A stretch of 64,000 nt of DNA from Frankiales bacterium (GTDB lineage: Bacteria; Actinomycetota; Actinomycetes; S36-B12; CAIYMF01), in the NCBI GenBank assembly GCA_016125335.1, contig WGLY01000017.1:186001-250000 (forward strand). The letters run 5' to 3'. Shown here piece after piece: positions 1 through 64,000 of this stretch (positions are counted from its first letter, which is position 1; every line of letters begins with the position of its first letter). The notes below the pieces were generated by a model. The model saw nothing but the letters and a program-made list of their open reading frames with translations, was not told the origin of the DNA and made no database searches. Both the position numbers and the translations under genes were made by a program.

Positions 1-251
1 GCCGCCGGCAGGGCGCGGGCGATGTCGGCGAGCAGCCGGCCGGACACCAGCACCCGCCCCGGCTCGTCGACGTCGGCCGGCACCGCCACGCGGGCGGACA
101 CCTCGTAGTCGAAGCTCGAGAGCGTGAGGCCGCCGGGGGCGGCGTCGACCAGGAGCCCGGCCAGCATCGGCATCGACGGGCGCGAGGGCAGGGTGCGCGC
201 CGCCCACGCCACGGCTTCGGCGAGGACGTCGCGCTCGAGCCGGAACTTCAC
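1..251 (-). CDS. dnaN: DNA polymerase III beta subunit (sliding clamp), N-terminal part
   Basis: The frame runs off the left edge, so only about 83 N-terminal codons are visible. They begin GTG-AAG-TTC and read VKFRLERDVLAEAVAWAARTL, followed by a PMLAGLLVDA segment and an SSFDYEVSARVAV strand, which is the usual first domain of actinobacterial beta clamps. The protein forms a ring around DNA and tethers polymerase III. The start is supported by an AGGAG about 9 nt upstream. The gene lies downstream of dnaA on the same strand, across the origin spacer, as in most Actinobacteria. The family call is firm; nothing can be said about the missing remainder. Confidence 0.93.
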   Translation of the reverse strand, partial: MKFRLERDVLAEAVAWAARTLPSRPSMPMLAGLLVDAAPGGLTLSSFDYEVSARVAVPADVDEPGRVLVSGRLLADIARALPA

Positions 252-697
252 GTCGGGTCTCTCCTGTCGGTGACGGGACCTGCGGGCCGTGCGAGGACCC
301 GGACTCGCGCGCGGGCGCGTCGTGCCGGTCGTCGTACGCGGGGGTCATGCTTCCACGCACCACCCACCCGCGGACAGACGGCACCCCGAGGCGGTGGGCG
401 CGTCGGCGGGAACCGGGGGCGCGGGCACCACCGCGGGAGGACGCCGCACGCCCGCGACCGGGACGCCCGAGCCGGGTCCGGCGGTGCCGCTGGGCCGGGT
501 GGGTGAGGCGACGACGCCGGTGGGCGAGGGCGACCACGCAGGGTGTCGGGGGAGCCGGGTCGGGCGGTGGACCGGTGCCCGCGCGGGGCTCCGCCCCCAG
601 GCCGGCACCGCCGGTCCACAGGTCGGGGCGGGGTGGAGGCTCGTGGAGGAACTCCTGGTGTTCTTACTCCCGTGGTCGTCATAGGGGCTGGGGATCC

Positions 698-706
698 TGT
701 GGACAA
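698..706 (-). promoter_or_regulatory. DnaA box in oriC
   Basis: TGTGGACAA is an exact reverse-strand copy of the actinobacterial DnaA box TTGTCCACA. It lies just beside the AT-richer stretch of the origin and is oriented opposite to the 855-921 boxes. Confidence 0.8.
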
Positions 707-854
707 CCCGCGTCGGCGCAGGTCGCACGGCGCGTCGTCGTCCCGGCCGGGCTGTGGACCGCCGTGGGGACACCCGGGGGCGACGGGGGACGGCGGCCCG
801 CACGGGCGGCCGGTCCGGCGTGCGTCCCCGGTCGTCCACGGCGTCGCCCGCAGG

Positions 855-921
855 TTGTCCACGGCGTCGTCCCCAGCCGACCCTCGAGGTCGTCCCCAGG
901 GTTATCCACAGGTTGTGAACG
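855..921 (+). promoter_or_regulatory. DnaA box cluster in oriC
   Basis: TTGTCCACG (855-863), TTATCCACA (902-910) and TTGTGAACG (913-921) lie in the same orientation near the dnaA end of the origin. The middle one is an exact consensus box. Degenerate TCGTCCCCA copies fill the gap between them. Confidence 0.78.
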
Positions 922-1033
922 CAGCCGGTGACGACCGGCCGGGGGGCGGTGACGGCGTGTGTCCGGCCGCGGACCGCGCGGGACGTCGCGCCCGGGACCT
1001 GCGGAGCCGGGGCGGATCGGTGCGGGACGGGGG

Positions 1034-2539
1034 TCAGGCCTGGCGCGCGGTGCTCTTGATGCGCGCGGTGAGGTCGGTGACCTGGTTGTAGAGCGAGCGA
1101 CGCTCGGCCATGAGCTGGCGGATCTTGCGGTCGGCGTGCATCACGGTGGTGTGGTCGCGGCCGCCGAAGGCCTGGCCGATCTTGGGCAGCGAGAGGTCGG
1201 TGAGCTCCCGGCACAGGTACATCGCGATCTGGCGCGCCGTGACGAGCACCCGCGAGCGCGAGGAGCCGCAGAGGTCGTCGACCGAGACGCCGAAGTAGGC
1301 GGCCGTCTGCATCATGATGATCGACGAGGTGATCTCGGGGCCGGCCTGGTCGGTGATGAGGTCCTTGAGCACGACCTCGGCGAGGGGGAGGTCGACCGGC
1401 TGGCGGTTGAGGCTCGCGAACGCGGTGACGCGGATGAGGGCGCCCTCGAGCTCGCGGATGTTGGTCGAGATCTTCGAGGCGATGAACTCGAGGACCTCAG
1501 GCGGGGCGGAGAGCCGCTCCTGCGCGGACTTCTTGCGCAGGATGGCGATGCGGGTCTCGAGGTCGGGCGGCTGCACGTCGGTGATGAGGCCCCACTCGAA
1601 CCGCGAGCGCATGCGGTCCTCGAAGTCCTGCAGCTGCTTGGGCGGCAGGTCGCTGGTGACCACGATCTGCTTGTTCGCGTTGTGCAGCGTGTTGAACGTG
1701 TGGAAGAACTCCTCCTGCGTCTGCACCTTGCCCGACAGGAACTGGATGTCGTCGACGAGCAGGACGTCGACGTCGCGGTAGCGGCGCTGGAACGCCGCGG
1801 CCTTGTCGTCGCGGATGGAGTTGATGAACTCGTTGGTGAACTCCTCGGAGCTCACGTAGCGCACCCTCGACCCCGCGTAGAGGGTGCGGGCGTAGTGGCC
1901 GATGGCGTGCAGCAGGTGGGTCTTGCCGAGGCCGGACTCCCCGTAGACGAACAGCGGGTTGTAGGCCTTCGCCGGCTGCTCGGCCACCGCGACGGCGGCC
2001 GCGTGGGCGAACCGGTTGCTCGAGCCGATGACGAAGGTGTCGAAGGTGTACTTGGGGTTGAGCCTGCTGGTCTCCTCGCCGCGGGTGCCGGGCGAGCCGG
2101 TGCCCGGACGGACCGGGTCGGGCGCGGGGGGCACCGGGGCCGGCGCGACGGCCGGGGGCGGGGTCGTGAGCACCGGCGGCGGCGCGGCCGGGCCGGGCGC
2201 GGGCTCGGGCTCGACGACGTCGGCGTAGGTGGAGTCGGCGAGGTCGTCGGTGGCGTCCTCGTCGAGGGCGGGCGCGATCGCCGGGTCGACCGTGACCGCG
2301 ATGCGCACCTCGCGCCCGACGGTGCGCGAGAGCGCGTCGACCACGAGCGGGCGCAGCTTGCTCTCGAGCACGTCCTTGGTGAACTCGTTGGGCGCGGCGA
2401 CCAGCGCGGTGTCCTCGATGAGGGCCAGCGGCCGGGTGAGCGAGACGAACGCGCGCTGCTGGGGGGTCATGCCGGTGTCGCCCAGCGAGTCCAGCGCCCG
2501 GGACCAGACGTCGGTGAGGTCCAGGTCGTCGTCGGCCAT
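1034..2539 (-). CDS. dnaA: Chromosomal replication initiator protein DnaA
   Basis: DnaA is the AAA+ ATPase that binds DnaA boxes and opens oriC. The 501-residue product has domain I (about 1-85), a Pro/Ala-rich linker (about 90-165) and an AAA+ module with Walker [10 protein letters not shown] and Walker B LLVDDIQF. It ends in the C-terminal box-binding helix-turn-helix with the signature [11 protein letters not shown] near residue 459. The ATG at 2539 has a GAGGGGG ribosome site about 10 nt upstream and begins [12 protein letters not shown], as in relatives. The open frame continues far upstream but that part is not DnaA-like. DnaA boxes on its 5' side suggest autoregulation. Confidence 0.97.
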
Positions 2540-2600
2540 CGGCTCGTGCCCCCTCGGGTGGTTCGCGCGGGTCCTGGTGGACCCCGGGGCATCCACACGC

Positions 2601-2754
2601 TCGTCCACAGGTGTGGAACGGGTGGATCCTCGGCGTCGTCGCAGGTCAGAGGTGGTGTGACCCACCTGTCGATCGGTCGTGCACCGCCCGGGCCCGCGGC
2701 ACTGGGTCGCGACGGTAGTGCGGAGTCTGCGGCGCTGGCCACGGGTTGTCCACA
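2601..2754 (+). promoter_or_regulatory. DnaA boxes upstream of dnaA
   Basis: TCGTCCACA at 2601-2609 and an exact TTGTCCACA at 2746-2754 lie 62 and 207 bp upstream of the dnaA start. Sites here usually mediate DnaA autoregulation or form an accessory part of the origin. Confidence 0.65.
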
Positions 2755-2886
2755 GGCAGGGGCCGGAGTCTGCCACGATCGGCGGTGATTGTCCGCGTGT
2801 CGCTGCCCGGCCGTCCGCCACGGCCGCGGGACACTGCTCGATTGCCGCGGCGCGGGCGTGGGAGCGTGCCCGACGTCGAGGGCGGT

Positions 2887-2916
2887 TTGACCCCCCCGCG
2901 GCGTCCCCCGTACCGT
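2887..2916 (+). promoter_or_regulatory. Promoter for the rpmH-rnpA cluster
   Basis: TTGACC at 2887-2892 and TACCGT at 2911-2916 are separated by 18 bp. This is the clearest housekeeping-type promoter in the spacer and implies a leader of roughly 240 nt before rpmH. Confidence 0.6.
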
Positions 2917-3161
2917 GGACGCGCCGACGTCCGTCCTCCCGCCGGGTGCACCGCTGTGCACGAGGCGGGCGACGTGTCGGCGGCCTCCGCCGCGTGCCGA
3001 CGACCCGATCGCCGGCGTCCGGTGGCGGCCGGCCGGACCCCCGGCCCGCTGCGCCCGATCCCGCTCGACCTCCGCCCCCGGCGGACGCACGCCCGGACCG
3101 GATTCCGGTCCCCCACGCCTGACCAGGCACCCCTGGTCCCTGCACGGTTCGGAGCCGACCG

Positions 3162-3299
3162 ATGAGCAAGCGCACGTACCAGCCGAACAACCGCCGCCGG
3201 GCGAAGACCCACGGGTTCCGCCTGCGCATGCGCACCCGCGCCGGCCGCGCGATCCTCTCGGCCCGCCGCCGCAAGGGCCGCGCCGAGCTGTCGGCCTGA
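3162..3299 (+). CDS. rpmH: 50S ribosomal protein L34
   Basis: The product has 45 residues, the normal length, and begins [19 protein letters not shown]. It is very basic and ends [11 protein letters not shown], all diagnostic of bacterial L34, a small rRNA-binding protein of the large subunit. It is the first gene of the rpmH-rnpA-yidD-yidC cluster and follows a long leader. The start is the only ATG that fits. Confidence 0.97.
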
Positions 3300-3319
3300 C
3301 GGTCCCGGAGCACCGGGCC

Positions 3320-3775
3320 GTGCTGCCGCGCAGCGCGCGGTTGCGGCGCAGCCAGGACGTGAGCGGGACGGTCCGCCGCGGTGCGCGGGCCGGCCGGCCC
3401 CTCCTCGTCGTCCACCTCGACCTCGGGGACCCCGCGGCGGGTCCCCTCGAGGCCGACGCCGGCCGTCCGCGCGACCTCGCACCCGAGCACCCCTCCCGCC
3501 CCGGGCCCGGACCGCGGGCGGCCTTCGTCGTGGGCCGGGGCGTCGGCGGCTCCGTGGTGCGCCACCGGGTCGCCCGCCGGCTGCGCCACCTCGTCGCGCC
3601 CCGCCTCGCCGCGCTGCCCGAGGGCAGCCGCCTCGTGGTGCGCGCCCTGCCGCCGGCGGCCACGGCGAGCTCCGCGGCGCTGGCCGCCGACCTCGACAGC
3701 GCCCTCGAGGCGGCGCGTCGGCGCGGCACCCGGAGCCGTCAGCCGGCCGCGGCTGCGGCGGGGACACCGTCATGA
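3320..3775 (+). CDS. rnpA: Ribonuclease P protein component
   Basis: RnpA is the protein cofactor of RNase P, which removes 5' leaders from tRNA precursors. The GTG start ([14 protein letters not shown]) lies 20 bp after rpmH and matches the family N-terminus. The 151-residue product is longer than usual. An Ala/Pro/Gly-rich insert of about 30 residues interrupts the central sheet after the VVHLDL strand, before [15 protein letters not shown]. The basic RNR helix is present as [11 protein letters not shown], with His where Asn is usual. The stop overlaps the yidD start (ATGA), indicating translational coupling. The function call rests on position and on the conserved strand and helix. Confidence 0.9.
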
Positions 3776-4230
3776 CGCCGCTCCGGGCGGTGCGCCGGGC
3801 CCTCGACGCGACCGTCGGCCGCGTCCTGCGCTGGCTGCTCACCGGCCTCATCGTGGGGTACCGGACCTTCCTGTCCCCGCTGCTGGGTCCGCGCTGCCGC
3901 TTCTACCCGAGCTGCTCGGCGTACGGCCTCGAGGCGATCTCGGTGCACGGCGCGGCGAAGGGCACGGCGCTGACCGTGGCCCGGATCTGCCGCTGCAACC
4001 CCTGGAACGCCGGCGGCGTCGACCACGTGCCGCCGCGCGGACGGTGGCGGCCGGACCCCTACATCTCGCTCGAGTCCGCGTCAGGCGGGTCCGGCGCGAG
4101 CACCCCCGGGCCCGACGCCGGCGGGCCGACCGCGCCCGACGCCGGCACGCGGGCGCCGGCCCCCGACCAGCCCGGAGCCGGGACACCGGCCGGGACCCTC
4201 CCCCCGACCCACGACCGGAGCGTCGCGTGA
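3772..4230 (+). CDS. yidD: Membrane protein insertion efficiency factor YidD
   Basis: YidD is a small membrane-associated protein thought to assist YidC-dependent insertion. The core contains the family signature: a hydrophobic start, then [20 protein letters not shown], then a CRCNPW segment and a basic stretch. Four cysteines fit the family pattern. The protein is 152 residues, with a Pro/Gly/Ala/Thr-rich tail of about 55 residues beyond the normal core. It overlaps rnpA by ATGA and yidC by GTGA, so the three genes form one coupled operon. Confidence 0.92.
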
Positions 4231-5204
4231 CCCTCAACCCGTTGTCCTGGCTCGAGTCGATCGTGAGCTGGATCCTGGTCCAGTTCCACGTCGTCTTCGG
4301 GGCGCTGCTCGGCCAAGACTCCGGCTGGGCGTGGGCGCTGTCGATCGTCGGCCTGGTCATCGTCATCCGGATCGCGCTGATCCCGCTGTTCGTGCGCCAG
4401 ATCAAGAGCCAGCGCAACCTGCAGATCCTCCAGCCGAGGATGAAGGAGATCCAGGCCAAGTACGCCGGGGACCGCGAGCGCCAGAGCCAGGAGATGATGG
4501 CGCTCTACAAGGAGACGGGGACCAACCCGCTCGCGAGCTGCCTGCCGATCCTGGCGCAGGCGCCGATCTTCTTCGCCCTGTTCCGGGTGCTCAACTACGG
4601 CGTCGCCAAGGGCATCCCGTACGGGGTCATGACCCAGGAGCAGGTCGACTCGGCCTACCACTCCACGATCTTCGGCGTGCCGCTGTGGGCCACGTTCACC
4701 GGTGCCGACCTCACCCCGAACCAGGCCGCGACGCACGTCGTCACCGCGGTGCTCATCGTCCTCATGACGATCACCACCTTCACCACGCAGCGCCAGCTCA
4801 TCGTGAAGAACACCGCGCGCGACAACCCGATGGCCCAGCAGCAGCGCATCCTGCTGTACGTCTTCCCGATCTTCTTCGCCGTGACCGGCATCAACTTCCC
4901 GGTCGGCGTCCTCATCTACTGGCTCACCACCAACCTGTGGTCGATGGGCCAGCAGTTCTACGTCATCCGGAACAACCCCCAGCCCGGCACCCCGGCGTAC
5001 ACCGCGTGGGAGGAGCGCCAGGCGGCGCGCCGGGCGCGACGCCACGGCGGCGTCGACCCCGAGGCCATCGCGCCGCCGCCGGCCGCCCCGCAGCCGCGCC
5101 AGCAGCCGCAGCGGCAGACCCGCAGCCAGCGCAAGAAGCAGGGCGGGTCGGCCCCCACCCCACCCCGGACCGACGGCGACGCCGGCGCCGACCCGCAGAC
5201 CTGA
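4227..5204 (+). CDS. yidC: Membrane protein insertase YidC
   Basis: YidC inserts and folds inner-membrane proteins with or without SecYEG. The 325-residue product starts at GTG overlapping the yidD stop. It has a first membrane span containing the conserved Arg ([18 protein letters not shown]), a cytoplasmic hairpin ([19 protein letters not shown]) and the [20 protein letters not shown] span. Further spans follow around [19 protein letters not shown] and [10 protein letters not shown]. The C-terminus is long, basic and Gln/Arg/Pro-rich, consistent with ribosome contact. Length and topology match actinobacterial YidC of the Oxa1 type without the large periplasmic domain. Confidence 0.96.
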
Positions 5205-5218
5205 CCCCACGGCCACGA

Positions 5219-5234
5219 CGTTTCCCGGGAAACA
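5219..5234. promoter_or_regulatory. parS: parS-like ParB binding site 1
   Basis: The core GTTTCCCGGGAAAC (5220-5233) is a perfect 14-bp palindrome. It differs from the near-universal parS core GTTTCACGTGAAAC only at two symmetric central positions. It lies in the yidC-jag gap, 1.6 kb from parA, where parS sites commonly occur. Confidence 0.65.
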
Positions 5235-5265
5235 TCCGCGCCGCGCTCCCGCCCGCCCGCCCCGC

Positions 5266-5281
5266 CGTTTCCCGTGAAACG
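5266..5281. promoter_or_regulatory. parS: parS-like ParB binding site 2
   Basis: The core GTTTCCCGTGAAAC (5267-5280) has a single mismatch to the canonical parS core. It is 47 bp downstream of site 1, about four and a half helical turns, and 51 bp before the jag start. The pair is a strong candidate centromere for the ParAB system encoded next door. Confidence 0.78.
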
Positions 5282-5331
5282 GCCCCCGACCACAGCACCG
5301 CCCGGTGCCCCACGGAGAGACGACCCACGCC

Positions 5332-5916
5332 ATGACTGAGAGCACCCCCGCGACCGAGCCCGAGACGATCGCCCCCGACCCCACCGACGGGGACGCCGCC
5401 GCGCCGGCCGAGGCCACCACGGGCCGTCCCGCCCGCGCCGGGCGTGGATCCGGCTCGGTCGGGCACCTCGAGCAGGAGGGCGACATCGCCGCCGACTACC
5501 TCGAGGGCCTGCTCGACATCGCCGACCTCGACGGCGACATCGACATGGACGTCGAGGGCGACCGCGCGCTCGTGAGCATCGTCGGCGGCGACGTCGAGCA
5601 CCTCGTGGGCGACCGCGGCGAGGTCCTCGACGCGCTCCAGGAGCTCACCCGCCTCGCCGTGACCCGGGAGACGGGGGAGCGCTCGCGGCTCATGCTCGAC
5701 ATCGCCGGCCACCGGGCGGCCCGCCGCGAGGCCCTCGCGGCCCTCGGTGCCGAGGCCGCTGCGCGCGCCACGAGCACCGGGGAGCCGGTGCGGCTCGAGC
5801 CGATGACCCCGTTCGAGCGCAAGGTGGTCCACGACGCCGTGGCCGCCGCCGGGCTGACCAGCGAGTCCGAGGGCGTCGAGCCGCGCCGCTACGTCGTCGT
5901 CCTGCCCGGGTCCTGA
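5332..5916 (+). CDS. jag: Jag/KhpB-type single-stranded nucleic-acid-binding protein (KH + R3H)
   Basis: The 194-residue protein has an acidic, Pro/Ala-rich N-terminus followed by a KH-like module (about 50-130). That module includes [20 protein letters not shown] and [14 protein letters not shown], which carries the GxxG-like turn. A C-terminal R3H segment reads [16 protein letters not shown] and then RRYVVVLP. It is an RNA-binding protein encoded next to yidC in most Gram-positives and linked to cell-wall and division control. ATG 5332 is preferred to an upstream in-frame GTG at 5305 because a GGAGAG site lies 11 nt before it. The N-terminal Jag domain of Firmicutes is absent, as usual in Actinobacteria. 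Confidence 0.92.
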
Positions 5917-5929
5917 CCCGGGACGGACG

Positions 5930-6658
5930 GTGAGCGACGCCGGCGCGCGACCGGAGGGCGGCCCGCCCCCCGGCGCCCCGGCGCGCCCGGCCGAGGCCGT
6001 CCCCGTGGGGGAGGAGGCCGGGGTGCGCGACCGCCTGCTCGCCCGGTACCCCGACGCCGCGGCCGGCCTCACCGCCTACGTGGACCTGCTCGGGGACGCC
6101 GGGGTCGTGCGCGGCCTCATCGGCCCGCGCGAGGTGCCGCGGCTGTGGAGCCGCCACGTGGCCAACTGCGCGGTGCTCGAGGAGCTGGTGCCCCCGGGGG
6201 CCGAGGTGGCCGACGTGGGCTCCGGGGCCGGGCTGCCCGGCCTGCCGCTCGCGCTGGTGCGCCCGGACCTGCGGCTCGTGCTCGTGGAGCCCCTGCTGCG
6301 CCGCACGACGTTCCTGTCCGAGGCGGTGGACCGGCTCGGGCTCGGCGAGCGGGTGCAGGTGCGCCGCGGCCGGGCCGAGGACGCCCAGCTCGCGGTCGAC
6401 GTCGTCACCGCCCGGGCGGTGGCGCCGCTGGACCGCCTGGCCGGCTGGACCTTGCCCCTGGCGCGCGTCGGGGGCACGCTGCTCGCGCTCAAGGGGGAGG
6501 GCGCGGCCGAGGAGGTCGCCGCCTCGGCGGCGGCGCTCGAGCGCCTCGGCGGCGGCCAGACCGAGGTACTGCACTGCGGGGCCGGCGTCGTCGAGCCCCC
6601 CACCACGGTGGTGCGGGTGGTCCGGCTGCGGGCCGGACGGCGCAAGGGGGGCCGATGA
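5930..6658 (+). CDS. rsmG: 16S rRNA (guanine-N7)-methyltransferase RsmG (GidB)
   Basis: RsmG uses S-adenosylmethionine to methylate N7 of G527 (E. coli numbering) in 16S rRNA. The 242-residue protein shows the SAM-binding motif [17 protein letters not shown] and an acidic strand [28 protein letters not shown] and [15 protein letters not shown] follow, all typical of the family. The GTG start lies 13 bp after jag, so the two are probably co-transcribed. The stop overlaps the ATG of the next small frame by ATGA. The first ~25 residues are Pro/Gly/Ala-rich and not conserved. Confidence 0.95.
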
Positions 6659-6849
6659 GCGGCGAGCACGGCGCCACGGGGATCCCGCTCTCTGAGCGCG
6701 CGACGACGGTGCCCGGGCTGGGCTGGCCGCGGGGGGTCGCCCCGATGCCGCCGGCCGGGCGCCCGGGCGGCCTGGGCTGGCCCGTGGCGTCCGCCACCGT
6801 CCCCGGCCCGTTCCAGCGGGGCACGAGCAACGACGAGGAGAGCGCGTGA
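6655..6849 (+). CDS. Small Gly/Pro-rich protein coupled to rsmG and parA
   Basis: This 64-codon frame starts at an ATG overlapping the rsmG stop (ATGA) and ends in a TGA overlapping the parA GTG (GTGA), so it would be translationally coupled at both ends. The product has no membrane span. It contains the tetrapeptide core GLGWP twice and ends [18 protein letters not shown]. Third-position GC is high, as in real genes here. I do not recognise a family. From memory, some annotated mycobacterial ParA proteins have an N-terminal extension with a comparable PFQR segment; that is unverified. It may be a genuine small protein, or a reading device delivering ribosomes to parA. Confidence 0.5.
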
Positions 6850-7757
6850 GCGCCGACGACACCCCTCTCGCGACCGCCGCGGAGGCGGCCGTCCAGGTCC
6901 GCACGCGCCGCTTCGGCGAGCAGCTGCCGCGCCCGCTGCGCACCCGCGTGCTCACCGTGGCCAACCAGAAGGGCGGCGTCGGCAAGACCACCTCGACGGT
7001 GAACCTCGCCGCGGCCCTGGCGCTGCAGGGCCTCGCGGTGCTCGTGATCGACCTCGACCCGCAGGGCAACGCCTCGACCGCGCTCTCGATCGAGCACCAC
7101 AGCGGCACCCCGAGCGTGTACGACGTGCTCATCGACGGCGCGCCGTTCGTCGACGTGGTGCGGCCGGTGCCGGAGATCGAGGGCCTGTGGTGCGCGCCGG
7201 CCACCCTCGACCTCGCCGGGGCCGAGATCGAGCTGGTGCCCATGGTGGCCCGCGAGCACCGCCTGCGCCGGGCGGTGGCCGGCTACCTCGCCGAGCACAC
7301 CGCGCGCCACGGCCGGCTCGACTACGTGCTCGTCGACTGCCCGCCCAGCCTCGGCCTGCTCACCCTCAACGCGCTGGTGGCCGCCGACGAGGTGCTCATC
7401 CCGATCCAGTGCGAGTACTACGCGCTCGAGGGCCTCGGTCAGCTGATCCGCACGGTCGAGCTGGTCAGCGAGCAGCTCAACCCCGCGCTGCACGTCTCGA
7501 CGATCCTGCTCACGATGTACGACGCCCGCACCCGCCTGGCCGCGCAGGTGGCCGACGAGGTCCGCAGCCACTTCGGCCCCGCCGTGCTCGACACCGCCAT
7601 CCCACGGTCCGTGCGCGTCTCGGAGGCGCCGTCCTACGGGCAGACGGTGCTCACCTACGACCCCGGCAGCAGCGGGGCGCTGTCCTACCTCGAGGCCGCC
7701 CGCGAGCTCGCCCGGCAGCCCGCGGCGACGGGTCAGCCGGCCGACCCGGCGGGCTGA
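6846..7757 (+). CDS. parA: Chromosome partitioning ATPase ParA (Soj)
   Basis: ParA is a deviant-Walker ATPase that works with ParB-parS to segregate origins. The 303-residue protein has the P-loop NQKGGVGKTT at about 39-48, VIDLDPQGNAST, DYVLVDCPPSLGLL and the late PRSVRVSEAPSYG motif. These are all hallmarks of chromosomal ParA. The GTG start overlaps the preceding small frame, and GAGGAGAG 6-13 nt upstream serves as ribosome site. It is in the usual position between rsmG and parB. Confidence 0.97.
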   Translation: MSADDTPLATAAEAAVQVRTRRFGEQLPRPLRTRVLTVANQKGGVGKTTSTVNLAAALALQGLAVLVIDLDPQGNASTALSIEHHSGTPSVYDVLIDGAPFVDVVRPVPEIEGLWCAPATLDLAGAEIELVPMVAREHRLRRAVAGYLAEHTARHGRLDYVLVDCPPSLGLLTLNALVAADEVLIPIQCEYYALEGLGQLIRTVELVSEQLNPALHVSTILLTMYDARTRLAAQVADEVRSHFGPAVLDTAIPRSVRVSEAPSYGQTVLTYDPGSSGALSYLEAARELARQPAATGQPADPAG

Positions 7758-7885
7758 CCCGCTCCGGGGTCGGCCCCGTCCCGCCCCGGGTGGACCGATC
7801 GACGCCGCAGCCGCGGTGGCAGAGGCGGTGGAGCACCGCAGCAGCGGGGGACGGGCCGTCCCCACGCCCGCCCGCCGCCGGGAGG

Positions 7886-7891
7886 TAGGGT
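7886..7891 (+). promoter_or_regulatory. Minus-10 element of a parB promoter
   Basis: TAGGGT lies 34 bp before the parB start, in a 168-bp gap after parA. A strong AGGAGGAG ribosome site follows at 7913-7920. A GGGGACGG/CCGTCCCC hairpin just upstream (7847-7863) could end or pause transcripts from parA. Confidence 0.45.
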
Positions 7892-7925
7892 CGGGCCGCG
7901 ACCGGCAGACCCAGGAGGAGCGCAC

Positions 7926-8909
7926 GTGAACCAGAAGCGCGGGCTCGGCCGCGGGCTCGGGGCCCTGATCCCCACGGCCACCCGCGAGGAGCCGCCCGCC
8001 GAGGCCGCCGGCCCCGCCGTGGTCACCGTCGACGCGACCCACCCCGCGCCCCCGGCCGACCCCCACGGGCAGGAGGGCCTGGCCCCGGTGGCCGGCGTCC
8101 GCTACGCCGAGGTGGCGCTCGACGACGTGCGCCCCAACCCCCGCCAGCCCCGCACCGTCTTCGACGAGGAGGCCCTCGCCGAGCTGGTCCACTCGATCCG
8201 CGAGATCGGCCTGCTCCAGCCGATCGTGGTGCGCCCGGTCGCCGAGCCGGGCGGCCCGCGCTACGAGCTCGTCGCGGGCGAGCGGCGCTGGCGGGCCGCG
8301 CGCGAGGCGGGCCTGGACCCGATCCCCGCGATCGTGCGGGAGACCGCCGACGACGACCTGCTGCGCGACGCCCTGCTGGAGAACCTGCACCGCTCGCAGC
8401 TCAACGCGCTGGAGGAGGCCGCGGCCTACCAGCAGATGCTCGAGGACTTCGGCTGCACCCAGGAGGTGCTCGCCGCCCGCATCGGGCGCAGCCGGCCGCA
8501 GGTGAGCAACACGCTGCGGCTGCTGCGCCTGCCGGCACCGGTGCAGCGCCGGGTGGCGGCGGGCGTGCTCAGCGCCGGCCACGCCCGCGCGCTGCTCTCG
8601 CTCGACGACCCGGCCGCGATGGACGCCATGGCGACGCGCATCGTCGCCGAGGGGCTCTCGGTGCGCGCGGTCGAGGAGATCGTGGCGGTGGGGGAGGCCG
8701 ACGGACGCGAGCGCGCCCGGGTGGCCCGGCCCCGCCGGCCGCAGGCGCCGGGGCTGTCCGACATCGCCGACCGGCTCTCCGACCGGCTCGAGACCCGCGT
8801 GCGCGTGGAGGCGGGGCGCTCCAAGGGCCGCGTGACGATCGAGTTCGCGACGCTCGACGACCTCCGCCGCATCGTCGACCTCATCGACGGCGAGCAGCAC
8901 ACATCCTGA
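7926..8909 (+). CDS. parB: Chromosome partitioning protein ParB (Spo0J)
   Basis: ParB is the CTP-dependent clamp that loads at parS and spreads on origin DNA. The 327-residue protein starts [16 protein letters not shown], a family N-terminus. The N-terminal CTPase domain contains [16 protein letters not shown], and the box [13 protein letters not shown] gives the conserved arginines. The helix-turn-helix reads [20 protein letters not shown] dimerisation region follows ([19 protein letters not shown]). The start has AGGAGGAG 5 nt upstream. It probably acts on the two parS-like palindromes at 5.2 kb. Confidence 0.97.
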
Positions 8910-8934
8910 CATCCCTTGCGCCGCAAGGGATGTC
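8908..8934. terminator. Bidirectional terminator between parB and ddl
   Basis: A perfect 13-bp inverted repeat, GACATCCCTTGCG (8908-8920) and its complement at 8922-8934, sits between convergent genes. It overlaps the last bases of the parB stop and lies 14 bp before the ddl stop. No T-tract is present, as is common in high-GC genomes. Confidence 0.7.
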
Positions 8935-8948
8935 GAGCCGAACAGGTG

Positions 8949-9914
8949 TCAGGAGCGGGACACGGCGAGCTCCACCAAGCGGGCCGTGAGCGCGCCGAGG
9001 TCGGTGCCGGAGGCCGCCACCGACTGCGGGAACGTCGAGGTCTCGGTCATGCCCGGCGCGACGTTCACCTCGAGGAACCACGGCTCGCCGTCGGCGTCGA
9101 CGATGAGGTCGGCCCGCGAGAGGTCGCGCAGCCCCAGCGTCGTGTGCACGGTGACGCCGGCCGCCGCGACGCGCGCGAGCACGTCGTCGGGCAGGCGGGC
9201 CGGCACGAAGAACTCGGTGGCCCCGGCGGTGTAGCGCGCGCCGTAGTCGTAGACGCCGCCGTCGGCCACCACCTCCACCACGGGCAGGGCGCGCGGTCCG
9301 GAGCCGTCGTCGACCACCGACACCGCCACCTCGGTGCCGGCCACGAAGCTCTGGAGGTAGGCGGTGTCGCCGTAGGCGAACGCCGCGACCATCGCGGCGG
9401 GCAGGTCCGCGGCGTCGGTGACGATCGAGGTGCCCAGCGACGACCCGCCACGAGTGGGCCGCACCACGAGCGGCAGGCCGAGCCGCGACACCACCGCGTC
9501 GAGCACCGGGCCGGCACCGAGCTCGCGGAAGGTCGTGTGCGGCAAGGACATCGAGACGGGCACCCGCACGCCGGCCTGAGCCACGAGGGAGGCCGCCACG
9601 GGCTTGTCGAACGCGCGGCGGCAGGCGTCCGGCCCGGATCCCACGAAGGGGATGCCGAGCGCGGCGATCACGTCGCGGACGGCGCCGTCCTCGCCGGCCG
9701 CCCCGTGCAGCAGCGGCACGACGCAGGCCGGGCGGTCCGCCGACAGCGCGGGGAGCAGGGCGGCGTCGACGTCGAGCACCTCCGCCTCGGCCCCGGTGGC
9801 GCGCAGCGCCTCGGCCACGCGGCGTCCCGAGCGCAGCGAGACGTCGCGCTCGGCCGAGAGCCCGCCGGCCAGGACGACGACGCGCCCCACCCCGGCAGCC
9901 GGCGTACCGGTCAT
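8949..9914 (-). CDS. ddl: D-alanine--D-alanine ligase (ATP-grasp)
   Basis: The enzyme joins two D-Ala residues for peptidoglycan precursors. The 321-residue product has the N-terminal VVVLAGGLSAERDVSLRSG, the GSGPDACRRAFDK segment and the ATP-grasp strand LPLVVRPTRGGSSLG. The metal-binding end reads WFLEVNVAPGMTETSTFPQS. Start ATG 9914 gives MTGTPAAGVGRVVVLAGG; an upstream in-frame TTG (9938) is less likely. Spacing after the aminotransferase (52 bp, same strand) suggests co-transcription. Family membership is clear, though paralogues acting on other D-amino acids cannot be excluded. Confidence 0.92.
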   Translation of the reverse strand: MTGTPAAGVGRVVVLAGGLSAERDVSLRSGRRVAEALRATGAEAEVLDVDAALLPALSADRPACVVPLLHGAAGEDGAVRDVIAALGIPFVGSGPDACRRAFDKPVAASLVAQAGVRVPVSMSLPHTTFRELGAGPVLDAVVSRLGLPLVVRPTRGGSSLGTSIVTDAADLPAAMVAAFAYGDTAYLQSFVAGTEVAVSVVDDGSGPRALPVVEVVADGGVYDYGARYTAGATEFFVPARLPDDVLARVAAAGVTVHTTLGLRDLSRADLIVDADGEPWFLEVNVAPGMTETSTFPQSVAASGTDLGALTARLVELAVSRS

Positions 9915-9966
9915 GTCCTCACACCCCTTGTCCCGCAACGCATCTCGGCTTCGGCTCCCCGTGCAC

Positions 9967-11280
9967 TCACGCCAGGTCCGGCGACGGCGACGCCGGCCCC
10001 TCCCGCTCGGGCGCCGACCGCGGCGAGCCGAACGTCGTCGCCACCTCGAGCTCGGCCTCGATGACGCCGGCGAGCCGACGGACGCCCTCGCGGATCCGGT
10101 CGGGCTCCGGGTAGCAGTAGGACAGCCGCAGCGACTCGCGTCCCTGGCCGTCGGCGAAGAACCCGGTGCCCGGCACGTAGGCGACCAGCGCCGACACCGC
10201 GCGGGGCAGCATCGCGGTGGCGTCGAGCCCCTCGGGCAGCGTGACCCAGCTGTAGAAGCCGCCCGCGGGCACGGTCCACCGGGTGCCCGCCGGCATGAGG
10301 GTGGCCAGCGACTCGAGCAGCGCGTCGCGTCGCTCGCGGTAGACCTCGCGGAAGACCTTGACCTGGTCGAACCACGGCGACGTGGCGAGGTACTCCGAGG
10401 TCGTGAGCTGGGCGAAGTTCGAGGGGCACAGCGTGGCGGTCTCGTTGGCCAGCACCAGCTTCTCGCGCACTCCGTGCGGGGCCACGGCCCAGCCCACGCG
10501 CAGCCCGGCCGCGATGGTCTTCGAGAACGTGCCGAGGTAGACCACGGACTCGGCCTCGTCGGCCCGGATGGCGCGCGGCACGGAGCCGTCGAAGCCCAGC
10601 AGGCCGTAGGGGTCGTCCTCGAGCAGCAGCAGCCCGGCCGAGCGCACGACGTCGAGCACCTCGGCCCGCCGGGCCGGTCCCTGGGTGACGCCGGCGGGGT
10701 TGTGGAACGAGGGGATCGTGTAGACGAGCTTCACCCGCCGGCCCTCGGCGCGCACCGCGGCGATGGCCTCGCGCAGCGCGTCGGGCCGCATGCCCTCCTC
10801 GTCCATGGGCACGTGCACCACCTCGCACTGGTAGGCGGAGAACACGCCCAGCGCCGTCACGTAGGTGGGCGCCTCGACCAGCACGACGTCGCCGGGGTCG
10901 CAGAACACCCGCACCACGAGGTCGAGCGCCATCTGCGAGCCGGCGGTGACCACGATGTCGTCGGGGTGCGCGCTCACGCCGACCGGCGCCATCACCTCGA
11001 GGATCTGCTCGCGCAGGGTGACGTCGCCCTGGCCGGAGCCGTACTGCAGCGCCACGGCGCCGCGGTCGCGCAGCAGCCGGGCGACGGTGTCGGCGAGGGA
11101 GTCGAGCGGCAGCGCGGAGACGTAGGGCATGCCGCCGGCCAGCGAGACCACCTCGGGCCGGGAGGCGACCGCGAACAGCGCCCGGACCTGCGAGGCGGTG
11201 AGCCCGCGGGTGCGGGCGGCGTAGGCGTCGACCCACGGGTCGAGCCTCGTGCCGTGGACCTGGTGCGGCGTCGGATCCAT
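9967..11280 (-). CDS. PLP-dependent aminotransferase, class I/II (MocR/2-aminoadipate type)
   Basis: The 437-residue fold-type I enzyme has SLAGGMPYVSALPLD near the N-terminus, LQYGSGQGDVTLREQI, VVTAGSQMALDL, SFHNPAGVTQ and LLLEDDPYG. The Schiff-base lysine is in YLGTFSKTIAAGLRVGW. These match the 2-aminoadipate/valine-pyruvate-type aminotransferases found in this neighbourhood in many Actinobacteria. The substrate cannot be read from sequence. ATG 11280 is preferred over 11289 because GGGAG is then 10 nt upstream. There is no DNA-binding domain, so it is not a MocR regulator. Confidence 0.88.
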   Translation of the reverse strand: MDPTPHQVHGTRLDPWVDAYAARTRGLTASQVRALFAVASRPEVVSLAGGMPYVSALPLDSLADTVARLLRDRGAVALQYGSGQGDVTLREQILEVMAPVGVSAHPDDIVVTAGSQMALDLVVRVFCDPGDVVLVEAPTYVTALGVFSAYQCEVVHVPMDEEGMRPDALREAIAAVRAEGRRVKLVYTIPSFHNPAGVTQGPARRAEVLDVVRSAGLLLLEDDPYGLLGFDGSVPRAIRADEAESVVYLGTFSKTIAAGLRVGWAVAPHGVREKLVLANETATLCPSNFAQLTTSEYLATSPWFDQVKVFREVYRERRDALLESLATLMPAGTRWTVPAGGFYSWVTLPEGLDATAMLPRAVSALVAYVPGTGFFADGQGRESLRLSYCYPEPDRIREGVRRLAGVIEAELEVATTFGSPRSAPEREGPASPSPDLA

Positions 11281-11379
11281 CGTCCCCATGCTCCCGTCGA
11301 GGACCCGGCCGGGTCCACGAGGCGCGTACGGCGGAGACGACGACGCTGTCGCGGGTGCCGTACGGCGATGCTGTGCGCC

Positions 11380-11385
11380 TACGAT
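11380..11385 (+). promoter_or_regulatory. Minus-10 element for the 11.4-12.6 kb operon
   Basis: TACGAT lies 24 bp before the small membrane-protein start and would give a leader of about 18 nt carrying GAGGGG. No clear minus-35 hexamer is seen. Confidence 0.4.
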
Positions 11386-11409
11386 GCCGGATGAGGGGTA
11401 GGTGGTGTC

Positions 11410-11523
11410 ATGCGGGTTGTCCGTTGGGTCCTCGTGCTGCTCCTCCTCGGTCTCGTGGCGGGCTTCGTGGCAGGTCTGCTGCGCCCGCACCGCGAGGAGC
11501 TCCCGCGACCGGTGACGGGCTGA
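11410..11523 (+). CDS. Small single-span membrane protein (37 aa)
   Basis: A 37-codon frame begins MRVVRWVLVLLLLGLVAG, continues FVAGLLRPHREELPRPVTG and stops 10 bp before the next gene. It encodes one hydrophobic helix (about residues 4-24) flanked by Arg at the N-side and a charged tail, so cytoplasmic N-terminus is expected. A GAGGGG is upstream, and a TACGAT minus-10 lies before that. Codon use is GC-rich at third positions, with a few exceptions. No family is recognised; spacing points to an operon with the acetyltransferase. Confidence 0.6.
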   Translation: MRVVRWVLVLLLLGLVAGFVAGLLRPHREELPRPVTG

Positions 11524-11533
11524 GGACGCCCTC

Positions 11534-12166
11534 GTGGCCGTCCCCCGGCGCCTCGCCCCGCTGACGCGGGACTCCCTCGACGAGCTGCCCTCGCCGTGCC
11601 GCTCCTGCGTGCGCTGGGAGCTCGACGCGGTGGCCCGCGGCCGGGCCGAGGCCGAGCGCGCCACGGAGGAGGCCAAGGCCTCCTGGCTGTCCGCCACGCT
11701 GCTCGACTGGGGCTCGTGCGGCCAGGTCGCGCGCGTCGACGGCGAGGTCGTCGGCTACGCGCTCTACGCGCCCCCGGCGTACCTGCCCGGCCTCATGGCC
11801 TACCCCACCGCGCCCGTCTCGCCGGACGCCGTCGCCCTCGCCGCGCTGCGGGTCGAGCCCGAGCACGCCGACCGCGGGCTGGCCCGGATGCTCGTGCAGG
11901 GGATGGCCGCCGACCTCGCCCGCCGCGGCGTGCGCGCCGTGGAGGCCGTCGCGTCGGCCGACGGCGAGGCGGCCTGCCTCGTGCCGGCCGACTTCCTGCT
12001 GGCGGTGGGCTTCACCACCGTGCGCAGCCACCCCCGCACCCCGCGGCTGCGCCTGGACCTGCGGTCCACCGCCTGGCGCGAGGACGTCGTGGAGGCCGCT
12101 CTCGAGCGGCTGCTCGGCCGCCGTCGCACGATGGGCGCCCTGCACCGCGAGGACCCCACCGCGTGA
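11534..12166 (+). CDS. GNAT family N-acetyltransferase
   Basis: The 210-residue protein has a GNAT core. The beta strand ALAALRVEPEHADRGLARML carries the acetyl-CoA pyrophosphate loop (ADRGLA), followed by a VRAVEAVAS strand and DFLLAVGFTTVRSHPRTPRL. The N-terminal CRSCVRWE motif is typical of a conserved actinobacterial subgroup found in this neighbourhood. The acceptor substrate is unknown. The GTG start follows the small membrane-protein gene by 10 bp, and its stop overlaps the next gene by GTGA, so the three are probably one operon. Confidence 0.85.
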   Translation: MAVPRRLAPLTRDSLDELPSPCRSCVRWELDAVARGRAEAERATEEAKASWLSATLLDWGSCGQVARVDGEVVGYALYAPPAYLPGLMAYPTAPVSPDAVALAALRVEPEHADRGLARMLVQGMAADLARRGVRAVEAVASADGEAACLVPADFLLAVGFTTVRSHPRTPRLRLDLRSTAWREDVVEAALERLLGRRRTMGALHREDPTA

Positions 12167-12576
12167 GCGACGCCGTCCCCGAGCAGCCGGGTCCGCACGA
12201 CTCGTCGCTGCCTCGGCCTCCCGCCGCGCGCCCGCGCGGGCGCGCGGCCGCACCGGCCGAGCCGTCGGAGTTCGCCGTACGGGCGGTGCAGCGCTCGGTC
12301 ACCGCGTGGCTCGTGCTCGGGCTGTGGCTGGTGATGACCCTGCTGTGGGGCGGCGCGGTGCTGCTCGCGCCGGTGGTCGTCGCCGTGCTCGTGGTGCTGG
12401 CGGTGGGAGCCGTGCGCGACGCCCGCCGCGGTCGCGACAGCGACGGGCGGCTGCCCACCCTGGCGTGGTCCGGTGCGGTGGCGACGGCGGTGCTGGCCGG
12501 CGTCGCCGTGCTGGTCGCCGCCTACGGCCTGGCGTTCCTCGGCTGGCTGGTCCTCGGCGGCGGCACCGGTTCCTGA
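12163..12576 (+). CDS. Conserved membrane protein, three predicted spans
   Basis: The 137-residue product begins at a GTG overlapping the acetyltransferase stop. About 45 polar, Pro/Arg-rich residues precede hydrophobic stretches WLVLGLWLVMTLLWGGAV, VVVAVLVVLAVGAV and AVLAGVAVLVAAYGLAFLGW. A basic loop, RDARRGRDSDGR, separates spans two and three. No enzymatic motif is seen and no family is recognised. Coupled translation with the GNAT gene is the only functional hint. Confidence 0.75.
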   Translation: MSDAVPEQPGPHDSSLPRPPAARPRGRAAAPAEPSEFAVRAVQRSVTAWLVLGLWLVMTLLWGGAVLLAPVVVAVLVVLAVGAVRDARRGRDSDGRLPTLAWSGAVATAVLAGVAVLVAAYGLAFLGWLVLGGGTGS

Positions 12577-12616
12577 GCCGGGAGAGCCCCGACGGCGCGA
12601 TGCCGACGGCCCGGGG

Positions 12617-13729
12617 TCAGGCCTCGGCGGGCACGGGGGCGAAGAAGCGGACGACGGCGGCCGAGATGCCCTCGGCCACGGCGTCGCGGAACCCGGGGTC
12701 GGACAGCCGGGCTGCGTCGCGAGGGTTGGACAGGTAGCCGCACTCGATGCGCACGGCCGGCATGCGGGTCATGCGCAGCAGGTCCCAGGTCTTCGCGTGG
12801 GTGCGGCAGTCGGTGAGGTCGGTCCGCGCGCAGATCTCCTCCTGCACCATGTCGGCGACGCGGTGGCCGAGGGTGGAGCCCGCGCCGGAGACCGGGTCGC
12901 CGAAGTAGAACGTGGCGCAGCCGCCGGGCACGGGCGACTCGACCGAGTCGGCGTGCAGCGAGAGCACGAGGTCGGCGGCGGTGTCGTTGGCGAAGGCGGC
13001 GCGCTCGGCCTCCTCGGGGGCGTGGCTGCTGTCCGGCGAGCGGGTGAGCAGCACCTGCACGCCGATGGCGGCCAGGCGGCCCTCCACCCGCAGGGCGAGG
13101 TCGCCGGCCACCGTGGCCTCCGACAGCTCGCCGTGGCGCCGGCCGTCGTCGAGTCCGCCGTGGCCCGGGTCGATGACGACGACCTTGTCGGCCACGCCGC
13201 TGCACAGCGCCTCGAGCGCGTGCAGCTCGCGCAGCACGGAGGCCGTGCCCCCGCCGCTCATCGTGCGGCCGAGGCGGCCCAGCGCGCGGAAGGTCTCGGG
13301 ACCGCAGGTGCCGTCAGGGTCCACACCCACGCTGCGCTGGAACTCGCGCAGCGCGGTGTCGGTGCGCACGCCGAACACGCCGTCCACCCGCCCGAGGTCG
13401 AACCCGAGCCCGGCCAGGCGCCGCTGCAGCGCGAGCACGTCGTCCCCCGCGACGACGTGCCCGGGGCTGTAGGACAGCACCCGGTCGCCCAGCGACCAGC
13501 GGGCCTCCTCGAGGCGGCGGAAGGTCTGGCCCCCGACGACGCCGTCGACGGTGAGACCGCGCTCCTGCTGGAAGCAGCGGACCGCGGCGTCGACGGTGTC
13601 GTCGAAGCGCGCGTGCAGGGGGTCGGTGGCGGGGTCGTGCTCGGTGAGCAGGCCGAGCCGTCCGAGCCGGTCGCGGATCTCGGCGACCGCCGTGCCGGTG
13701 TCCCCCCGCCGGATGGCGGGCGCGTTCAC
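12617..13729 (-). CDS. N-acetylmuramoyl-L-alanine amidase with two peptidoglycan-binding domains
   Basis: The enzyme cleaves the amide between MurNAc and L-Ala in peptidoglycan. The 370-residue protein has two N-terminal PG_binding_1 modules (about 1-70 and 80-145; FDDTVDAAVRCFQQERGL and VFGVRTDTALREFQRSVGV). An Amidase_3 domain follows, with zinc ligands in VVVIDPGHGG, the catalytic Glu in RIECGYLSN and a His in LSLHADS. There is no obvious signal peptide, so export may be non-classical or the start misplaced. The GTG start lies 8 bp after the trxA stop, indicating an operon with trxA. Confidence 0.93.
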   Translation of the reverse strand: MNAPAIRRGDTGTAVAEIRDRLGRLGLLTEHDPATDPLHARFDDTVDAAVRCFQQERGLTVDGVVGGQTFRRLEEARWSLGDRVLSYSPGHVVAGDDVLALQRRLAGLGFDLGRVDGVFGVRTDTALREFQRSVGVDPDGTCGPETFRALGRLGRTMSGGGTASVLRELHALEALCSGVADKVVVIDPGHGGLDDGRRHGELSEATVAGDLALRVEGRLAAIGVQVLLTRSPDSSHAPEEAERAAFANDTAADLVLSLHADSVESPVPGGCATFYFGDPVSGAGSTLGHRVADMVQEEICARTDLTDCRTHAKTWDLLRMTRMPAVRIECGYLSNPRDAARLSDPGFRDAVAEGISAAVVRFFAPVPAEA

Positions 13730-13737
13730 GCGAGGGT

Positions 13738-14061
13738 CTACAGGAACTCGGCCAGGTCGGCGAGCAGGGCCGCCTTGGGCTTGGCGCCGACGATCTGCTT
13801 CACGAGGCGCCCGCCCTGGTAGACGTTCATCGTCGGCAGGGACAGGATCCGCTCGCTCGCCGCCGTCTGCGGGTTCTCGTCGACGTTGAACTTGGCGACG
13901 GTGATCTTCTCGGGGTGCGCGGCGGCGATCTCCTCGAGGATCGGGCTGACCATCTTGCACGGCCCGCACCACTCGGCCCAGAAGTCGACCAGGACCGGCT
14001 TCTCGGACAGCAGTACCTCGTCGGTGAAGGTCGCGTCGGTCACGATCTTGGCGGCGCCCAT
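13738..14061 (-). CDS. trxA: Thioredoxin
   Basis: The 107-residue product is normal thioredoxin length. It has the active site WCGPC at residues 31-35 within VLVDFWAEWCGPCKM, and the cis-proline region LPTMNVYQGG. It reduces protein disulfides using electrons from thioredoxin reductase, encoded immediately upstream on the same strand. A stretch of 139 bp separates the two, so trxA may have its own promoter as well. Confidence 0.97.
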   Translation of the reverse strand: MGAAKIVTDATFTDEVLLSEKPVLVDFWAEWCGPCKMVSPILEEIAAAHPEKITVAKFNVDENPQTAASERILSLPTMNVYQGGRLVKQIVGAKPKAALLADLAEFL

Positions 14062-14200
14062 GCGGCGTTCCTTTCCCTCGTGGGGCTCGTGGGGCTGGCG
14101 GTGCGGGTGGTGCCGGGCCGGGCCCGGTGCGGGTCGGCCCCACCGTACGACGCCTCGCCGACGATGGTGCCATGCGCCGCCCGGGGGCGGCGGCGTCGGC

Positions 14201-15169
14201 TCAGGCCAGGGTCTGCAGCGCGTCGTGGGTGAGCTCGGCGGCCTCGAGGTTGGCCAGGAAGCGCTCGGCGTCCAGGGCGGCCGCGCAGCCGGACCCGGCG
14301 GCGGTGATGGCCTGGCGGTAGGTGTGGTCGACCAGGTCGCCGCAGGCGAAGACGCCCTCGAGGCTGGTGCGGGTGGAACGGCCCTCGACCAGCACGTAGC
14401 CCTCGGCGTCGAGGTCGACCTGGCCGCGCACGAGCTCCGAGCGGGGGTCGTGGCCGATGGCCACGAACAGCCCGGTGGCCTCCTGCGTGCGGGTCTCGCC
14501 GGTGACCGTGTCGCGCAGCACCAGGCCGGTCACCTTGTCGGCGCCCTGCACCTCGACGACCTCGGAGTTCCACGCGAAGCGCATCTTGTCGTTGGCGAAG
14601 GCGCGCTCCTGCATGATCTTGCTCGCGCGCAGGGTGTCGCGGCGGTGCACCAGGGTCACCGACCGCGCGAAGCGGGTGAGGAACGTGGCCTCCTCGAGCG
14701 CGGAGTCGCCACCGCCGACCACCACGATGTCCTGCTCGCGGAAGAAGAAGCCGTCGCACGTGGCGCACCACGAGACCCCGTGGCCGGACAGGCGCTTCTC
14801 GCCGTCGACGCCGAGCTCGCGGTAGCCCGAGCCCATCGCGAGGATGACGGTGCGCGCCTGGTAGGTGACGCCGTCGGCGGTGACGGACTTGACCGGGCCG
14901 GTGAGGTCGACGTCGGTGACGTCCTGGGTGACGAGCTCCGCGCCGAAGCGCTCGGCCTGGGCCCGCATGGTCTGCATGAGCTCCGGGCCGACGATCCCCT
15001 CGGCGAAGCCGGGGAAGTTCTCGACCTCGGTGGTGTTCATGAGCGCGCCGCCCCAGGAGATCTCGCCCTCGAAGACGAGCGGGGCGAGCTGCGCACGCGC
15101 GGCGTAGATGGCGGCCGTGTAGCCCGCGGGGCCGGAGCCGATGATGATCACGTTGCGGACGTCGCTCAC
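14201..15169 (-). CDS. trxB: Thioredoxin reductase (NADPH)
   Basis: This FAD enzyme transfers electrons from NADPH to thioredoxin. The 322-residue product has the FAD-binding GSGPAG at 11-16, redox-active CATC at 135-138, the NADPH-binding [13 protein letters not shown] and the closing [15 protein letters not shown]. The GTG start at 15169 gives [11 protein letters not shown] with GAGGCC upstream. It pairs with trxA downstream. Oxidative-stress control would be expected in Actinobacteria, but I see no diagnostic promoter. Confidence 0.97.
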
Positions 15170-15330
15170 GGGGGGCCTCTCGACGGGCGGGACTCGGGCG
15201 TCCCGGTGGTGCGGGTGGTCGTGCAGTACGCCGGCTGCGGGCGCATCTGCGTGAACGATCCTAGGCCGCAGCGCATTCCGATCCGAGCCGAGCGGGCGGC
15301 CCGCGCGGGTGGCCCGCCGGCCGTGGCGGG

Positions 15331-16257
15331 TCAGCCCGCCGGGATCGTCGTGTACTCGTAGACCAGGGGCGTCGTGGCGTCGCACCCGGGGTGCAGCACG
15401 AACACGTCGAGCACCGTGGCGTCCTCCGGGTCCGGGACGACCACGACGTCGGCCGGCTTGCCCTCGAACGTGCCGTGGTCGACCACCACGGCGGTGGCGC
15501 CGGGCAGGCCGAGGCCGACCAGGCAGGCCGGCAGGGTGCCGGCCGTCAGCGGCGCGGCCGAGCCCGACGCGGGGGCGGAGGAGTCGGCGCCGAAGGCGGC
15601 CTTGGACGACGACGTCGCGGACTCCGGCGCCACGGCGGGCGCGGAGGCGTCCGACGGCGCCGCGGCCGGGCTCTGCGCGCCCGCCGCCGCAGGGCTGGCC
15701 GCGGTGCGGGCGCCGGCCACCAGCGAGGTCACCTGGCTGCGCAGGGTGGCCGGGGCGTAGGCGGTGTCGCTGGAGCTCATGACGGTGGGCGGCTGCCCCC
15801 CGGCCACGGTGGTGACGGCGCCGGAGTCGGCGGAGCCGTGGGTGAGCCCGGGCCGGGCGATCAGCGCGAACCCGCCGGCGAACAGCAGGATCGCGGCGGC
15901 CGCCCCGCTCGACCAGCCGAGCACCCCGAGGTTGCGCCGCCGGCGCGCCGCGGCGTCGAGCGGCAGCACCGTGGCGGTGTCCTCCTGCTGCGCGCCGCCG
16001 TCGCCGGTGCCGCCCCGTCCGGCCGGGTCGTCGGCCCCGTCGGTGCTCGCGGTGGCGGTGCCCGGGCCACCTGCGGCGTCGGCGTGGCGGCGCTCCTGGT
16101 CGAGCACCGCGTCGAGGCGGCGCACGACGTCGTCCGGCGCGGGCAGGTCGTCCGGGCCGAGCATCCCGAGCAGGGACCGCACGTGGGCGTCCTGATCCGG
16201 GGTCGCCTCCGGGCCGGGGGTGCTCGCGTCGTCGGCGGGGCGGGCCTCGTCGGTCAT
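15331..16257 (-). CDS. Putative membrane anti-sigma factor of the sigM operon
   Basis: The 308-residue protein overlaps sigM by ATGA, the usual arrangement for a cognate anti-sigma factor. The N-terminal ~50 residues ([20 protein letters not shown], then [11 protein letters not shown]) precede a disordered linker. One membrane span follows ([19 protein letters not shown], about 120-140). An Ala/Ser/Pro-rich external region leads to a folded C-terminal module containing [20 protein letters not shown] and VFVLHPGCD. No His-x3-Cys-x2-Cys zinc signature is present, so it is not a ZAS-type factor. The role is inferred from context. Confidence 0.65.
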
Positions 16258-16934
16258 GCGGGCTCACCTCCCGGTGGCGGGTCGAGGGTCGCGGCCGGGT
16301 CGGGCGCCGGCCGGGGCTGCGGTGATGGGACGCCGCCCGGGTCGTCGGGGTTCCGCAGGCCCGCGAGGGCGACGGCGAGCCGCGCGCGACCGCGCGAGCA
16401 CCGGCTCTTCACCGTGCCCTCCGGGACGCCGAGCAGCGCGGCCGCCTCGCTCACCGGCAGGCCCTCGACGTCGACGAGCACGATCGCCGCGCGCTGGTCG
16501 TCGGGCAGGGCGCGCAGCGCGCGGTCGATCTCCATCCGCAGCTCGAGGCGGTCGAGGTCGTCGCGCGGGTCGGCGATGCCGTGCGCGCCGGTGTCGCCGT
16601 CCTCGGCGGGCAGCGGCACGGTGGGCCGGGCCCGGCGCCGGCGCATGCGGTCCAGGCAGGCGTTGACCACCACGCGGTGCAGCCAGGTGGTGACCGCCGC
16701 CTCGCCGCGGAACGACCCGGCGTTGCGGAAGGCGGAGACCAGGGCGTCCTGGAGCGCGTCGGCCGCGTCCTCCGGGTCGCCCGTGGTGCGCAGCGCCACG
16801 GCCCACAGCCGGTCGCGGTGACGCCGGACCAGCTCGGGGAACGCCTCGGCGTCGCCGGCCACGTGGGCGGCGAGGAGGGCGGCGTCGTCCGGGCCGGGGC
16901 CCGGCGACCCCGGGGCAGCGACGTCCTCGGTCAT
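16254..16934 (-). CDS. sigM: ECF RNA polymerase sigma factor, SigM type
   Basis: The 226-residue protein has sigma region 2 ([20 protein letters not shown], then [20 protein letters not shown] and [15 protein letters not shown]) and region 4 ([20 protein letters not shown], then [20 protein letters not shown]). It lacks regions 1 and 3, as ECF factors do. Its place between trxB/anti-sigma and the pseudokinase-murJ genes matches the SigM locus of Actinobacteria. SigM is generally tied to envelope or redox stress; this is family knowledge, not seen here. TAGGCT 9 nt before the ATG suggests a short or absent leader. Confidence 0.9.
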
Positions 16935-16943
16935 GGCGCGGTC

Positions 16944-16949
16944 AGCCTA
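16944..16949 (-). promoter_or_regulatory. Minus-10 element of sigM, near-leaderless
   Basis: TAGGCT on the minus strand ends 9 nt before the sigM ATG. Confidence 0.45.
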
Positions 16950-17050
16950 CGGCGCGCCGGGCCGCCGGTACGCGAGCCACGACCGGGCGCGCGGGGGCCG
17001 GCGCGGCGGACGGCGGCGCGGCGCGCGTGGGGTGCGGGGAGGGCCCGGGC

Positions 17051-18517
17051 TCAGCCGAGCACCTGGACGTCGGCGATGCCGCCCTGGAAGCCCACCGCGG
17101 CCGCGGGCAGGCGGGTGAGGAAGACGACCAGGTAGCGCGTGGTGACCGGCGTCGGGACCCGGATCGTGAGCTGGTTGCCGGCGCCCTTGCTCGTGGCCAT
17201 CTTCGTGAACGTCGTGATCGGCTTGGCCGGGTCGCTGGTGGCGTAGAGGACGAGGTCCGTGCCGTTGCCCACGAGGCGCAGCTTGATGCCCGACACCGGG
17301 CGGGCGATCCCGAGGTCGAGGCTGATGCCCACGCCGCGCTTGGAGCCCATCGTGGGGCTCGAGTAGTGGATGGTCGTCCAGGCGGTGGCCGGGTCCTTGT
17401 CGATCGCGTACTTCAGCTGGCCGGGGTTCTCCGACTTGTTGCCGTACGGGTCGTAGTCGTTGGCCTTGATCACCGGCAGCACCTGGTCGCCGGTGACCAC
17501 CGGCGGCGCGGAGGTGGGCGAGGCGGAGGTCGGCGCGGTAGCCGTGGGCGCGTCCGTGCGCGGGGTGGTGAGGGGGTCGCCGCCGTAGCCGAGCACCATC
17601 GTGGCGCCGAGCAGCGCGAGGCCCACCGCGCTGAGCATCGCCAGCACGACGCCGACCACCCGCACCACGGTGCGCCCCCGTCCGCGCACCGCCGGCGCGG
17701 TGACCGGGATCGCGAGGGCCGAGGACAGGTCCGCGGTGCACTCCTCGGCGCTGGTGTAGTGCGCGAGGCCCTTGGGCGGGGTCGCCGTCTGCAGCGCGCG
17801 GGCGGCGATGAGGTCGAGGTCGGCCGGCACGTCGGCCACCACGAGCCCGGGGGACGGCGTGCGCCCGCCCGGCAGCGGCGGCACGCCGGGCAAGGGGTCG
17901 GACCCGGCGCGCGCTGGCCAGCGCCCGGTGAGGCCGGCGAAGAGCACCGCGCCGACGGCGTGGACGTCGGCGAGGCGCGGCTCGAGGTCCGGCTCGACGC
18001 CGTAGAGCGCCTGGTCGACGCCGAGCCCGCGCACCCGGACCTCCCCGGCGTCGGTGATGATCACCGAGCGCGGCCGCACCCGGCCGTGGGTGACCCCCGC
18101 CGCGTGCGCGGCGCCGAGGTAGCGCGAGACCTCGAGGGCGAGGGCCGCGGCGTCGACGGGCGGCAGCGGGTCGCCGCCGCGGGCGGCGAGGGTCTCGCCC
18201 AGCGTGGTGCCGGTGATCCACTCGGTGACGACGACGAGGCACCCGCACCCCGGGTCCTCCACGATGTCGAGCACGGGCACGGCCCGGCGGTCGCTCACCG
18301 TCGAGGCGGCGATCGCGGCGTCGCGCAGCCGCGCGCAGGTGGGGCTCTCCAGCGGGGTGAGGCGCACGCTGACCGGGCGGTGCAGCCGCTCGTCGGTGGC
18401 CCGCCACAGCGTGGAGCCGTCGGCGTCGGCCACGCGGTCGACGAGCCGGTAGCGGCCGAGCACGAGGTCGTCGGGCGCCGGGACGGGGCGCGGGCCGGCC
18501 TGCCTCGTGTCGGACAT
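17051..18517 (-). CDS. Membrane pseudokinase with C-terminal carbohydrate-binding-like domain (MviN partner)
   Basis: The 488-residue protein has a kinase-like N-domain (about 15-260) with degenerate catalysis. The HRD loop reads VTHGRVRPRSV, the DFG region is VRGLGVD and the strand-3 Lys is missing. One membrane span follows near 280-305 (TVVRVVGVVLAMLSAVGLAL). A Thr/Pro/Ser linker leads to an external beta-rich domain (about 345-488) with KSENPGQLKYAIDKDPATAW and SLDLGIARPVSGIKLRL, resembling F5/8-type carbohydrate-binding folds. Related domains are fused to MurJ in mycobacteria and bind FHA proteins when phosphorylated. TACCCT 7 nt before ATG 18517 supports that start. Confidence 0.85.
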   Translation of the reverse strand: MSDTRQAGPRPVPAPDDLVLGRYRLVDRVADADGSTLWRATDERLHRPVSVRLTPLESPTCARLRDAAIAASTVSDRRAVPVLDIVEDPGCGCLVVVTEWITGTTLGETLAARGGDPLPPVDAAALALEVSRYLGAAHAAGVTHGRVRPRSVIITDAGEVRVRGLGVDQALYGVEPDLEPRLADVHAVGAVLFAGLTGRWPARAGSDPLPGVPPLPGGRTPSPGLVVADVPADLDLIAARALQTATPPKGLAHYTSAEECTADLSSALAIPVTAPAVRGRGRTVVRVVGVVLAMLSAVGLALLGATMVLGYGGDPLTTPRTDAPTATAPTSASPTSAPPVVTGDQVLPVIKANDYDPYGNKSENPGQLKYAIDKDPATAWTTIHYSSPTMGSKRGVGISLDLGIARPVSGIKLRLVGNGTDLVLYATSDPAKPITTFTKMATSKGAGNQLTIRVPTPVTTRYLVVFLTRLPAAAVGFQGGIADVQVLG

Positions 18518-18524
18518 GGTCACC

Positions 18525-18530
18525 AGGGTA
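18525..18530 (-). promoter_or_regulatory. Minus-10 element of the pseudokinase gene, leaderless
   Basis: TACCCT on the minus strand lies exactly 7 nt before ATG 18517. No ribosome site precedes that ATG. Confidence 0.45.
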
Positions 18531-18575
18531 GGTCCGGGTGGTCCGCCGCCCGGTGACCCCCGCCCCGACGCGGCG

Positions 18576-19811
18576 TCAGATCGGGCGAACCGCGCCGATG
18601 AGGCCGTTGAGGTACACCGAGGCCACCTCGACGTGCCCGCCGGTGTGCGGGGCCTGGATCATCAGCCCGTGGCCGATGTAGAGGGCCACGTGGTGGATCG
18701 ACCCGGGGTTGGACAGGTCGTAGGCCCAGAAGAGCAGGTCGCCCGGCTGCAGCTGCGCCAGCGGGACGTGGACGCCGATCTTCCACTGCTCGCGCGAGGT
18801 GCGCGGCAGGTCGCGCCCGGCGGCGCTGAACACCCGCACCATGAGGCTCGAGCAGTCGAACCCGACCGTGCTCGTGGCCGCGCAGGTGCCGTCGGCGAGG
18901 CGGCCGTCGTCGGGTGCCAGCGAGGAGCACCAGCCGGTGGACGGGCCGGAGCGCCCGCCGCCGCCCGCGGAGTACGGCGTCCCCAGCCAGCGCCGGGCGT
19001 CGGTGATCGCCCCGACCGCCCACGGCGTCGCGGGGTTCGCGCTCGCCTCGGCGATCGCGCGGTCGACGGCGCTGTACGCGTCGGCCGGGACGGTCACCGT
19101 CGACCACGGCAGCGTCCCGCGGTAGGCGGCGGCCGCCGCGGCCGCGGCCCGGGCCTCGGCGGCCGCCCGCTCCTGGTCGACCAGCCGGCGCACGGTGGCG
19201 TCGGCGTCGGCGAGCGCCGCCACCGCCTGGGCGTGCAGGTCGGCCGCGCGCCGGGCGATGGCCAGCGCCTTGTCCTCGAGCGCCCGGCGGCGGGCGGTGA
19301 GCAGGGCGAGGTCCGCGCGGGTCGCGGTCGCCTGGGCCACGGCGTCCTGCGCGACGGAGGTGGCGACGATGTCGCCCTGCACCACCGAGCGGACCGCGTT
19401 GATGCGGTCCAGCACGTCGGAGATGTCCTGGCCGTCGAGGATGCTCGCGTAGATCGCGCTCGGGCCGCCGGTCATGTACATCTGGCGGGCCGCGGCGTCG
19501 GTGCGCGCGGCCGCGGCGGCCGCGTCCTGGCGGGTCGCGTCCACCTGCCCCTCGGCCAGGATGAGCCGGGTCACCAGGTCGCCGAGCTCGGTGTTGACGG
19601 CGCCGTAGTCCTCGGCCGCGGCCTCGGACTCGGCCTCGAGCCGGTCCACCTTGGCGCGCAGCACGTCGGCGGCCGCCCGGGCCTTGGCCAGGTCGGTGTC
19701 GGCGCTGGCCCGGCCGCTGCCGCCGAGGTTGCCGCCGGCCACGAGGGCGAGGGCCACCAGCGCGGTGACGACCAGCCGCCGGCGCCCGGGGCGGGCGGGC
19801 GCGGTGCTCAC
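18576..19811 (-). CDS. Secreted NlpC/P60 peptidoglycan endopeptidase
   Basis: NlpC/P60 enzymes cut stem peptides between D-Glu and the diamino acid. The 411-residue protein has an Arg-rich start and a signal peptide (about 10-38, ending SGRASA). A long coiled coil (about 40-230) with LRAKVDRLEAESEAAAEDYG resembles the autoinhibitory RipC/PcsB-type regions. The catalytic domain (about 270-411) has the nucleophile in VGFDCSSLMVRVF, His in SIHHVALYIGHG and a third polar residue in PHTGGHVEV. Its 5' end overlaps the preceding gene's stop (19808-19811), so the two are coupled. The placement between murJ and the pseudokinase is unusual. Confidence 0.93.
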   Translation of the reverse strand: MSTAPARPGRRRLVVTALVALALVAGGNLGGSGRASADTDLAKARAAADVLRAKVDRLEAESEAAAEDYGAVNTELGDLVTRLILAEGQVDATRQDAAAAAARTDAAARQMYMTGGPSAIYASILDGQDISDVLDRINAVRSVVQGDIVATSVAQDAVAQATATRADLALLTARRRALEDKALAIARRAADLHAQAVAALADADATVRRLVDQERAAAEARAAAAAAAAYRGTLPWSTVTVPADAYSAVDRAIAEASANPATPWAVGAITDARRWLGTPYSAGGGGRSGPSTGWCSSLAPDDGRLADGTCAATSTVGFDCSSLMVRVFSAAGRDLPRTSREQWKIGVHVPLAQLQPGDLLFWAYDLSNPGSIHHVALYIGHGLMIQAPHTGGHVEVASVYLNGLIGAVRPI

Positions 19812-20248
19812 AGGGGGTCGCTCGCGGTCGAGTCGGCCTGCGCGACGACGTAGTTCTTGAGCCCCGGGACGTAGGAGGTCACCAGGGTGTGCGCGTCGCG
19901 CCGCAGCTCGACGAACCAGGCGTTGCGGCGCCCGTCGGGCGTCGTGGTCGGCCCCTGCCGCACGACGACGTCCCCGTGCTCCTGGGCGAAGGCGCTCACG
20001 GCGGCGTAGGCCGCGGACTGCCGCCCGGTGGCGTGCAGCGCGTCGCTGCCGGCGCGAGCGGCCGTGGCGGCGTCGTCGCGGACCCGGTACTGCCCCACGA
20101 GCACCGAGAACGAGTCGTAGCCCACCACGCCGAGGATCCCCAGCACGAGCACGAGCTTGACCAGGCTCGTCACCAGGACCACGCCCGCGTCGGAGCGCAG
20201 GCGGCGCGGGTGCGCCGTCACACGGGTGCTCGACCGGACAGTTGCCAC
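19808..20248 (-). CDS. Single-span membrane or exported protein of unknown function
   Basis: The 146-residue product has about 25 basic N-terminal residues and then one hydrophobic segment (VVLVTSLVKLVLVLGILGVV, about 23-45). A predicted external domain of about 100 residues follows, with DDAATAARAGSDALHATGRQ and WFVELRRDAHTLVTSYVPGL. The layout, one N-terminal span followed by a helical stretch, recalls TadE-like or pilin-like proteins, but there is no clear processing site. It is translationally coupled to the NlpC/P60 gene, so it may chaperone or restrain that enzyme (inference). The start is uncertain: GTG at 20248, or a downstream GTG. Confidence 0.65.
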   Translation of the reverse strand: MATVRSSTRVTAHPRRLRSDAGVVLVTSLVKLVLVLGILGVVGYDSFSVLVGQYRVRDDAATAARAGSDALHATGRQSAAYAAVSAFAQEHGDVVVRQGPTTTPDGRRNAWFVELRRDAHTLVTSYVPGLKNYVVAQADSTASDPL

Positions 20249-20354
20249 GCAGGAGACGTCGGCGCGCCGAGAGCCGCGCTTGAGCCGCGCGGGGCCTGCG
20301 ACAGCCCCGGAGTCGCCCGGGCGGAGCAGCGCGGGCGCCGCCGGTCGCGCGACC

Positions 20355-22163
20355 TCAGCGCCCGCGGCCCAGCCGGCGGCGCAGCAGGGCGAGGGCCTCG
20401 GTGACCTCGCCGATGCGCAGCAGGGTGGCCGCGCCGAGGTAGGTCATGAGGCCCAGGGAGCCCACGACGGCGATGTCGGCCAGCGCGTGCAGCCGCCCGG
20501 TGCCGGTGAGCGCGCCGCCGACCAGCCGCTGGACGGCGACCATCACGACCAGCATGGCGGCCCCGGCGAGCGCCATGCGGGCCAGCGCCCCGACCGTGCG
20601 CCGGGTCTGGAGCCCGCCGAGCCGGCGGGAGAGCACCCGCCAGGCGAGCACGAGCGTGAGCCAGTACGACAGCGAGTAGCCCAGGGCCAGGGCCAGCAGC
20701 CCGAACGAGGCGTCGGACACGCTCGTGGCCCACCGGAACAGCGGGTAGGCGAACGCCAGGTAGAGCACGTTGAGCACCACGGTGACCCAGAACGCGGTGA
20801 GGGTCAGCTCGAGGGCGTACCAGCCCCGCAGCACGATGTAGTACAGCGTGAAGGGCAGCAGGCCGAGGGCGAGCACGGAGGCGACGCTGCCGGTGAGCTC
20901 GGCCTCCGCCGCGCTGGTGGCGCCGTAGCCGAGGAGCAGCAGGCCGGCCTGGGTGCCGAGCACCACCAGGCCCACGGCCGAGGGGACGATGAGCGCGGAC
21001 ACCGACCGCATGCCGCCGGCGATGTCGGCCGCGAGCCCGGTGTAGTCGTGGGCGTGCGCCGCCCGGCTCATGCGCGGCAGCAGCGCCGCGACCACCGACA
21101 CGGTGATCACCGAGTGCGGCAGCACGAAGATCAGGTGGGCGTTGGTGTACGACGTGAGGCCGCCGGCGGTGGTGCCGTTCTGCTGGGCCACGATGTTGGC
21201 GGTGGTGGCCAGCCGCACGATCACGACGTAGGCGAGCTGGTTCACCAGCACCAGCGCGATGGTCCAGAAGGCCAGGCCGCCGGCGGTCGACAGGCCCGCG
21301 CCGCGCCAGTCGAAGCGCGGCCGCCACACGTAGCGCGCCCGCACCAGCACCGGCACCAGCACGAGCGCCTGCACCGCGACGCCGAGGGTGGTGCCGATGC
21401 CGAGCAGCGCCACCTGCCCGGGCGGGATCGTGGTGGCGCCCAGGCGCGCCGGCCCGGCCACGACGATGAACAGCAGGAACGTCGCGATGGCCACGACGTT
21501 GTTGGCCAGCGGCGCGAACATGGGGGCGCCGAAGCGGCCGCGCGCGTTGAGCACCTGCGAGAACATCGTGTAGACGCCGTAGAAGAAGATCTGCGGCAGG
21601 CAGAACCGGGCGAACGCCGTCGCGAGGTCGACGTCGCTGGCCGACGCCGACGAGCTGGCGTAGATGCCGACGATCCACGGGGCGATCACGACCGCCACCA
21701 CCGACACCACGAGCAGCGCGGTGCCCACGAGGGTGATGAGCCGGTCGGCGTAGGCCTGGCCGTCGTCGCCGTCGTCCTTCATGTGCCGGACGAGCTCGGG
21801 GATGAAGACCGCGTTGAGCGCGCCGCCGATCACGAGGATGTAGACGACGTTGGGCAGCGTGTTGCCGAGGCTGAACGCGTCGGACACGATCCCGGCGCCG
21901 AGGGCCGAGGCGAGCGCGACGCCGCGCAGCACGCCGCCGAGCCGCGAGGCGACGGTGCCCACGCCCATGACGGCGCTCGAGCGCAGCACGCTCGAGCTCG
22001 AGCCCGCGGGGACGGACTCCGACGTCGCGTCCGCGCCGCCGTCGGAGGCGACGTCGCCCGCGAGCTCCTCGCCCAGGCTCTCGGCGAGCTCCCCGCGGGC
22101 GTCGCCGCCGGGGTCGCGCGGGGCGGCGCCGGCCGCGGGCACGCCGCCGTCGGCGTCAGGCAT
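20355..22163 (-). CDS. murJ: Lipid II flippase MurJ (MviN)
   Basis: MurJ moves lipid-linked peptidoglycan precursor across the membrane. The 602-residue protein has an acidic cytoplasmic N-terminus of about 60 residues and then about 14 membrane spans. Family motifs include SRLGGVLRGVALASALGAG, ALNAVFIPELVRHM and the basic segment RARYVWRPRFDWRG. Unlike mycobacterial MviN it ends right after the last span (LGRGR) and carries no pseudokinase; that function is a separate gene 1.8 kb downstream. The start overlaps the DUF6049 gene by 8 bp. Confidence 0.94.
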   Translation of the reverse strand: MPDADGGVPAAGAAPRDPGGDARGELAESLGEELAGDVASDGGADATSESVPAGSSSSVLRSSAVMGVGTVASRLGGVLRGVALASALGAGIVSDAFSLGNTLPNVVYILVIGGALNAVFIPELVRHMKDDGDDGQAYADRLITLVGTALLVVSVVAVVIAPWIVGIYASSSASASDVDLATAFARFCLPQIFFYGVYTMFSQVLNARGRFGAPMFAPLANNVVAIATFLLFIVVAGPARLGATTIPPGQVALLGIGTTLGVAVQALVLVPVLVRARYVWRPRFDWRGAGLSTAGGLAFWTIALVLVNQLAYVVIVRLATTANIVAQQNGTTAGGLTSYTNAHLIFVLPHSVITVSVVAALLPRMSRAAHAHDYTGLAADIAGGMRSVSALIVPSAVGLVVLGTQAGLLLLGYGATSAAEAELTGSVASVLALGLLPFTLYYIVLRGWYALELTLTAFWVTVVLNVLYLAFAYPLFRWATSVSDASFGLLALALGYSLSYWLTLVLAWRVLSRRLGGLQTRRTVGALARMALAGAAMLVVMVAVQRLVGGALTGTGRLHALADIAVVGSLGLMTYLGAATLLRIGEVTEALALLRRRLGRGR

Positions 22164-24351
22164 TCGTGCCCTCCTCCCCGGTGCCGGGCCCGTCGGCCGC
22201 TGCCGCGGACGGGCGACGCCGGCGCACGAAGTTGATGCCGAGCAGCACCACGAGCACCCCGAACAGCCCGCCCACGACCCACTGGGCCGCGCGCGCGTAC
22301 GCCGCGGAGCGCACCTCGGTCCGGGTGATGCTGCCGAAGCGCTGCCCCTCGGGCGTCACGAGCATGATGTCGACCGAGACCGACCCCGTCCCGAGGACGC
22401 GCGCGGTGACCTCGAGGGTCTGCTTCTCCCCCGGCTCGATGGTGATCGGCGGGACGTCGGTGGCCACGAACCGGGTGGATGGCGTCCCGGTGAGCCGCAC
22501 GCCCACGCGGGCGGGCCGGTCGAGGTCGTTGGCGACGGTGACCGGGATGACGCCGGAGTCCCCGGGCAGGGTCACCGGCGCGCGCGAGAGCACGTGCACC
22601 TGCTCCACCTGCGCGTCGATCTGCGAGCGCACCCCGCCGAGCAGCCGGGCGCCCACCACGCGGTCCGAGCGCCAGGCGCTGGACTCGGTGCGGGTGAGGG
22701 CCTCCTCGTAGCCGGCCGTGCTCGTCGCGGCGGTGTCGGGCGCGACGTCGCGCAGGCCGGCGAGGGTGGAGCGGGTGCCGGACACGGCGGCCAGGTAGCC
22801 GGGCGGCAGCTCGGCGTCCCTCGCCGCGGCGGGGTAGTCGGCCCGGGCCCGCGGGGTGTCGCTGGCCGGGGTGGCCGTGAGGGTGGCGAGGGACTCGGGT
22901 CGCTCCCAGGGCGAGGCGGCGAGCGCGGCGACGAGGTCGCGCGTGGCGTGGCCCACCGGCGACCACCGGGTGTCCGGCGCGATCACGAGGGTGCGCGGGG
23001 TGCCGGGCAGCTCGAGCGTGGTCATCGCGATCTCGGCGAGCGTGGCCTGGCGGCGCACCACGGGGTTGCGCGTGGTCGGGTCGCCGCGCCGCCCCGGGGC
23101 CGCGACCAGGTCGGACACCGTGGCGTCGGCGACCGCGGCGCGCAGCGGCGAGCCGCCGGTGGCGAGGTCGACCGAACCGGACGGCGTGTAGCCGACGGCC
23201 GGCGAGGGCGGCAGCGCCGTCGACGAGAGCACCACCACGCGGGAGCCGGCCGCCCGCAGCACGTCGAGCGTGCCGTCGTCGGCCAGGCCGCCGGCCGGCC
23301 ACGCCAGCCCGCCGCCCACCGGCGTGCTGAGCAGGGCGGGGAGCACGTCGCGCGCCGTGGTTGCCGCGAGGGCGATGTCGACGTCGAGGCCGGCCCGGTG
23401 CAGGGCCACGACGTCGGGGTCGGCGTAGGCCGACGCCGTCACCTCGGCCGTGGCGGTCAGCGTCTGGAGCCGGCGCAGCCACTCCGCCGCGTCGTGCGCG
23501 CCGGTGCCCGGCTTCTCGGTGCCGTCGGGGGCGCGCACGACGTAGCCGTCGGCCATGTCCTGGAGCGACTGCACGAGGGCCGGGTCGATCACCCACGACA
23601 CCGCGCTCGGGGCCGTCTCGGCGGCGTCGAGCAGGTGGCTGAGGCGCCCGGTGGGCGCCACCTCGGTGGCGAGGTGGTCGTCGAGGAAGACGCCGTCCTG
23701 CAGGCGCGAGGGGGCCGAGGTGAGCGGGAAGAGCCACACCACCGGCGTGGGGCTCACCTGCCCGGGGTCCGGGAACCAGGGCAGGAACGCGCGGGTGAGG
23801 CCGGTCTGCACCTCGCCCTGCGAGGACCCGGCGACGGTGCCCAGCGACTCCACCACGAGCACCACCACCTCGGGGGTGTGCTCGGGCAGGCCGAGGGAGT
23901 CCAGGGCCACGTGCAGGGTGAAGCGGCGGGCCTGCCCCGGGGCGAGGGTGTCGGCCACCGCCGTGCGGGTGGCCTCGACCGCGATGCCGGTGCGGCCGGC
24001 GTCGCCGGCGAGGATCTGCGGGATCTCGGCGCGGGCGCGCACCGGCGTGGGCGACAGGCGCAGGCGCACCGCGACGCCGCTGACCTCGCTGCTCGAGGTG
24101 TTGCGCACCACCCCCTGGATCACCAGGGTGTCGCCGGGCGCGGGCACCACCGGCTCCAGCGAGGTCAGCGAGACCGGCACCGGGTCGCTCGCGGCGGCCG
24201 CGCGGGCCACGACGGGCGCGCCCGCGGGGTGCACGGCGGCCGGGTGCGCCGCGGCGGCGCGCGGGGCGAGCGGGACGGCGACGGCGAGCGCCGCCGCGAG
24301 CACCGCCCCCACCGCTGCCCGCGCGCCGAGCCGCGCGGGGCGCCGGCTCAT
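22156..24351 (-). CDS. DUF6049 family secreted/membrane-anchored protein
   Basis: This 731-residue protein lies directly upstream of murJ, as its homologues do in Actinobacteria. It has a signal peptide (about 1-37, [20 protein letters not shown]). Beta-sandwich-like regions include [20 protein letters not shown] and a later [20 protein letters not shown] domain. A central part carries [21 protein letters not shown] single C-terminal span ([20 protein letters not shown]) is followed by a basic tail. Most of the chain is therefore extracytoplasmic. Its job is unknown; its constant link with MurJ suggests a role in envelope assembly. It is coupled to NUDIX upstream by ATGA. Confidence 0.87.
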
Positions 24352-24887
24352 CCGGCGGTGCCGGTGGGGCCGGGCCCGGCGTCGCCGTCGTGCGCGGCGA
24401 GCAGGCCGTCGACCTGGGCGATCAGCCGGCGCTCGTCGGCGTAGGCGAGCACCCCGGTGACCTCGCCGAGCGGCACCCAGGCCACCTCGACGACCTCGAC
24501 GTCCTCGTCGCTGAGCTCGCCGCCGCAGGCCTCGAGCAGGAAGTGGTGCACCGTCTTGTGCACGCGGCGCTGGTCGGCGACGAACCAGAAGTCGATCACG
24601 CCGAGGGGCGCGAGCACCCGGCCGCGGATGCCGGTCTCCTCCTCGACCTCCCGCACCGCGGCGTCCTCGGGGGTCTCGCCGGGCTCGATGTGGCCCTTGG
24701 GCAGCGACCACACGAGGCGCCCGCGCCGGTCGTGCCGGGCGATCAGGGCCGCTCGGGCCACCGGCCCGGAGCGGTCCACCACGAGGCCGCCGGCGCTGGT
24801 CTCGTCGACGCGCTGGAGCCGGCCCGAGCCGGCCGGCGGGCCCGACCTGCCCCCCGCGGGGGGCGCGGGACGGGGGACCTCGGGCAT
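24348..24887 (-). CDS. NUDIX hydrolase
   Basis: The 179-residue protein carries a complete Nudix box: G-x5-E-x7-REVEEETGI, beginning at [14 protein letters not shown] near residue 72, within a strand-rich fold starting [18 protein letters not shown] enzymes cleave nucleoside diphosphates linked to other groups; the substrate cannot be inferred. The gene is the first of the minus-strand NUDIX-DUF6049-murJ operon and is divergent from pcnA. A TATCCT hexamer 6 nt before the ATG suggests leaderless transcription. A Pro/Gly-rich N-terminal 25 residues precede the fold. Confidence 0.92.
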
Positions 24888-24893
24888 ACGGCG

Positions 24894-24899
24894 AGGATA
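24894..24899 (-). promoter_or_regulatory. Minus-10 element of the NUDIX-DUF6049-murJ operon, leaderless
   Basis: TATCCT on the minus strand ends 6 nt before ATG 24887. It faces the pcnA element within a 44-bp divergent gap. Confidence 0.55.
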
Positions 24900-24917
24900 G
24901 CCGCGCCCCGGGACGCC

Positions 24918-24923
24918 TAGGCT
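24918..24923 (+). promoter_or_regulatory. Minus-10 element of pcnA, leaderless
   Basis: TAGGCT ends 8 nt before the pcnA GTG, and there is no ribosome site in the gap. Confidence 0.55.
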
Positions 24924-24931
24924 GTCGCGAC

Positions 24932-26410
24932 GTGCCCACCGACCCCGCCACGCCCGCCGGCCGCGGCGACCTCGACCCCGGCCGCGCGCTCGCCGCGCTC
25001 GCCGAGGCCGCGGGGCCCGCGCTGGAGCTCGGCCGCCGGTTCGCCGCGGCCGGGAACGAGGCGGCGCTGGTGGGCGGACCGGTGCGCGACGCCCTGCTCG
25101 GCCGTCCGATCACCGACCTCGACCTGACCACCGACGCGCGCCCCGAGCGCGTGCTGGAGGTGGTGCGCGGCTGGGCCGACGCCGTGTGGGAGGTCGGCAT
25201 CAAGTTCGGCACCGTGGGCGTGCGCAAGGGCGACCACATGCTCGAGGTGACGACGTACCGGGCCGAGGTCTACGACCGCGGCTCGCGCAAGCCCGAGGTC
25301 ACCTACGGCGACTCGCTCGCCGCCGACCTCGTGCGCCGCGACTTCACCGTCAACGCGATGGCCGTCACCCTGCCCGGGCTGGAGCTGGTCGACCTGCACC
25401 ACGGCGTCGACGACCTGCGTGCGGGGGTGCTGCGCACGCCCGGGCCGCCCGAGGTCTCGTTCGGCGACGACCCCCTGCGCATGATGCGCGCGGCCCGGTT
25501 CGCCGCCACCCTCGGCCTCGCGGTGGCGCCCGAGGTCGTGGAGGCCATGTCCGCGATGTACGGCCGGCTGGCCATCGTGTCGGCCGAGCGCGTGCGCGAC
25601 GAGCTGGTCAAGCTCGTGCTCGGCGCCGATCCGCGGGCGGGGCTGACCCTGCTGGTGGGCACCGGGCTGGCCTCGCTCGTGCTGCCCGAGCTGCCGGCGC
25701 TCGCGCTCGAGGTCGACGAGCACCACCGCCACAAGGACGTCTACGAGCACACCCTCACCGTGCTCGAGCGGGCGATCGACCTCGAGACCTCGCACGAGCC
25801 GGTGTCCGGTCCGGACTTCGTGCTGCGCTTCGCCGCGCTCATGCACGACGTCGGCAAGCCGCGCACCCGCCGCTTCGAGGACGACGGCCGCGTCTCGTTC
25901 CACCACCACGAGGCGGTGGGCGCGCGGATGACGCGCAAGCGCATGGAGACGCTGCGCTTCTCCCACGACGAGATCGACGCGGTCTCACGGCTGGTGGAGC
26001 TGCACCTGCGCTTCCACGGCTACGGCGACGGCGAGTGGACCGACAGCGCCGTGCGCCGCTACGTCCGCGACGCCGGCGACCTGCTGCCGCGGCTGCACAA
26101 GCTCACCCGGGCGGACTGCACCACGCGCAACCGGCGCAAGGCCGAGCGCCTCGCCCGCACCTACGACGAGCTCGAGGAGCGCATCGCCCGGCTCTCGGAG
26201 CAGGAGGAGCTCGCCGCGATCCGGCCCGCCCTCGACGGCAACCGCATCATGGCGGTGCTCGGCATCCCGCCCGGCCGCGACGTGGGCGCGGCGTACTCGA
26301 TGCTGCTCGAGCTGCGGCTCGACCGCGGGCCGATGAGCGAGGAGGACGCCGAGGCCGCCCTGCTGGCGTGGTGGGCCGAGCGCGGCGGCGCCCAGCAGGC
26401 CGACGCGTAG
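24932..26410 (+). CDS. pcnA: CCA tRNA nucleotidyltransferase
   Basis: The enzyme adds or repairs the 3'-CCA of tRNAs. The 492-residue protein has the class II head motif [20 protein letters not shown] with catalytic DLDLTTDA, and [11 protein letters not shown]. It continues with [16 protein letters not shown], and then an HD domain with [20 protein letters not shown]. The size and HD domain fit actinobacterial CCA-adding enzymes. It is divergent from the NUDIX-murJ operon and convergent with the YihY gene, only 3 bp away. Confidence 0.95.
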
Positions 26411-26413
26411 CGG

Positions 26414-27379
26414 TCAGGTCTCGTCGAGCTCGGACCGCGACGAGCGCAGCATGTCCAGCAGCCGGGCCTGCTGCGCGGGTGCCGGCAGCGAGGGCGGCGC
26501 CCCGGGCGCCAGCACGTCGTCGTCCGGGCCGCGCAGCCACCGGGCCACTCGGTCCTCGCCGTCGGTGAGCGCGGGGGCGAGCGCGGCGCAGGCGACCACG
26601 AGGAACGCGAAGCCGACGAACCAGGTGACCATCGACATCGCGACGCCGATGAAGCCGAACTGCGCGACGTTGCCGGCCAGGACCCGCGGCATCCACACGC
26701 TCGCGGCCACGGCGTACAGGCTCGCCCCCACCCCGGTGAGCACCGCGGTGGGCAGCAGCGGCCGCCAGCGGACCTCGCCGCGCAGCATGACGTGGGCGGT
26801 CCACCACCACATCAGGGTGGACAGCACGAGCCCGAGCACGAGCGCGGTGGCGGTGCCCGGCGGTCCGGTGACGATCCGCGCGACGGAGCCGATCAGCGCG
26901 AGGAAGGCGAGGATCCCGCCGAGCCAGAGCAGGCCGCGCCGCTTGTCGCGCAGGCCGCCGCGGCTCGGGCGGCGCCAGGCGCGCAGGTAGACGCGCTGCA
27001 CCGCCGTGGCGAACGACACCGCGTAGAGCAGCGTCAGCACCGCGCCGAGCACGCCGGTTGCCGAGCGGATCTGCTCGGGCGCGGCCAGCGCGCCCTGCAC
27101 GAGGGCGAGGCTCTCGTCGGTGAAGCCGAAGCGGGTCTCGAGCGAGGAGGTGATCGCCGCGCGCACGCGGTCCGGGCTCAGGGCCGCGGCCACCACCATC
27201 AGCGGGAAGAGCGAGACGAACGACTTCGCGGCCAGCGCCACCGAGCGGTCGACGAACTCCATCTCGAGCAGGCGCTGCCACAGCCGGCCCACCACGGTGG
27301 AGTCGGCCCAGGCGGCCAGCCGGCGCGAGCCGTCCTCGAGCCGACTGCGCCAGCCCGGCACCTGCGGCCGCTCGCTCAT
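26414..27379 (-). CDS. YihY/virulence factor BrkB family membrane protein
   Basis: The 321-residue protein has about six membrane spans and the family opening around EFVDRSVALAAKSFVSLFPL, with MVVAAALSP after it. A spaced ALLYAV-type span and LRGEVRWRPLLPTAVLTGVG are also typical, followed by a basic/acidic cytoplasmic tail. The family was once called RNase BN, wrongly; its function is unresolved, and transport or envelope roles have been suggested. It is convergent with pcnA and lies 18 bp downstream of another membrane-protein gene on the same strand, so the two are probably co-transcribed. Confidence 0.88.
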   Translation of the reverse strand: MSERPQVPGWRSRLEDGSRRLAAWADSTVVGRLWQRLLEMEFVDRSVALAAKSFVSLFPLMVVAAALSPDRVRAAITSSLETRFGFTDESLALVQGALAAPEQIRSATGVLGAVLTLLYAVSFATAVQRVYLRAWRRPSRGGLRDKRRGLLWLGGILAFLALIGSVARIVTGPPGTATALVLGLVLSTLMWWWTAHVMLRGEVRWRPLLPTAVLTGVGASLYAVAASVWMPRVLAGNVAQFGFIGVAMSMVTWFVGFAFLVVACAALAPALTDGEDRVARWLRGPDDDVLAPGAPPSLPAPAQQARLLDMLRSSRSELDET

Positions 27380-27397
27380 CGTGCGGGGCGCGACGGG

Positions 27398-28717
27398 TCA
27401 GGCGTGCGTGACGTCGACCGCGACGTCGCCGTCGGCCGGGGAGTCGCCGGCCTCGCCCGCCGCCACGGCCGCGAGGTGGGCGGTGCCCGCGGCGGCGAGC
27501 ACCTCGACGAGCACCAGCGCGAGCAGGGCCACCACCGTGGTCCAGAGCACGAGCGAGCCGGTGATCTGGTCCGAGGCGAGCAGGACCACGGTGGCGACCA
27601 CCCCGATCGCCAGCCACCAGAACTTCCGCGTGCGGGCGATCGGCACGCCGGCGCGCCCGAGGGCCGTGGCGCCGACCTGCTCGCCCGCGCCGCCGATGCC
27701 GCGCGTGGCCAGCGCGCGGGTGGAGCGCGCCGCCGAGGTGCCCGAGAACAGCCAGCCCAGCACCACCAGCACGACCGCGAGCGCGAACGCCGCCCGCACC
27801 GCGGTGAGCAGGTAGGCGGTGAGGATCGTGTAGAACGCCTGCTGCGCCACGGCGAACGGCGTGCCGGCCAGCGTGAGGTCGAGCTGGTTCTGGCCGATCG
27901 CCATCCCCAGCCGCACCACCAGGGCCCCGAGGAGCAGCGCCACTCCCACCGCGAGCACCATCCGGGCGCGGCGCCGCGACACGAGCACCGCCACGACGAA
28001 CATCACCGCGACCACGTAGACCAGCCACGCGGAGATCGGCTGGGCGACGGCGTAGATCGAGCGCGCGGTCCGCAGCTGCGGCGACGTGAGCAGCACGATC
28101 TGCCGGTCGGCGGCGGAGGGCACCGGCACGTTGGCGGCGAAGGTGAGACCACGGTCGACCAGGCGCTGCTTGACCGCCTCGATGAGGTCGCCGGTGTCGA
28201 GCACCACCTGGTCGCCCTGGATGGTCACCGGGCCGCTGGGATCGGACGACAGCGCCGCCACGAGGGCCTGCTGCGTGGCTCTGTTGAGGGCCACCCACAG
28301 GCTGCTGAACTGGTCGCTGGCCAGGATGTTCTGCACCTGGGTGGCGATGAAGTTGTTGACGCCGATGGCGATGGGCCCGGCCAGCGGCTGGAGCCGCGGG
28401 GTGTCGCTGAGCAGGTCGGACACCCGGGTCTGCGCGTCGAGCTGCTTCACCAGCGCGTTGGTGATGACGTCGCCGACCGCGAGGCGGATGGTCGGGTCCT
28501 CCGACAGCGGCGCCACCGTGGCGACGTAGCGCTCGGTGTCGACGAGCGTGCGCTGGGCCCAGAAGGCGCTCAGCGCGAGGGGGAACAGCAGAGCGGCGAT
28601 CACGAGCAGCACCCACGCCGTCACACCGCGCCCGTCGACGCGTCGTCGGCCGCCCGACTGTGCCGCCTCGAGCTCGGCGATGCGCGCCTGCAGCGCTGCC
28701 ACGTCCTCGGTCGCCAT
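27398..28717 (-). CDS. Conserved actinobacterial integral membrane protein
   Basis: The 439-residue protein starts with a short coiled segment (DVAALQARIAELEAAQSGGR) and a first span near residues 33-50. A predicted extracytoplasmic domain of about 170 residues follows (TERYVATVAPLSEDPTIRLA; QLDAQTRVSDLLSDTPRLQP). A group of five or so spans comes next, then an acidic tail. No enzyme motif is visible. The architecture is common in Actinobacteria but uncharacterised. GAGGAGG 4 nt before the ATG and TAGTCT about 28 nt before it mark the promoter and start. It probably leads an operon with the YihY-type gene. Confidence 0.78.
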   Translation of the reverse strand: MATEDVAALQARIAELEAAQSGGRRRVDGRGVTAWVLLVIAALLFPLALSAFWAQRTLVDTERYVATVAPLSEDPTIRLAVGDVITNALVKQLDAQTRVSDLLSDTPRLQPLAGPIAIGVNNFIATQVQNILASDQFSSLWVALNRATQQALVAALSSDPSGPVTIQGDQVVLDTGDLIEAVKQRLVDRGLTFAANVPVPSAADRQIVLLTSPQLRTARSIYAVAQPISAWLVYVVAVMFVVAVLVSRRRARMVLAVGVALLLGALVVRLGMAIGQNQLDLTLAGTPFAVAQQAFYTILTAYLLTAVRAAFALAVVLVVLGWLFSGTSAARSTRALATRGIGGAGEQVGATALGRAGVPIARTRKFWWLAIGVVATVVLLASDQITGSLVLWTTVVALLALVLVEVLAAAGTAHLAAVAAGEAGDSPADGDVAVDVTHA

Positions 28718-28794
28718 GACGCCTCCTCGGGGATCCGGGGCCGAGACTAGGGGCTGCGCGGGGGCGAGGAGATGCCGACGGCGAGGGTCGGGGA

Positions 28795-30129
28795 CTAGGT
28801 CCCCTCACCCCCGGGACCGCCGGCCACGGGGCCGACCGCGGCCGGGTCGACGGCGTACGACGTGGCCGGGTCGCGCCGGTCGGAGGTGAGCGCCCACCAG
28901 GCGCCGAGCACGGCCAGCGCGGCCATCGCGGCGGCCAGCGCGGGTGCGCGGCCGTCGGGCGGGGCGGCGAACGCCGCGGCGGTGAGCCCGAGCACGATCG
29001 CCACGTTGACGCCGACGTCGTAGAGCGCGAACACGCGGCCGCGGCGGTCGTCGTCGACGTCCTCCTGCACGATCGTGTCCGAGCAGACCTTGACCGCCTG
29101 GCCGGCGAAGCCCACGAACAGCCCCTCCACGACCAGCCCGGGCAGGCTCGCCGTGGCGACGCCGGCGGCGCCCACCACGACCCCCACCACCAGGGCGAGG
29201 GCCGACCAGCGCACGGCGCCGACCAGCCGCGAGGCGCGCGGCGTGGCCACCGCGCCGAGGAACGCGCCGAGGCCCGCCGCGGCGGTGGCGACGGTGAGCG
29301 CGCCGATCGCGGCCTCCGCGTCGTCCGGGTGCAGGGTGCCGCGCACCTGCAGGACGGTGAGGGCGACGGCGATGCCGAACACCACGCGGTGCACCATCAC
29401 CAGGCCGATCGCGCGCGCGGCCGGACGGCGCTCCCGCAGGTGGCGCAGGCCCTCCACCATGCCCGCGGCGACGTTGCGCACCGTGTCGGCCTCGGCGTCC
29501 TCGTCCGGGCCGAGCGAGGCGGGGGCGAGCCGGGCGGCCACAGCGGCGGCCAGCACATAGGTGGCCAGGGCGCACACGAGGACGACCACCGAGCCGCGGT
29601 CGCCCCCGCCGGCGAGCTCGCGCACGCCCACGCCGGCCAGGCCGCCGACCACGGAGGCGACGGTGCCCGCGGTGGGTGCCAGTGCGTTGCCCGTGACGAG
29701 GTAGCGGTCGGCCACGACGTGCGGCAGCCCGGCCGACAGCGACGCGAGGATGAACCGGTTGACGCCGAGCACCACGAGCACCGCCACCGCGAGCGTGGCG
29801 TCGCTGCTCCCGCCGGCGACCACGAGGCAGAGCCCCACGACGAGCACGGCCCGCAGCAGGTTCGCGCGCACCAGGATCGTGCGTCGCCACCAGCGGTCGA
29901 TGAGCACGCCGACGAACGGCCCGATCAGCGAGTAGGGCAGCAGCAGCACGGCGAAGGCGACGGCCACCGCGGCCGCCGTGGGCTGCCGCTCGGGGGAGAA
30001 CAGCACGAACGTCGCGAGCGAGGCCTGGAGCAGCCCGTCTCCGAGCTGACCGGTCAGCCGGGTGCCCAGCAGCAGGCGGAAGCCGCGGACGCCGAGGACC
30101 GCGCGCAGTCCCACGCCTCCGTCAGCCAC
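28795..30129 (-). CDS. Major facilitator superfamily transporter
   Basis: The 444-residue protein has about 12 membrane spans. It shows the MFS loop 2-3 motif in VGVLIDRWWRRTILVRANLL (D-x3-R-R) and the corresponding second-half segment EDVDDDRRGRVFALYDVGVN. This resembles drug/proton antiporter-like members next to inositol-phosphate synthase genes in Actinobacteria, but the substrate is unknown. TAGCGT ends 6 nt before the GTG start, without a ribosome site, so a leaderless transcript is likely. A strong terminator separates it from ino1. Confidence 0.87.
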   Translation of the reverse strand: MADGGVGLRAVLGVRGFRLLLGTRLTGQLGDGLLQASLATFVLFSPERQPTAAAVAVAFAVLLLPYSLIGPFVGVLIDRWWRRTILVRANLLRAVLVVGLCLVVAGGSSDATLAVAVLVVLGVNRFILASLSAGLPHVVADRYLVTGNALAPTAGTVASVVGGLAGVGVRELAGGGDRGSVVVLVCALATYVLAAAVAARLAPASLGPDEDAEADTVRNVAAGMVEGLRHLRERRPAARAIGLVMVHRVVFGIAVALTVLQVRGTLHPDDAEAAIGALTVATAAAGLGAFLGAVATPRASRLVGAVRWSALALVVGVVVGAAGVATASLPGLVVEGLFVGFAGQAVKVCSDTIVQEDVDDDRRGRVFALYDVGVNVAIVLGLTAAAFAAPPDGRAPALAAAMAALAVLGAWWALTSDRRDPATSYAVDPAAVGPVAGGPGGEGT

Positions 30130-30135
30130 GCCGCG

Positions 30136-30141
30136 ACGCTA
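30136..30141 (-). promoter_or_regulatory. Minus-10 element of the MFS gene, leaderless
   Basis: TAGCGT on the minus strand ends 6 nt before GTG 30129. It lies just past the ino1 terminator. Confidence 0.5.
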
Positions 30142-30180
30142 CCCGCCGCGGTGCGGGGCCCGACCGCCGCCCGGACGCAC

Positions 30181-30210
30181 GGAGGCCGGGCCCGTGCGGG
30201 CCCGGCCTCC
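30181..30210 (-). terminator. Intrinsic terminator of padR-ino1
   Basis: A perfect 14-bp inverted repeat (30181-30194 with 30197-30210), almost all G and C, starts 27 bp after the ino1 stop. It would end the padR-ino1 transcript before the MFS promoter. Confidence 0.8.
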
Positions 30211-30237
30211 GGTGGAGCTGCGACGTGCGCGGCGTCG

Positions 30238-31317
30238 TCAGCGCTCGATCTCGCCGGCGATGAACGCCTCGACGGCGCGCTTGGCGTCGTCGTCGGTGTA
30301 CTGCACCGGCGGGCTCTTCATGAAGTACGACGCGGCCGAGAGGATCGGGCCGCCGATGCCGCGGTCCTTGGCGATCTTCGCGGCGCGCAGCGCGTCGATG
30401 ATGATGCCGGCGGAGTTGGGCGAGTCCCACACCTCGAGCTTGTACTCGAGCGAGAGCGGCACGTCGCCGAAGTTGCGGCCCTCGAGGCGGACGAACGCCC
30501 ACTTGCGGTCGTCGAGCCAGGCGACGTAGTCCGACGGGCCGATGTGGACGTTGCGCGGGGCGATCTCGTCGCGCAGCTGCGAGGTGACCGACTGGGTCTT
30601 GGAGATCTTCTTGGACTCCAGGCGCTCGCGCTCGAGCATGTTCATGAAGTCCATGTTGCCGCCGACGTTGAGCTGGTAGGTGCGGTCGACGGTGACGCCG
30701 CGGTCCTCGAACAGCTTCGCCAGCACGCGGTGCGTGATCGTCGCGCCCACCTGGGACTTGATGTCGTCGCCCACGATCGGGACGCCGGCGTCGGTGAACT
30801 TCTGCGCCCACTCGGGGGTGCCGGCGATGAAGACCGGCAGCGCGTTGACGAACGCGACCTTGGCGTCGATGGCGCACTGCGCGTAGAACTTCGCGGCGTC
30901 CTCGGAGCCGACGGGCAGGTAGCACACGAGCACGTCGGCCTGCGCCTCGCGCAGGGCGGCGACGACGTCGACCGGCTCGAGCTCGGACTCGGTGACCATC
31001 TCGCGGTAGTACTTGCCGAGCCCGTCGAGGGTGTGGCCGCGCTGCACGGTGACGCCGGTGGGCGGCACGTCGCAGATCTTGATCGTGTTGTTCTGGCTCG
31101 CGCCGATGGCGTCGGCGAGGTCGAGGCCGACCTTCTTGCCGTCGACGTCGAACGCGGCGACGAACTCGACGTCGCGCACGTGGTAGTCGCCGAACTGCAC
31201 GTGCATGAGCCCGGGGACCTTCGACGCCGGGTCGGCGTCCTTGTAGTACTCGACGCCCTGGACGAGCGACGCGGCGCAGTTGCCGACGCCGACGATGGCT
31301 ACGCGTACCGAACCCAT
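30238..31317 (-). CDS. ino1: myo-Inositol-1-phosphate synthase
   Basis: The enzyme converts glucose-6-phosphate to L-myo-inositol-1-phosphate using NAD, the first step to phosphatidylinositol, mycothiol and related products. The 359-residue protein is the compact actinobacterial form. It has the NAD motif [71 protein letters not shown] and [21 protein letters not shown] lies before the ATG. The gene follows padR by 12 bp and is presumably regulated with it. Confidence 0.96.
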
Positions 31318-31329
31318 GGGATTCCTCTC

Positions 31330-32031
31330 TCAGACACCGTGGGCGGTCGGCAGGCTGCCGGCCCCGGACGTGGTGGTGGTGACGGGGCGACCAGGCTGGG
31401 TGCCCGGCGCCGTGGTGCGGGTGGTGCTGGTGGCGCGGTCGCCGGACGTCGGTCCGGCCTGCTCGGGGGCCCGCTCGGGGACGCGGCGCTCGCTGGCGAT
31501 GAGCTCGTCGAGCCAGCGGACCTCGCGCTCCACGCTCTCGAGGCCGTGCTGCTGGAGCTCGAGGGTGTAGCCGTCGAGGCGCTCGCGGGTGCGGGCCAGC
31601 GAGGAGCGCAGCGCGTCGAGGCGCTCCTCGAGCCGGGAACGCCGGCCCTCGAGGATGCGCATGCGCACCGAGGCCTCGGTGCGGCCGAAGAAGGCGAGGC
31701 GGACGCCGAAGCGGTCGTCCTCCCAGGTGTCGGGACCGGCGTCGCCGATGAGCTCCTGGAAGTGCTCCTTGCCCTCGGCGGTGAGGCGGTAGACGATCCG
31801 CGCGCGCTTGCCGGTCTTGCCCGGGCGCTGCGTGGCGTCGGCGTCCTCGACCAGCCAGCCGCGGGCGACGAGGTCCTTGAGGCAGGGGTAGAGCGAGCCG
31901 TAGGAGATGGCGTGGAACGTGCCGAGCACGCCGGAGAGCCGCTTGCGCAGCTCGTAGCCGTGCATGGGCGACTCCTGCAGCAGGCCGAGCACGGCGAGCT
32001 CGAGCAGCTCGCTGCGCCTGCTGGCCGCCAC
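31330..32031 (-). CDS. PadR family transcriptional regulator
   Basis: The 233-residue protein has a PadR winged helix in the first 95 residues (LELAVLGLLQESPMHGYELR; ISYGSLYPCLKDLVARGWL; a wing with KRARIVYRLT). A dimerisation coiled coil follows (about 140-185) and then a Thr/Pro/Gly-rich tail of about 45 residues. It is 12 bp upstream of ino1 on the same strand, so it probably controls inositol synthesis together with its own expression. The inverted repeat at 32080-32096, about 50 bp before the GTG, is the likely operator. No effector-binding domain is present. Confidence 0.92.
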   Translation of the reverse strand: MAASRRSELLELAVLGLLQESPMHGYELRKRLSGVLGTFHAISYGSLYPCLKDLVARGWLVEDADATQRPGKTGKRARIVYRLTAEGKEHFQELIGDAGPDTWEDDRFGVRLAFFGRTEASVRMRILEGRRSRLEERLDALRSSLARTRERLDGYTLELQQHGLESVEREVRWLDELIASERRVPERAPEQAGPTSGDRATSTTRTTAPGTQPGRPVTTTTSGAGSLPTAHGV

Positions 32032-32079
32032 CGCGTGCTCCCCTCGTCCGTCGTCGCCCCGCCGCGCCTCGCGCGCCGA

Positions 32080-32096
32080 TGTATCGGGCTGATATA
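32080..32096. promoter_or_regulatory. Candidate PadR operator (TA-rich inverted repeat)
   Basis: TGTATC-N5-GATATA is an almost perfect 6-bp inverted repeat in a strongly TA-enriched 17-bp island, very unusual in this 74% GC sequence. It lies 49 bp before the padR start. PadR proteins typically bind ATGT/ACAT-like TA-rich repeats, so autoregulation of padR-ino1 is the natural reading. Confidence 0.55.
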
Positions 32097-32192
32097 GCGG
32101 GGACTCTAACCCGGGGGTGAACGACAGGCAAACCCGGCGGCCCGCGTCCGCCGAGCCGCTGTCGGCGCCGGTCGGGGGCGCCGGCGCGACCG

Positions 32193-32198
32193 TAGGCT
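32193..32198 (+). promoter_or_regulatory. Minus-10 element of the DUF5318 gene, leaderless
   Basis: TAGGCT ends 6 nt before GTG 32205. No ribosome site is present. Confidence 0.5.
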
Positions 32199-32204
32199 CG
32201 TGGC

Positions 32205-32720
32205 GTGCCCGCCCCGCGCCAGAGCAGCCACCGGGCGACCCGCGTCCGCGGGCCGCGCCCGAGCGAGCCTGCGCGCGCCCCGCTGCCCGAGCCCGAGGAC
32301 GTCGCCGACCCGGCCCGGCCGCGCTCGGTGGTCGACCACGGCCTGGCCTGCCGCGGGGTGGTCGAGCGCATCCGCGCCGGTGACGCCTTCGCCCGCGAGG
32401 AGCACTGCGACGCCGACCCCTACCTGCTGCGGGCCGCCCGTCACCACGGCGAGGCCACGGAGCGGCCGTGCCCGCTGTGCGGGCCGGCGCACGAGCTCGT
32501 GCACGTCACGTACGTGTTCGGCGACGAGCTCGGCCCCTACTCGGGCCGGGTGCGCTCCTCGCCGGAGCTGCCCGTCATGGCCTACGAGCACGGACACTTC
32601 CGGGTGTACGTGGTGGAGGTGTGCACGGCCTGCGGCTGGAACCACCTCACGCTCACCTACGTGCTCGGCGACGGCGTGCCGCGCCGCCCGCCCCGGGCCC
32701 CCTCCGACCTGCTCGACTGA
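32205..32720 (+). CDS. DUF5318 family zinc-ribbon-like protein
   Basis: The 171-residue protein has a Pro/Arg-rich N-terminus and a helical segment (SVVDHGLACRGVVERIRAGD). Two Cys pairs, PCPLCG and VCTACGWNH, are spaced about 66 residues apart and look like a split zinc ribbon. Between them are VTYVFGDELGPYSGRV and a short beta region. DUF5318 genes sit between padR-ino1 and ponA in many Actinobacteria; function is unknown. A leaderless start at GTG 32205 is supported by the TAGGCT 6 nt upstream. Confidence 0.87.
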   Translation: MPAPRQSSHRATRVRGPRPSEPARAPLPEPEDVADPARPRSVVDHGLACRGVVERIRAGDAFAREEHCDADPYLLRAARHHGEATERPCPLCGPAHELVHVTYVFGDELGPYSGRVRSSPELPVMAYEHGHFRVYVVEVCTACGWNHLTLTYVLGDGVPRRPPRAPSDLLD

Positions 32721-32939
32721 CGCCCGGGCGGGCCCGCCGCGGTACCTGCGCCGGGGAGAGCGTCGTCACAGCGGGGTTCGACCCGGGACCCGCAGGGCAT
32801 GAGACGCGGGCCACACGACGCCGATTCACAGGTGCGCAGCGAAACCTGGGACCGTCGTCGTACGTCGCACTCGATGCGGACCGGGCTGCCCGAGCACCCG
32901 GCCGGCGCCGTGATCACGGCGTGGACCAGGAGGAAGCCC
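32721..32939 (+). other. DUF5318-ponA intergenic leader
   Basis: This 219-bp gap has no credible gene. It contains a GC-rich self-complementary stretch just after the DUF5318 stop, and a GAAACC...CGTC pair (about 32850-32880) that weakly resembles an ECF-type promoter. A very strong AGGAGGAA ribosome site (32928-32935) sets the ponA start at GTG 32940. Confidence 0.5.
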
Positions 32940-35060
32940 GTGCGGATCGACTACCCGCGCCGGGGCCGCACCGGCGTGCGGCAATGGCTGCCGTCGTGGC
33001 GTCAGCTGCTGGCGCTCACGACCCTGGGCGTCGTCGTCGTGATCGGCGGCTTCCTGCTCGCGGTCGCCCGTACGACGGTCCCCTCGCCCAACGACATCGC
33101 GACGGCGCAGACCACGATCGTCTACTGGAACGACGGCACCACCGAGCTCGGCCGCCTCGGCGACGCCAACCGCATCAGCATCCCGCTCGAGCAGGTGCCG
33201 CTGAACACCCAGCACGCGGTGCTCGCCGCGGAGGACCGCGAGTTCTACGACGAGGGCGGCTTCTCGCCCAAGGGCGTCGTGCGCGCGATCTGGAACAACC
33301 TGTCCGGCGGCGACCTCCAGGGCGGGTCGACGATCACCCAGCAGTACGCGAAGAACGCCTTCCTCACCCAGGAGCGCACGCTCTCGCGCAAGGCGCAGGA
33401 GCTCATCCTCGCGGTCAAGCTCGACACCTCGGTGTCGAAGGACGAGATCCTCGGCGACTACCTCAACACCATCTACTTCGGCCGCGGCGCCTACGGGATC
33501 GAGACCGCGGCGCAGCAGTACTTCGGGGTCTCGGCGTCGAAGCTCAACCTCGGCCAGTCCGCGGCGCTGGCCGCGATCATCCGCTCGCCCGGCGGCTACG
33601 CGCCCGAGACCCACATGGACAAGCTCAAGGGCCGCTGGCAGTACGTGATCGACGGGATGCTCGAGAAGGGCTGGATCACGCAGGGCCAGCACGATGCGGT
33701 GAAGTTCCCCAAGTTCATCAAGCAGCGGACCACCGAGCGCTTCGCCGGCACCACCGGATACCTGCTCCAGGCGGTGCGCCAGGCGCTGCTCGCGCAGGGC
33801 ATCACCGAGGACGAGATCAACAGCGGCGGCCTGCGGGTGGTGACCACCTTCGACCAGAAGGCGCAGCAGGCGGCCGTCGACGCCGTGAAGACCGCCGGGC
33901 CCACCACCGGCACGTCGGGCCTCCGGATCGGCCTGGCGGCCGTGCGGCCGGGCACCGGCGAGGTGGTCGCGATGTACGGCGGCCCCGACTACCTGCACAA
34001 CTCCATCAACAACGCCACGCAGGCCCTCGGCCAGGCCGGGTCGACGTTCAAGCCGTTCGCGCTCGCCGCCGCCGTCGAGCAGGGCGTGAGCCTCGAGTCC
34101 AAGTGGAACGGCAACAACGGCGTCATGGTCGACGGCTACCGCGTCGTCAACTACGGCGACGAGTCGCTCGGCCGGATCTCCCTGCTGCGCGGCACCGAGC
34201 TGTCGGTCAACTCCGTCTACGTCGCCCTCTCGAGCCAGATCGGCTACGACAAGGTGGTCGACGCCGCGGTGCGCGCGGGGATCCCGGCGGACACCCCTGC
34301 CCTCACACCCGTGCGCACGGTGGCGCTCGGCGTGGCCTCGCCGCACGTCATCGACCTCGCCGACGCCTACGCGACGTTCGCGGCGCGGGGCGTGCAGGTG
34401 AGCCCCTCGGTGCTCAAGGAGGTGCGGGGCGGCAACGGCGGCATCCTGTTCCAGCTGAACCCGACGCCGAAGCAGGCGTTCTCCGCGGACACGGCCGACA
34501 CCGTCAACTACGCGCTGCAGAAGGTGGTCACCAACGGCACCGGGCGCACCGCGCTCGCGCTCGGCCGCCCGGCGGCCGGCAAGACCGGCACCACCAACGA
34601 CAACAAGTCGGCGCTCTTCGCCGGCTACACGCCGGACCTCGCCGCCGCGGTCATGTTCGTGCGCGACGGCAAGGACGGCCTGCCGGTCTCGCTCTCCGGC
34701 GTCGGCGGCCTCTCCACGGTGACCGGCGGCTCCTTCCCCGCCGCGATCTGGACCGCGTTCATGAAGGGCGCGCTCGACGGGACGCCGGTGTCGCAGTTCG
34801 CGCCGCCCACCAACCTGCCCACCGCCACGCCGACGCCGACCGCGACCGCCTCGCCCACGGTCACCGCGACCCCGACGCCGACCGCGACGCCCACGGACTC
34901 CGCGACGCCGACGGACACCGCGACGCCCACGGACACGGCCAGCCCCACGGGCTCGGCGAGCCCGACCGGCTCGGCCACCCCCACGGGCTCCCCGAGCCCC
35001 ACCGGCTCGGCCTCCGGGGGTGGCGGCGCGGGCGCCACAGGCGCCGCCGCCTCCCCCTAG
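32940..35060 (+). CDS. ponA: Bifunctional penicillin-binding protein (class A)
   Basis: The protein polymerises glycan strands and cross-links peptides. The 706-residue product has a basic N-terminus and one span (about 20-40). The glycosyltransferase domain (about 75-250) has AAEDREFYDEGG, GGSTITQQYAKNAFL and RKAQELILAVKLD. The transpeptidase domain has the nucleophile in GSTFKPF (Ser368), the SVN triad and KTGTTN. A Thr/Pro/Ser-rich tail of about 80 residues follows. GTG 32940 has AGGAGGAA at ideal distance, so the longer upstream frame is not used. It lies next to a GT87-like gene, as ponA1 does in mycobacteria. Confidence 0.95.
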   Translation: MRIDYPRRGRTGVRQWLPSWRQLLALTTLGVVVVIGGFLLAVARTTVPSPNDIATAQTTIVYWNDGTTELGRLGDANRISIPLEQVPLNTQHAVLAAEDREFYDEGGFSPKGVVRAIWNNLSGGDLQGGSTITQQYAKNAFLTQERTLSRKAQELILAVKLDTSVSKDEILGDYLNTIYFGRGAYGIETAAQQYFGVSASKLNLGQSAALAAIIRSPGGYAPETHMDKLKGRWQYVIDGMLEKGWITQGQHDAVKFPKFIKQRTTERFAGTTGYLLQAVRQALLAQGITEDEINSGGLRVVTTFDQKAQQAAVDAVKTAGPTTGTSGLRIGLAAVRPGTGEVVAMYGGPDYLHNSINNATQALGQAGSTFKPFALAAAVEQGVSLESKWNGNNGVMVDGYRVVNYGDESLGRISLLRGTELSVNSVYVALSSQIGYDKVVDAAVRAGIPADTPALTPVRTVALGVASPHVIDLADAYATFAARGVQVSPSVLKEVRGGNGGILFQLNPTPKQAFSADTADTVNYALQKVVTNGTGRTALALGRPAAGKTGTTNDNKSALFAGYTPDLAAAVMFVRDGKDGLPVSLSGVGGLSTVTGGSFPAAIWTAFMKGALDGTPVSQFAPPTNLPTATPTPTATASPTVTATPTPTATPTDSATPTDTATPTDTASPTGSASPTGSATPTGSPSPTGSASGGGGAGATGAAASP

Positions 35061-35075
35061 CGCCCCCGACGCGAT

Positions 35076-35130
35076 GTCACTGGTGGAACGGTCGCTTCCC
35101 GGCCCGGGAGACGACCGTTCCACCAGTGAC
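35076..35130. repeat. 55-bp palindromic repeat, copy 1
   Basis: Arms GTCACTGGTGGAACGGTCG (35076-35094) and its exact complement (35112-35130) flank a 17-bp centre, itself nearly symmetric around TCCCGG/CCGGGA. The same element recurs at 40270-40324 and in weaker form at 41540-41594. This copy lies 15 bp after the ponA stop and 51 bp before the GT87-like gene. It could act as terminator for ponA, as an operator, or as a REP-like element. Confidence 0.8.
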
Positions 35131-35181
35131 GTGCGGCCCGGACGGGAACGGTGCGCGGGGGCCGGTGCGTCGTAGGGCACG

Positions 35182-36801
35182 ATGAGCCCCGTGCCCGAGC
35201 CCGACGTCGTGCTGCCCTCCGACAGCGACCCGGTGGTCTACGCCGCCACCGAGCGGTTCGGCGGCGCCGCGGGGTTCCACCGCGGCCGCCTCGACGGCTT
35301 CTGGACCCCGCTGCGCGTGCTCGTGCTGCTCGCGACGATCGCGTTCCTGCTCGGCTACGTCCTCAAGATGCCGTGCCACGCGGAGGGCTGGGGCGGCGAC
35401 GCCCGCTACACGCACCTCTGCTACTCCGACATCCCCTACCTCTACGAGCTGCGGGGCTTCGCCGACGGCTGGCTGCCCTACCTGCAGACCGGCGACGGGC
35501 AGGGGCCGGCGCTGGAGTACCCGGTGCTCACCGGCGCCTTCATGCAGGTCGCCTCGATGCTCACCGGGCACTCGGGCACGGCGTCGGTCCGCTCGCTGGA
35601 GTTCTTCGACTGGAACGCGCTGCTGCTCTTCGGGTGCTTCCTCGTCACCGTCGTCGCCACCGCGCTGACCGTGCGGCGCCGTCCCTGGGACGCCGCCCTG
35701 GTGGCCCTCGCGCCCGGCATGATCCTGTGCGCCCTCATCAACTGGGACCTGCTCGCCGTGGCGCTCACGGCGCTGTCGATGCTCGCCTGGTCGCGCTCGA
35801 GACCCGGGTGGTCCGGCGTGCTGCTCGGGCTCGCGATCGCGGCGAAGTTCTACCCCGTGCTGCTGCTCGGCCCGCTGCTGGTGCTCGCCCTGCGCTCCGG
35901 CCGGTGGCGCGCCCTCGGCACGGCGGCAGGCGGCGCGGCCGGGGCCTGGCTGCTCGTCAACGTGCCGATCTACCTGGCCAACCCGGCGGGCTGGTCGGAG
36001 TTCTACACGTTCTCCTCCGACCGCGGCGCCGACTGGGGCTCGCTCTGGTACGCGCTTCAGGTGGTGGGCCTCCCGGTGCCGGAGGGCTCGCTCAACCTCG
36101 TCGCCGCGACGCTGCTCGGCGTGCTGTGCCTGGGCATCGCGGCGCTCGCCCTCACCGCGCGGGACCGGCCGCGCTACGCGCAGCTGGCCTTCCTCGTGGT
36201 GGCGGCGTTCTGCATCACCAACAAGGTGTACTCGCCGCAGTACGTCCTGTGGCTGATCCCGCTGGCCGCGATGGCCCGCCCGCGGTGGCGCGACTTCCTC
36301 GTCTGGCAGACCGGCGAGGTGCTCTACTTCGCCGCTATCTGGTGGTTCCTCCAGCAGTACGGCACCGACGCCAAGGGGCTGCCGCAGCCGGCGTACGTCC
36401 TCGCGATCGTGGTGCACGTCGTCGCGACGCTGTACTTCGCCGCCATGGTGGTGCGCGACATCCTGCGGCCCGAGCACGACCCGGTGCGCAGCGACGGCCA
36501 CCTCGACCACACCGACGACCCCGGGGGCGGCCCGTTCGACGGGGCTCCCGACGTCGTCGTGCTGCGCCGCCGCAGCGAGCGCGGGCCGGGGGCCCACGGC
36601 GGCGGCCCCGGCGGACCGGGCGGCCCCGGCGGCCCGAAGGGTCCCGACGGTCCCGACGGCGCTGGCGACGGACCGGCCGGCGTCGCCCTCCCGGTGCCCG
36701 GCCGGCCCGCGGAGGGCCCGGCCGACGACGACGTCGACGGCGTGCCCGTGGGCGCGCTCGACGAGCTGTTCTCCCGGCCCCCGGGCCGGCACTCCGGCTG
36801 A
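35182..36801 (+). CDS. GT87-like polyprenyl-sugar glycosyltransferase family membrane protein
   Basis: The 539-residue protein has about ten membrane spans. The first external loop (CHAEGWGGDARYTHLCYSDI, then EYPVLTGAFMQVAS) is typical of GT87 mannosyltransferase-like proteins encoded after ponA in Actinobacteria. Later features are GLAIAAKFYPVLLLGPLLVL and KVYSPQYVLWLIPLA. The last ~100 residues are cytoplasmic and low in complexity, with a Gly-Gly-Pro/Gly-Pro-x run. The acceptor and sugar are unknown. TAGGGC lies 3 nt before the ATG; the palindrome copy 1 is 51 bp upstream. Confidence 0.85.
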   Translation: MSPVPEPDVVLPSDSDPVVYAATERFGGAAGFHRGRLDGFWTPLRVLVLLATIAFLLGYVLKMPCHAEGWGGDARYTHLCYSDIPYLYELRGFADGWLPYLQTGDGQGPALEYPVLTGAFMQVASMLTGHSGTASVRSLEFFDWNALLLFGCFLVTVVATALTVRRRPWDAALVALAPGMILCALINWDLLAVALTALSMLAWSRSRPGWSGVLLGLAIAAKFYPVLLLGPLLVLALRSGRWRALGTAAGGAAGAWLLVNVPIYLANPAGWSEFYTFSSDRGADWGSLWYALQVVGLPVPEGSLNLVAATLLGVLCLGIAALALTARDRPRYAQLAFLVVAAFCITNKVYSPQYVLWLIPLAAMARPRWRDFLVWQTGEVLYFAAIWWFLQQYGTDAKGLPQPAYVLAIVVHVVATLYFAAMVVRDILRPEHDPVRSDGHLDHTDDPGGGPFDGAPDVVVLRRRSERGPGAHGGGPGGPGGPGGPKGPDGPDGAGDGPAGVALPVPGRPAEGPADDDVDGVPVGALDELFSRPPGRHSG

Positions 36802-36872
36802 CCGGGGGCCCGGCCCAGGCCGCGCCGGACCCCGCGACCGACGGACGCGACCGGGGCTCGGTCCGCGCCGGG

Positions 36873-38165
36873 TCAGTCCAGGCCGAGCACGCGGTCGGCG
36901 TGCAGCGTGGTCATCCGGACGTCGACGTCGACCTGCTCGCCCACCTCCGGCAGCGCCGTGCCGGCGGGCAGCCGCAGCAGCGAGACGTGCATGTGCGGCG
37001 GCTCGGCGAACCAGCGCTGGGCCCCGCCCACGTGGAACGGCGAGAGCGCCCGCCCGGCGGCGTCGAGCAGCCCGGTGCCCGCCACGACGGCGCGCTGCCG
37101 CCAGGACGCCGCCGGCGAGGGCGCCTCGAGCGCGATGCCGTGGGCCGTGCCGCCGCCCACGACCACCACCGCTCCGGCCCGCCCGGCCCGCCGCTGCCGG
37201 TAGCCGCTGGCCTGGCCGCGCACCACCTCGTGCACGGCGAGCACGGTGCCGCGCACCGCCAGCGCGCCGCGGTCGCCGAGCCAGAGCCGGGTGCCGATGC
37301 GGGCGTAGAGGGCCACGTCCGGCACCGCCGCGCGCAGCGCCGCGAGCTCGGCGTCGTCGAGGTGGCTCACCCACAGGGCGGCGGCGCTCGTGAGTGCGGT
37401 CACGGCCTCCGCGTCCGGGTCGCCCGCGCGCAGCCGGTCGGACAGGTCGGCGGCGGCGCGCACCCAGCCGAGCGCCCACGCGTGCGCCTCGGTGACGCGC
37501 GCCGTGGCGCCGGGCGGCGGCGCCGGGGCCACCCCCGCGTCGTGCCAGCGCGCCCCCGGCACGGAGCGGTGGTCGAGGTGCGGGGCGGCGAGGGGCAGGT
37601 GCAGCGCGAGCCCCTCCAGACGCACGCGCCCGGCGGCCAGCGCGTCGCGGGTGGACGGCGCCTCCAGGAGGTCGGCCAGCTCGGCGTCGGTGAGCCCGAA
37701 CCGGCCCATCGAGGTGAGCGCCTCGAGCACCACCCGCACCGGGCCGGGCCCGGCGGCGACGGCGTCCCACGCCTCGCGCGAGGACACCGTGCGCAGCACG
37801 CGGTCGGCGTAGGGCGCGTGCGCCACCTCGACCCAGGCCGCGCCCGCCACGGTGTCGCGCGGGTCGAACGGGGTGAGCACGAGGATGTCGCCGTCGTGGG
37901 CGCCGGCCACCTCGGCCACCTCGAACACCGTGCCGACGGCGATCCGCGTGAGCCCGAGCCGGCCCGCCTCCCGCGCGAGGCGCGCGTTGCCCAGCCCGTA
38001 GCCGTTGCCCTTCGCCACGGGCACGAGGTCGCCGAGGTGCACGTGGGGGCGCCCGGCGGCGGGGTCGGCGTGCACCGTGGAGCCGACCGCCCGGCGCACG
38101 TCGTCGCGGGTGCGCTCGGTGTGCGCGCGCCAGCGCGGCGCGTCGACGTACAGGCTCAGGGTCAT
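36873..38165 (-). CDS. Alanine racemase-fold PLP protein
   Basis: The 430-residue protein has the fold-type III PLP-lysine motif VPVAKGNGYGLG (Lys52). A central barrel is followed by a C-terminal beta domain with GDRGALAVRGTVLAVHEVVR, and a late PPHMHVSLLRLPAGT. It resembles a divergent alanine racemase group that in Actinobacteria lies beside a FemAB gene, so it may provide or modify an amino acid for the peptidoglycan cross-bridge (inference). The standard racemase Tyr region is not obvious, and racemase activity is unproven. TAGGTT 6 nt before the ATG suggests a leaderless transcript. Confidence 0.75.
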   Translation of the reverse strand: MTLSLYVDAPRWRAHTERTRDDVRRAVGSTVHADPAAGRPHVHLGDLVPVAKGNGYGLGNARLAREAGRLGLTRIAVGTVFEVAEVAGAHDGDILVLTPFDPRDTVAGAAWVEVAHAPYADRVLRTVSSREAWDAVAAGPGPVRVVLEALTSMGRFGLTDAELADLLEAPSTRDALAAGRVRLEGLALHLPLAAPHLDHRSVPGARWHDAGVAPAPPPGATARVTEAHAWALGWVRAAADLSDRLRAGDPDAEAVTALTSAAALWVSHLDDAELAALRAAVPDVALYARIGTRLWLGDRGALAVRGTVLAVHEVVRGQASGYRQRRAGRAGAVVVVGGGTAHGIALEAPSPAASWRQRAVVAGTGLLDAAGRALSPFHVGGAQRWFAEPPHMHVSLLRLPAGTALPEVGEQVDVDVRMTTLHADRVLGLD

Positions 38166-38171
38166 GCGCCC

Positions 38172-38177
38172 AACCTA
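38172..38177 (-). promoter_or_regulatory. Minus-10 element of the racemase-like gene, leaderless
   Basis: TAGGTT on the minus strand ends 6 nt before ATG 38165, with no ribosome site. Confidence 0.5.
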
Positions 38178-38214
38178 GGGGGACGCCGGACCCGCACGCC
38201 CCGCCTCGGGCGGG

Positions 38215-39351
38215 TCAGCGGCGGCTGAGGTAGGCGTCCACCGCGCGCGCCATGATCGGGCGCAGCCGCAGGTCCCACTCGCCGAGGTACTCCAGCGCGT
38301 GGCCCCCGGTGCCCAGCTTGAACTGGATGAGGCCGAAGAGGTCGTCGTCGGGGTCGAGGGTGTCGCTGATCCCGCGCAGGTCGTACACGCGGCAGCCGGC
38401 GGCGAGCGAGTCGCGGATCATCGCCCACTGCACCGCGTTGGACGGGCGCACCTCGCGCCCCGCGCTCGAGGACGCGCCGTAGGAGTACCAGGCGTGCGCG
38501 CCGACGCGGACCAGCGTCGTGGCCGCCAGCACCCGGCCCTCGTGACGGGCCAGGTAGAGCGTGATGCGCTCCGGGTCCTCCTCGCGCATGGCGTGCCACA
38601 TGCGCTGGAAGTAGGGCAGGCCGCGCGGGGTGAACCCGTCGCGCGCGGCCGTCTCGACGTACACCTCGTGGAAGGCGGGCAGGTCGTCGTAGCCGCCGTG
38701 GACCACCTCGACGCCGGCCTTCTCGGCCTTCTTGATGTTGCGCCGCCACAGCTGGTTGAACCCGGCCAGGACGTCGTCCTCGGTACGGCCGGCCAGCGGG
38801 ACCTGGAACACGTAGCGCGGCTGGACGTCGCCGAAGCCGGCCCCGATGTCGGCCTTCTGCGTCCACCCCAGCGCGCGCAGCCGCTCGGCCACGGCCTCCG
38901 CCTGCGGGTGGGTCTCGTCGGCGGGCACGTCGCGCAGCCGGCGCGCCGACCCCTCGGCGATCGCGTCCTTGAGGGTGCCGGCGTCCCAGCGGCGCACTGC
39001 GACCGGCGGCCCCATCTTCACCGCGAACGCGCCGACCCCCCGCAGGTGCGCCGTCATGGGGGCGAGCCAGTCGGCGAGGTCGCGCTCGCCGGTCCAGTCG
39101 ATGTCGGGTCCCTCGGGCAGGTAGGCCAGGTAGCGGCGCACGCGCGGCACCTGGCGCAGCAGCACGAGCCCCGCGCCCACGAGGGTGTCGCCGTCGAACC
39201 AGCCGAGCGACAGGTGCTGCCACTCGGCCTTCACCCCGGCCCAGCTGGGCAGCTGGAGGAACGAGATGCGGCCGCTGTCCTGGTGGCGGCGCACGTGCGC
39301 GAGGTGCTCGTCGGCACTGATCCGGCGGACGACGAGGGGCGAGGACGGCAC
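38215..39351 (-). CDS. FemAB/FemX-family peptidoglycan bridge aminoacyltransferase
   Basis: The enzyme adds an amino acid from aminoacyl-tRNA to the stem peptide or lipid II. The 378-residue protein consists of two GNAT-like halves. Family segments include FLQLPSWAGVKAEWQHLSLG, YLPEGPDIDWT, VFQVPLAGRTEDDVLAGFNQ followed by LWRRNIKKAEKAGVEV, and YDLRGISDTLDPDDDLFGLI followed by QFKLGTGG. A coiled-coil arm is absent. Adjacent to the racemase-like gene on the same strand, it suggests a dedicated cross-bridge module. The added residue cannot be deduced. TAGGCT ends 7 nt before the GTG. Confidence 0.9.
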   Translation of the reverse strand: MPSSPLVVRRISADEHLAHVRRHQDSGRISFLQLPSWAGVKAEWQHLSLGWFDGDTLVGAGLVLLRQVPRVRRYLAYLPEGPDIDWTGERDLADWLAPMTAHLRGVGAFAVKMGPPVAVRRWDAGTLKDAIAEGSARRLRDVPADETHPQAEAVAERLRALGWTQKADIGAGFGDVQPRYVFQVPLAGRTEDDVLAGFNQLWRRNIKKAEKAGVEVVHGGYDDLPAFHEVYVETAARDGFTPRGLPYFQRMWHAMREEDPERITLYLARHEGRVLAATTLVRVGAHAWYSYGASSSAGREVRPSNAVQWAMIRDSLAAGCRVYDLRGISDTLDPDDDLFGLIQFKLGTGGHALEYLGEWDLRLRPIMARAVDAYLSRR

Positions 39352-39358
39352 GGCGGCG

Positions 39359-39364
39359 AGCCTA
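39359..39364 (-). promoter_or_regulatory. Minus-10 element of the FemAB gene, leaderless
   Basis: TAGGCT on the minus strand ends 7 nt before GTG 39351. Confidence 0.5.
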
Positions 39365-39441
39365 CGGGCCCGCCGGGCCGGTCGCGGCCGGCCGCCGCGG
39401 GCGGCGTGACGAGCGCCTCGCCGGCGGTGGGCCCAGCGGCC

Positions 39442-40236
39442 TCAGCGCGCGACGTCGACCACGACGGGGGCGTGGTCGGACGGCGGCGTGCTGCCCTTCG
39501 GGCCGGGCTTGCGGGCCTCGCGGTCGACGTAGGAGTCGGTCACGGCGTCGTGCAGGGCGGGCGAGGCGAAGACCAGGTCGATGCGCATGCCGGTGTTCTT
39601 CGGGAACGACAGCTGCCGGTAGTCCCAGTAGGTGTAGGGCGTGTCGTACTTCAGCGCCCGCGGCACCACCTCCACGAGGCCGGCGTCGACGAGGGCCGAC
39701 ACCGCCGCGCGCTCGGCCGGCGTCACGTGGGTGGCGCCCTCGAACCTCGAGATGTCCCAGACGTCGGAGTCGGTGGGTGCGACGTTGAAGTCGCCCAGGA
39801 TGACCAGCGGCTCGGGACGCGCCAGGTCGGCCACCGCGGCGGCCCGCAGCGCCGCGAGCCAGTCGAGCTTGTAGGAGTAGTGCGGGTCGTCCACGGCGCG
39901 GCCGTTCGGGACGTACACCGACCACACGCGCACGCCCCCGCACGTGGCGCCGACCGCCCGCGGCTCGGTGGCGCCGTCGAACGCGGGCTGGCCGGGCAGG
40001 TCGCGCACGACGTCGTCGAGGCCCACGCGCGAGAGGATCGCGACGCCGTTCCACCGGCCGGTGCCGTGCGCTGCCACCTCGTAGCCGGCCTCGCGGACGG
40101 CGTCGACGGGGAACTCCGCGGCCGCGACCTTGAGCTCCTGCAGGCACAGCACGTCCGGCTCGGCCGAGGCCAGCCAGGCCAGCAGGCGGTCGGTGCGGAC
40201 GGCGACGGAGTTGATGTTCCAGGTGGCGATGCGCAC
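39442..40236 (-). CDS. xthA: Exodeoxyribonuclease III
   Basis: This AP endonuclease and 3'-5' exonuclease acts in base excision repair. The 264-residue product is of normal length and has every family motif: RIATWNINSV, LCLQELKV, the Tyr region VWSVYVPNGR, LGDFNVAP, MRIDLVFAS and DHAPVVVD. GTG 40236 gives VRIATWNINSVAVR; longer upstream reading passes through the palindrome and is not homologous. CAGGAT lies 6 nt before the GTG, and the 55-bp palindrome ends 33 nt before it, the same layout as for the next gene. Confidence 0.95.
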   Translation of the reverse strand: MRIATWNINSVAVRTDRLLAWLASAEPDVLCLQELKVAAAEFPVDAVREAGYEVAAHGTGRWNGVAILSRVGLDDVVRDLPGQPAFDGATEPRAVGATCGGVRVWSVYVPNGRAVDDPHYSYKLDWLAALRAAAVADLARPEPLVILGDFNVAPTDSDVWDISRFEGATHVTPAERAAVSALVDAGLVEVVPRALKYDTPYTYWDYRQLSFPKNTGMRIDLVFASPALHDAVTDSYVDREARKPGPKGSTPPSDHAPVVVDVAR

Positions 40237-40242
40237 GCCCCG

Positions 40243-40248
40243 ATCCTG
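40243..40248 (-). promoter_or_regulatory. Minus-10 element of xthA, leaderless
   Basis: CAGGAT on the minus strand ends 6 nt before GTG 40236. The 11-mer TGCCAGGATCG is shared with the MalY-like gene at the identical distance. Confidence 0.5.
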
Positions 40249-40269
40249 GCACCACCCACCCACCGCGAT

Positions 40270-40324
40270 GTCACTGGTGGAACGGTCGTCACCCGGACCG
40301 GGAAGCGACCGTTCCACCAGTGAC
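40270..40324. repeat. 55-bp palindromic repeat, copy 2
   Basis: Both 19-bp arms (40270-40288, 40306-40324) are identical to copy 1. Read on the minus strand, the 17-bp centre matches copy 1 at 15 positions, so both copies have the same orientation relative to the gene that follows. It lies 6 bp after the MalY-like stop and 33 nt before the xthA start. Confidence 0.82.
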
Positions 40325-40330
40325 GTCGGG

Positions 40331-41506
40331 TCAGGCCAGCGCGGCCGCGATCCGCTCGACCGCGGTGGCCAGCGTCGCGCGGCTCGCGGCCAGGTTGAGG
40401 CGCACGTGCTGCTCGCCGCCCGGGCCGAAGGGCAGCCCGGAGCTCAGCGCCACCCCCGCCCGCTCGACCAGCGTCTCGGCGGGGTCCTCGCCCAGGCCGA
40501 GCGCGGAGACGTCGAGCCACGCCAGGTACGTGGCCTGCGGCGGGCGGTAGCCCACCTGCGGCAGGTGCTCGGCGAGGAGCCGGCCGAGGTGCTCGGCGTT
40601 GGCGGCGATCGCGGCGTTGACGGCGTCGAGCCAGGCGTCGCCGTGCCGCCAGGCGGCCACGTGCGCCAGCACGCCGAGGTAGCTCGCGCCGTAGCGGGCC
40701 TCGAGCGGGATCTGCTCGACGAGCGCGGCGGACGCCGGGCCCGCGACCACGAGGCCGGCCTTGAGCCCGGCCAGGTTGTAGGCCTTGCTGGCCGAGGTGA
40801 CCACGAAGCCGCGCTCGGCCACGGCGAGGTAGGGGGTGAACCGCGTGCCCTCGGGCACGAGCAGGCCGTGGATCTCGTCGACCACGACGGTCGCCCCCGC
40901 GGCGTCGGCCACGGCCGCGGCCCCGCGCAGCTCGTCGGCGGTGTGCACGGTGCCGGTGGGGTTGTGCGGGCTGCACAGCAGCAGCGCGGTGGCGTCGGGT
41001 TCCGCCAGCGCCGCGGCCACGGCGTCGAGGTCGAGCCGGTCGTCCGGGCCGAGCGGCACAGGGACGACGCGGCGTCCCATGGCGGCGGTGAACTCCAGCA
41101 GCGGCGGGTACACGGGCGCGGGCACCACGACCGCGTCGCCGGGCCGCGTGACGAGGCGGAGCACCTCGCGCACCCCGGCCAGCACGTCGGCGACCACGCA
41201 GGTGGCCGCCGGGTCCGGGGCCCAGCCCCAGTGCCGGGCGGCGGCCTCGGAGAAGGCCTCGGCGTAGGAGGTGTCCATCGGCGGGTAGCCGGTGTCGCCC
41301 CGGGACATGGCGGCGCAGACGGCGTCCACGACGGCCGGGGCGGGCAGCGCGTCCATCTCCGCGACCCACAGCGGCAGCACGTCCGGGCCGTAGCGGGTCC
41401 ACTTCACCGAGCCGCGGGTGCGCAGCTCGGCCAGGCTCAGCTGCTCGAACGGCTCGGCCGGGCCGGACGGCTCGGGCGGTGCGGCGGGATCGGGCGGGAT
41501 GCTCAC
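40331..41506 (-). CDS. MalY/PatB-type PLP aminotransferase (cystathionine beta-lyase family)
   Basis: The 391-residue fold-type I enzyme has WTRYGPDVLPLWVAEMDALP, DTGYPPMD, LCSPHNPTGTVHTADEL, DEIHGLLV and the Schiff-base lysine in TSASKAYNLAGLKAGLVV (about residue 240). These are typical of MalY/PatB C-S lyases, which release homocysteine or pyruvate/thiol from cystathionine-like substrates. The exact reaction is not certain. GTG 41506 begins VSIPPDPAAP. CAGGAT is 6 nt before the start and a degenerate copy of the palindrome ends 33 nt before it; copy 2 lies just past its stop. Confidence 0.88.
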   Translation of the reverse strand: MSIPPDPAAPPEPSGPAEPFEQLSLAELRTRGSVKWTRYGPDVLPLWVAEMDALPAPAVVDAVCAAMSRGDTGYPPMDTSYAEAFSEAAARHWGWAPDPAATCVVADVLAGVREVLRLVTRPGDAVVVPAPVYPPLLEFTAAMGRRVVPVPLGPDDRLDLDAVAAALAEPDATALLLCSPHNPTGTVHTADELRGAAAVADAAGATVVVDEIHGLLVPEGTRFTPYLAVAERGFVVTSASKAYNLAGLKAGLVVAGPASAALVEQIPLEARYGASYLGVLAHVAAWRHGDAWLDAVNAAIAANAEHLGRLLAEHLPQVGYRPPQATYLAWLDVSALGLGEDPAETLVERAGVALSSGLPFGPGGEQHVRLNLAASRATLATAVERIAAALA

Positions 41507-41512
41507 GGCGCG

Positions 41513-41518
41513 ATCCTG
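41513..41518 (-). promoter_or_regulatory. Minus-10 element of the MalY-like gene, leaderless
   Basis: CAGGAT on the minus strand ends 6 nt before GTG 41506, embedded in the same TGCCAGGATCG as for xthA. Confidence 0.45.
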
Positions 41519-41539
41519 GCACCTCCGTGCCGGCGCGAC

Positions 41540-41594
41540 GTGACTGGTGGAAGGGTCGCGTCCCGGCGCTGGATGCGACCGTTCCCCCGTGAAC
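41540..41594. repeat. 55-bp palindromic repeat, copy 3 (degenerate)
   Basis: Arms GTGACTGGTGGAAGGGTCG (41540-41558) and CGACCGTTCCCCCGTGAAC (41576-41594) each differ from copies 1 and 2 at two or three positions, and the 17-bp centre length is kept. It lies between the divergent MalY-like gene and rpsF, so it cannot be a terminator for either. Confidence 0.72.
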
Positions 41595-41737
41595 CGCGCG
41601 GGTCGGGGGAGCGGGGTCGGCGGGCGACGGTTTGGGGCCCGGCCGCGGCCGCGGGTAGTCTGGGCCCCCACGCCGCCCGGCCGGGCGGGGCCCGCCGGGT
41701 CCCGCGGTGCCGGGCTCGTGACGCGTCAACCCTCCTG

Positions 41738-41754
41738 CCACGGAGAGACCGTGG
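41738..41754 (+). promoter_or_regulatory. Hairpin in the rpsF leader
   Basis: CCACGG-AGAGA-CCGTGG forms a 6-bp stem with a 5-nt loop, 29 nt before the rpsF start, and 13 nt before the AGGAGG. A TAGTCT minus-10-like hexamer about 125 nt upstream implies a leader that contains it. An S6:S18-type autoregulatory leader is possible but not demonstrated. Confidence 0.35.
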
Positions 41755-41783
41755 CCGCTGAGTCCAGAGGAGGTGGGTATCGC

Positions 41784-42074
41784 ATGCGTCGCTACGAGGT
41801 CATGGTGATCCTCGACCCCGATCTCGAGGAGCGCACCGTCGCCCCGAGTCTCGACACGTTCCTCAACGTGGTGAAGCAGGACGGCGGTTCCGTCGACAAG
41901 GTCGACATCTGGGGCCGTCGCCGTCTGTCCTTCGAGATCAACAAGAAGGCCGAGGGCATCTACGCCGTCCTCGACCTCACCTGCAACCCCGCCGCGGTGC
42001 AGGAGCTCGACCGCCAGCTCAACCTCAACGAGGCCGTGCTGCGCACCAAGGTCATGCGGCCCGAGGCCCACTGA
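41784..42074 (+). CDS. rpsF: 30S ribosomal protein S6
   Basis: The 96-residue product begins [20 protein letters not shown] and includes [20 protein letters not shown], typical of S6, a small-subunit protein that pairs with S18. AGGAGG is 11 nt before the ATG. It heads rpsF-ssb-rpsR-rplI and is divergent from the MalY-like gene. Confidence 0.97.
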
Positions 42075-42089
42075 CCCCTCGCACCGTGC

Positions 42090-42123
42090 GACGCGCGGCC
42101 GGCATCCCCCGGCTCCGCGCGTC
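42090..42123 (+). terminator. Hairpin in the rpsF-ssb gap (attenuator or terminator)
   Basis: GACGCGCGG (42090-42098) pairs with CCGCGCGTC (42115-42123), and an inner CCGG/CCGG extends the stem. It starts 15 bp after the rpsF stop. A DnaA-like TCGTCCACA overlaps its 3' side (42122-42130), and a TAAGGT hexamer follows before ssb, so ssb may be separately transcribed. Confidence 0.4.
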
Positions 42124-42225
42124 GTCCACAGTCCGCGCGAGCGCTCCCTTCCGGGGAGTCGGAGCGCACCCGTAAGGTCCGGCCCACCAACGTCGAGCCC
42201 CCACACTCCCTGAGGCGGTCAGCAC

Positions 42226-42762
42226 ATGGCAGCAGGCGACATCCAGATCACCGTCGTCGGGAACCTCACCAACGACCCGGAGCTGAGGTTCACCCCCAGC
42301 GGCGCGGCCGTGGCGAGCTTCACGATCGCGTCGAACTCCCGCTACCTGGACAAGCAGACCAACGAGTGGAAGGACGGCGAGCCCGTCTTCATGCGGTGCT
42401 CGGTGTGGCGGCAGTACGCCGAGAACGTCGCCGAGTCCCTCACCCGGGGCACCCGGGTGATCGCCACCGGCCGGCTCAAGCAGCGCAGCTACGAGACCCG
42501 TGAGGGCGAGAAGCGCACGGTGCTCGAGATGGAGGTCGACGACGTCGGCCCCGCGCTGCGCACGGCGACCGCCAAGGTCACCAAGGTCGCCCGCTCCGGC
42601 GGCGGCTTCGGCGGCGACTCGGGCGGCTTCGGCGGCGCGAGCGGTGGCGGCGCCTCCGACTCCGACCCGTGGGCCAGCCAGCCCGGAGGCCAGTCCTCCG
42701 GCGGCGGCGCCTGGGGCGGCGGCGGTGGTGGCGGCGCGTCCTACGACGAGCCCCCGTTCTAG
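42226..42762 (+). CDS. ssb: Single-stranded DNA-binding protein
   Basis: SSB coats single-stranded DNA during replication and repair. The 178-residue protein has the OB fold (about 1-115) with [35 protein letters not shown] and [14 protein letters not shown] Gly/Ser-rich linker ([18 protein letters not shown]) and the acidic tip YDEPPF, which recruits partner proteins, follow. It lies 151 bp after rpsF and 96 bp before rpsR. Confidence 0.97.
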
Positions 42763-42858
42763 CCGGACCTGCTCCACCCCGCGGCCGCTGCGGCCGCACC
42801 CACCCGTCCGACCCCATCCCGGCGCCGACGCCGGGCTCCCACGACAAGGAGCACCACG

Positions 42859-43095
42859 ATGGCCAAGCCTGTTCTTCGCAAGCCGAAGAAGAAGGTCTGC
42901 GTCTTCTGCAAGGAGAAGATCGCGCACGTCGACTACAAGGACACCGCTCTGCTGCGCAAGTACATCTCGGACCGCGGCAAGATCCGGGCCCGTCGCGTGA
43001 GCGGCAACTGCACCCAGCACCAGCGCGACGTCGCGACCGCGGTCAAGAACGCCCGCGAGATGGCGCTGCTGCCCTACACCTCGACCGCCCGCTGA
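42859..43095 (+). CDS. rpsR: 30S ribosomal protein S18
   Basis: The 78-residue product begins [20 protein letters not shown] and includes [20 protein letters not shown] and [20 protein letters not shown], matching S18. It keeps the zinc-type cysteines (CVFC and a later Cys), the C+ form. CAAGGAG precedes the ATG. It is followed by rplI after 17 bp. Confidence 0.97.
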
Positions 43096-43112
43096 GGAAG
43101 GAGGCGACCACC

Positions 43113-43559
43113 ATGAAGCTCATCCTGACCCAGGACGTGAACGGACTCGGCGCCCCCGGCGACGTGGTCGAGGTCAAGGACGGCTACGGCCGCAACTACC
43201 TGCTCCCGCGCGGTCTGGCGACCCCGTGGACCAAGGGCGGGGAGAAGCAGGTCGCGCAGATCAAGCGCGCCCGCTCGGTCCGTGAGGTCCGCGACGTCGA
43301 GGCCGCCACGGCGATCAAGCAGTCCCTCGAGGGGCTCAAGGTCACGCTCACGGCGCGCTCCGGCGAGACCGGCCGGCTCTTCGGCGCGGTCACGGTGGCC
43401 GACGTCGTCGAGGCGATCACCGCCGCCGGCGGCCCCGCCGTCGACAAGCGCAAGGTCACCATCGTCGCGCCGATCAAGACCGTCGGCGCGCACAAGGTCG
43501 AGGTGCGCGTGCACCCCGAGGCGCTCGCCTCGGTCACCGTCGACGTGGTGCGCGCCTAG
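43113..43559 (+). CDS. rplI: 50S ribosomal protein L9
   Basis: The 148-residue product begins [20 protein letters not shown] and continues [17 protein letters not shown], the L9 N-terminal RNA-binding domain. The long connecting helix and the C-terminal domain ([20 protein letters not shown]) follow. GGAAGGAGG lies upstream. It is the last gene of the cluster, followed by a strong terminator. Confidence 0.97.
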
Positions 43560-43581
43560 CACCCGCGACGACGACAGCACG

Positions 43582-43614
43582 AGGACGGCCGGCCCCGCAG
43601 GGGCCGGCCGTCCT
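43582..43614 (+). terminator. Intrinsic terminator after rplI
   Basis: A perfect 15-bp inverted repeat (43582-43596 with 43600-43614) with a GCA loop is followed by GCTGTTT. It ends the rpsF-rplI transcript 22 bp past the rplI stop. Confidence 0.88.
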
Positions 43615-43653
43615 GCTGTTTCAGAGCTGCGTCGGAGCTGGGTCGGTGCCGTG

Positions 43654-44157
43654 TCAGAGCAGGGTGCGCAGGTGGGCCAGCACGCCCGGTGTCGCGGCCT
43701 GCACCATCGCGAGCACCTCCTCGAAGTCCGAGTCGTCGCCGTAGTAGGGGTCCGGGACGTCGAGCGCGGCGTCCGCGCGCCCGGCGAGGGCCGGGTCGAA
43801 GGTGCGGTAGCGGCGCACGTCGGAGTCCGGGGCCAGCCGGCGCAGCGCCTGCTCGTGGCCGGAGTCCATGGCCAGCAGCAGGTCGGGGGCGTCGTCCTCG
43901 TCGAACCAGTCGCCGGTGATCTGGCGCACCCGGTGCCCGGCGGCGTCGTAGCCGTGGCGCGCGAGCACGGCGCGGGCCCGGCGGTCGGCGCCCTCGCCCA
44001 CGTGCCAGCCGCCGATCCCGGCGGAGTCCACGAGCACGGCGTGGCCGAGGCCGGCGCGCTCGACGGCGTCGCGCAGCACCACCTCGCCGATCGGCGAGCG
44101 GCAGATGTTGCCGCTGCACACCACGGTCACCCGCACCTGCTGCCCCGCACCGCTCAT
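43654..44157 (-). CDS. Low-molecular-weight protein-tyrosine phosphatase
   Basis: The 167-residue protein has the active-site loop VCSGNICRS (Cys14, Arg20), followed by GIGGWHVGEGADRRA and the general-acid region DVPDPYYGDDSDFEEV. These identify an LMW-PTP, which removes phosphate from Tyr or low-molecular substrates. In Actinobacteria such enzymes may act on envelope or signalling proteins. The start overlaps the MATE gene stop (ATGA), so the two are coupled. Confidence 0.93.
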   Translation of the reverse strand: MSGAGQQVRVTVVCSGNICRSPIGEVVLRDAVERAGLGHAVLVDSAGIGGWHVGEGADRRARAVLARHGYDAAGHRVRQITGDWFDEDDAPDLLLAMDSGHEQALRRLAPDSDVRRYRTFDPALAGRADAALDVPDPYYGDDSDFEEVLAMVQAATPGVLAHLRTLL

Positions 44158-45593
44158 GCGGTCGATCCTGCCGTGCCGCTCGGGCGCAGCCAGGCCCCGC
44201 CCCGGGCGCGGAGGCCCAGCAGCGCGGCGCGCACCACCATGAACCAGGTGATTGCCCACCACAGGGCGACGACGCCGAGGCCGAGGTGGAGCACCAGCCA
44301 GGCGGCGGGCAGGAACGCCACGAGCATCACCGTGCCGGCGATCGCGAGCCAGCGGCCGTCGCCGGCGCCGATGAGGACGCCGTCGAGCACGAACACCGGC
44401 ACCACCAGCGGCTGCTGCAGCGCGCCGACGAGCAGCGACGCGGTGATGAGGCCGCGCACGACCGGGTCGGCCGTGAAGGCGTCGGGCAGCCAGGGGGCCA
44501 GCACGAGCAGCAGCAGCCCCAGGCCGACCCCCACGACCACGCCGAGGCGCACGAGCCGGCCGGTGACCGCGCGCGCCCCGGCCGCGTCGCCGGCGCCGAG
44601 GTAGCGCCCGAGCAGCGCCATCCCGGCGATGGCGAGCGCGTCCGCGGCCAGCGCGAGCAGGATCCAGACCTGGAAGCTCACGTGGTAGGCGGCGAGGTCG
44701 GCGTCGCCGGTGCGCGCGGCGACGGCGGCCGCCACGACGTAGACGGCGCGGAGCACGACCGTGCGCCACAGCAGCGGGGTGCCGGTGCGGGCCGCCGCCA
44801 GCAGGCCGGCACCCGAGGGGTGCGGGCGCACCCCGTGCCGGCGGGCCACCCGGACCACCACGACGGTGTAGGCGATCGCCTGGACCCACTCGGCCACGGC
44901 CGTGGCGACGGCCGACCCCCCGATGCCCCGGTGCAGCCCGAGCACGAGGGTCACCGCGAGCACGGCGTTGACCCCCACGGCCAGCAGCGTGACGAGCAGT
45001 GTGGTGCGGGTGTCCTGCAGGCCGCGCAGCACCCCGACGCCGGCCAGCGCCACGAGCGCCGCCGGGAAGCCGAGGGCCACCACGCGCAGGTAGGTCACGG
45101 CGAAGGGCGCGACCTCGTCGGAGGCGCCGAACGCGTGCACCACCGGGTCGGCCCACAGCCAGGTGGCCGCGCCCAGGACGACGCCGAGCAGCAGGCCGAG
45201 GCCCATGCCCTCGACGCCCTCGCCCACGGCGGCGTCCCAGCGGCCCTCGCCGAGGCGACGCGCCACCGACCCGGTGGTGGCGTACGCGAGGAACACGCAC
45301 AGGCCCACCACGAGCGAGCTCAGCGTCGAGGCCGCCCCGAGCCCCGCGAGCGGCAGCACTCCGAGGGTGCCCACGATGGCGGCGTCGACGAGCACGTACA
45401 GCGGCTGCGCCACGAGCGCGCCGAGTGCGGGGACGGCCAGGCGGGCGATCTCGCGCAACGAGCCCTGCGGCGCCCCGGTGCCCGGGTCCGGCCCGGGCAC
45501 CCCGGACTCGCGCGCCCCGGCCAGGAGCGGCTCGCCGGCCAGGGGCTCGGCGGCGAGCAGGTCCGGGTCCCGGGCGTCGTCCACGGCGGCCAT
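44154..45593 (-). CDS. MATE family efflux transporter
   Basis: The 479-residue membrane protein has about 12 spans in two halves. MATE-like segments are VPALGALVAQPLYVLVDAAI, AGLGAASTLSSLVVGLCVFL, VLRGLQDTRTTLLVTLLAVG and QPLVVPVFVLDGVLIGAGD. It exports cationic or drug-like compounds driven by Na+ or H+; the substrate is unknown. ATG 45593 begins MAAVDDARDPDLLAAEPLAG, and the first ~50 residues are polar. It is co-translated with the phosphatase gene. Confidence 0.88.
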   Translation of the reverse strand: MAAVDDARDPDLLAAEPLAGEPLLAGARESGVPGPDPGTGAPQGSLREIARLAVPALGALVAQPLYVLVDAAIVGTLGVLPLAGLGAASTLSSLVVGLCVFLAYATTGSVARRLGEGRWDAAVGEGVEGMGLGLLLGVVLGAATWLWADPVVHAFGASDEVAPFAVTYLRVVALGFPAALVALAGVGVLRGLQDTRTTLLVTLLAVGVNAVLAVTLVLGLHRGIGGSAVATAVAEWVQAIAYTVVVVRVARRHGVRPHPSGAGLLAAARTGTPLLWRTVVLRAVYVVAAAVAARTGDADLAAYHVSFQVWILLALAADALAIAGMALLGRYLGAGDAAGARAVTGRLVRLGVVVGVGLGLLLLVLAPWLPDAFTADPVVRGLITASLLVGALQQPLVVPVFVLDGVLIGAGDGRWLAIAGTVMLVAFLPAAWLVLHLGLGVVALWWAITWFMVVRAALLGLRARGGAWLRPSGTAGSTA

Positions 45594-46001
45594 CCTGGTG
45601 CCTGGCCGCTCCCGGCCGACCACCCGGCCGCCGCCGGGTCCGGTGGCCGTCCGCGGTCGGGTCGGACGGTGCGCCCGCCGGGGCGTCCGGCGGTCCGGCG
45701 TCGGCGGGAGTTCACCTGGCGGACACCCGAGCGAAGTTTCTTCCCTCCCCAGGGTGGGGACCGCATCGTCGCAGGTCACAGCTTTGCAGGCGCAAGATCG
45801 TCCGGGTTATCCCCGAGTTGTCCACAGCACCGACCACCGCGTCGCTCGGCGGTTTCCCCACGTCGTCCCCAGGTCTGTCCACAGGCCTCGTTGAGTCCCG
45901 GGCCGGACACCCCTACGGTCGCGCAGGCGGATGTCGGACCCCGGGCGTAGACCTGGGTCCCGCGGGCCCCGGCCGGGCCCGGGCGAGAGGGAGGGGGGCA
46001 C
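45594..46001. other. MATE-dnaB divergent intergenic region
   Basis: This 408-bp spacer has no credible gene. Its middle (about 45730-45830) is less GC-rich than its surroundings and holds DnaA-box matches at 45808-45883. GAGAGGGAGGGG before the dnaB GTG is the ribosome site. I could not define a certain dnaB promoter. Confidence 0.6.
45808..45883 (+). promoter_or_regulatory. DnaA-box cluster upstream of dnaB
   Basis: The exact box TTGTCCACA (45818-45826), a one-mismatch CTGTCCACA (45875-45883) and a two-mismatch TTATCCCCG (45808-45816) lie in one orientation, 119-194 bp before dnaB. DnaA could regulate the helicase gene. Confidence 0.6.
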
Positions 46002-47357
46002 GTGAGCGTCGTCGAGCTCAGCCCGCGCGACGACTCGGTCCCCGACCGCACCCCGCCCCAGGACATCGCCGCCGAGCAGTCGGTCCTCGGCGCCATGCTG
46101 CTGAGCAAGGACGCCATCGCCGACGTCGTCGAGACGCTGCGCGAGGCCGACTTCTACCGGCCGGCGCACGCCCTCATCTACGCCGCGGTCCTCGACCTCT
46201 ACGGCCGCGGCGAGCCCGCCGACGCGATCACCGTCTCCTCCGAGCTGGCCAAGATCGGCGAGCTCGGCCGGGTCGGCGGCGCGCCCTACCTGCACACCCT
46301 GGTCGCCTCCGTCCCCACGGCGGCCAACGCCTCCTACTACGCCCACATCGTCTCCGAGCGGGCCGTGCTGCGCCGGCTGGTCGAGGCGGGCACCCGCATC
46401 GTGCAGATGGGCTTCCAGGGCGAGGGCGACGTCGACATGATCGTCGACCGCGCCCAGGCGGCGGTCTACGACGTCACCGACCGCCGCACCAGCGACGACT
46501 ACCTCCCGCTGTCGGAGATCATGCCCGGCACCCTGGAGGAGATCGACGCGATCGCCTCGCGCGGCGGCGTGCTCGCCGGCGTCCCCACGGGCTTCGCCGA
46601 CCTCGACGCGGTCACCAACGGCCTGCACGGCGGCCAGATGGTGGTGGTCGCGGCCCGTCCCGCGATCGGCAAGTCCACGCTCGGGCTCGACCTCGCGCGC
46701 TCGGCCTCGATCCGCCACGGCCTGGCCAGCGCCATCTTCAGCCTGGAGATGAGCCGCAACGAGATCGCGATGCGCCTGCTCTCCGCCGAGGCCCAGATCG
46801 CGCTCAACCATCTCCGCAGCGGCACGATGTCCGACGGCGACTGGCAGAAGCTGGCCCGCAAGATGAGCGCGGTCAGCGAGGCGCCGCTGTTCATCGACGA
46901 CAGCCCCAACATGACGATGATGGAGATCCGGGCCAAGTGCCGCCGGCTCAAGCAGCGGCACGACCTGCGCCTCGTCGTCATCGACTACCTCCAGCTGATG
47001 ACCTCGGGCAAGAAGGTCGAGAGCCGCCAGCAGGAGGTGTCGGAGTTCTCCCGGTCGCTCAAGCTGCTGGCCAAGGAGCTCGACGTCCCCGTGGTCGCCA
47101 TCAGCCAGCTCAACCGCGGCGCCGAGCAGCGCACCGACAAGCGCCCGCAGATGAGCGACCTGCGCGAGTCCGGCTCGATCGAGCAGGACGCCGACATGGT
47201 GGTGCTGCTGCACCGCGAGGACGCCTACGAGCGCGAGAGCCCGCGCGCGGGCGAGGCCGACTTCATCCTCGCCAAGCACCGCAACGGCCCCACCGGCACG
47301 TTCACGGTGGCGTTCCAGGGCCACTACAGCCGCTTCGTCGACATGGCCCAGGTCTAG
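46002..47357 (+). CDS. dnaB: Replicative DNA helicase DnaB
   Basis: DnaB is the hexameric 5'-3' helicase at the replication fork. The 451-residue protein has the N-terminal collar (PPQDIAAEQSVLGAMLLSKD), the linker helix and a RecA-like motor. Motor motifs are Walker A AARPAIGKSTLGLD, AIFSLEMSRNEIAMR, Walker B LRLVVIDYLQLM and the DNA-contact region ISQLNRGAEQRTDKRPQMSD. No intein interrupts it, unlike some mycobacterial dnaB genes. GTG 46002 has GAGGGAGGGG upstream. Confidence 0.97.
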   Translation: MSVVELSPRDDSVPDRTPPQDIAAEQSVLGAMLLSKDAIADVVETLREADFYRPAHALIYAAVLDLYGRGEPADAITVSSELAKIGELGRVGGAPYLHTLVASVPTAANASYYAHIVSERAVLRRLVEAGTRIVQMGFQGEGDVDMIVDRAQAAVYDVTDRRTSDDYLPLSEIMPGTLEEIDAIASRGGVLAGVPTGFADLDAVTNGLHGGQMVVVAARPAIGKSTLGLDLARSASIRHGLASAIFSLEMSRNEIAMRLLSAEAQIALNHLRSGTMSDGDWQKLARKMSAVSEAPLFIDDSPNMTMMEIRAKCRRLKQRHDLRLVVIDYLQLMTSGKKVESRQQEVSEFSRSLKLLAKELDVPVVAISQLNRGAEQRTDKRPQMSDLRESGSIEQDADMVVLLHREDAYERESPRAGEADFILAKHRNGPTGTFTVAFQGHYSRFVDMAQV

Positions 47358-47387
47358 CGCGCCGGGTCCGTCGCTCCACCCGGCGCG
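47358..47387 (+). terminator. Intrinsic terminator after dnaB
   Basis: CGCGCCGGGT (47358-47367) and its complement (47378-47387) form a perfect 10-bp stem with a 10-nt loop, directly after the dnaB stop, followed by TTCC. Confidence 0.72.
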
Positions 47388-47447
47388 TTCCGCCGCCGGC
47401 CGAGGCCGCGAGGTGCGGGCCGGGGCGGGCTCGGCGACGATCACCGG

Positions 47448-48923
47448 GTGAGGCTGCTGTTCGCCGACCAGCTCGGTCCGCACTTCCGCGCCGACCTGGC
47501 CGACGACGAGCCGGTGCTCCTGGTGGAGTCGCGCGCCGCGTTCGCCCGGCGGCGCGCGCACCGGCAGAAGGCGCACCTGCTGCTCTCCGCGCTGCGCCAC
47601 CTCGCGGTCGAGCTCGGCGAGCGGGCCGTGCACGTGCGGGCGGAGTCGTACGGCGCCGCGCTGGAGCGGCTGCGCGTCGACCCGCGCGAGGTGAGCGTCG
47701 TCGACCCGACGTCGTACGCCGCCCGGCGATGGGTGCGCGAGCAGGGCATGACCGTGCTCCCCGCCCGCGGGTTCACCCTGGCGGAGAGCGACTTCCAGGG
47801 CTGGCTGGGCTCGCGCCGCCCCGTGCTGGAGGAGTTCTACCGCCACCAGCGCGGCCGGCTCGGGCTGCTGCTCGAGCCCGACGGCGGCCCGGTCGGCGGC
47901 CGCTGGAACTTCGACGCCGACAACCGCCTGCCGCCGCCGCGCGGGCGGCGCACGCTCGGCCTGCCGCACCCCTGGCGGCCGGAGGAGGACGACGTCGACG
48001 CCGCCGTGCGCCGCGACCTCGACGCCTGGGCGGCCGAGGGCGTCGCGCTCGTGGGCGCCGACGCGCCGCGCACGTTCGCCGCCACGCGGGTCGAGGCGCT
48101 GACCGCGCTCGCGGACTTCGTGCGCCACCGGCTGGTGCAGTTCGGGCCCTACGAGGACGCGATGCTGCACGACGACTGGGCGATGGCGCACAGCCTGCTG
48201 TCCGTGCCGATGAACCTCGGCCTCGTCGAGCCGCTCGAGGTGGTGGAGGCGGCCGTCTCGGCGCACCGCGAGGGACGGGCGCCGCTGCCGAGCGTCGAGG
48301 CGGTCGTGCGCCAGGTGGTGGGCTGGCGGGAGTGGGCCTGGCAGCTGTACTGGGCGCTGGGGCCGGAGTACGCCGGGCGCAACGCGCTCGGGGCGCGCGA
48401 GCCGCTGCCGGAGTGGTTCGCCGACCTGCGCCCGGAGCTGGTGCGGGCGGCCTGCCTGCGCTCCGCGCTGGAGGAGGTGCGCGACCGGGCCTGGAGCCAC
48501 CACATCGTGCGGCTCATGGTGCTGGGCAACTGGGCGCTGCAGCGCGGCTACGACCCGCGCGCCACCGCCGCCTGGTTCCGCGACGGCTTCGCCGACGGCT
48601 ACGACTGGGTCATGGTGACCAACGTCGTCGGCATGGCGCTCTACGCCGACGGCGGGCGGATGGCCACCAAGCCCTACGCGGCCGGCGGCGCCTACCTGCA
48701 CCGGATGAGCGACCACTGCCGCAGCTGCCCGTTCTCGCCGTCGGTGCGCGTGGGGCCGCGGGCCTGCCCGTTCACCGCGGGCTACTGGGCGTTCCTCGAC
48801 CGCCACGCCGAGGCCCTGCGCGGCAACCACCGGCTCGCCCGGCCCTACGCCGGTCTGCAGCGGCTGACCGACCGCGAGGCGCTCGTCGCGCAGGAGTCCG
48901 CGCGGGGCGACGGCCCGCCCTGA
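47448..48923 (+). CDS. Iron-sulfur bacterial cryptochrome/(6-4) photolyase (FeS-BCP)
   Basis: The 491-residue protein is a deoxyribodipyrimidine photolyase-related protein. It begins [13 protein letters not shown] and has [20 protein letters not shown] and [11 protein letters not shown]. The FAD-binding helices carry [20 protein letters not shown] and the region around [17 protein letters not shown]. Four cysteines at about 336, 424, 427 and 440 have exactly the spacing (88, 3, 13) of the [4Fe-4S] ligands of Agrobacterium PhrB. It should repair (6-4) photoproducts with light. A GACGAT hexamer 6 nt before the GTG suggests leaderless transcription. Confidence 0.92.
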
Positions 48924-49053
48924 CCGCGCCCGCGGCGGCCCCGGCGCCGACCGTGCATGCGGCCCGAGGACGGCGGATCCTGGGGGTGACGTCGCACCAG
49001 GCGCGTCGCACCGTGTGCCGTGCACCGGATGGCCTCGCCCCGGGGGGAGCGCC

Positions 49054-51882
<2,829 letters not shown>

Positions 51883-51969
51883 TGCGCGGACCGCGCCCAG
51901 GAATCGCCTCGCCCGCTCGGGCCGTGGCCGGACGTCGCGACCCGTGCTCGTGGGAGGGTCGGACCGCGG

Positions 51970-53268
51970 CTACGCGCCGGACTTCGTGGTGATCTTCGCC
52001 AGCTGCGCGAGGGCGGCCAGCGTGCTCTTGCCGGCGCTGCCCTCCAGCCCCGGGGTGGACAGCACGGCCAGCCACTCCTTGCCGTTGGTCCACAGGCAGT
52101 AGCCGTTGGCGCTGCCGGCGGCCGTGACGGTCATGCACCAGACCTTGCCGCCCACCGGGCTGGCGTACTCGGTCGCGGTGCCGAGCACGGCCGGCGCGGA
52201 CGCCGGGAGCATCCGGCGGCTCATGGAGGCGAGCAGGTCGGCGGCGGCGTCGTGGCTCGTGAGGGCGTTCACCGCGTCGCCGCGCGAGTCCACCGGGATG
52301 TCGGAGGCGAGGTAGCGGGTCTGGGTGCTGCCCGCGGCGTACGTCGCGGCCCAGGCCCACGACGCGCCCTGCCCGCGCAGGTCGCGCGCCGCAGCGGCAA
52401 CGGTCGCGTCCGGACGGGTGCGCCTCGCGCCGGCGAGCGTGGCCGGTGCGCTGCGCGCCAGCACGTCGGGCTGCTCGGCGGCGATGCTCTGGGCCCGTGC
52501 GGTCATGTAGCGGGGGACGGCGACGACGCAGAACGCGGCGAGCACCGCGAGCCCGAGGACCAGCAGCGTGACGGTGCGGCCCACGTGCCGCGAGGGCCGC
52601 ACCTCGCCGGTGGTGCCGACCGGGGAGAAGTCCATGCTCGGGCCCACGGCGAAGCCGCCGCGCGCGCCGCCGCCGGTCCCGAAGGTCGAGTGCCCGCCCA
52701 TGATGCTGCCGGGCGACGCGGTCGGCGTCCGGGGCAGCGACTCGTCCACCCACGTGGAGGACGACGGCGCGTGCGGCGCCCGCACGGGGGCGGTGCCGGC
52801 GCCGGGCCGGGAGCGGTCGACCTCGAGCGGCTCGGGCTCGAACGTCGTGGTGCGCGGGGCTGCCGGGGTCATCGCGGTGGTCCCGGCGCGCGCCGGGGTG
52901 GGGGCCAGCGCCGGAGTGGGGGCCAGCGCCGGGGTGGGCACGTCGGCGACGGCGACGTCGGGCAGCACGGCGACCGCGGTGGCGGTGTGGCCGGCGAGCG
53001 CCGGCACGGCCGCCTCGGCGACGGCGGGTGCCACCGCCGGCACCGCCACGGCGGGCGCGACGGCGGCGACGGGTGCCGCCGGCATCGCGACGGTGGTCGT
53101 GACGGGGGCGGGCGCGGGCGCGAGGGTCGGCGTCGGGACGGCCGAGGCGGCGGCAGCCGCCATCGCGAGCTCGGCCCCGCGGGTCTCGCTGGTCCACGCC
53201 GCACCGTCCCACCACCGCAGCGATGCGGGGTCGGTCGGATCGGCGTACCAGCCGGCCTGTGGGCTCAC
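51970..53268 (-). CDS. DUF2510-containing membrane protein with disordered linker
   Basis: The 432-residue protein starts with a DUF2510 motif (SPQAGWYADPTDPASLRWWD, then GAAWT), a short Trp-rich module found at the N-termini of actinobacterial membrane proteins. An Ala/Pro/Thr/Val-rich linker of about 150 residues contains tandem LAPTPA-type repeats. One span lies near 225-245 (HVGRTVTLLVLGLAVLAAFC). A predicted external domain follows, with SWAWAATYAAGSTQTRYLAS and the paired cysteines WCMTV and YCLW. Function is unknown. AAGGGGGC precedes the GTG. The gene is convergent with the ATPase gene. Confidence 0.82.
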   Translation of the reverse strand: MSPQAGWYADPTDPASLRWWDGAAWTSETRGAELAMAAAAASAVPTPTLAPAPAPVTTTVAMPAAPVAAVAPAVAVPAVAPAVAEAAVPALAGHTATAVAVLPDVAVADVPTPALAPTPALAPTPARAGTTAMTPAAPRTTTFEPEPLEVDRSRPGAGTAPVRAPHAPSSSTWVDESLPRTPTASPGSIMGGHSTFGTGGGARGGFAVGPSMDFSPVGTTGEVRPSRHVGRTVTLLVLGLAVLAAFCVVAVPRYMTARAQSIAAEQPDVLARSAPATLAGARRTRPDATVAAAARDLRGQGASWAWAATYAAGSTQTRYLASDIPVDSRGDAVNALTSHDAAADLLASMSRRMLPASAPAVLGTATEYASPVGGKVWCMTVTAAGSANGYCLWTNGKEWLAVLSTPGLEGSAGKSTLAALAQLAKITTKSGA

Positions 53269-53468
53269 CTGCGCCCCCTTCGTGCGCGCTGCCGTGCCGG
53301 GGCAGCGTGTCGTGGCTCGTCCCACCTGTCTCCTCGGCCCTCGCCGCCGGGAACTGAAGGGCGGCACCCGCTCGGACCTGCGCCGATCGGTCACTCGCGG
53401 ACGGCCGTCCAGGGGGACATGGGCCGAACGGCGGAGCGCGCCGGGCGCCGGGGCGCCGTGCGCCGGGC

Positions 53469-54641
53469 TCAGGACGTGCGGCGTACCGCCACGAGGGTGA
53501 CGTCGTCGCGCGACCACTCGGGCGAGGCCTCGCGCAGCGCGGCGAGCATCCGGGTGACGAGCTCAGCGGGGGCCTCGTCCTCCACGGCCCCCACGAGCTC
53601 CGCGAGCTCGGCGTCGACGACCTCGTCGGCCTCGTCGCGGGTCTCCACCAGCCCGTCGGACCACACGAGCAGGACGTCGCCCACGTGCAGCGGGGCCCGC
53701 CGGGTCTCCCAGCTGCCGCCCAGGGCGCTGGCCAGCGGCCCGGTCTGCGTGAGCACGAGCCGCTCGCCGGCCCGGCCGCCGGGCAGCAGCCAGCCGGCCG
53801 GGTGCCCGGCGTTGGCCCACTGCAGCGTCCCCCGGCGCGGGTCGAGCACCACGACGAGCGCCGTCGCGAAGCGGCCGTCGTCGTCCACGAAGGACGTCGC
53901 GGCACGGGCCAGCGCCGTGCCGGGGTCGAAGCCGCTGCGCAGCGACACGGACAGCACCGCGCGCAGGCGCAGCGAGATGACGCCGGCCACCGCGCCGTGG
54001 CCGGAGACGTCGACGACGAGCAGCGCCGTGCGGTCGTCCTCCAGGGGGACGACGCCCCACCAGTCGCCGGCCAGCACCCCCTCGGCCGGGCGCAGCCGCC
54101 CGTGCACCTCGAGGTGCGGCACCTCGGGCGAGGGGTCGACGTCGAGCTCGCGGCGGATGGCCGAGACCACCGGCCCCTCCAGCGCCAGGCTGCCCTCCGC
54201 GGCGCGGGCCGAGTCGGTCTCCACCACGAGCGCCCGGCGCATCGCCTCGGCGTCGCGGCCCACCGCGCGGAGCTCGGGCGGCCCGGAGGGCACGATCACC
54301 TGGTCGCGCCGGCCGTCCCGCGCCACCCCCTGCAGCTGGTGGCGCAGGTCGTCGAGCGGCGTGAGCACCCACGAGCGCACGAGCACGTAGGCCGACACCA
54401 GCACGGCGAGGATCACGACCCCGGCGACGGCGAGGTCGACGGTCATCCGCCGGGCCACGCCGGCCAGCGCGTCGATGGCGGCCTCGCGGTCCCCGGGCGA
54501 GGCGTTCTGCACGGCGCGGGTCGCCGTCGAGACGTCGAGGTAGGCCGCGCGCACCAGCAGCCCGACCACCACGACGGCGACGAGGCCCGCGACGGCGAGC
54601 AGCGTCATCCGCGTGCGGAGGCTGACGCCGCCCGGCTCCAT
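53469..54641 (-). CDS. HAMP-linked PP2C/SpoIIE serine phosphatase
   Basis: The 390-residue membrane phosphatase has two N-terminal spans ([40 protein letters not shown]) around a short external loop. A HAMP-like segment ([18 protein letters not shown]) precedes a PP2C/SpoIIE domain (about 165-390). The metal-binding Asp motifs are [20 protein letters not shown] and VSGHG, with [10 protein letters not shown] and [11 protein letters not shown]. Such enzymes usually activate anti-anti-sigma factors; no partner gene is nearby. TAGCGT ends 7 nt before the ATG. Confidence 0.9.
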
Positions 54642-54648
54642 GGCGGTC

Positions 54649-54654
54649 ACGCTA
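54649..54654 (-). promoter_or_regulatory. Minus-10 element of the PP2C gene, leaderless
   Basis: TAGCGT on the minus strand ends 7 nt before ATG 54641. Confidence 0.5.
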
Positions 54655-54754
54655 GTGCCCGCCCGAGAGCGCGGGCCGGGGTGCCCGGCCTGGCGGCGTC
54701 CGGGCCCCGGGCCCCGGCACCGGTCGCGCGCGCGGGGCGGGCCCGGGCCGCGGA

Positions 54755-54760
54755 TAGGGT
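54755..54760 (+). promoter_or_regulatory. Minus-10 element of hisC, leaderless
   Basis: TAGGGT ends 7 nt before ATG 54768. Confidence 0.5.
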
Positions 54761-54767
54761 CGAGGGC

Positions 54768-55889
54768 ATGCCCGGCACCGGACCGCGACTGCGCGACGCC
54801 CTCGACCGGCTGCCCGCCTACGTGGCCGGCAAGCCGCCCGCGGGTCGGGCCGACCTGACCCCCTACAAGCTGTCGAGCAACGAGAACCCCTACCCGCCGC
54901 TGCCCGGCGTCCTCGACGAGATCGCCCGCGCGGCATCGGCGGCCAACCGCTACCCCGACCCCGCGTCGACCGGCCTGGTCGCGGCGCTCGCCGAGCGCCA
55001 CGGCGTCCCCGAGGACCACATCGCGCTGGGCACCGGCTCGGTGGGCCTGCTCCAGCAGCTGGTCCAGGTCACCTCCGGCCCGGGCGACGAGGTGCTCTAC
55101 GCCTGGCGGTCGTTCGAGGCCTACCCGATCATGACGATCATCGGCGGGGCCACGCCGGTGCAGGTGCCGCTGCGCCCCGACGAGACCCACGACCTCGACG
55201 CGATGGCCGACGCCGTCACCGAGCGCACCCGGCTCGTGCTGGTGTGCACGCCCAACAACCCCACCGGCACCGCGGTGCGCCAGGCCGACCTCGACCGCTT
55301 CCTCGACCGCGTGCCCTCCGACGTGCTCGTCGTCGTCGACGAGGCCTACGTCGAGTTCGTCCGCGACGACGCCGCCGTCCGCGGGCTCGACACCTACCGC
55401 GACCGGCCCAACGTCGCGGTCCTGCGCACGTTCTCCAAGGCCTACGGGCTGGCGGGCCTGCGGGTCGGCTTCGCCGTGGCCCATCCTCCCGTGGCGACGG
55501 GCCTGCGCCAGACCGCCGTGCCGTTCGGCGTCTCGACCGTGGCGCAGGCCGCGGCCGTCGCGTCGCTGCGGGCCGAGGCGGCGCTGCTCGAGCGGGTCGA
55601 GGCCCTCGTGGCCGAGCGCACGCGCGTGCAGGACGAGCTCGCCGCCCAGGGCTGGGCGCTGCCGCCGAGCCAGGCCAACTTCGTGTGGCTGCGCCTCGGC
55701 GAGCGCCACGACGATTTCGTCGCGGCGTGCGACGCGGTCAACCTCTCCGTGCGGGCCTATGGGCGCGAGGGCGTGCGAGTGACCATCGGCGAGCGCGAGG
55801 CCAACGACCGCTTCCTGTCCGTCGCGGGCGGCTTCGTCCCCGCGCCCGCTGCTGCCCCGCGCCCGGCGGACGCCGCTGCGGGGCGCTAG
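54768..55889 (+). CDS. hisC: Histidinol-phosphate (or aromatic) aminotransferase
   Basis: The 373-residue fold-type I enzyme has [71 protein letters not shown] and the PLP lysine at about 224 in [20 protein letters not shown]. These are HisC hallmarks. The isolated locus, away from other his genes, means it could be the aromatic aminotransferase Pat/HisC2 instead. TAGGGT 7 nt before ATG 54768 suggests a leaderless transcript. It is divergent from the PP2C gene. Confidence 0.87.
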
Positions 55890-55911
55890 CCGACGTCGGA
55901 CCGGCCCGCGC

Positions 55912-56913
55912 TCAGCGCTCGGCCTGGCAGGGGTCGACGAGCAGGTCGGCCTCGGCGCGGCGCCCGGCGATCCGCTCGGCGCTCACCACGAGCGCGACGC
56001 CGGCCACGACGACGGCCGCGCCCACCAGGAGCCCGAGCGAGAGCGACTCGCCGCGCAGCCACCAGCCGAGCAGCACCGCCACCACGGGGTTCACGTAGGC
56101 GTAGGTGGCCACCAGCGACACGGGGGCGTGCCCGGCGACCCACACGTAGGCGGTGAACGCCACCAGAGAGCCGATGGTGACCAGGTAGATCCAGCCCCAC
56201 CACGACGCCGCCGACGCGTGGGCCATGTCGCTCACGCGCTCCCCGCGCAGCAGCCCGAGGCCCGTGAGCACCACGGCGCCGGTGAGCATCTCGTAGGTGG
56301 AGAGCACGAGCGGGTCGCGCGGGACGCGGATGCGCGGCTGGAGGAACGTGCCGAGCGCCCAGGCGAACGTGCCGCCGAGCATGAGCAGCGACCACAGCGT
56401 GCGCTGCGCGGCGAGGTCCGAGCCGCCGTCGGCGTGGTTGCCCGGCAGCACCAGCAGGCCGATCCCCACGAGCCCGATCGCGATGCCCACCCAGGTGATC
56501 CACGGCGGGCGGTCGCCGGTGAGCGCGCGCAGCAGCGCGATGTAGAGGGGCACCACCGCGACGATGAGCGCCGCGATCCCGGTGGGCACCACGCGCTCGG
56601 CCAGGCTCAGCACCCCCATGCCGACGCCGAGCAGCAGGACGCCGATCACCACGGCGCCGCCGAGCTCGCGCCGCTCGACCCGCAGCCCGCGCGGGCCCCG
56701 GCGCACGAGGAGGTAGGCGGCCATGGCCGCGGCGGCCGCCGCGAAGCGGGTGCCGAGCGCGACCATCGGCGGCATGGTGTCGATCGCGAACGCGATCGCG
56801 AGGTAGGTCGAGCCCCAGACGACGTAGACGATGCCGAGCGCGGTCCACACTGCGGCCGGTGAGGGCGGCGGGGCGGGCGGGGCGGCGAGTCCCGGGTCGG
56901 CGGCGGTCGTCAC
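55912..56913 (-). CDS. EamA-family transporter (DMT superfamily)
   Basis: The 333-residue protein has ten membrane spans in two EamA repeats (WGSTYLAIAFAIDTMPPMVA; SYLAYVWVAGHAPVSLV-like second half). Typical segments are VPTGIAALIVAVVPLYIALL and YAYVNPVVAVLLGWWLRGES. It is an inner-membrane metabolite exporter with unknown substrate. GTG 56913 is supported by GAGGAGG about 10 nt upstream. It is convergent with hisC and divergent from cydA. Confidence 0.88.
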   Translation of the reverse strand: MTTAADPGLAAPPAPPPSPAAVWTALGIVYVVWGSTYLAIAFAIDTMPPMVALGTRFAAAAAAMAAYLLVRRGPRGLRVERRELGGAVVIGVLLLGVGMGVLSLAERVVPTGIAALIVAVVPLYIALLRALTGDRPPWITWVGIAIGLVGIGLLVLPGNHADGGSDLAAQRTLWSLLMLGGTFAWALGTFLQPRIRVPRDPLVLSTYEMLTGAVVLTGLGLLRGERVSDMAHASAASWWGWIYLVTIGSLVAFTAYVWVAGHAPVSLVATYAYVNPVVAVLLGWWLRGESLSLGLLVGAAVVVAGVALVVSAERIAGRRAEADLLVDPCQAER

Positions 56914-57223
56914 GTGCGCATCCTCCTCGGCCCCTCCGACGTCCGTCGCACCGGTGTCCCGCGAGCGGTCGCGCGCGGCCGGCCGGCACGCGCGGGCACG
57001 CAGGGGTGGACGGCGTGCCGGTCACCAGGAGTGACGACTGAGGCTGACCTGACCTCGGTCGCGGACCGGGCCGCGGAGAAGGAGCGCCGCGCGGTCAGGG
57101 GAGCCTTGGCTTGGCGACACAGTTCACAGGTTCGGCTGCCCTTCACCCCCCGGGCATGGAGCAAAGTGTCCAGCGCACGAGTGCGTGCACCCGTACCGGT
57201 TCGCCTCTGAAGGGGTCTGCCTG
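56914..57223. other. EamA-cydA divergent intergenic region
   Basis: This 310-bp spacer lies in front of the cyd operon. The part at 57110-57180 is less GC-rich and would be the natural place for oxygen- or redox-responsive control. I could not fit it to a Rex, CRP or similar consensus, and no clear inverted repeat is seen. It holds no credible gene. Confidence 0.5.
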
Positions 57224-58633
57224 ATGAATGCCCTCGACCTGGCGCGGTGGCAGTTCGGCATCACGACCGTCTACCACTTCCTGTTCGTCCCGCTGACGAT
57301 CGGGACGTCGTTCCTCGTCGCGATCATGCAGACCGCCTGGTACCGCACCGGCGACGAGAAGTGGCTCAAGGCCACCAAGTTCTTCGGCAAGCTGCTGCTC
57401 ATCAACTTCGCGATGGGTGTCGTCACCGGCATCGTCCAGGAGTTCCAGTTCGGCATGGCGTGGAGCGACTACTCCCGCTTCGTCGGCGACATCTTCGGCG
57501 CGCCGCTGGCCGTCGAGGGGCTCGCGTCGTTCTTCCTGGAGTCGACGTTCCTCGGCCTGTGGATCTTCGGCTGGGACCGGCTGCCCAAGGGCCTGCACCT
57601 GGCCACGATCTGGCTGGCCGCGTTCGGCACGATGCTCTCGGCGTACTTCATCCTCGCCGCGAACTCCTTCATGCAGCACCCCACCGGCTACACCTACAAC
57701 GCGCAGAGCGGCCGCGCGGAGCTCACCGACTTCGGGGCGGTGCTGTTCCAGAACACGACGGTGGCGACGTTCTTCCACGTCATCGCGTCGGCGTTCCTGG
57801 TGTCCGGCGTCATGGTCGTCGCGGTGAGCCTGCTGGTGATGATGACCGGCCGGTCGGTCGAGGCGATGCGCAAGACGCTCACCGTCGGCGTCGTGGCCAC
57901 GGTGCTCGCCGGGCTCGCGGTCATGTACACCGGCGACGTGCAGGCCAAGATCATGGTGCAGCAGCAGCCCATGAAGATGGCCGCCGCGGAGGCGCTCTAC
58001 ACGACGCAGGAGAACGCGCCGTTCAGCCTCATCACCATCGGCAACCTCGACGGGTCCGAGGCCTACTGGTCGATCGACATCCCCGGGATGCTCAGCTTCC
58101 TCGCCACCGGCCACTGGACCGGCCCGGAGAGCACGGTGCAGGGCATCAACGACCTCCAGGCGGCTTCCGAGACGAAGTTCGGACCGGGCAACTACGCGCC
58201 CTACACCCCGCTCGTGTTCTGGGCCTTCCGCGCGATGATCGGACTCGGCGTCCTCGGCGCCCTGTGGGCGCTCTACGTCTGGTGGCGCACCCGCAAGGGA
58301 CGCCTGCCCGGCGCCCGCTGGCTGCGGTGGACCGCGATCGTCGCGACGCTCGTCCCGCTGCTCGGCATCTCGGCCGGCTGGGTGTTCACCGAGATGGGCC
58401 GCCAGCCCTGGATCGTGTTCGGCCTCATGAGGACCGCCGACGGCGTCTCGCCGACGCTGAGCACCGCCCAGGTGCTCATCTCGCTCATCGTGTTCACGTT
58501 GCTCTACGGCGGCCTCGCGGTGATCGAGGTCGGGCTCCTCGTGCGCGCCGTGAAGATCGGCCCGCCCGAGACCGTGGAGGTCCTCGACCACGAGGACGCC
58601 AACAGCGGCCGTCCCCTGACCTTCTCGTACTGA
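57224..58633 (+). CDS. cydA: Cytochrome bd ubiquinol/menaquinol oxidase subunit I
   Basis: CydA carries haems b558, b595 and d of the high-affinity quinol oxidase. The 469-residue protein begins MNALDLARWQFGITTVYHFL (His18 a haem ligand) and has the KFFGKLLLINFAMGVVTGIV span. A short Q-loop (DGSEAYWSIDIPGMLSF) and the late GWVFTEMGRQPWIVFGLM motif follow. Nine spans are predicted. ATG 57224 follows GAAGGGG; the upstream in-frame GTG is less likely. It is the first gene of cydABDC. Confidence 0.96.
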   Translation: MNALDLARWQFGITTVYHFLFVPLTIGTSFLVAIMQTAWYRTGDEKWLKATKFFGKLLLINFAMGVVTGIVQEFQFGMAWSDYSRFVGDIFGAPLAVEGLASFFLESTFLGLWIFGWDRLPKGLHLATIWLAAFGTMLSAYFILAANSFMQHPTGYTYNAQSGRAELTDFGAVLFQNTTVATFFHVIASAFLVSGVMVVAVSLLVMMTGRSVEAMRKTLTVGVVATVLAGLAVMYTGDVQAKIMVQQQPMKMAAAEALYTTQENAPFSLITIGNLDGSEAYWSIDIPGMLSFLATGHWTGPESTVQGINDLQAASETKFGPGNYAPYTPLVFWAFRAMIGLGVLGALWALYVWWRTRKGRLPGARWLRWTAIVATLVPLLGISAGWVFTEMGRQPWIVFGLMRTADGVSPTLSTAQVLISLIVFTLLYGGLAVIEVGLLVRAVKIGPPETVEVLDHEDANSGRPLTFSY

Positions 58634-58652
58634 CGGACTAGGAGACCTGGAC

Positions 58653-59714
58653 ATGTCCTGGGAGACCCTGCAGATCATCTGGTTCGTCCTGATCGCCGTC
58701 CTCTGGATCGGCTACTTCGTCCTCGAGGGCTTCGACTTCGGCGTCGGCATCCTGCTGCGCGTCGTCGCGAAGGACGAGGCCGAGCGGCGCACGGTCGTGA
58801 CGACGCTGGGCCCGGTGTGGGACGGCAACGAGGTGTGGCTGCTCGTCGCGGGAGGCGCGACCTTCGCCGCGTTCCCCGAGTGGTACGCCACGCTGTTCAG
58901 CGGCTTCTACCTCGCGCTGCTGCTCATCCTCGTGGCGCTCATCGTGCGCGGCGTCGCGTTCGAGTACCGCAGCAAGCGCGGCTCTGCCGTGTGGCGCAAC
59001 CGCTGGGACTGGGCGATCACCATCGCCTCGTTCCTGCCCGCGCTGCTGTGGGGCGTCGCCTTCGCGAACATCGCCAAGGGCACGCCGCTCGTGCTCGACG
59101 CCAACGGCAACAGCCAGTTCGACGGCAACCTGTTCACCCTCCTGAACCCCTACGCGCTGCTCGGGGGACTCGTCACGCTGGCGCTGTTCACCACGCACGG
59201 CGCGGTGTTCCTCGCCCTCAAGACCGACGGCGAGATCCGGGTGCGGGCCAACCGCATCGCCGGCCAGGTCGGCCTCGTGGCCGCCGTGCTCGCGGTCGCC
59301 TTCGGGCTCTGGACGCAGCTGGCCTACAGCCAGAACGCGATCAGCTGGCTGCCGCTCGTGGTGGCGGTGCTGGCCTGGCTGGCCGTGCTCGGTGCCAACC
59401 GGGTCGGGCGCGAGGGATGGGCGTTCGTGTTCTCGGCCGTCACGCAGGCGGGCGTCGTCGTGTTCCTCTTCGCGGCGCTCTACCCCTACGTGATGCCGAG
59501 CAGCATCGACCCGGCCGCGTCGCTGACGATCACCAACGCCTCGAGCACCGAGTACACGCTCAAGGTGATGACCATCGTCGCGGTGATCATGACGCCGGTC
59601 GTGCTCGCCTACCAGGCCTGGACCTACTGGGTGTTCCGCAAGCGCCTCTCGCCCAGCCAGATCCCGGACGTGGGCAGGGGATCGCTCGACCTGCCGCACG
59701 AGGTGTCGGTCTAA
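58653..59714 (+). CDS. cydB: Cytochrome bd oxidase subunit II
   Basis: The 353-residue membrane subunit begins MSWETLQIIWFVLIAVLWIG and has the family motif FVLEGFDFGVGILLRVV. RTVVTTLGPVWDGNEVWLLV follows, and later ALFTTHGAVFLALKTDGEI. Eight to nine spans are predicted. It is 19 bp after cydA with GGAGA upstream of the ATG. Confidence 0.97.
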   Translation: MSWETLQIIWFVLIAVLWIGYFVLEGFDFGVGILLRVVAKDEAERRTVVTTLGPVWDGNEVWLLVAGGATFAAFPEWYATLFSGFYLALLLILVALIVRGVAFEYRSKRGSAVWRNRWDWAITIASFLPALLWGVAFANIAKGTPLVLDANGNSQFDGNLFTLLNPYALLGGLVTLALFTTHGAVFLALKTDGEIRVRANRIAGQVGLVAAVLAVAFGLWTQLAYSQNAISWLPLVVAVLAWLAVLGANRVGREGWAFVFSAVTQAGVVVFLFAALYPYVMPSSIDPAASLTITNASSTEYTLKVMTIVAVIMTPVVLAYQAWTYWVFRKRLSPSQIPDVGRGSLDLPHEVSV

Positions 59715-59723
59715 CCTGCACTG

Positions 59724-61385
59724 GTGTCCCGCCCGCTCGACCCCCGGCTGCTGCGCTACGCCCGTGGTGTCCGCACGCTGCTGATCGGGTCGATCGGGGT
59801 CTCGGCCGCCACTGCGGTGCTCGTCGTCGCCCAGGCGTTCAGCCTGGGCGACGTCGTGTCGCGGGTCTTCCTCGGGGGCGAGACGCTCGACGACGTCCGC
59901 GGCGTCGTGCTGCTGCTCGCGCTCGTCGTCCTCGGCCGGGCGCTGCTGGCCACGGTGGGCGAGAGCCTGGCGCAGCGGGCCGCCACCCGCACGTCCGCGC
60001 AGCTGCGCGCCGCGCTGCTCGCGCACGTCGTGCGGCTCGGGCCGGTGTGGCTGTCCGGCGAGCGCCGCGGGCAGGTGGCCACCCTCGCGACCCGCGGCGT
60101 CGACAGCGTCGAGCCCTACGTCGCGCGCTACCTGCCCCAGCTGGTCGTGGCCGTCGTCGTCCCGCTCACCGTCGGCGTCGCGATCCTCACGCAGGACCTG
60201 CTCGCCGCGGTCATCGTGGCGCTCACCGCGCCGCTGATCCCGGTGTTCATGGTGCTCGTCGGCATGTACACCCAGAGCGCCACCGCCCGGCAGTGGTCCA
60301 CCCTCGGCGTGCTGGCCGGCCACTTCCTCGACGTCGTGGCCGGCCTGCCCACGCTCAAGGCGTTCCGCCGCGAGGGCGCGCAGGCGCAGCGCATGGCCGA
60401 GATCGACCGGCAGTACCGCACCGCCACCCTCGGCGTGCTGCGCGTGTCGTTCCTGTCGTCGTTCGTGCTCGAGCTGCTGGCCACGCTGTCGGTCGCGATC
60501 GTCGCGGTGTCGATCGGGCTGCGCCTGGTCAACGGCGAGATGGACCTGCGCACCGGGCTCGTGGTGCTGATCCTGGCGCCGGAGGTCTACCTGCCCATCC
60601 GCCAGGTGGGCGCGCAGTTCCACGCCGCCGCCGACGGCATCGACGCCGCGGAGCAGGTGTTCGAGGTGCTCGCGGTGGAGCCGCCCTCGCGCGGCGAGCG
60701 GCACGACGTGCCGGACGGCGACGTCGTCGTCGACTCCGTGACCGTGACGTACCCGGGCACCTCGGTGCCCGCGCTGGCGCCGGTGTCGCTGCGTCTGTCG
60801 CCGGGGCGCGTGGTGGCGCTCGTCGGTCCCTCGGGCGTGGGCAAGTCCACGCTGCTCGCAGTGCTCCAGGGATTCGTCGCCCCGGACTCGGGCCGCGTGC
60901 AGGTCGGGGTCGGGTCCGGTCCCGGGGCCGACCTGGCCGACCTCGACCCCGCGGCCTGGCGGTCGCGCCTCGGTGTCGTGGGGCAGGACCCGGTGCTCGT
61001 CGGCCCCACCGTGGCCGACGACGTGCGGCTGCGCCGTCCGACGGCGACCGACGCCGACGTCGAGCGCGCCCTGCGCGAGGCCGGGATCGACCCGGCGACG
61101 CTGCCCGACGGCCCCGCCACGCGCGTCGGCGACCTCGCCTCGGACGTCTCCGCCGGCCAGCGCCGCCGCGTCGCGCTGGCCCGCGTGCTGCTCGACCCGC
61201 CCGCGCTGGTGCTCCTCGACGAGCCCACCGCGGGCCTCGACGACGTCTCGGAGTCCGACGTCGTCGCCGCGGTGCGCCGGCTGGCCGAGCGCGGCAGCGC
61301 GGTGCTCGTGGTGGCCCACCGCCCGTCGCTCGTGGCCGGTGCCGACGACGTCGTGGCGCTCGAGCCGGTGGGGGTGCAGGCATGA
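59724..61385 (+). CDS. cydD: Thiol reductant ABC exporter, CydD subunit
   Basis: CydDC exports cysteine or glutathione-type thiols needed to assemble cytochrome bd. The 553-residue half-transporter has six spans (LLRYARGVRTLLIGSIGVSA onward) and QSATARQWSTLGVLAGHFLD. The ATPase follows, with Walker A VGPSGVGKSTLL, signature VSAGQRRRVALARVLL, Walker B LVLLDEPTAGLD and the H-loop VAHRPS. The signature is VSAGQ rather than LSGGQ. The GTG start lies 9 bp after cydB and the stop overlaps cydC. Confidence 0.94.
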   Translation: MSRPLDPRLLRYARGVRTLLIGSIGVSAATAVLVVAQAFSLGDVVSRVFLGGETLDDVRGVVLLLALVVLGRALLATVGESLAQRAATRTSAQLRAALLAHVVRLGPVWLSGERRGQVATLATRGVDSVEPYVARYLPQLVVAVVVPLTVGVAILTQDLLAAVIVALTAPLIPVFMVLVGMYTQSATARQWSTLGVLAGHFLDVVAGLPTLKAFRREGAQAQRMAEIDRQYRTATLGVLRVSFLSSFVLELLATLSVAIVAVSIGLRLVNGEMDLRTGLVVLILAPEVYLPIRQVGAQFHAAADGIDAAEQVFEVLAVEPPSRGERHDVPDGDVVVDSVTVTYPGTSVPALAPVSLRLSPGRVVALVGPSGVGKSTLLAVLQGFVAPDSGRVQVGVGSGPGADLADLDPAAWRSRLGVVGQDPVLVGPTVADDVRLRRPTATDADVERALREAGIDPATLPDGPATRVGDLASDVSAGQRRRVALARVLLDPPALVLLDEPTAGLDDVSESDVVAAVRRLAERGSAVLVVAHRPSLVAGADDVVALEPVGVQA

Positions 61386-63079
61386 GCGCCGACCGCTCGA
61401 CCGGCAGCGTCGCGACCGCGCCGGTCGCGCCCGGTGCTGCGTCCGCCGCCTCGCCGGTGCGCCGGCTGCTGCCCTGGATCCTCTCCGAGCGCCGTCGGCT
61501 CGCGCTGGCCGTGCTCCTGGGGGCGCTCGCGATCGGGAGCGGGGTGGGCCTGCTCGCCACGAGCGCCTGGCTGATCTCCAGCGCAGCGCTCCAGCCGCCC
61601 GTGCTCGAGCTCGAGGTCGCGATCGTCGCGGTGCGCGCCTTCGGCATCGGCCGCGGCGTGTTCCGCTACGCCGAGCGTCTCGTCTCCCACGACGCCGCCT
61701 TCCGCGGGCTGTCGCGGCTGCGCCTGGCGGTCTACGACCGGCTCGCCGTCGTCGCGCCCGCGGGCGTCCCCGCCTACAGGCGCGGCGACCTGCTCGAGCG
61801 CCTGGTGCGCGACGTCGACGCCGCGCAGGACCTCCCGCTCCGCGTGCTCGTGCCCTATCTCGCCGGCGGCCTCGTGGCGCTGGGCTCCGTGGTGCTGGCC
61901 GTGGTGATCCTGCCGGCGGCAGGGGCCGTGCTGGCGGTGTCGCTGCTGCTGGCCGCCACCGTGGTCCCGTGGATCACTGCGCGCGCCGCCGCGGACGCGG
62001 ATCGCGCGAGCGCGCCCGAGCGCGGCCGGCTCAACGCCGACGTGCTCACCCTCCTCGACGGCATGGGCGACCTCACCGTGTCCGGCGCGGCGGGGACCTG
62101 GCTCGACCGGCTCGAGGAGGACGACCGGCGCATCGGCGGGCTGGCCGCGCGCAGCGCGCGGGCGAGCGGGCTGGCCTCCGGCCTCGGCGTGCTGCTCTCG
62201 GGCGGCGCCGTGGTGGCGATGCTGATCGTGGCGATCCCGGCGGTGCGCAGCGGAGCGCTCCCCGGCGTCGACCTCGCGGTGCTGGCGCTGCTGCCGCTGG
62301 CCACCTACGAGGCCGTGGTGTCGATGCCGGTCGCGGCGCTGGCCCTCGGCCGGGTGCGCGGCTCGGCGCAGCGCGTGGTGGAGGTGCTCGACGCCGTCGA
62401 CCCCGTGCCGGACCCGGCCGTGCCGGCCGCGCCCCCGGCCGGGGTGGTGGGCGTGCGGCTGCGCGGCGTCGGCGCCGGCTGGCCCTCGGGCGGTGAGGTG
62501 CTCACCGGCCTGGACCTCGACGTGCCCGCCGGCGCGCGGGTGGGCATCGTCGGGCCCTCGGGCACCGGCAAGTCGACGCTGCTGGCGGTGCTGGCCGGCT
62601 TCCTGCCGTACACCGGCTCGGTGCGGCTCGGCGACGTCGAGCTGCGCGACCTCGCCGGCGCGGACCTGCGCTCGGTCGTGGGCTGGTGCCCGCAGCTGCC
62701 GCACGTGTTCGACACCTCGGTGGTGGAGAACGTCCGCCTGGCCCGCCCCGGCGCCCCCGACGAGGACGTGCGCGCCGTGCTCGACGCCGTCGGCCTCGGG
62801 CCCTGGCTCGACGCCTCGCCCCACGGGCTCGACACCTCCGTGGGCGAGCACGGCGCCCGGGTGTCGGCGGGGCAGCGCCAGCGCCTCGGTGTGGCCCGCG
62901 TACTGCTCGGGGGGCATCCCGTGGTGCTGCTCGACGAGCCCACCGAGCACCTCGACGAGGCGACCGCCGACATCGTGGCCGGCGAGCTGCTCGCCGCGCT
63001 CGAGGGCCGCACGGTGCTGTGGGTCGCCCACCGTCCGCACGGCCTCGACCGGCTCGACCGCATCCACCGCCTCGGCTGA
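61382..63079 (+). CDS. cydC: Thiol reductant ABC exporter, CydC subunit
   Basis: The partner half-transporter of 565 residues overlaps cydD by ATGA, giving coupled expression. It has six spans with LLATSAWLISSAALQPPVLE and RAFGIGRGVFRYAERLVSHD, diagnostic of CydC. The ATPase domain has IVGPSGTGKSTLLAVLAGFL, WCPQLPHVFDTSVVENVRLA, signature VSAGQRQRLGVARVLLGG and Walker B VVLLDEPTEHLD, then VAHRPHG. Downstream sequence changes character abruptly. Confidence 0.94.
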   Translation: MSADRSTGSVATAPVAPGAASAASPVRRLLPWILSERRRLALAVLLGALAIGSGVGLLATSAWLISSAALQPPVLELEVAIVAVRAFGIGRGVFRYAERLVSHDAAFRGLSRLRLAVYDRLAVVAPAGVPAYRRGDLLERLVRDVDAAQDLPLRVLVPYLAGGLVALGSVVLAVVILPAAGAVLAVSLLLAATVVPWITARAAADADRASAPERGRLNADVLTLLDGMGDLTVSGAAGTWLDRLEEDDRRIGGLAARSARASGLASGLGVLLSGGAVVAMLIVAIPAVRSGALPGVDLAVLALLPLATYEAVVSMPVAALALGRVRGSAQRVVEVLDAVDPVPDPAVPAAPPAGVVGVRLRGVGAGWPSGGEVLTGLDLDVPAGARVGIVGPSGTGKSTLLAVLAGFLPYTGSVRLGDVELRDLAGADLRSVVGWCPQLPHVFDTSVVENVRLARPGAPDEDVRAVLDAVGLGPWLDASPHGLDTSVGEHGARVSAGQRQRLGVARVLLGGHPVVLLDEPTEHLDEATADIVAGELLAALEGRTVLWVAHRPHGLDRLDRIHRLG

Positions 63080-63092
63080 GCACCGGACCGGA

Positions 63093-63296
63093 TCAGAGCG
63101 CGCGAGCCTCGCACAGCGCGACGACCTCGGCGTGGTGATCCGCCCAGCGCGACCACACCCATCGAGCCCAGTCGGCCAGCGCGGCGTCGCGGTCGTCGCC
63201 GGCCGTCTGCGCGAGGACGTCCCCGACCGTCATGCCCGTCAGCACCGACGGGCTCGCGATCGGGTGCCACGTGGTCGGGACGCGCGCCAGCCGCAT
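63093..63296 (-). CDS. Hypothetical small protein
   Basis: A 67-codon frame encodes MRLARVPTTWHPIASPSVLT, followed by an acidic, Trp-rich helical stretch (WARWVWSRWADHHAEVV). It is convergent with cydC, 13 bp away. No family is recognised and no strong ribosome site precedes the ATG. It may be real or a remnant of a longer accessory gene. Confidence 0.4.
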   Translation of the reverse strand: MRLARVPTTWHPIASPSVLTGMTVGDVLAQTAGDDRDAALADWARWVWSRWADHHAEVVALCEARAL

Positions 63297-63410
63297 GTGC
63301 GACTGCTGGACCTGGCGACCGACCGCTCCAGAGTGCCGGACGCGACGACGAGCGGAGGAACCCTCACGCACGTCGGCATCGACGCGGGTCGCTGCTGAAC
63401 CGCTCGGGTC

Positions 63411-63836
63411 TCACCCGCCCGGCCCGACATTGGGACCGAAGATCTGCAGCTGGCCGCCCGGTGCGGCGATGAACAGACGCCCTTCACGGGTCGACAACTG
63501 CCAATCCTCGTACGGCGTATGCGACAGGGGGACGTGCAGGTGGATGTCGTTGTCGAAGTGGATCGTCAGCTCACCAGACTTGAACATGGTGCATGCGGCG
63601 CCCACCAGCCGAGACAGTGGCAACAGCTCCACGCCCAGACGGGGATCGTCCTCCGGGTCGATCGTGAGCGGCTCCCGTCCAGGGAGGGTGAGAACGTACG
63701 GCGCTGCAATCCGGATCTCGAATCCCTCGAGGAACAGAAGCGTCACGGCCCAGTCGATCTTCACCTGACTGACCTCACTGTGCTGGACCAACCAGTGATC
63801 AGCCCGCTCCTCGATCACCACCGGAAGTCTGGCCAC
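63411..63836 (-). CDS. DUF6188-like small cytoplasmic protein
   Basis: The 141-residue product has no signal or span. It contains WAVTLLFLEGFEIRIAAPYV, an LTIDPEDDPRL segment, ELTIHFDNDIHLHVPLSHTP and the ending YEDWQLSTREGRLFIAAPGG, QLQIFG, which fits DUF6188. Members are small actinobacterial proteins of unknown function, often in variable regions. The surrounding sequence is clearly less GC-rich than the rest of the window, hinting at a different origin. GTG 63836 gives VARLPVVIEERADHWLVQHS. Confidence 0.75.
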   Translation of the reverse strand: MARLPVVIEERADHWLVQHSEVSQVKIDWAVTLLFLEGFEIRIAAPYVLTLPGREPLTIDPEDDPRLGVELLPLSRLVGAACTMFKSGELTIHFDNDIHLHVPLSHTPYEDWQLSTREGRLFIAAPGGQLQIFGPNVGPGG

Positions 63837-63906
63837 TGCCTCGATCCCCCACTCCCTGGAACGACACCCGTGAAGATGCTGGTCGGCATTCCTGCAGTAC
63901 TGCTGC

Positions 63907-64000
63907 TCAGGTCGATCGGAAGCCGCGCTGGAACCTCCATGCCGGGTAGCCGGCGGTGAGCGCAGCCAGGTGGCCTTCCCAGACCTCGGGCCCGACGGCG
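63907..64000 (-). CDS. C-terminal end of a hypothetical protein, cut by the window edge
   Basis: About 30 codons are visible on the minus strand, reading AVGPEVWEGHLAALTAGYPA, WRFQRGFRST and stop. Charge pattern and the Trp/Arg-rich ending resemble the C-termini of small actinobacterial proteins, but the fragment is too short to assign. It lies upstream of the DUF6188-like gene on the same strand. Confidence 0.45.
   Translation of the reverse strand, partial: AVGPEVWEGHLAALTAGYPAWRFQRGFRST

What the first reader, a model, noticed from the sequence alone, without database searches (positions are those of the whole stretch)
35076..41594. Three copies of a 55-bp palindrome, each upstream of a gene
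Arms of 19 bp flank a 17-bp centre of constant length at 35076-35130, 40270-40324 and 41540-41594. Copies 1 and 2 have identical arms. Their centres match at 15 of 17 bases when each is read toward the following gene, so orientation is fixed relative to the GT87-like gene and xthA. Copy 3 is degenerate and precedes the MalY-like gene. Conservation of both sequence and length is more than a terminator needs. Copies 1 and 2 also follow stops closely, so terminator and REP-like readings remain open.
Basis: seen in the sequence. Interest (0 to 1): 0.65.

Follow-up and report, generated by a model that had tools for sequence, protein, structure and literature searches.

The report
Gene-end palindromes with genome-specific arms
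The three palindromes are copies of a 67-base DNA hairpin found about 44 times in this bacterial genome, mostly just after a gene ends, and relatives carry hairpins of the same design with different arms in each genome, which makes it a REP-like repeat family for which I found no description.

Summary
The three palindromes belong to a 44-copy family in this 3.93-Mb genome. The unit is 67 bp with a palindromic consensus; the "17-bp centre" is part of the stem. Of 44 copies, 27 lie between tandem genes (24 within 30 bp of the stop), 11 between convergent and 6, including copy 3, between divergent genes. Orientation is not fixed.

Relatives carry same-length palindromes with a related tip (near GGYYG-YYTCCCGG-N-CCGGGARR-CRRCC) but genome-specific arms; 297 double changes keep the pairing. 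At 5 of 6 orthologous sites each element's arms resemble its own genome's copies more than its ortholog: concerted replacement. The core model hits 41 of 394 genomes of the class (37 outside the family); an inside-out control hits 6.

Best reading: REP-like dispersed palindromes kept at gene 3' ends, probably as bidirectional transcript-end hairpins. It fails REP membership (no tag, no RAYT transposase) and canonical-terminator membership (no U-run in 49 flanks). How it spreads is unknown.

The parts
35070..35136 (.). Copy 1 of the 67-bp palindrome (19-bp arms 35076-35094 and 35112-35130; inner palindrome 35095-35111). Its 55-bp core begins 15 bp after the stop of the penicillin-binding-protein gene and ends 51 bp before the GT87 gene
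   Evidence: RNA fold -55.8 kcal/mol
40264..40330 (.). Copy 2. The 67-bp unit abuts the stop codon of the minus-strand aminotransferase gene (6 bp from the 55-bp core) and the core lies 33 bp upstream of the start of the minus-strand exonuclease (xthA-like) gene
   Evidence: RNA fold -56.0 kcal/mol
41534..41600 (.). Copy 3, degenerate; divergent position, core 33 bp upstream of the aminotransferase start and 189 bp upstream of rpsF
   Evidence: weakest of the 44 (53.0 and 39.9 bits); RNA fold -37.1 kcal/mol
32874..35060 (+). Gene before copy 1: transglycosylase/transpeptidase (penicillin-binding protein)
   Evidence: Pfam PF00912, PF00905; start from my gene finder
35182..36801 (+). Gene after copy 1: GT87 glycosyltransferase
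   Evidence: Pfam PF09594
39442..40236 (-). Exonuclease/endonuclease/phosphatase-family gene (xthA-like) whose start faces copy 2
40331..41506 (-). Aminotransferase class I/II gene between copies 2 and 3
41784..42074 (+). Ribosomal protein S6 gene (rpsF), on the other side of copy 3
   Evidence: Pfam PF01250

Best explanation
The sites are members of an interspersed palindromic repeat family that works like REP elements: short, non-coding, hairpin-forming DNA units that have multiplied in the genome and persist at the 3' ends of genes. Shown: 44 copies of one 67-bp palindrome; strong placement just after stop codons; some copies supplying the stop codon itself; the same design with a related tip and genome-specific arms in relatives and in some other genomes of the class; pairing of the arms kept through large sequence change; arms more alike within a genome than between orthologous sites. 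Inferred: (1) copies are spread or overwritten by an unidentified trans-acting activity or by ectopic recombination, so arms turn over together; (2) they are kept at gene ends because a symmetric hairpin there ends or protects transcripts from both sides (Rho-dependent or U-less 3' end, exonuclease barrier) and does no harm; (3) recombination between copies reshuffles the genes between them.
For: 44 copies, palindromic consensus. Own genome: 24 of 27 tandem copies closer to the stop; 24 within 30 bp of it where random placement in the same gaps gives 11.3 (0 of 20,000 simulations reach 24); all 22 stops flanking the 11 convergent copies are within 20 bp or inside the element. Eight other genomes of the family, 70 fetched sites: 27 of 32 tandem copies closer to the stop; stop codon inside the element at 19 of 59 tandem or convergent sites (e.g. 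L124/L104, L126/L103). Pairing across genomes (57 sequences): 83.4% of cells paired, 297 double changes, 0 of 500 shuffles as high. Arm identity within a genome exceeds that to every other genome in 7 of 8 genomes compared (G000 0.87 against at most 0.65; exception G284, poor register), while the core of G000 is as like G010 and G006 (0.76, 0.79) as itself (0.78). Orthologous sites: arm identity 0.30-0.64 to the ortholog, 0.52-0.92 to the own genome, in 5 of 6 pairs. Class scan 41 of 394 genomes against 6 of 394 for the inside-out control; 37 against 6 outside the family. Three copies sharing arms viewed in each of Leucobacter chromiireducens and Actinoplanes xinjiangensis. Close pairs: 8 against 1.7 expected, P 0.00035 (2.5 and P 0.0016 with contig counts kept). 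Element-gene-element in one genome against a single element in another: L152/L108, L106/L132.
Against: No mobilising enzyme: Y1 transposase absent from all 17 family genomes searched. No target-site duplication. No exact empty site or excision was seen. 8 of 17 family genomes (4 of 10 congeners) have no match, so it is not needed for life in the genus. Six of 44 own copies are divergent, five only 1-49 bp from both starts, which a pure 3'-end role does not predict. None of the 8 convergent gaps in the window holds a copy. G-U and A-C mispairs are equally frequent on the sense strand (60 and 54 in 46 tandem copies): no sign of selection on one RNA strand. Within G000 alone the arms pair no better than shuffled (83.9% against 84.9%). 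The tip is looser in G009, G239 and G011 (0.62, 0.63, 0.55 identity to G000). No RNA data.
Confidence: 0.6

Rival explanations
1. They are transcription terminators and nothing more: each copy is a bidirectional terminator that evolved in place and is alike by function.
For: Placement after stops (own tandem copies: median 12 bp) and between convergent genes; very stable hairpins. Structured 3' ends without a U-run outnumber those with one in a high-GC streptomycete, 353 to 182 (PMC8269248, passages seen).
Against: A terminator does not need 67 fixed positions or arms shared by the copies of a genome and different in the next; TTT in 0 of 49 sense-side 15-nt downstream flanks; 6 of 44 copies divergent; none of the window's 8 convergent gaps has a copy, 3 of those gaps being at least 63 bp.
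Confidence: 0.2
2. They are operators: a dimeric DNA-binding protein recognises the palindrome and controls neighbouring genes or chromosome structure; arms and protein co-evolve.
For: Dyad symmetry, constant length, arms changing together in each genome; no strand bias of mispairs; six copies in divergent gaps.
Against: 11 of 44 copies lie between convergent genes with no start beside them and 24 of 27 tandem copies hug the stop. The 5 genes flanking the window copies and 10 genes beside other copies share no obvious function, though two of the 10 are aldehyde dehydrogenases.
Confidence: 0.12
3. They are recombination sites that bound gene cassettes, attC-like: a gene plus its 3' palindrome moves as a unit.
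For: Element directly after the stop; 8 close pairs flanking 1 to 5 genes; element-gene-element against a single element at two loci.
Against: No cassette array in the stretches read; in one of the two cases the extra gene looks ancestral (a gene with a similar N-terminus, judged by eye, adjoins the same neighbour in G000, L068), which fits deletion between repeats. I did not search for attC boxes or an integrase.
Confidence: 0.06

Closest known systems
REP elements and REPINs (GTAG/CGTC-tagged palindromes; RAYT/TnpA-REP)
   Same: Short, dispersed, extragenic palindromes, many families of 20-100 units; CGTC repeats also lack a linked transposase (PMC3733652, passages seen); replacement of one REP class by another after an 'orthoswitch' is proposed for Pseudomonas and Stenotrophomonas (PMC3686654, passages seen)
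   Different: Symmetric 67-bp unit instead of 20-40 bp with an unpaired tag at one end; conserved tip with variable arms; no RAYT. The string 'actino' does not occur in the main text of that REP survey
ERIC / IRU and other MITE-like palindromes (recalled)
   Same: Imperfect palindromes of about 60-130 bp in intergenic DNA
   Different: No target duplication found; the arms, the shared part of a MITE family, are the part that differs between genomes here
U-less structured 3' ends ('I-shaped', HS-U-lack) of high-GC bacteria (PMC8269248, passages seen)
   Same: Stable GC-rich hairpin after the gene with no U-run
   Different: In the passages seen these are a structural class, not a repeat family
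TRIT repeated terminators of Mycobacterium tuberculosis (recalled; my search with that name found 0 papers)
   Same: A terminator-like hairpin repeated as a sequence family
   Different: No link tested

Membership tests
REP (GTAG/CGTC superfamilies) | Unpaired GTAG or CGTC tag at one end of the palindrome | tested here: not met
   Own consensus is symmetric with paired ends CCCGAT...ATCGGG
REP (GTAG/CGTC superfamilies) | Cognate RAYT (Y1 transposase, PF01797) in the genome; known for GTAG repeats, not for CGTC repeats | tested here: not met
   0 of 17 family f1 genomes; 3 of all 60 genomes searched
REP (GTAG/CGTC superfamilies) | Dispersed, mostly extragenic palindrome in many copies | tested here: met
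   44 own copies, none wholly inside an ORF, 3 with a gene's stop inside them
Canonical intrinsic terminator | GC-rich hairpin after the stop codon | tested here: met
   38 of 44 copies by position; folds of the three window copies
Canonical intrinsic terminator | U-run directly after the hairpin | tested here: not met
   TTT in 0 of 49 sense-side 15-nt flanks of own copies
Canonical intrinsic terminator | Mapped transcript 3' end | not testable with these tools
   no RNA data
MITE | Target-site duplication | tested here: not met
   Flank identity as in shuffles for 4 assumed element lengths and 6 repeat lengths; 2 of 24 tests had P below 0.05 (0.042, 0.024), not consistent with each other
MITE | Terminal repeats shared with an autonomous element | tested here: inconclusive
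   43 arm pairs at 36 bp; the one arm match seen without a partner (C1:137220, 3 mismatches; L075) was not taken further; autonomous copies were not searched otherwise
Rfam families | Score above a family's gathering threshold | tested here: not met
   Window: 0 matches. Sub-threshold matches over elements are miRNA hairpin families and one Fibro-purF; the only match above threshold in 6 outside loci is a tRNA, not the element

The most novel reading that the evidence does not exclude
A class-wide actinobacterial system of 'rewritable' palindromes: a conserved tip is recognised by a conserved factor, the arms are a genome-specific code, and an unknown, non-RAYT activity overwrites existing copies in place, so the sites in a genome change arms together and keep their position behind the same genes.
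Probability: 0.2. Interest if true: 0.82.

Novelty: new variant of a known kind. Interest (0 to 1): 0.55.

Why it matters
How palindromic repeat families without a linked transposase spread is open (PMC3733652 discusses this for CGTC repeats, passages seen). This family has a clear anatomy, occurs in named species (Leucobacter chromiireducens, Actinoplanes xinjiangensis), and has orthologous sites whose arms were exchanged, so replacement in place can be tested directly. If the hairpins end transcripts, they would also mark gene ends in high-GC genomes, where terminators are hard to predict.

Tried and rejected
Gene-start signal with fixed orientation: rejected on placement; orientation 8 to 2 by eye. 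Outward -35 promoter boxes in the arm ends (GTGACA): spacings to -10-like boxes by eye were inconsistent and the arms differ in relatives; dropped. RNA-strand selection: G-U against A-C 60 to 54, no bias. A required mismatch in the stem: in G000 39 of 44 copies differ between arms at the four swap positions against 34.6 expected (P 0.04), not significant in G010, G006, G002 (P 0.82, 0.28, 0.19); left open. Within G000 alone covariation is below the shuffles, so the support for pairing comes from the cross-genome alignment, whose sequences outside G000 were found with a hairpin model (R1), which leans towards pairing. RAYT: absent. IS110 (PF01548): in 5 of 9 element-bearing and 0 of 8 element-free family genomes; absent from element-bearing G001, G008, G010, G011, so not the general mover. 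Exact-pattern scans of genome contigs and viral contigs for the own arms: 0 (the tool says records of the own genome may be left out).

Limits: gene calls come from my own codon-usage gene finder; distances are from the inner 61 bp, from the 55-bp core. Relatives' copies are the best-scoring ones fetched (70 sites in eight family genomes, 40 outside), not all copies; 3 of 70 and 9 of 40 lacked a gene call on a side and were left out of distances. Outside the family the placement is looser: 11 of 13 tandem copies closer to the stop, but 5 of 13 convergent with both stops within 30 bp. Of 15 loci from outside the family viewed (L165-L179), 9 show GGYYG on both arms by eye and 4 (L167, L169, L171, L175) are plain hairpins, so the 41 genomes include chance hits. 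The control model R3 was built from 28 sequences, R2 from 57; both scans drew 394 genomes, which I take to be the same draw; G040, G213 and G473 are hit by both models.

Full report
The observation. Copies 1 and 2 have identical, fully complementary 19-bp arms; copy 3 has 2 and 5 arm mismatches. The arm occurs 5 times in the window at up to 3 mismatches, against 0.05 in shuffles.

Family in this genome. The arm occurs 78 times in the 3.93-Mb genome at up to 3 mismatches (39 per strand; 2 in all for the reversed control pattern). In the stretches read these give 43 copies with two arms 36 bp apart; a covariance model finds 44 places on both strands, adding C16:36118. The 43 align without a gap over 67 bp to a consensus that is a perfect palindrome around one free base, CCCGATGTCACTGGTGAAACGGTCGCTTCCCGG-N-CCGGGAAGCGACCGTTTCACCAGTGACATCGGG.

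Placement. With my own gene calls, 27 copies lie between tandem genes, 11 between convergent and 6 between divergent genes, none wholly inside an ORF. In the tandem gaps 24 of 27 are nearer to the stop and 24 are within 30 bp of it; random placement in the same gaps gives 11.3. In three cases (L045, L053, L059) a gene's stop lies inside the element. The six divergent copies, copy 3 among them, do not fit a gene-end role; five of them fill nearly the whole gap. Of the genes beside copies I annotated 5 around the window copies (7 proteins scanned) and 10 elsewhere: no shared function, two aldehyde dehydrogenases. Eight neighbouring pairs lie within 3.5 kb, against 1.7 expected; copies 2 and 3 are one such pair, with the aminotransferase gene between them.

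Relatives. At up to two mismatches the arm itself matches only once or twice in 10 of 98 relatives, while the reversed control hits 7; but the covariance model found palindromes of about the same length in relatives. A model built from several genomes (R2) gives, as matches on both strands divided by two, about 44 sites in G000, 68 in G002, 52 in G011, 35 in G009, 23 in G010, 21 in G006, 19 in G008, 8 in G001 and 6 in G014, and none in G003, G004, G005, G007, G012, G013, G015, G016 (at most 150 candidates scored per genome). The tip, near GGYYG-YYTCCCGG-N-CCGGGARR-CRRCC, is shared closely by G000, G010, G006 and G002 and more loosely by G009 and G011; the outer arms are each genome's own. Across genomes 26 of 31 pairs have double changes (3 of 500 shuffles as high), 297 cells in all (0 of 500).

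Orthologous sites. I compared six pairs of elements at matching places in two genomes: in five both flanks match, in L132/L106 only the left gene. In five of the six, each element's arms resemble its own genome's copies more than its ortholog; the exception is a pair inside an ORF (L127/L112), which looks like an older copy left unconverted. In G006 and G010 the element often supplies the stop codon (e.g. L124/L104, L126/L103). At L152/L108 and L106/L132 one genome has element-gene-element where the other has one element; in the first case a similar gene adjoins the same neighbour in G000 (L068, by eye), which points to loss by recombination between copies.

Spread. R2 matches 41 of 394 genomes of the class at E 0.001, 37 of them outside the family; an inside-out model of equal pairing and composition matches 6 of 394, all outside the family. 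Outside the family, copies within a genome share arms in G239 (6 copies), Leucobacter chromiireducens (3 distinct copies viewed) and Actinoplanes xinjiangensis (3 distinct copies viewed). In Leucobacter the three copies lie 34-63 bp from a gene's stop by my gene calls; for Actinoplanes the gene calls were too poor to say.

What it is not. No Rfam family reaches its threshold over the element. No Y1 transposase in the family, no target duplication, no U-run, no RNA-strand bias of wobble pairs.

Literature. Papers seen as passages: PMC3733652, PMC3686654, PMC3116915, PMC8269248, PMC2267715; the rest as search listings. The ten searches showed no description of this family; the library lacks most subscription journals, so this is weak evidence of novelty.

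Mechanism. Shown: copy number, anatomy, placement, related tip, genome-specific arms, replacement at orthologous sites. Inferred: hairpin action at transcript ends, and spread by an unknown activity or by ectopic conversion.

Noticed in passing
G040 (C66:34465, C3:4872, C79:1496, C36:84963, C3:4208, C43:36566): The inside-out control model hit six places of 56-67 bp in one genome of the same order, possibly a separate repeated hairpin family; sequences not read.
   Followed up: no
L105-L114 (G010): Several G010 elements have ACAGC-like letters before and GCTGT-like letters after the 67-bp unit, as if an outer inverted repeat existed (by eye).
   Followed up: no
L127:1853-2668 and L112:2179-2991: A conserved ORF in two genomes reads through an element near its 3' end.
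   Followed up: partly
L065, L133, L123; L059, L145: Gene order breaks at the element: genes that share one element in G000 lie apart in a relative, each beside an element.
   Followed up: partly
family f1 genomes: IS110-type transposases occur in 5 of 9 element-bearing and 0 of 8 element-free genomes.
   Followed up: partly
window 34803-35057: The penicillin-binding protein before copy 1 ends in a low-complexity Pro/Thr/Ala/Ser-rich tail (read from the DNA).
   Followed up: no
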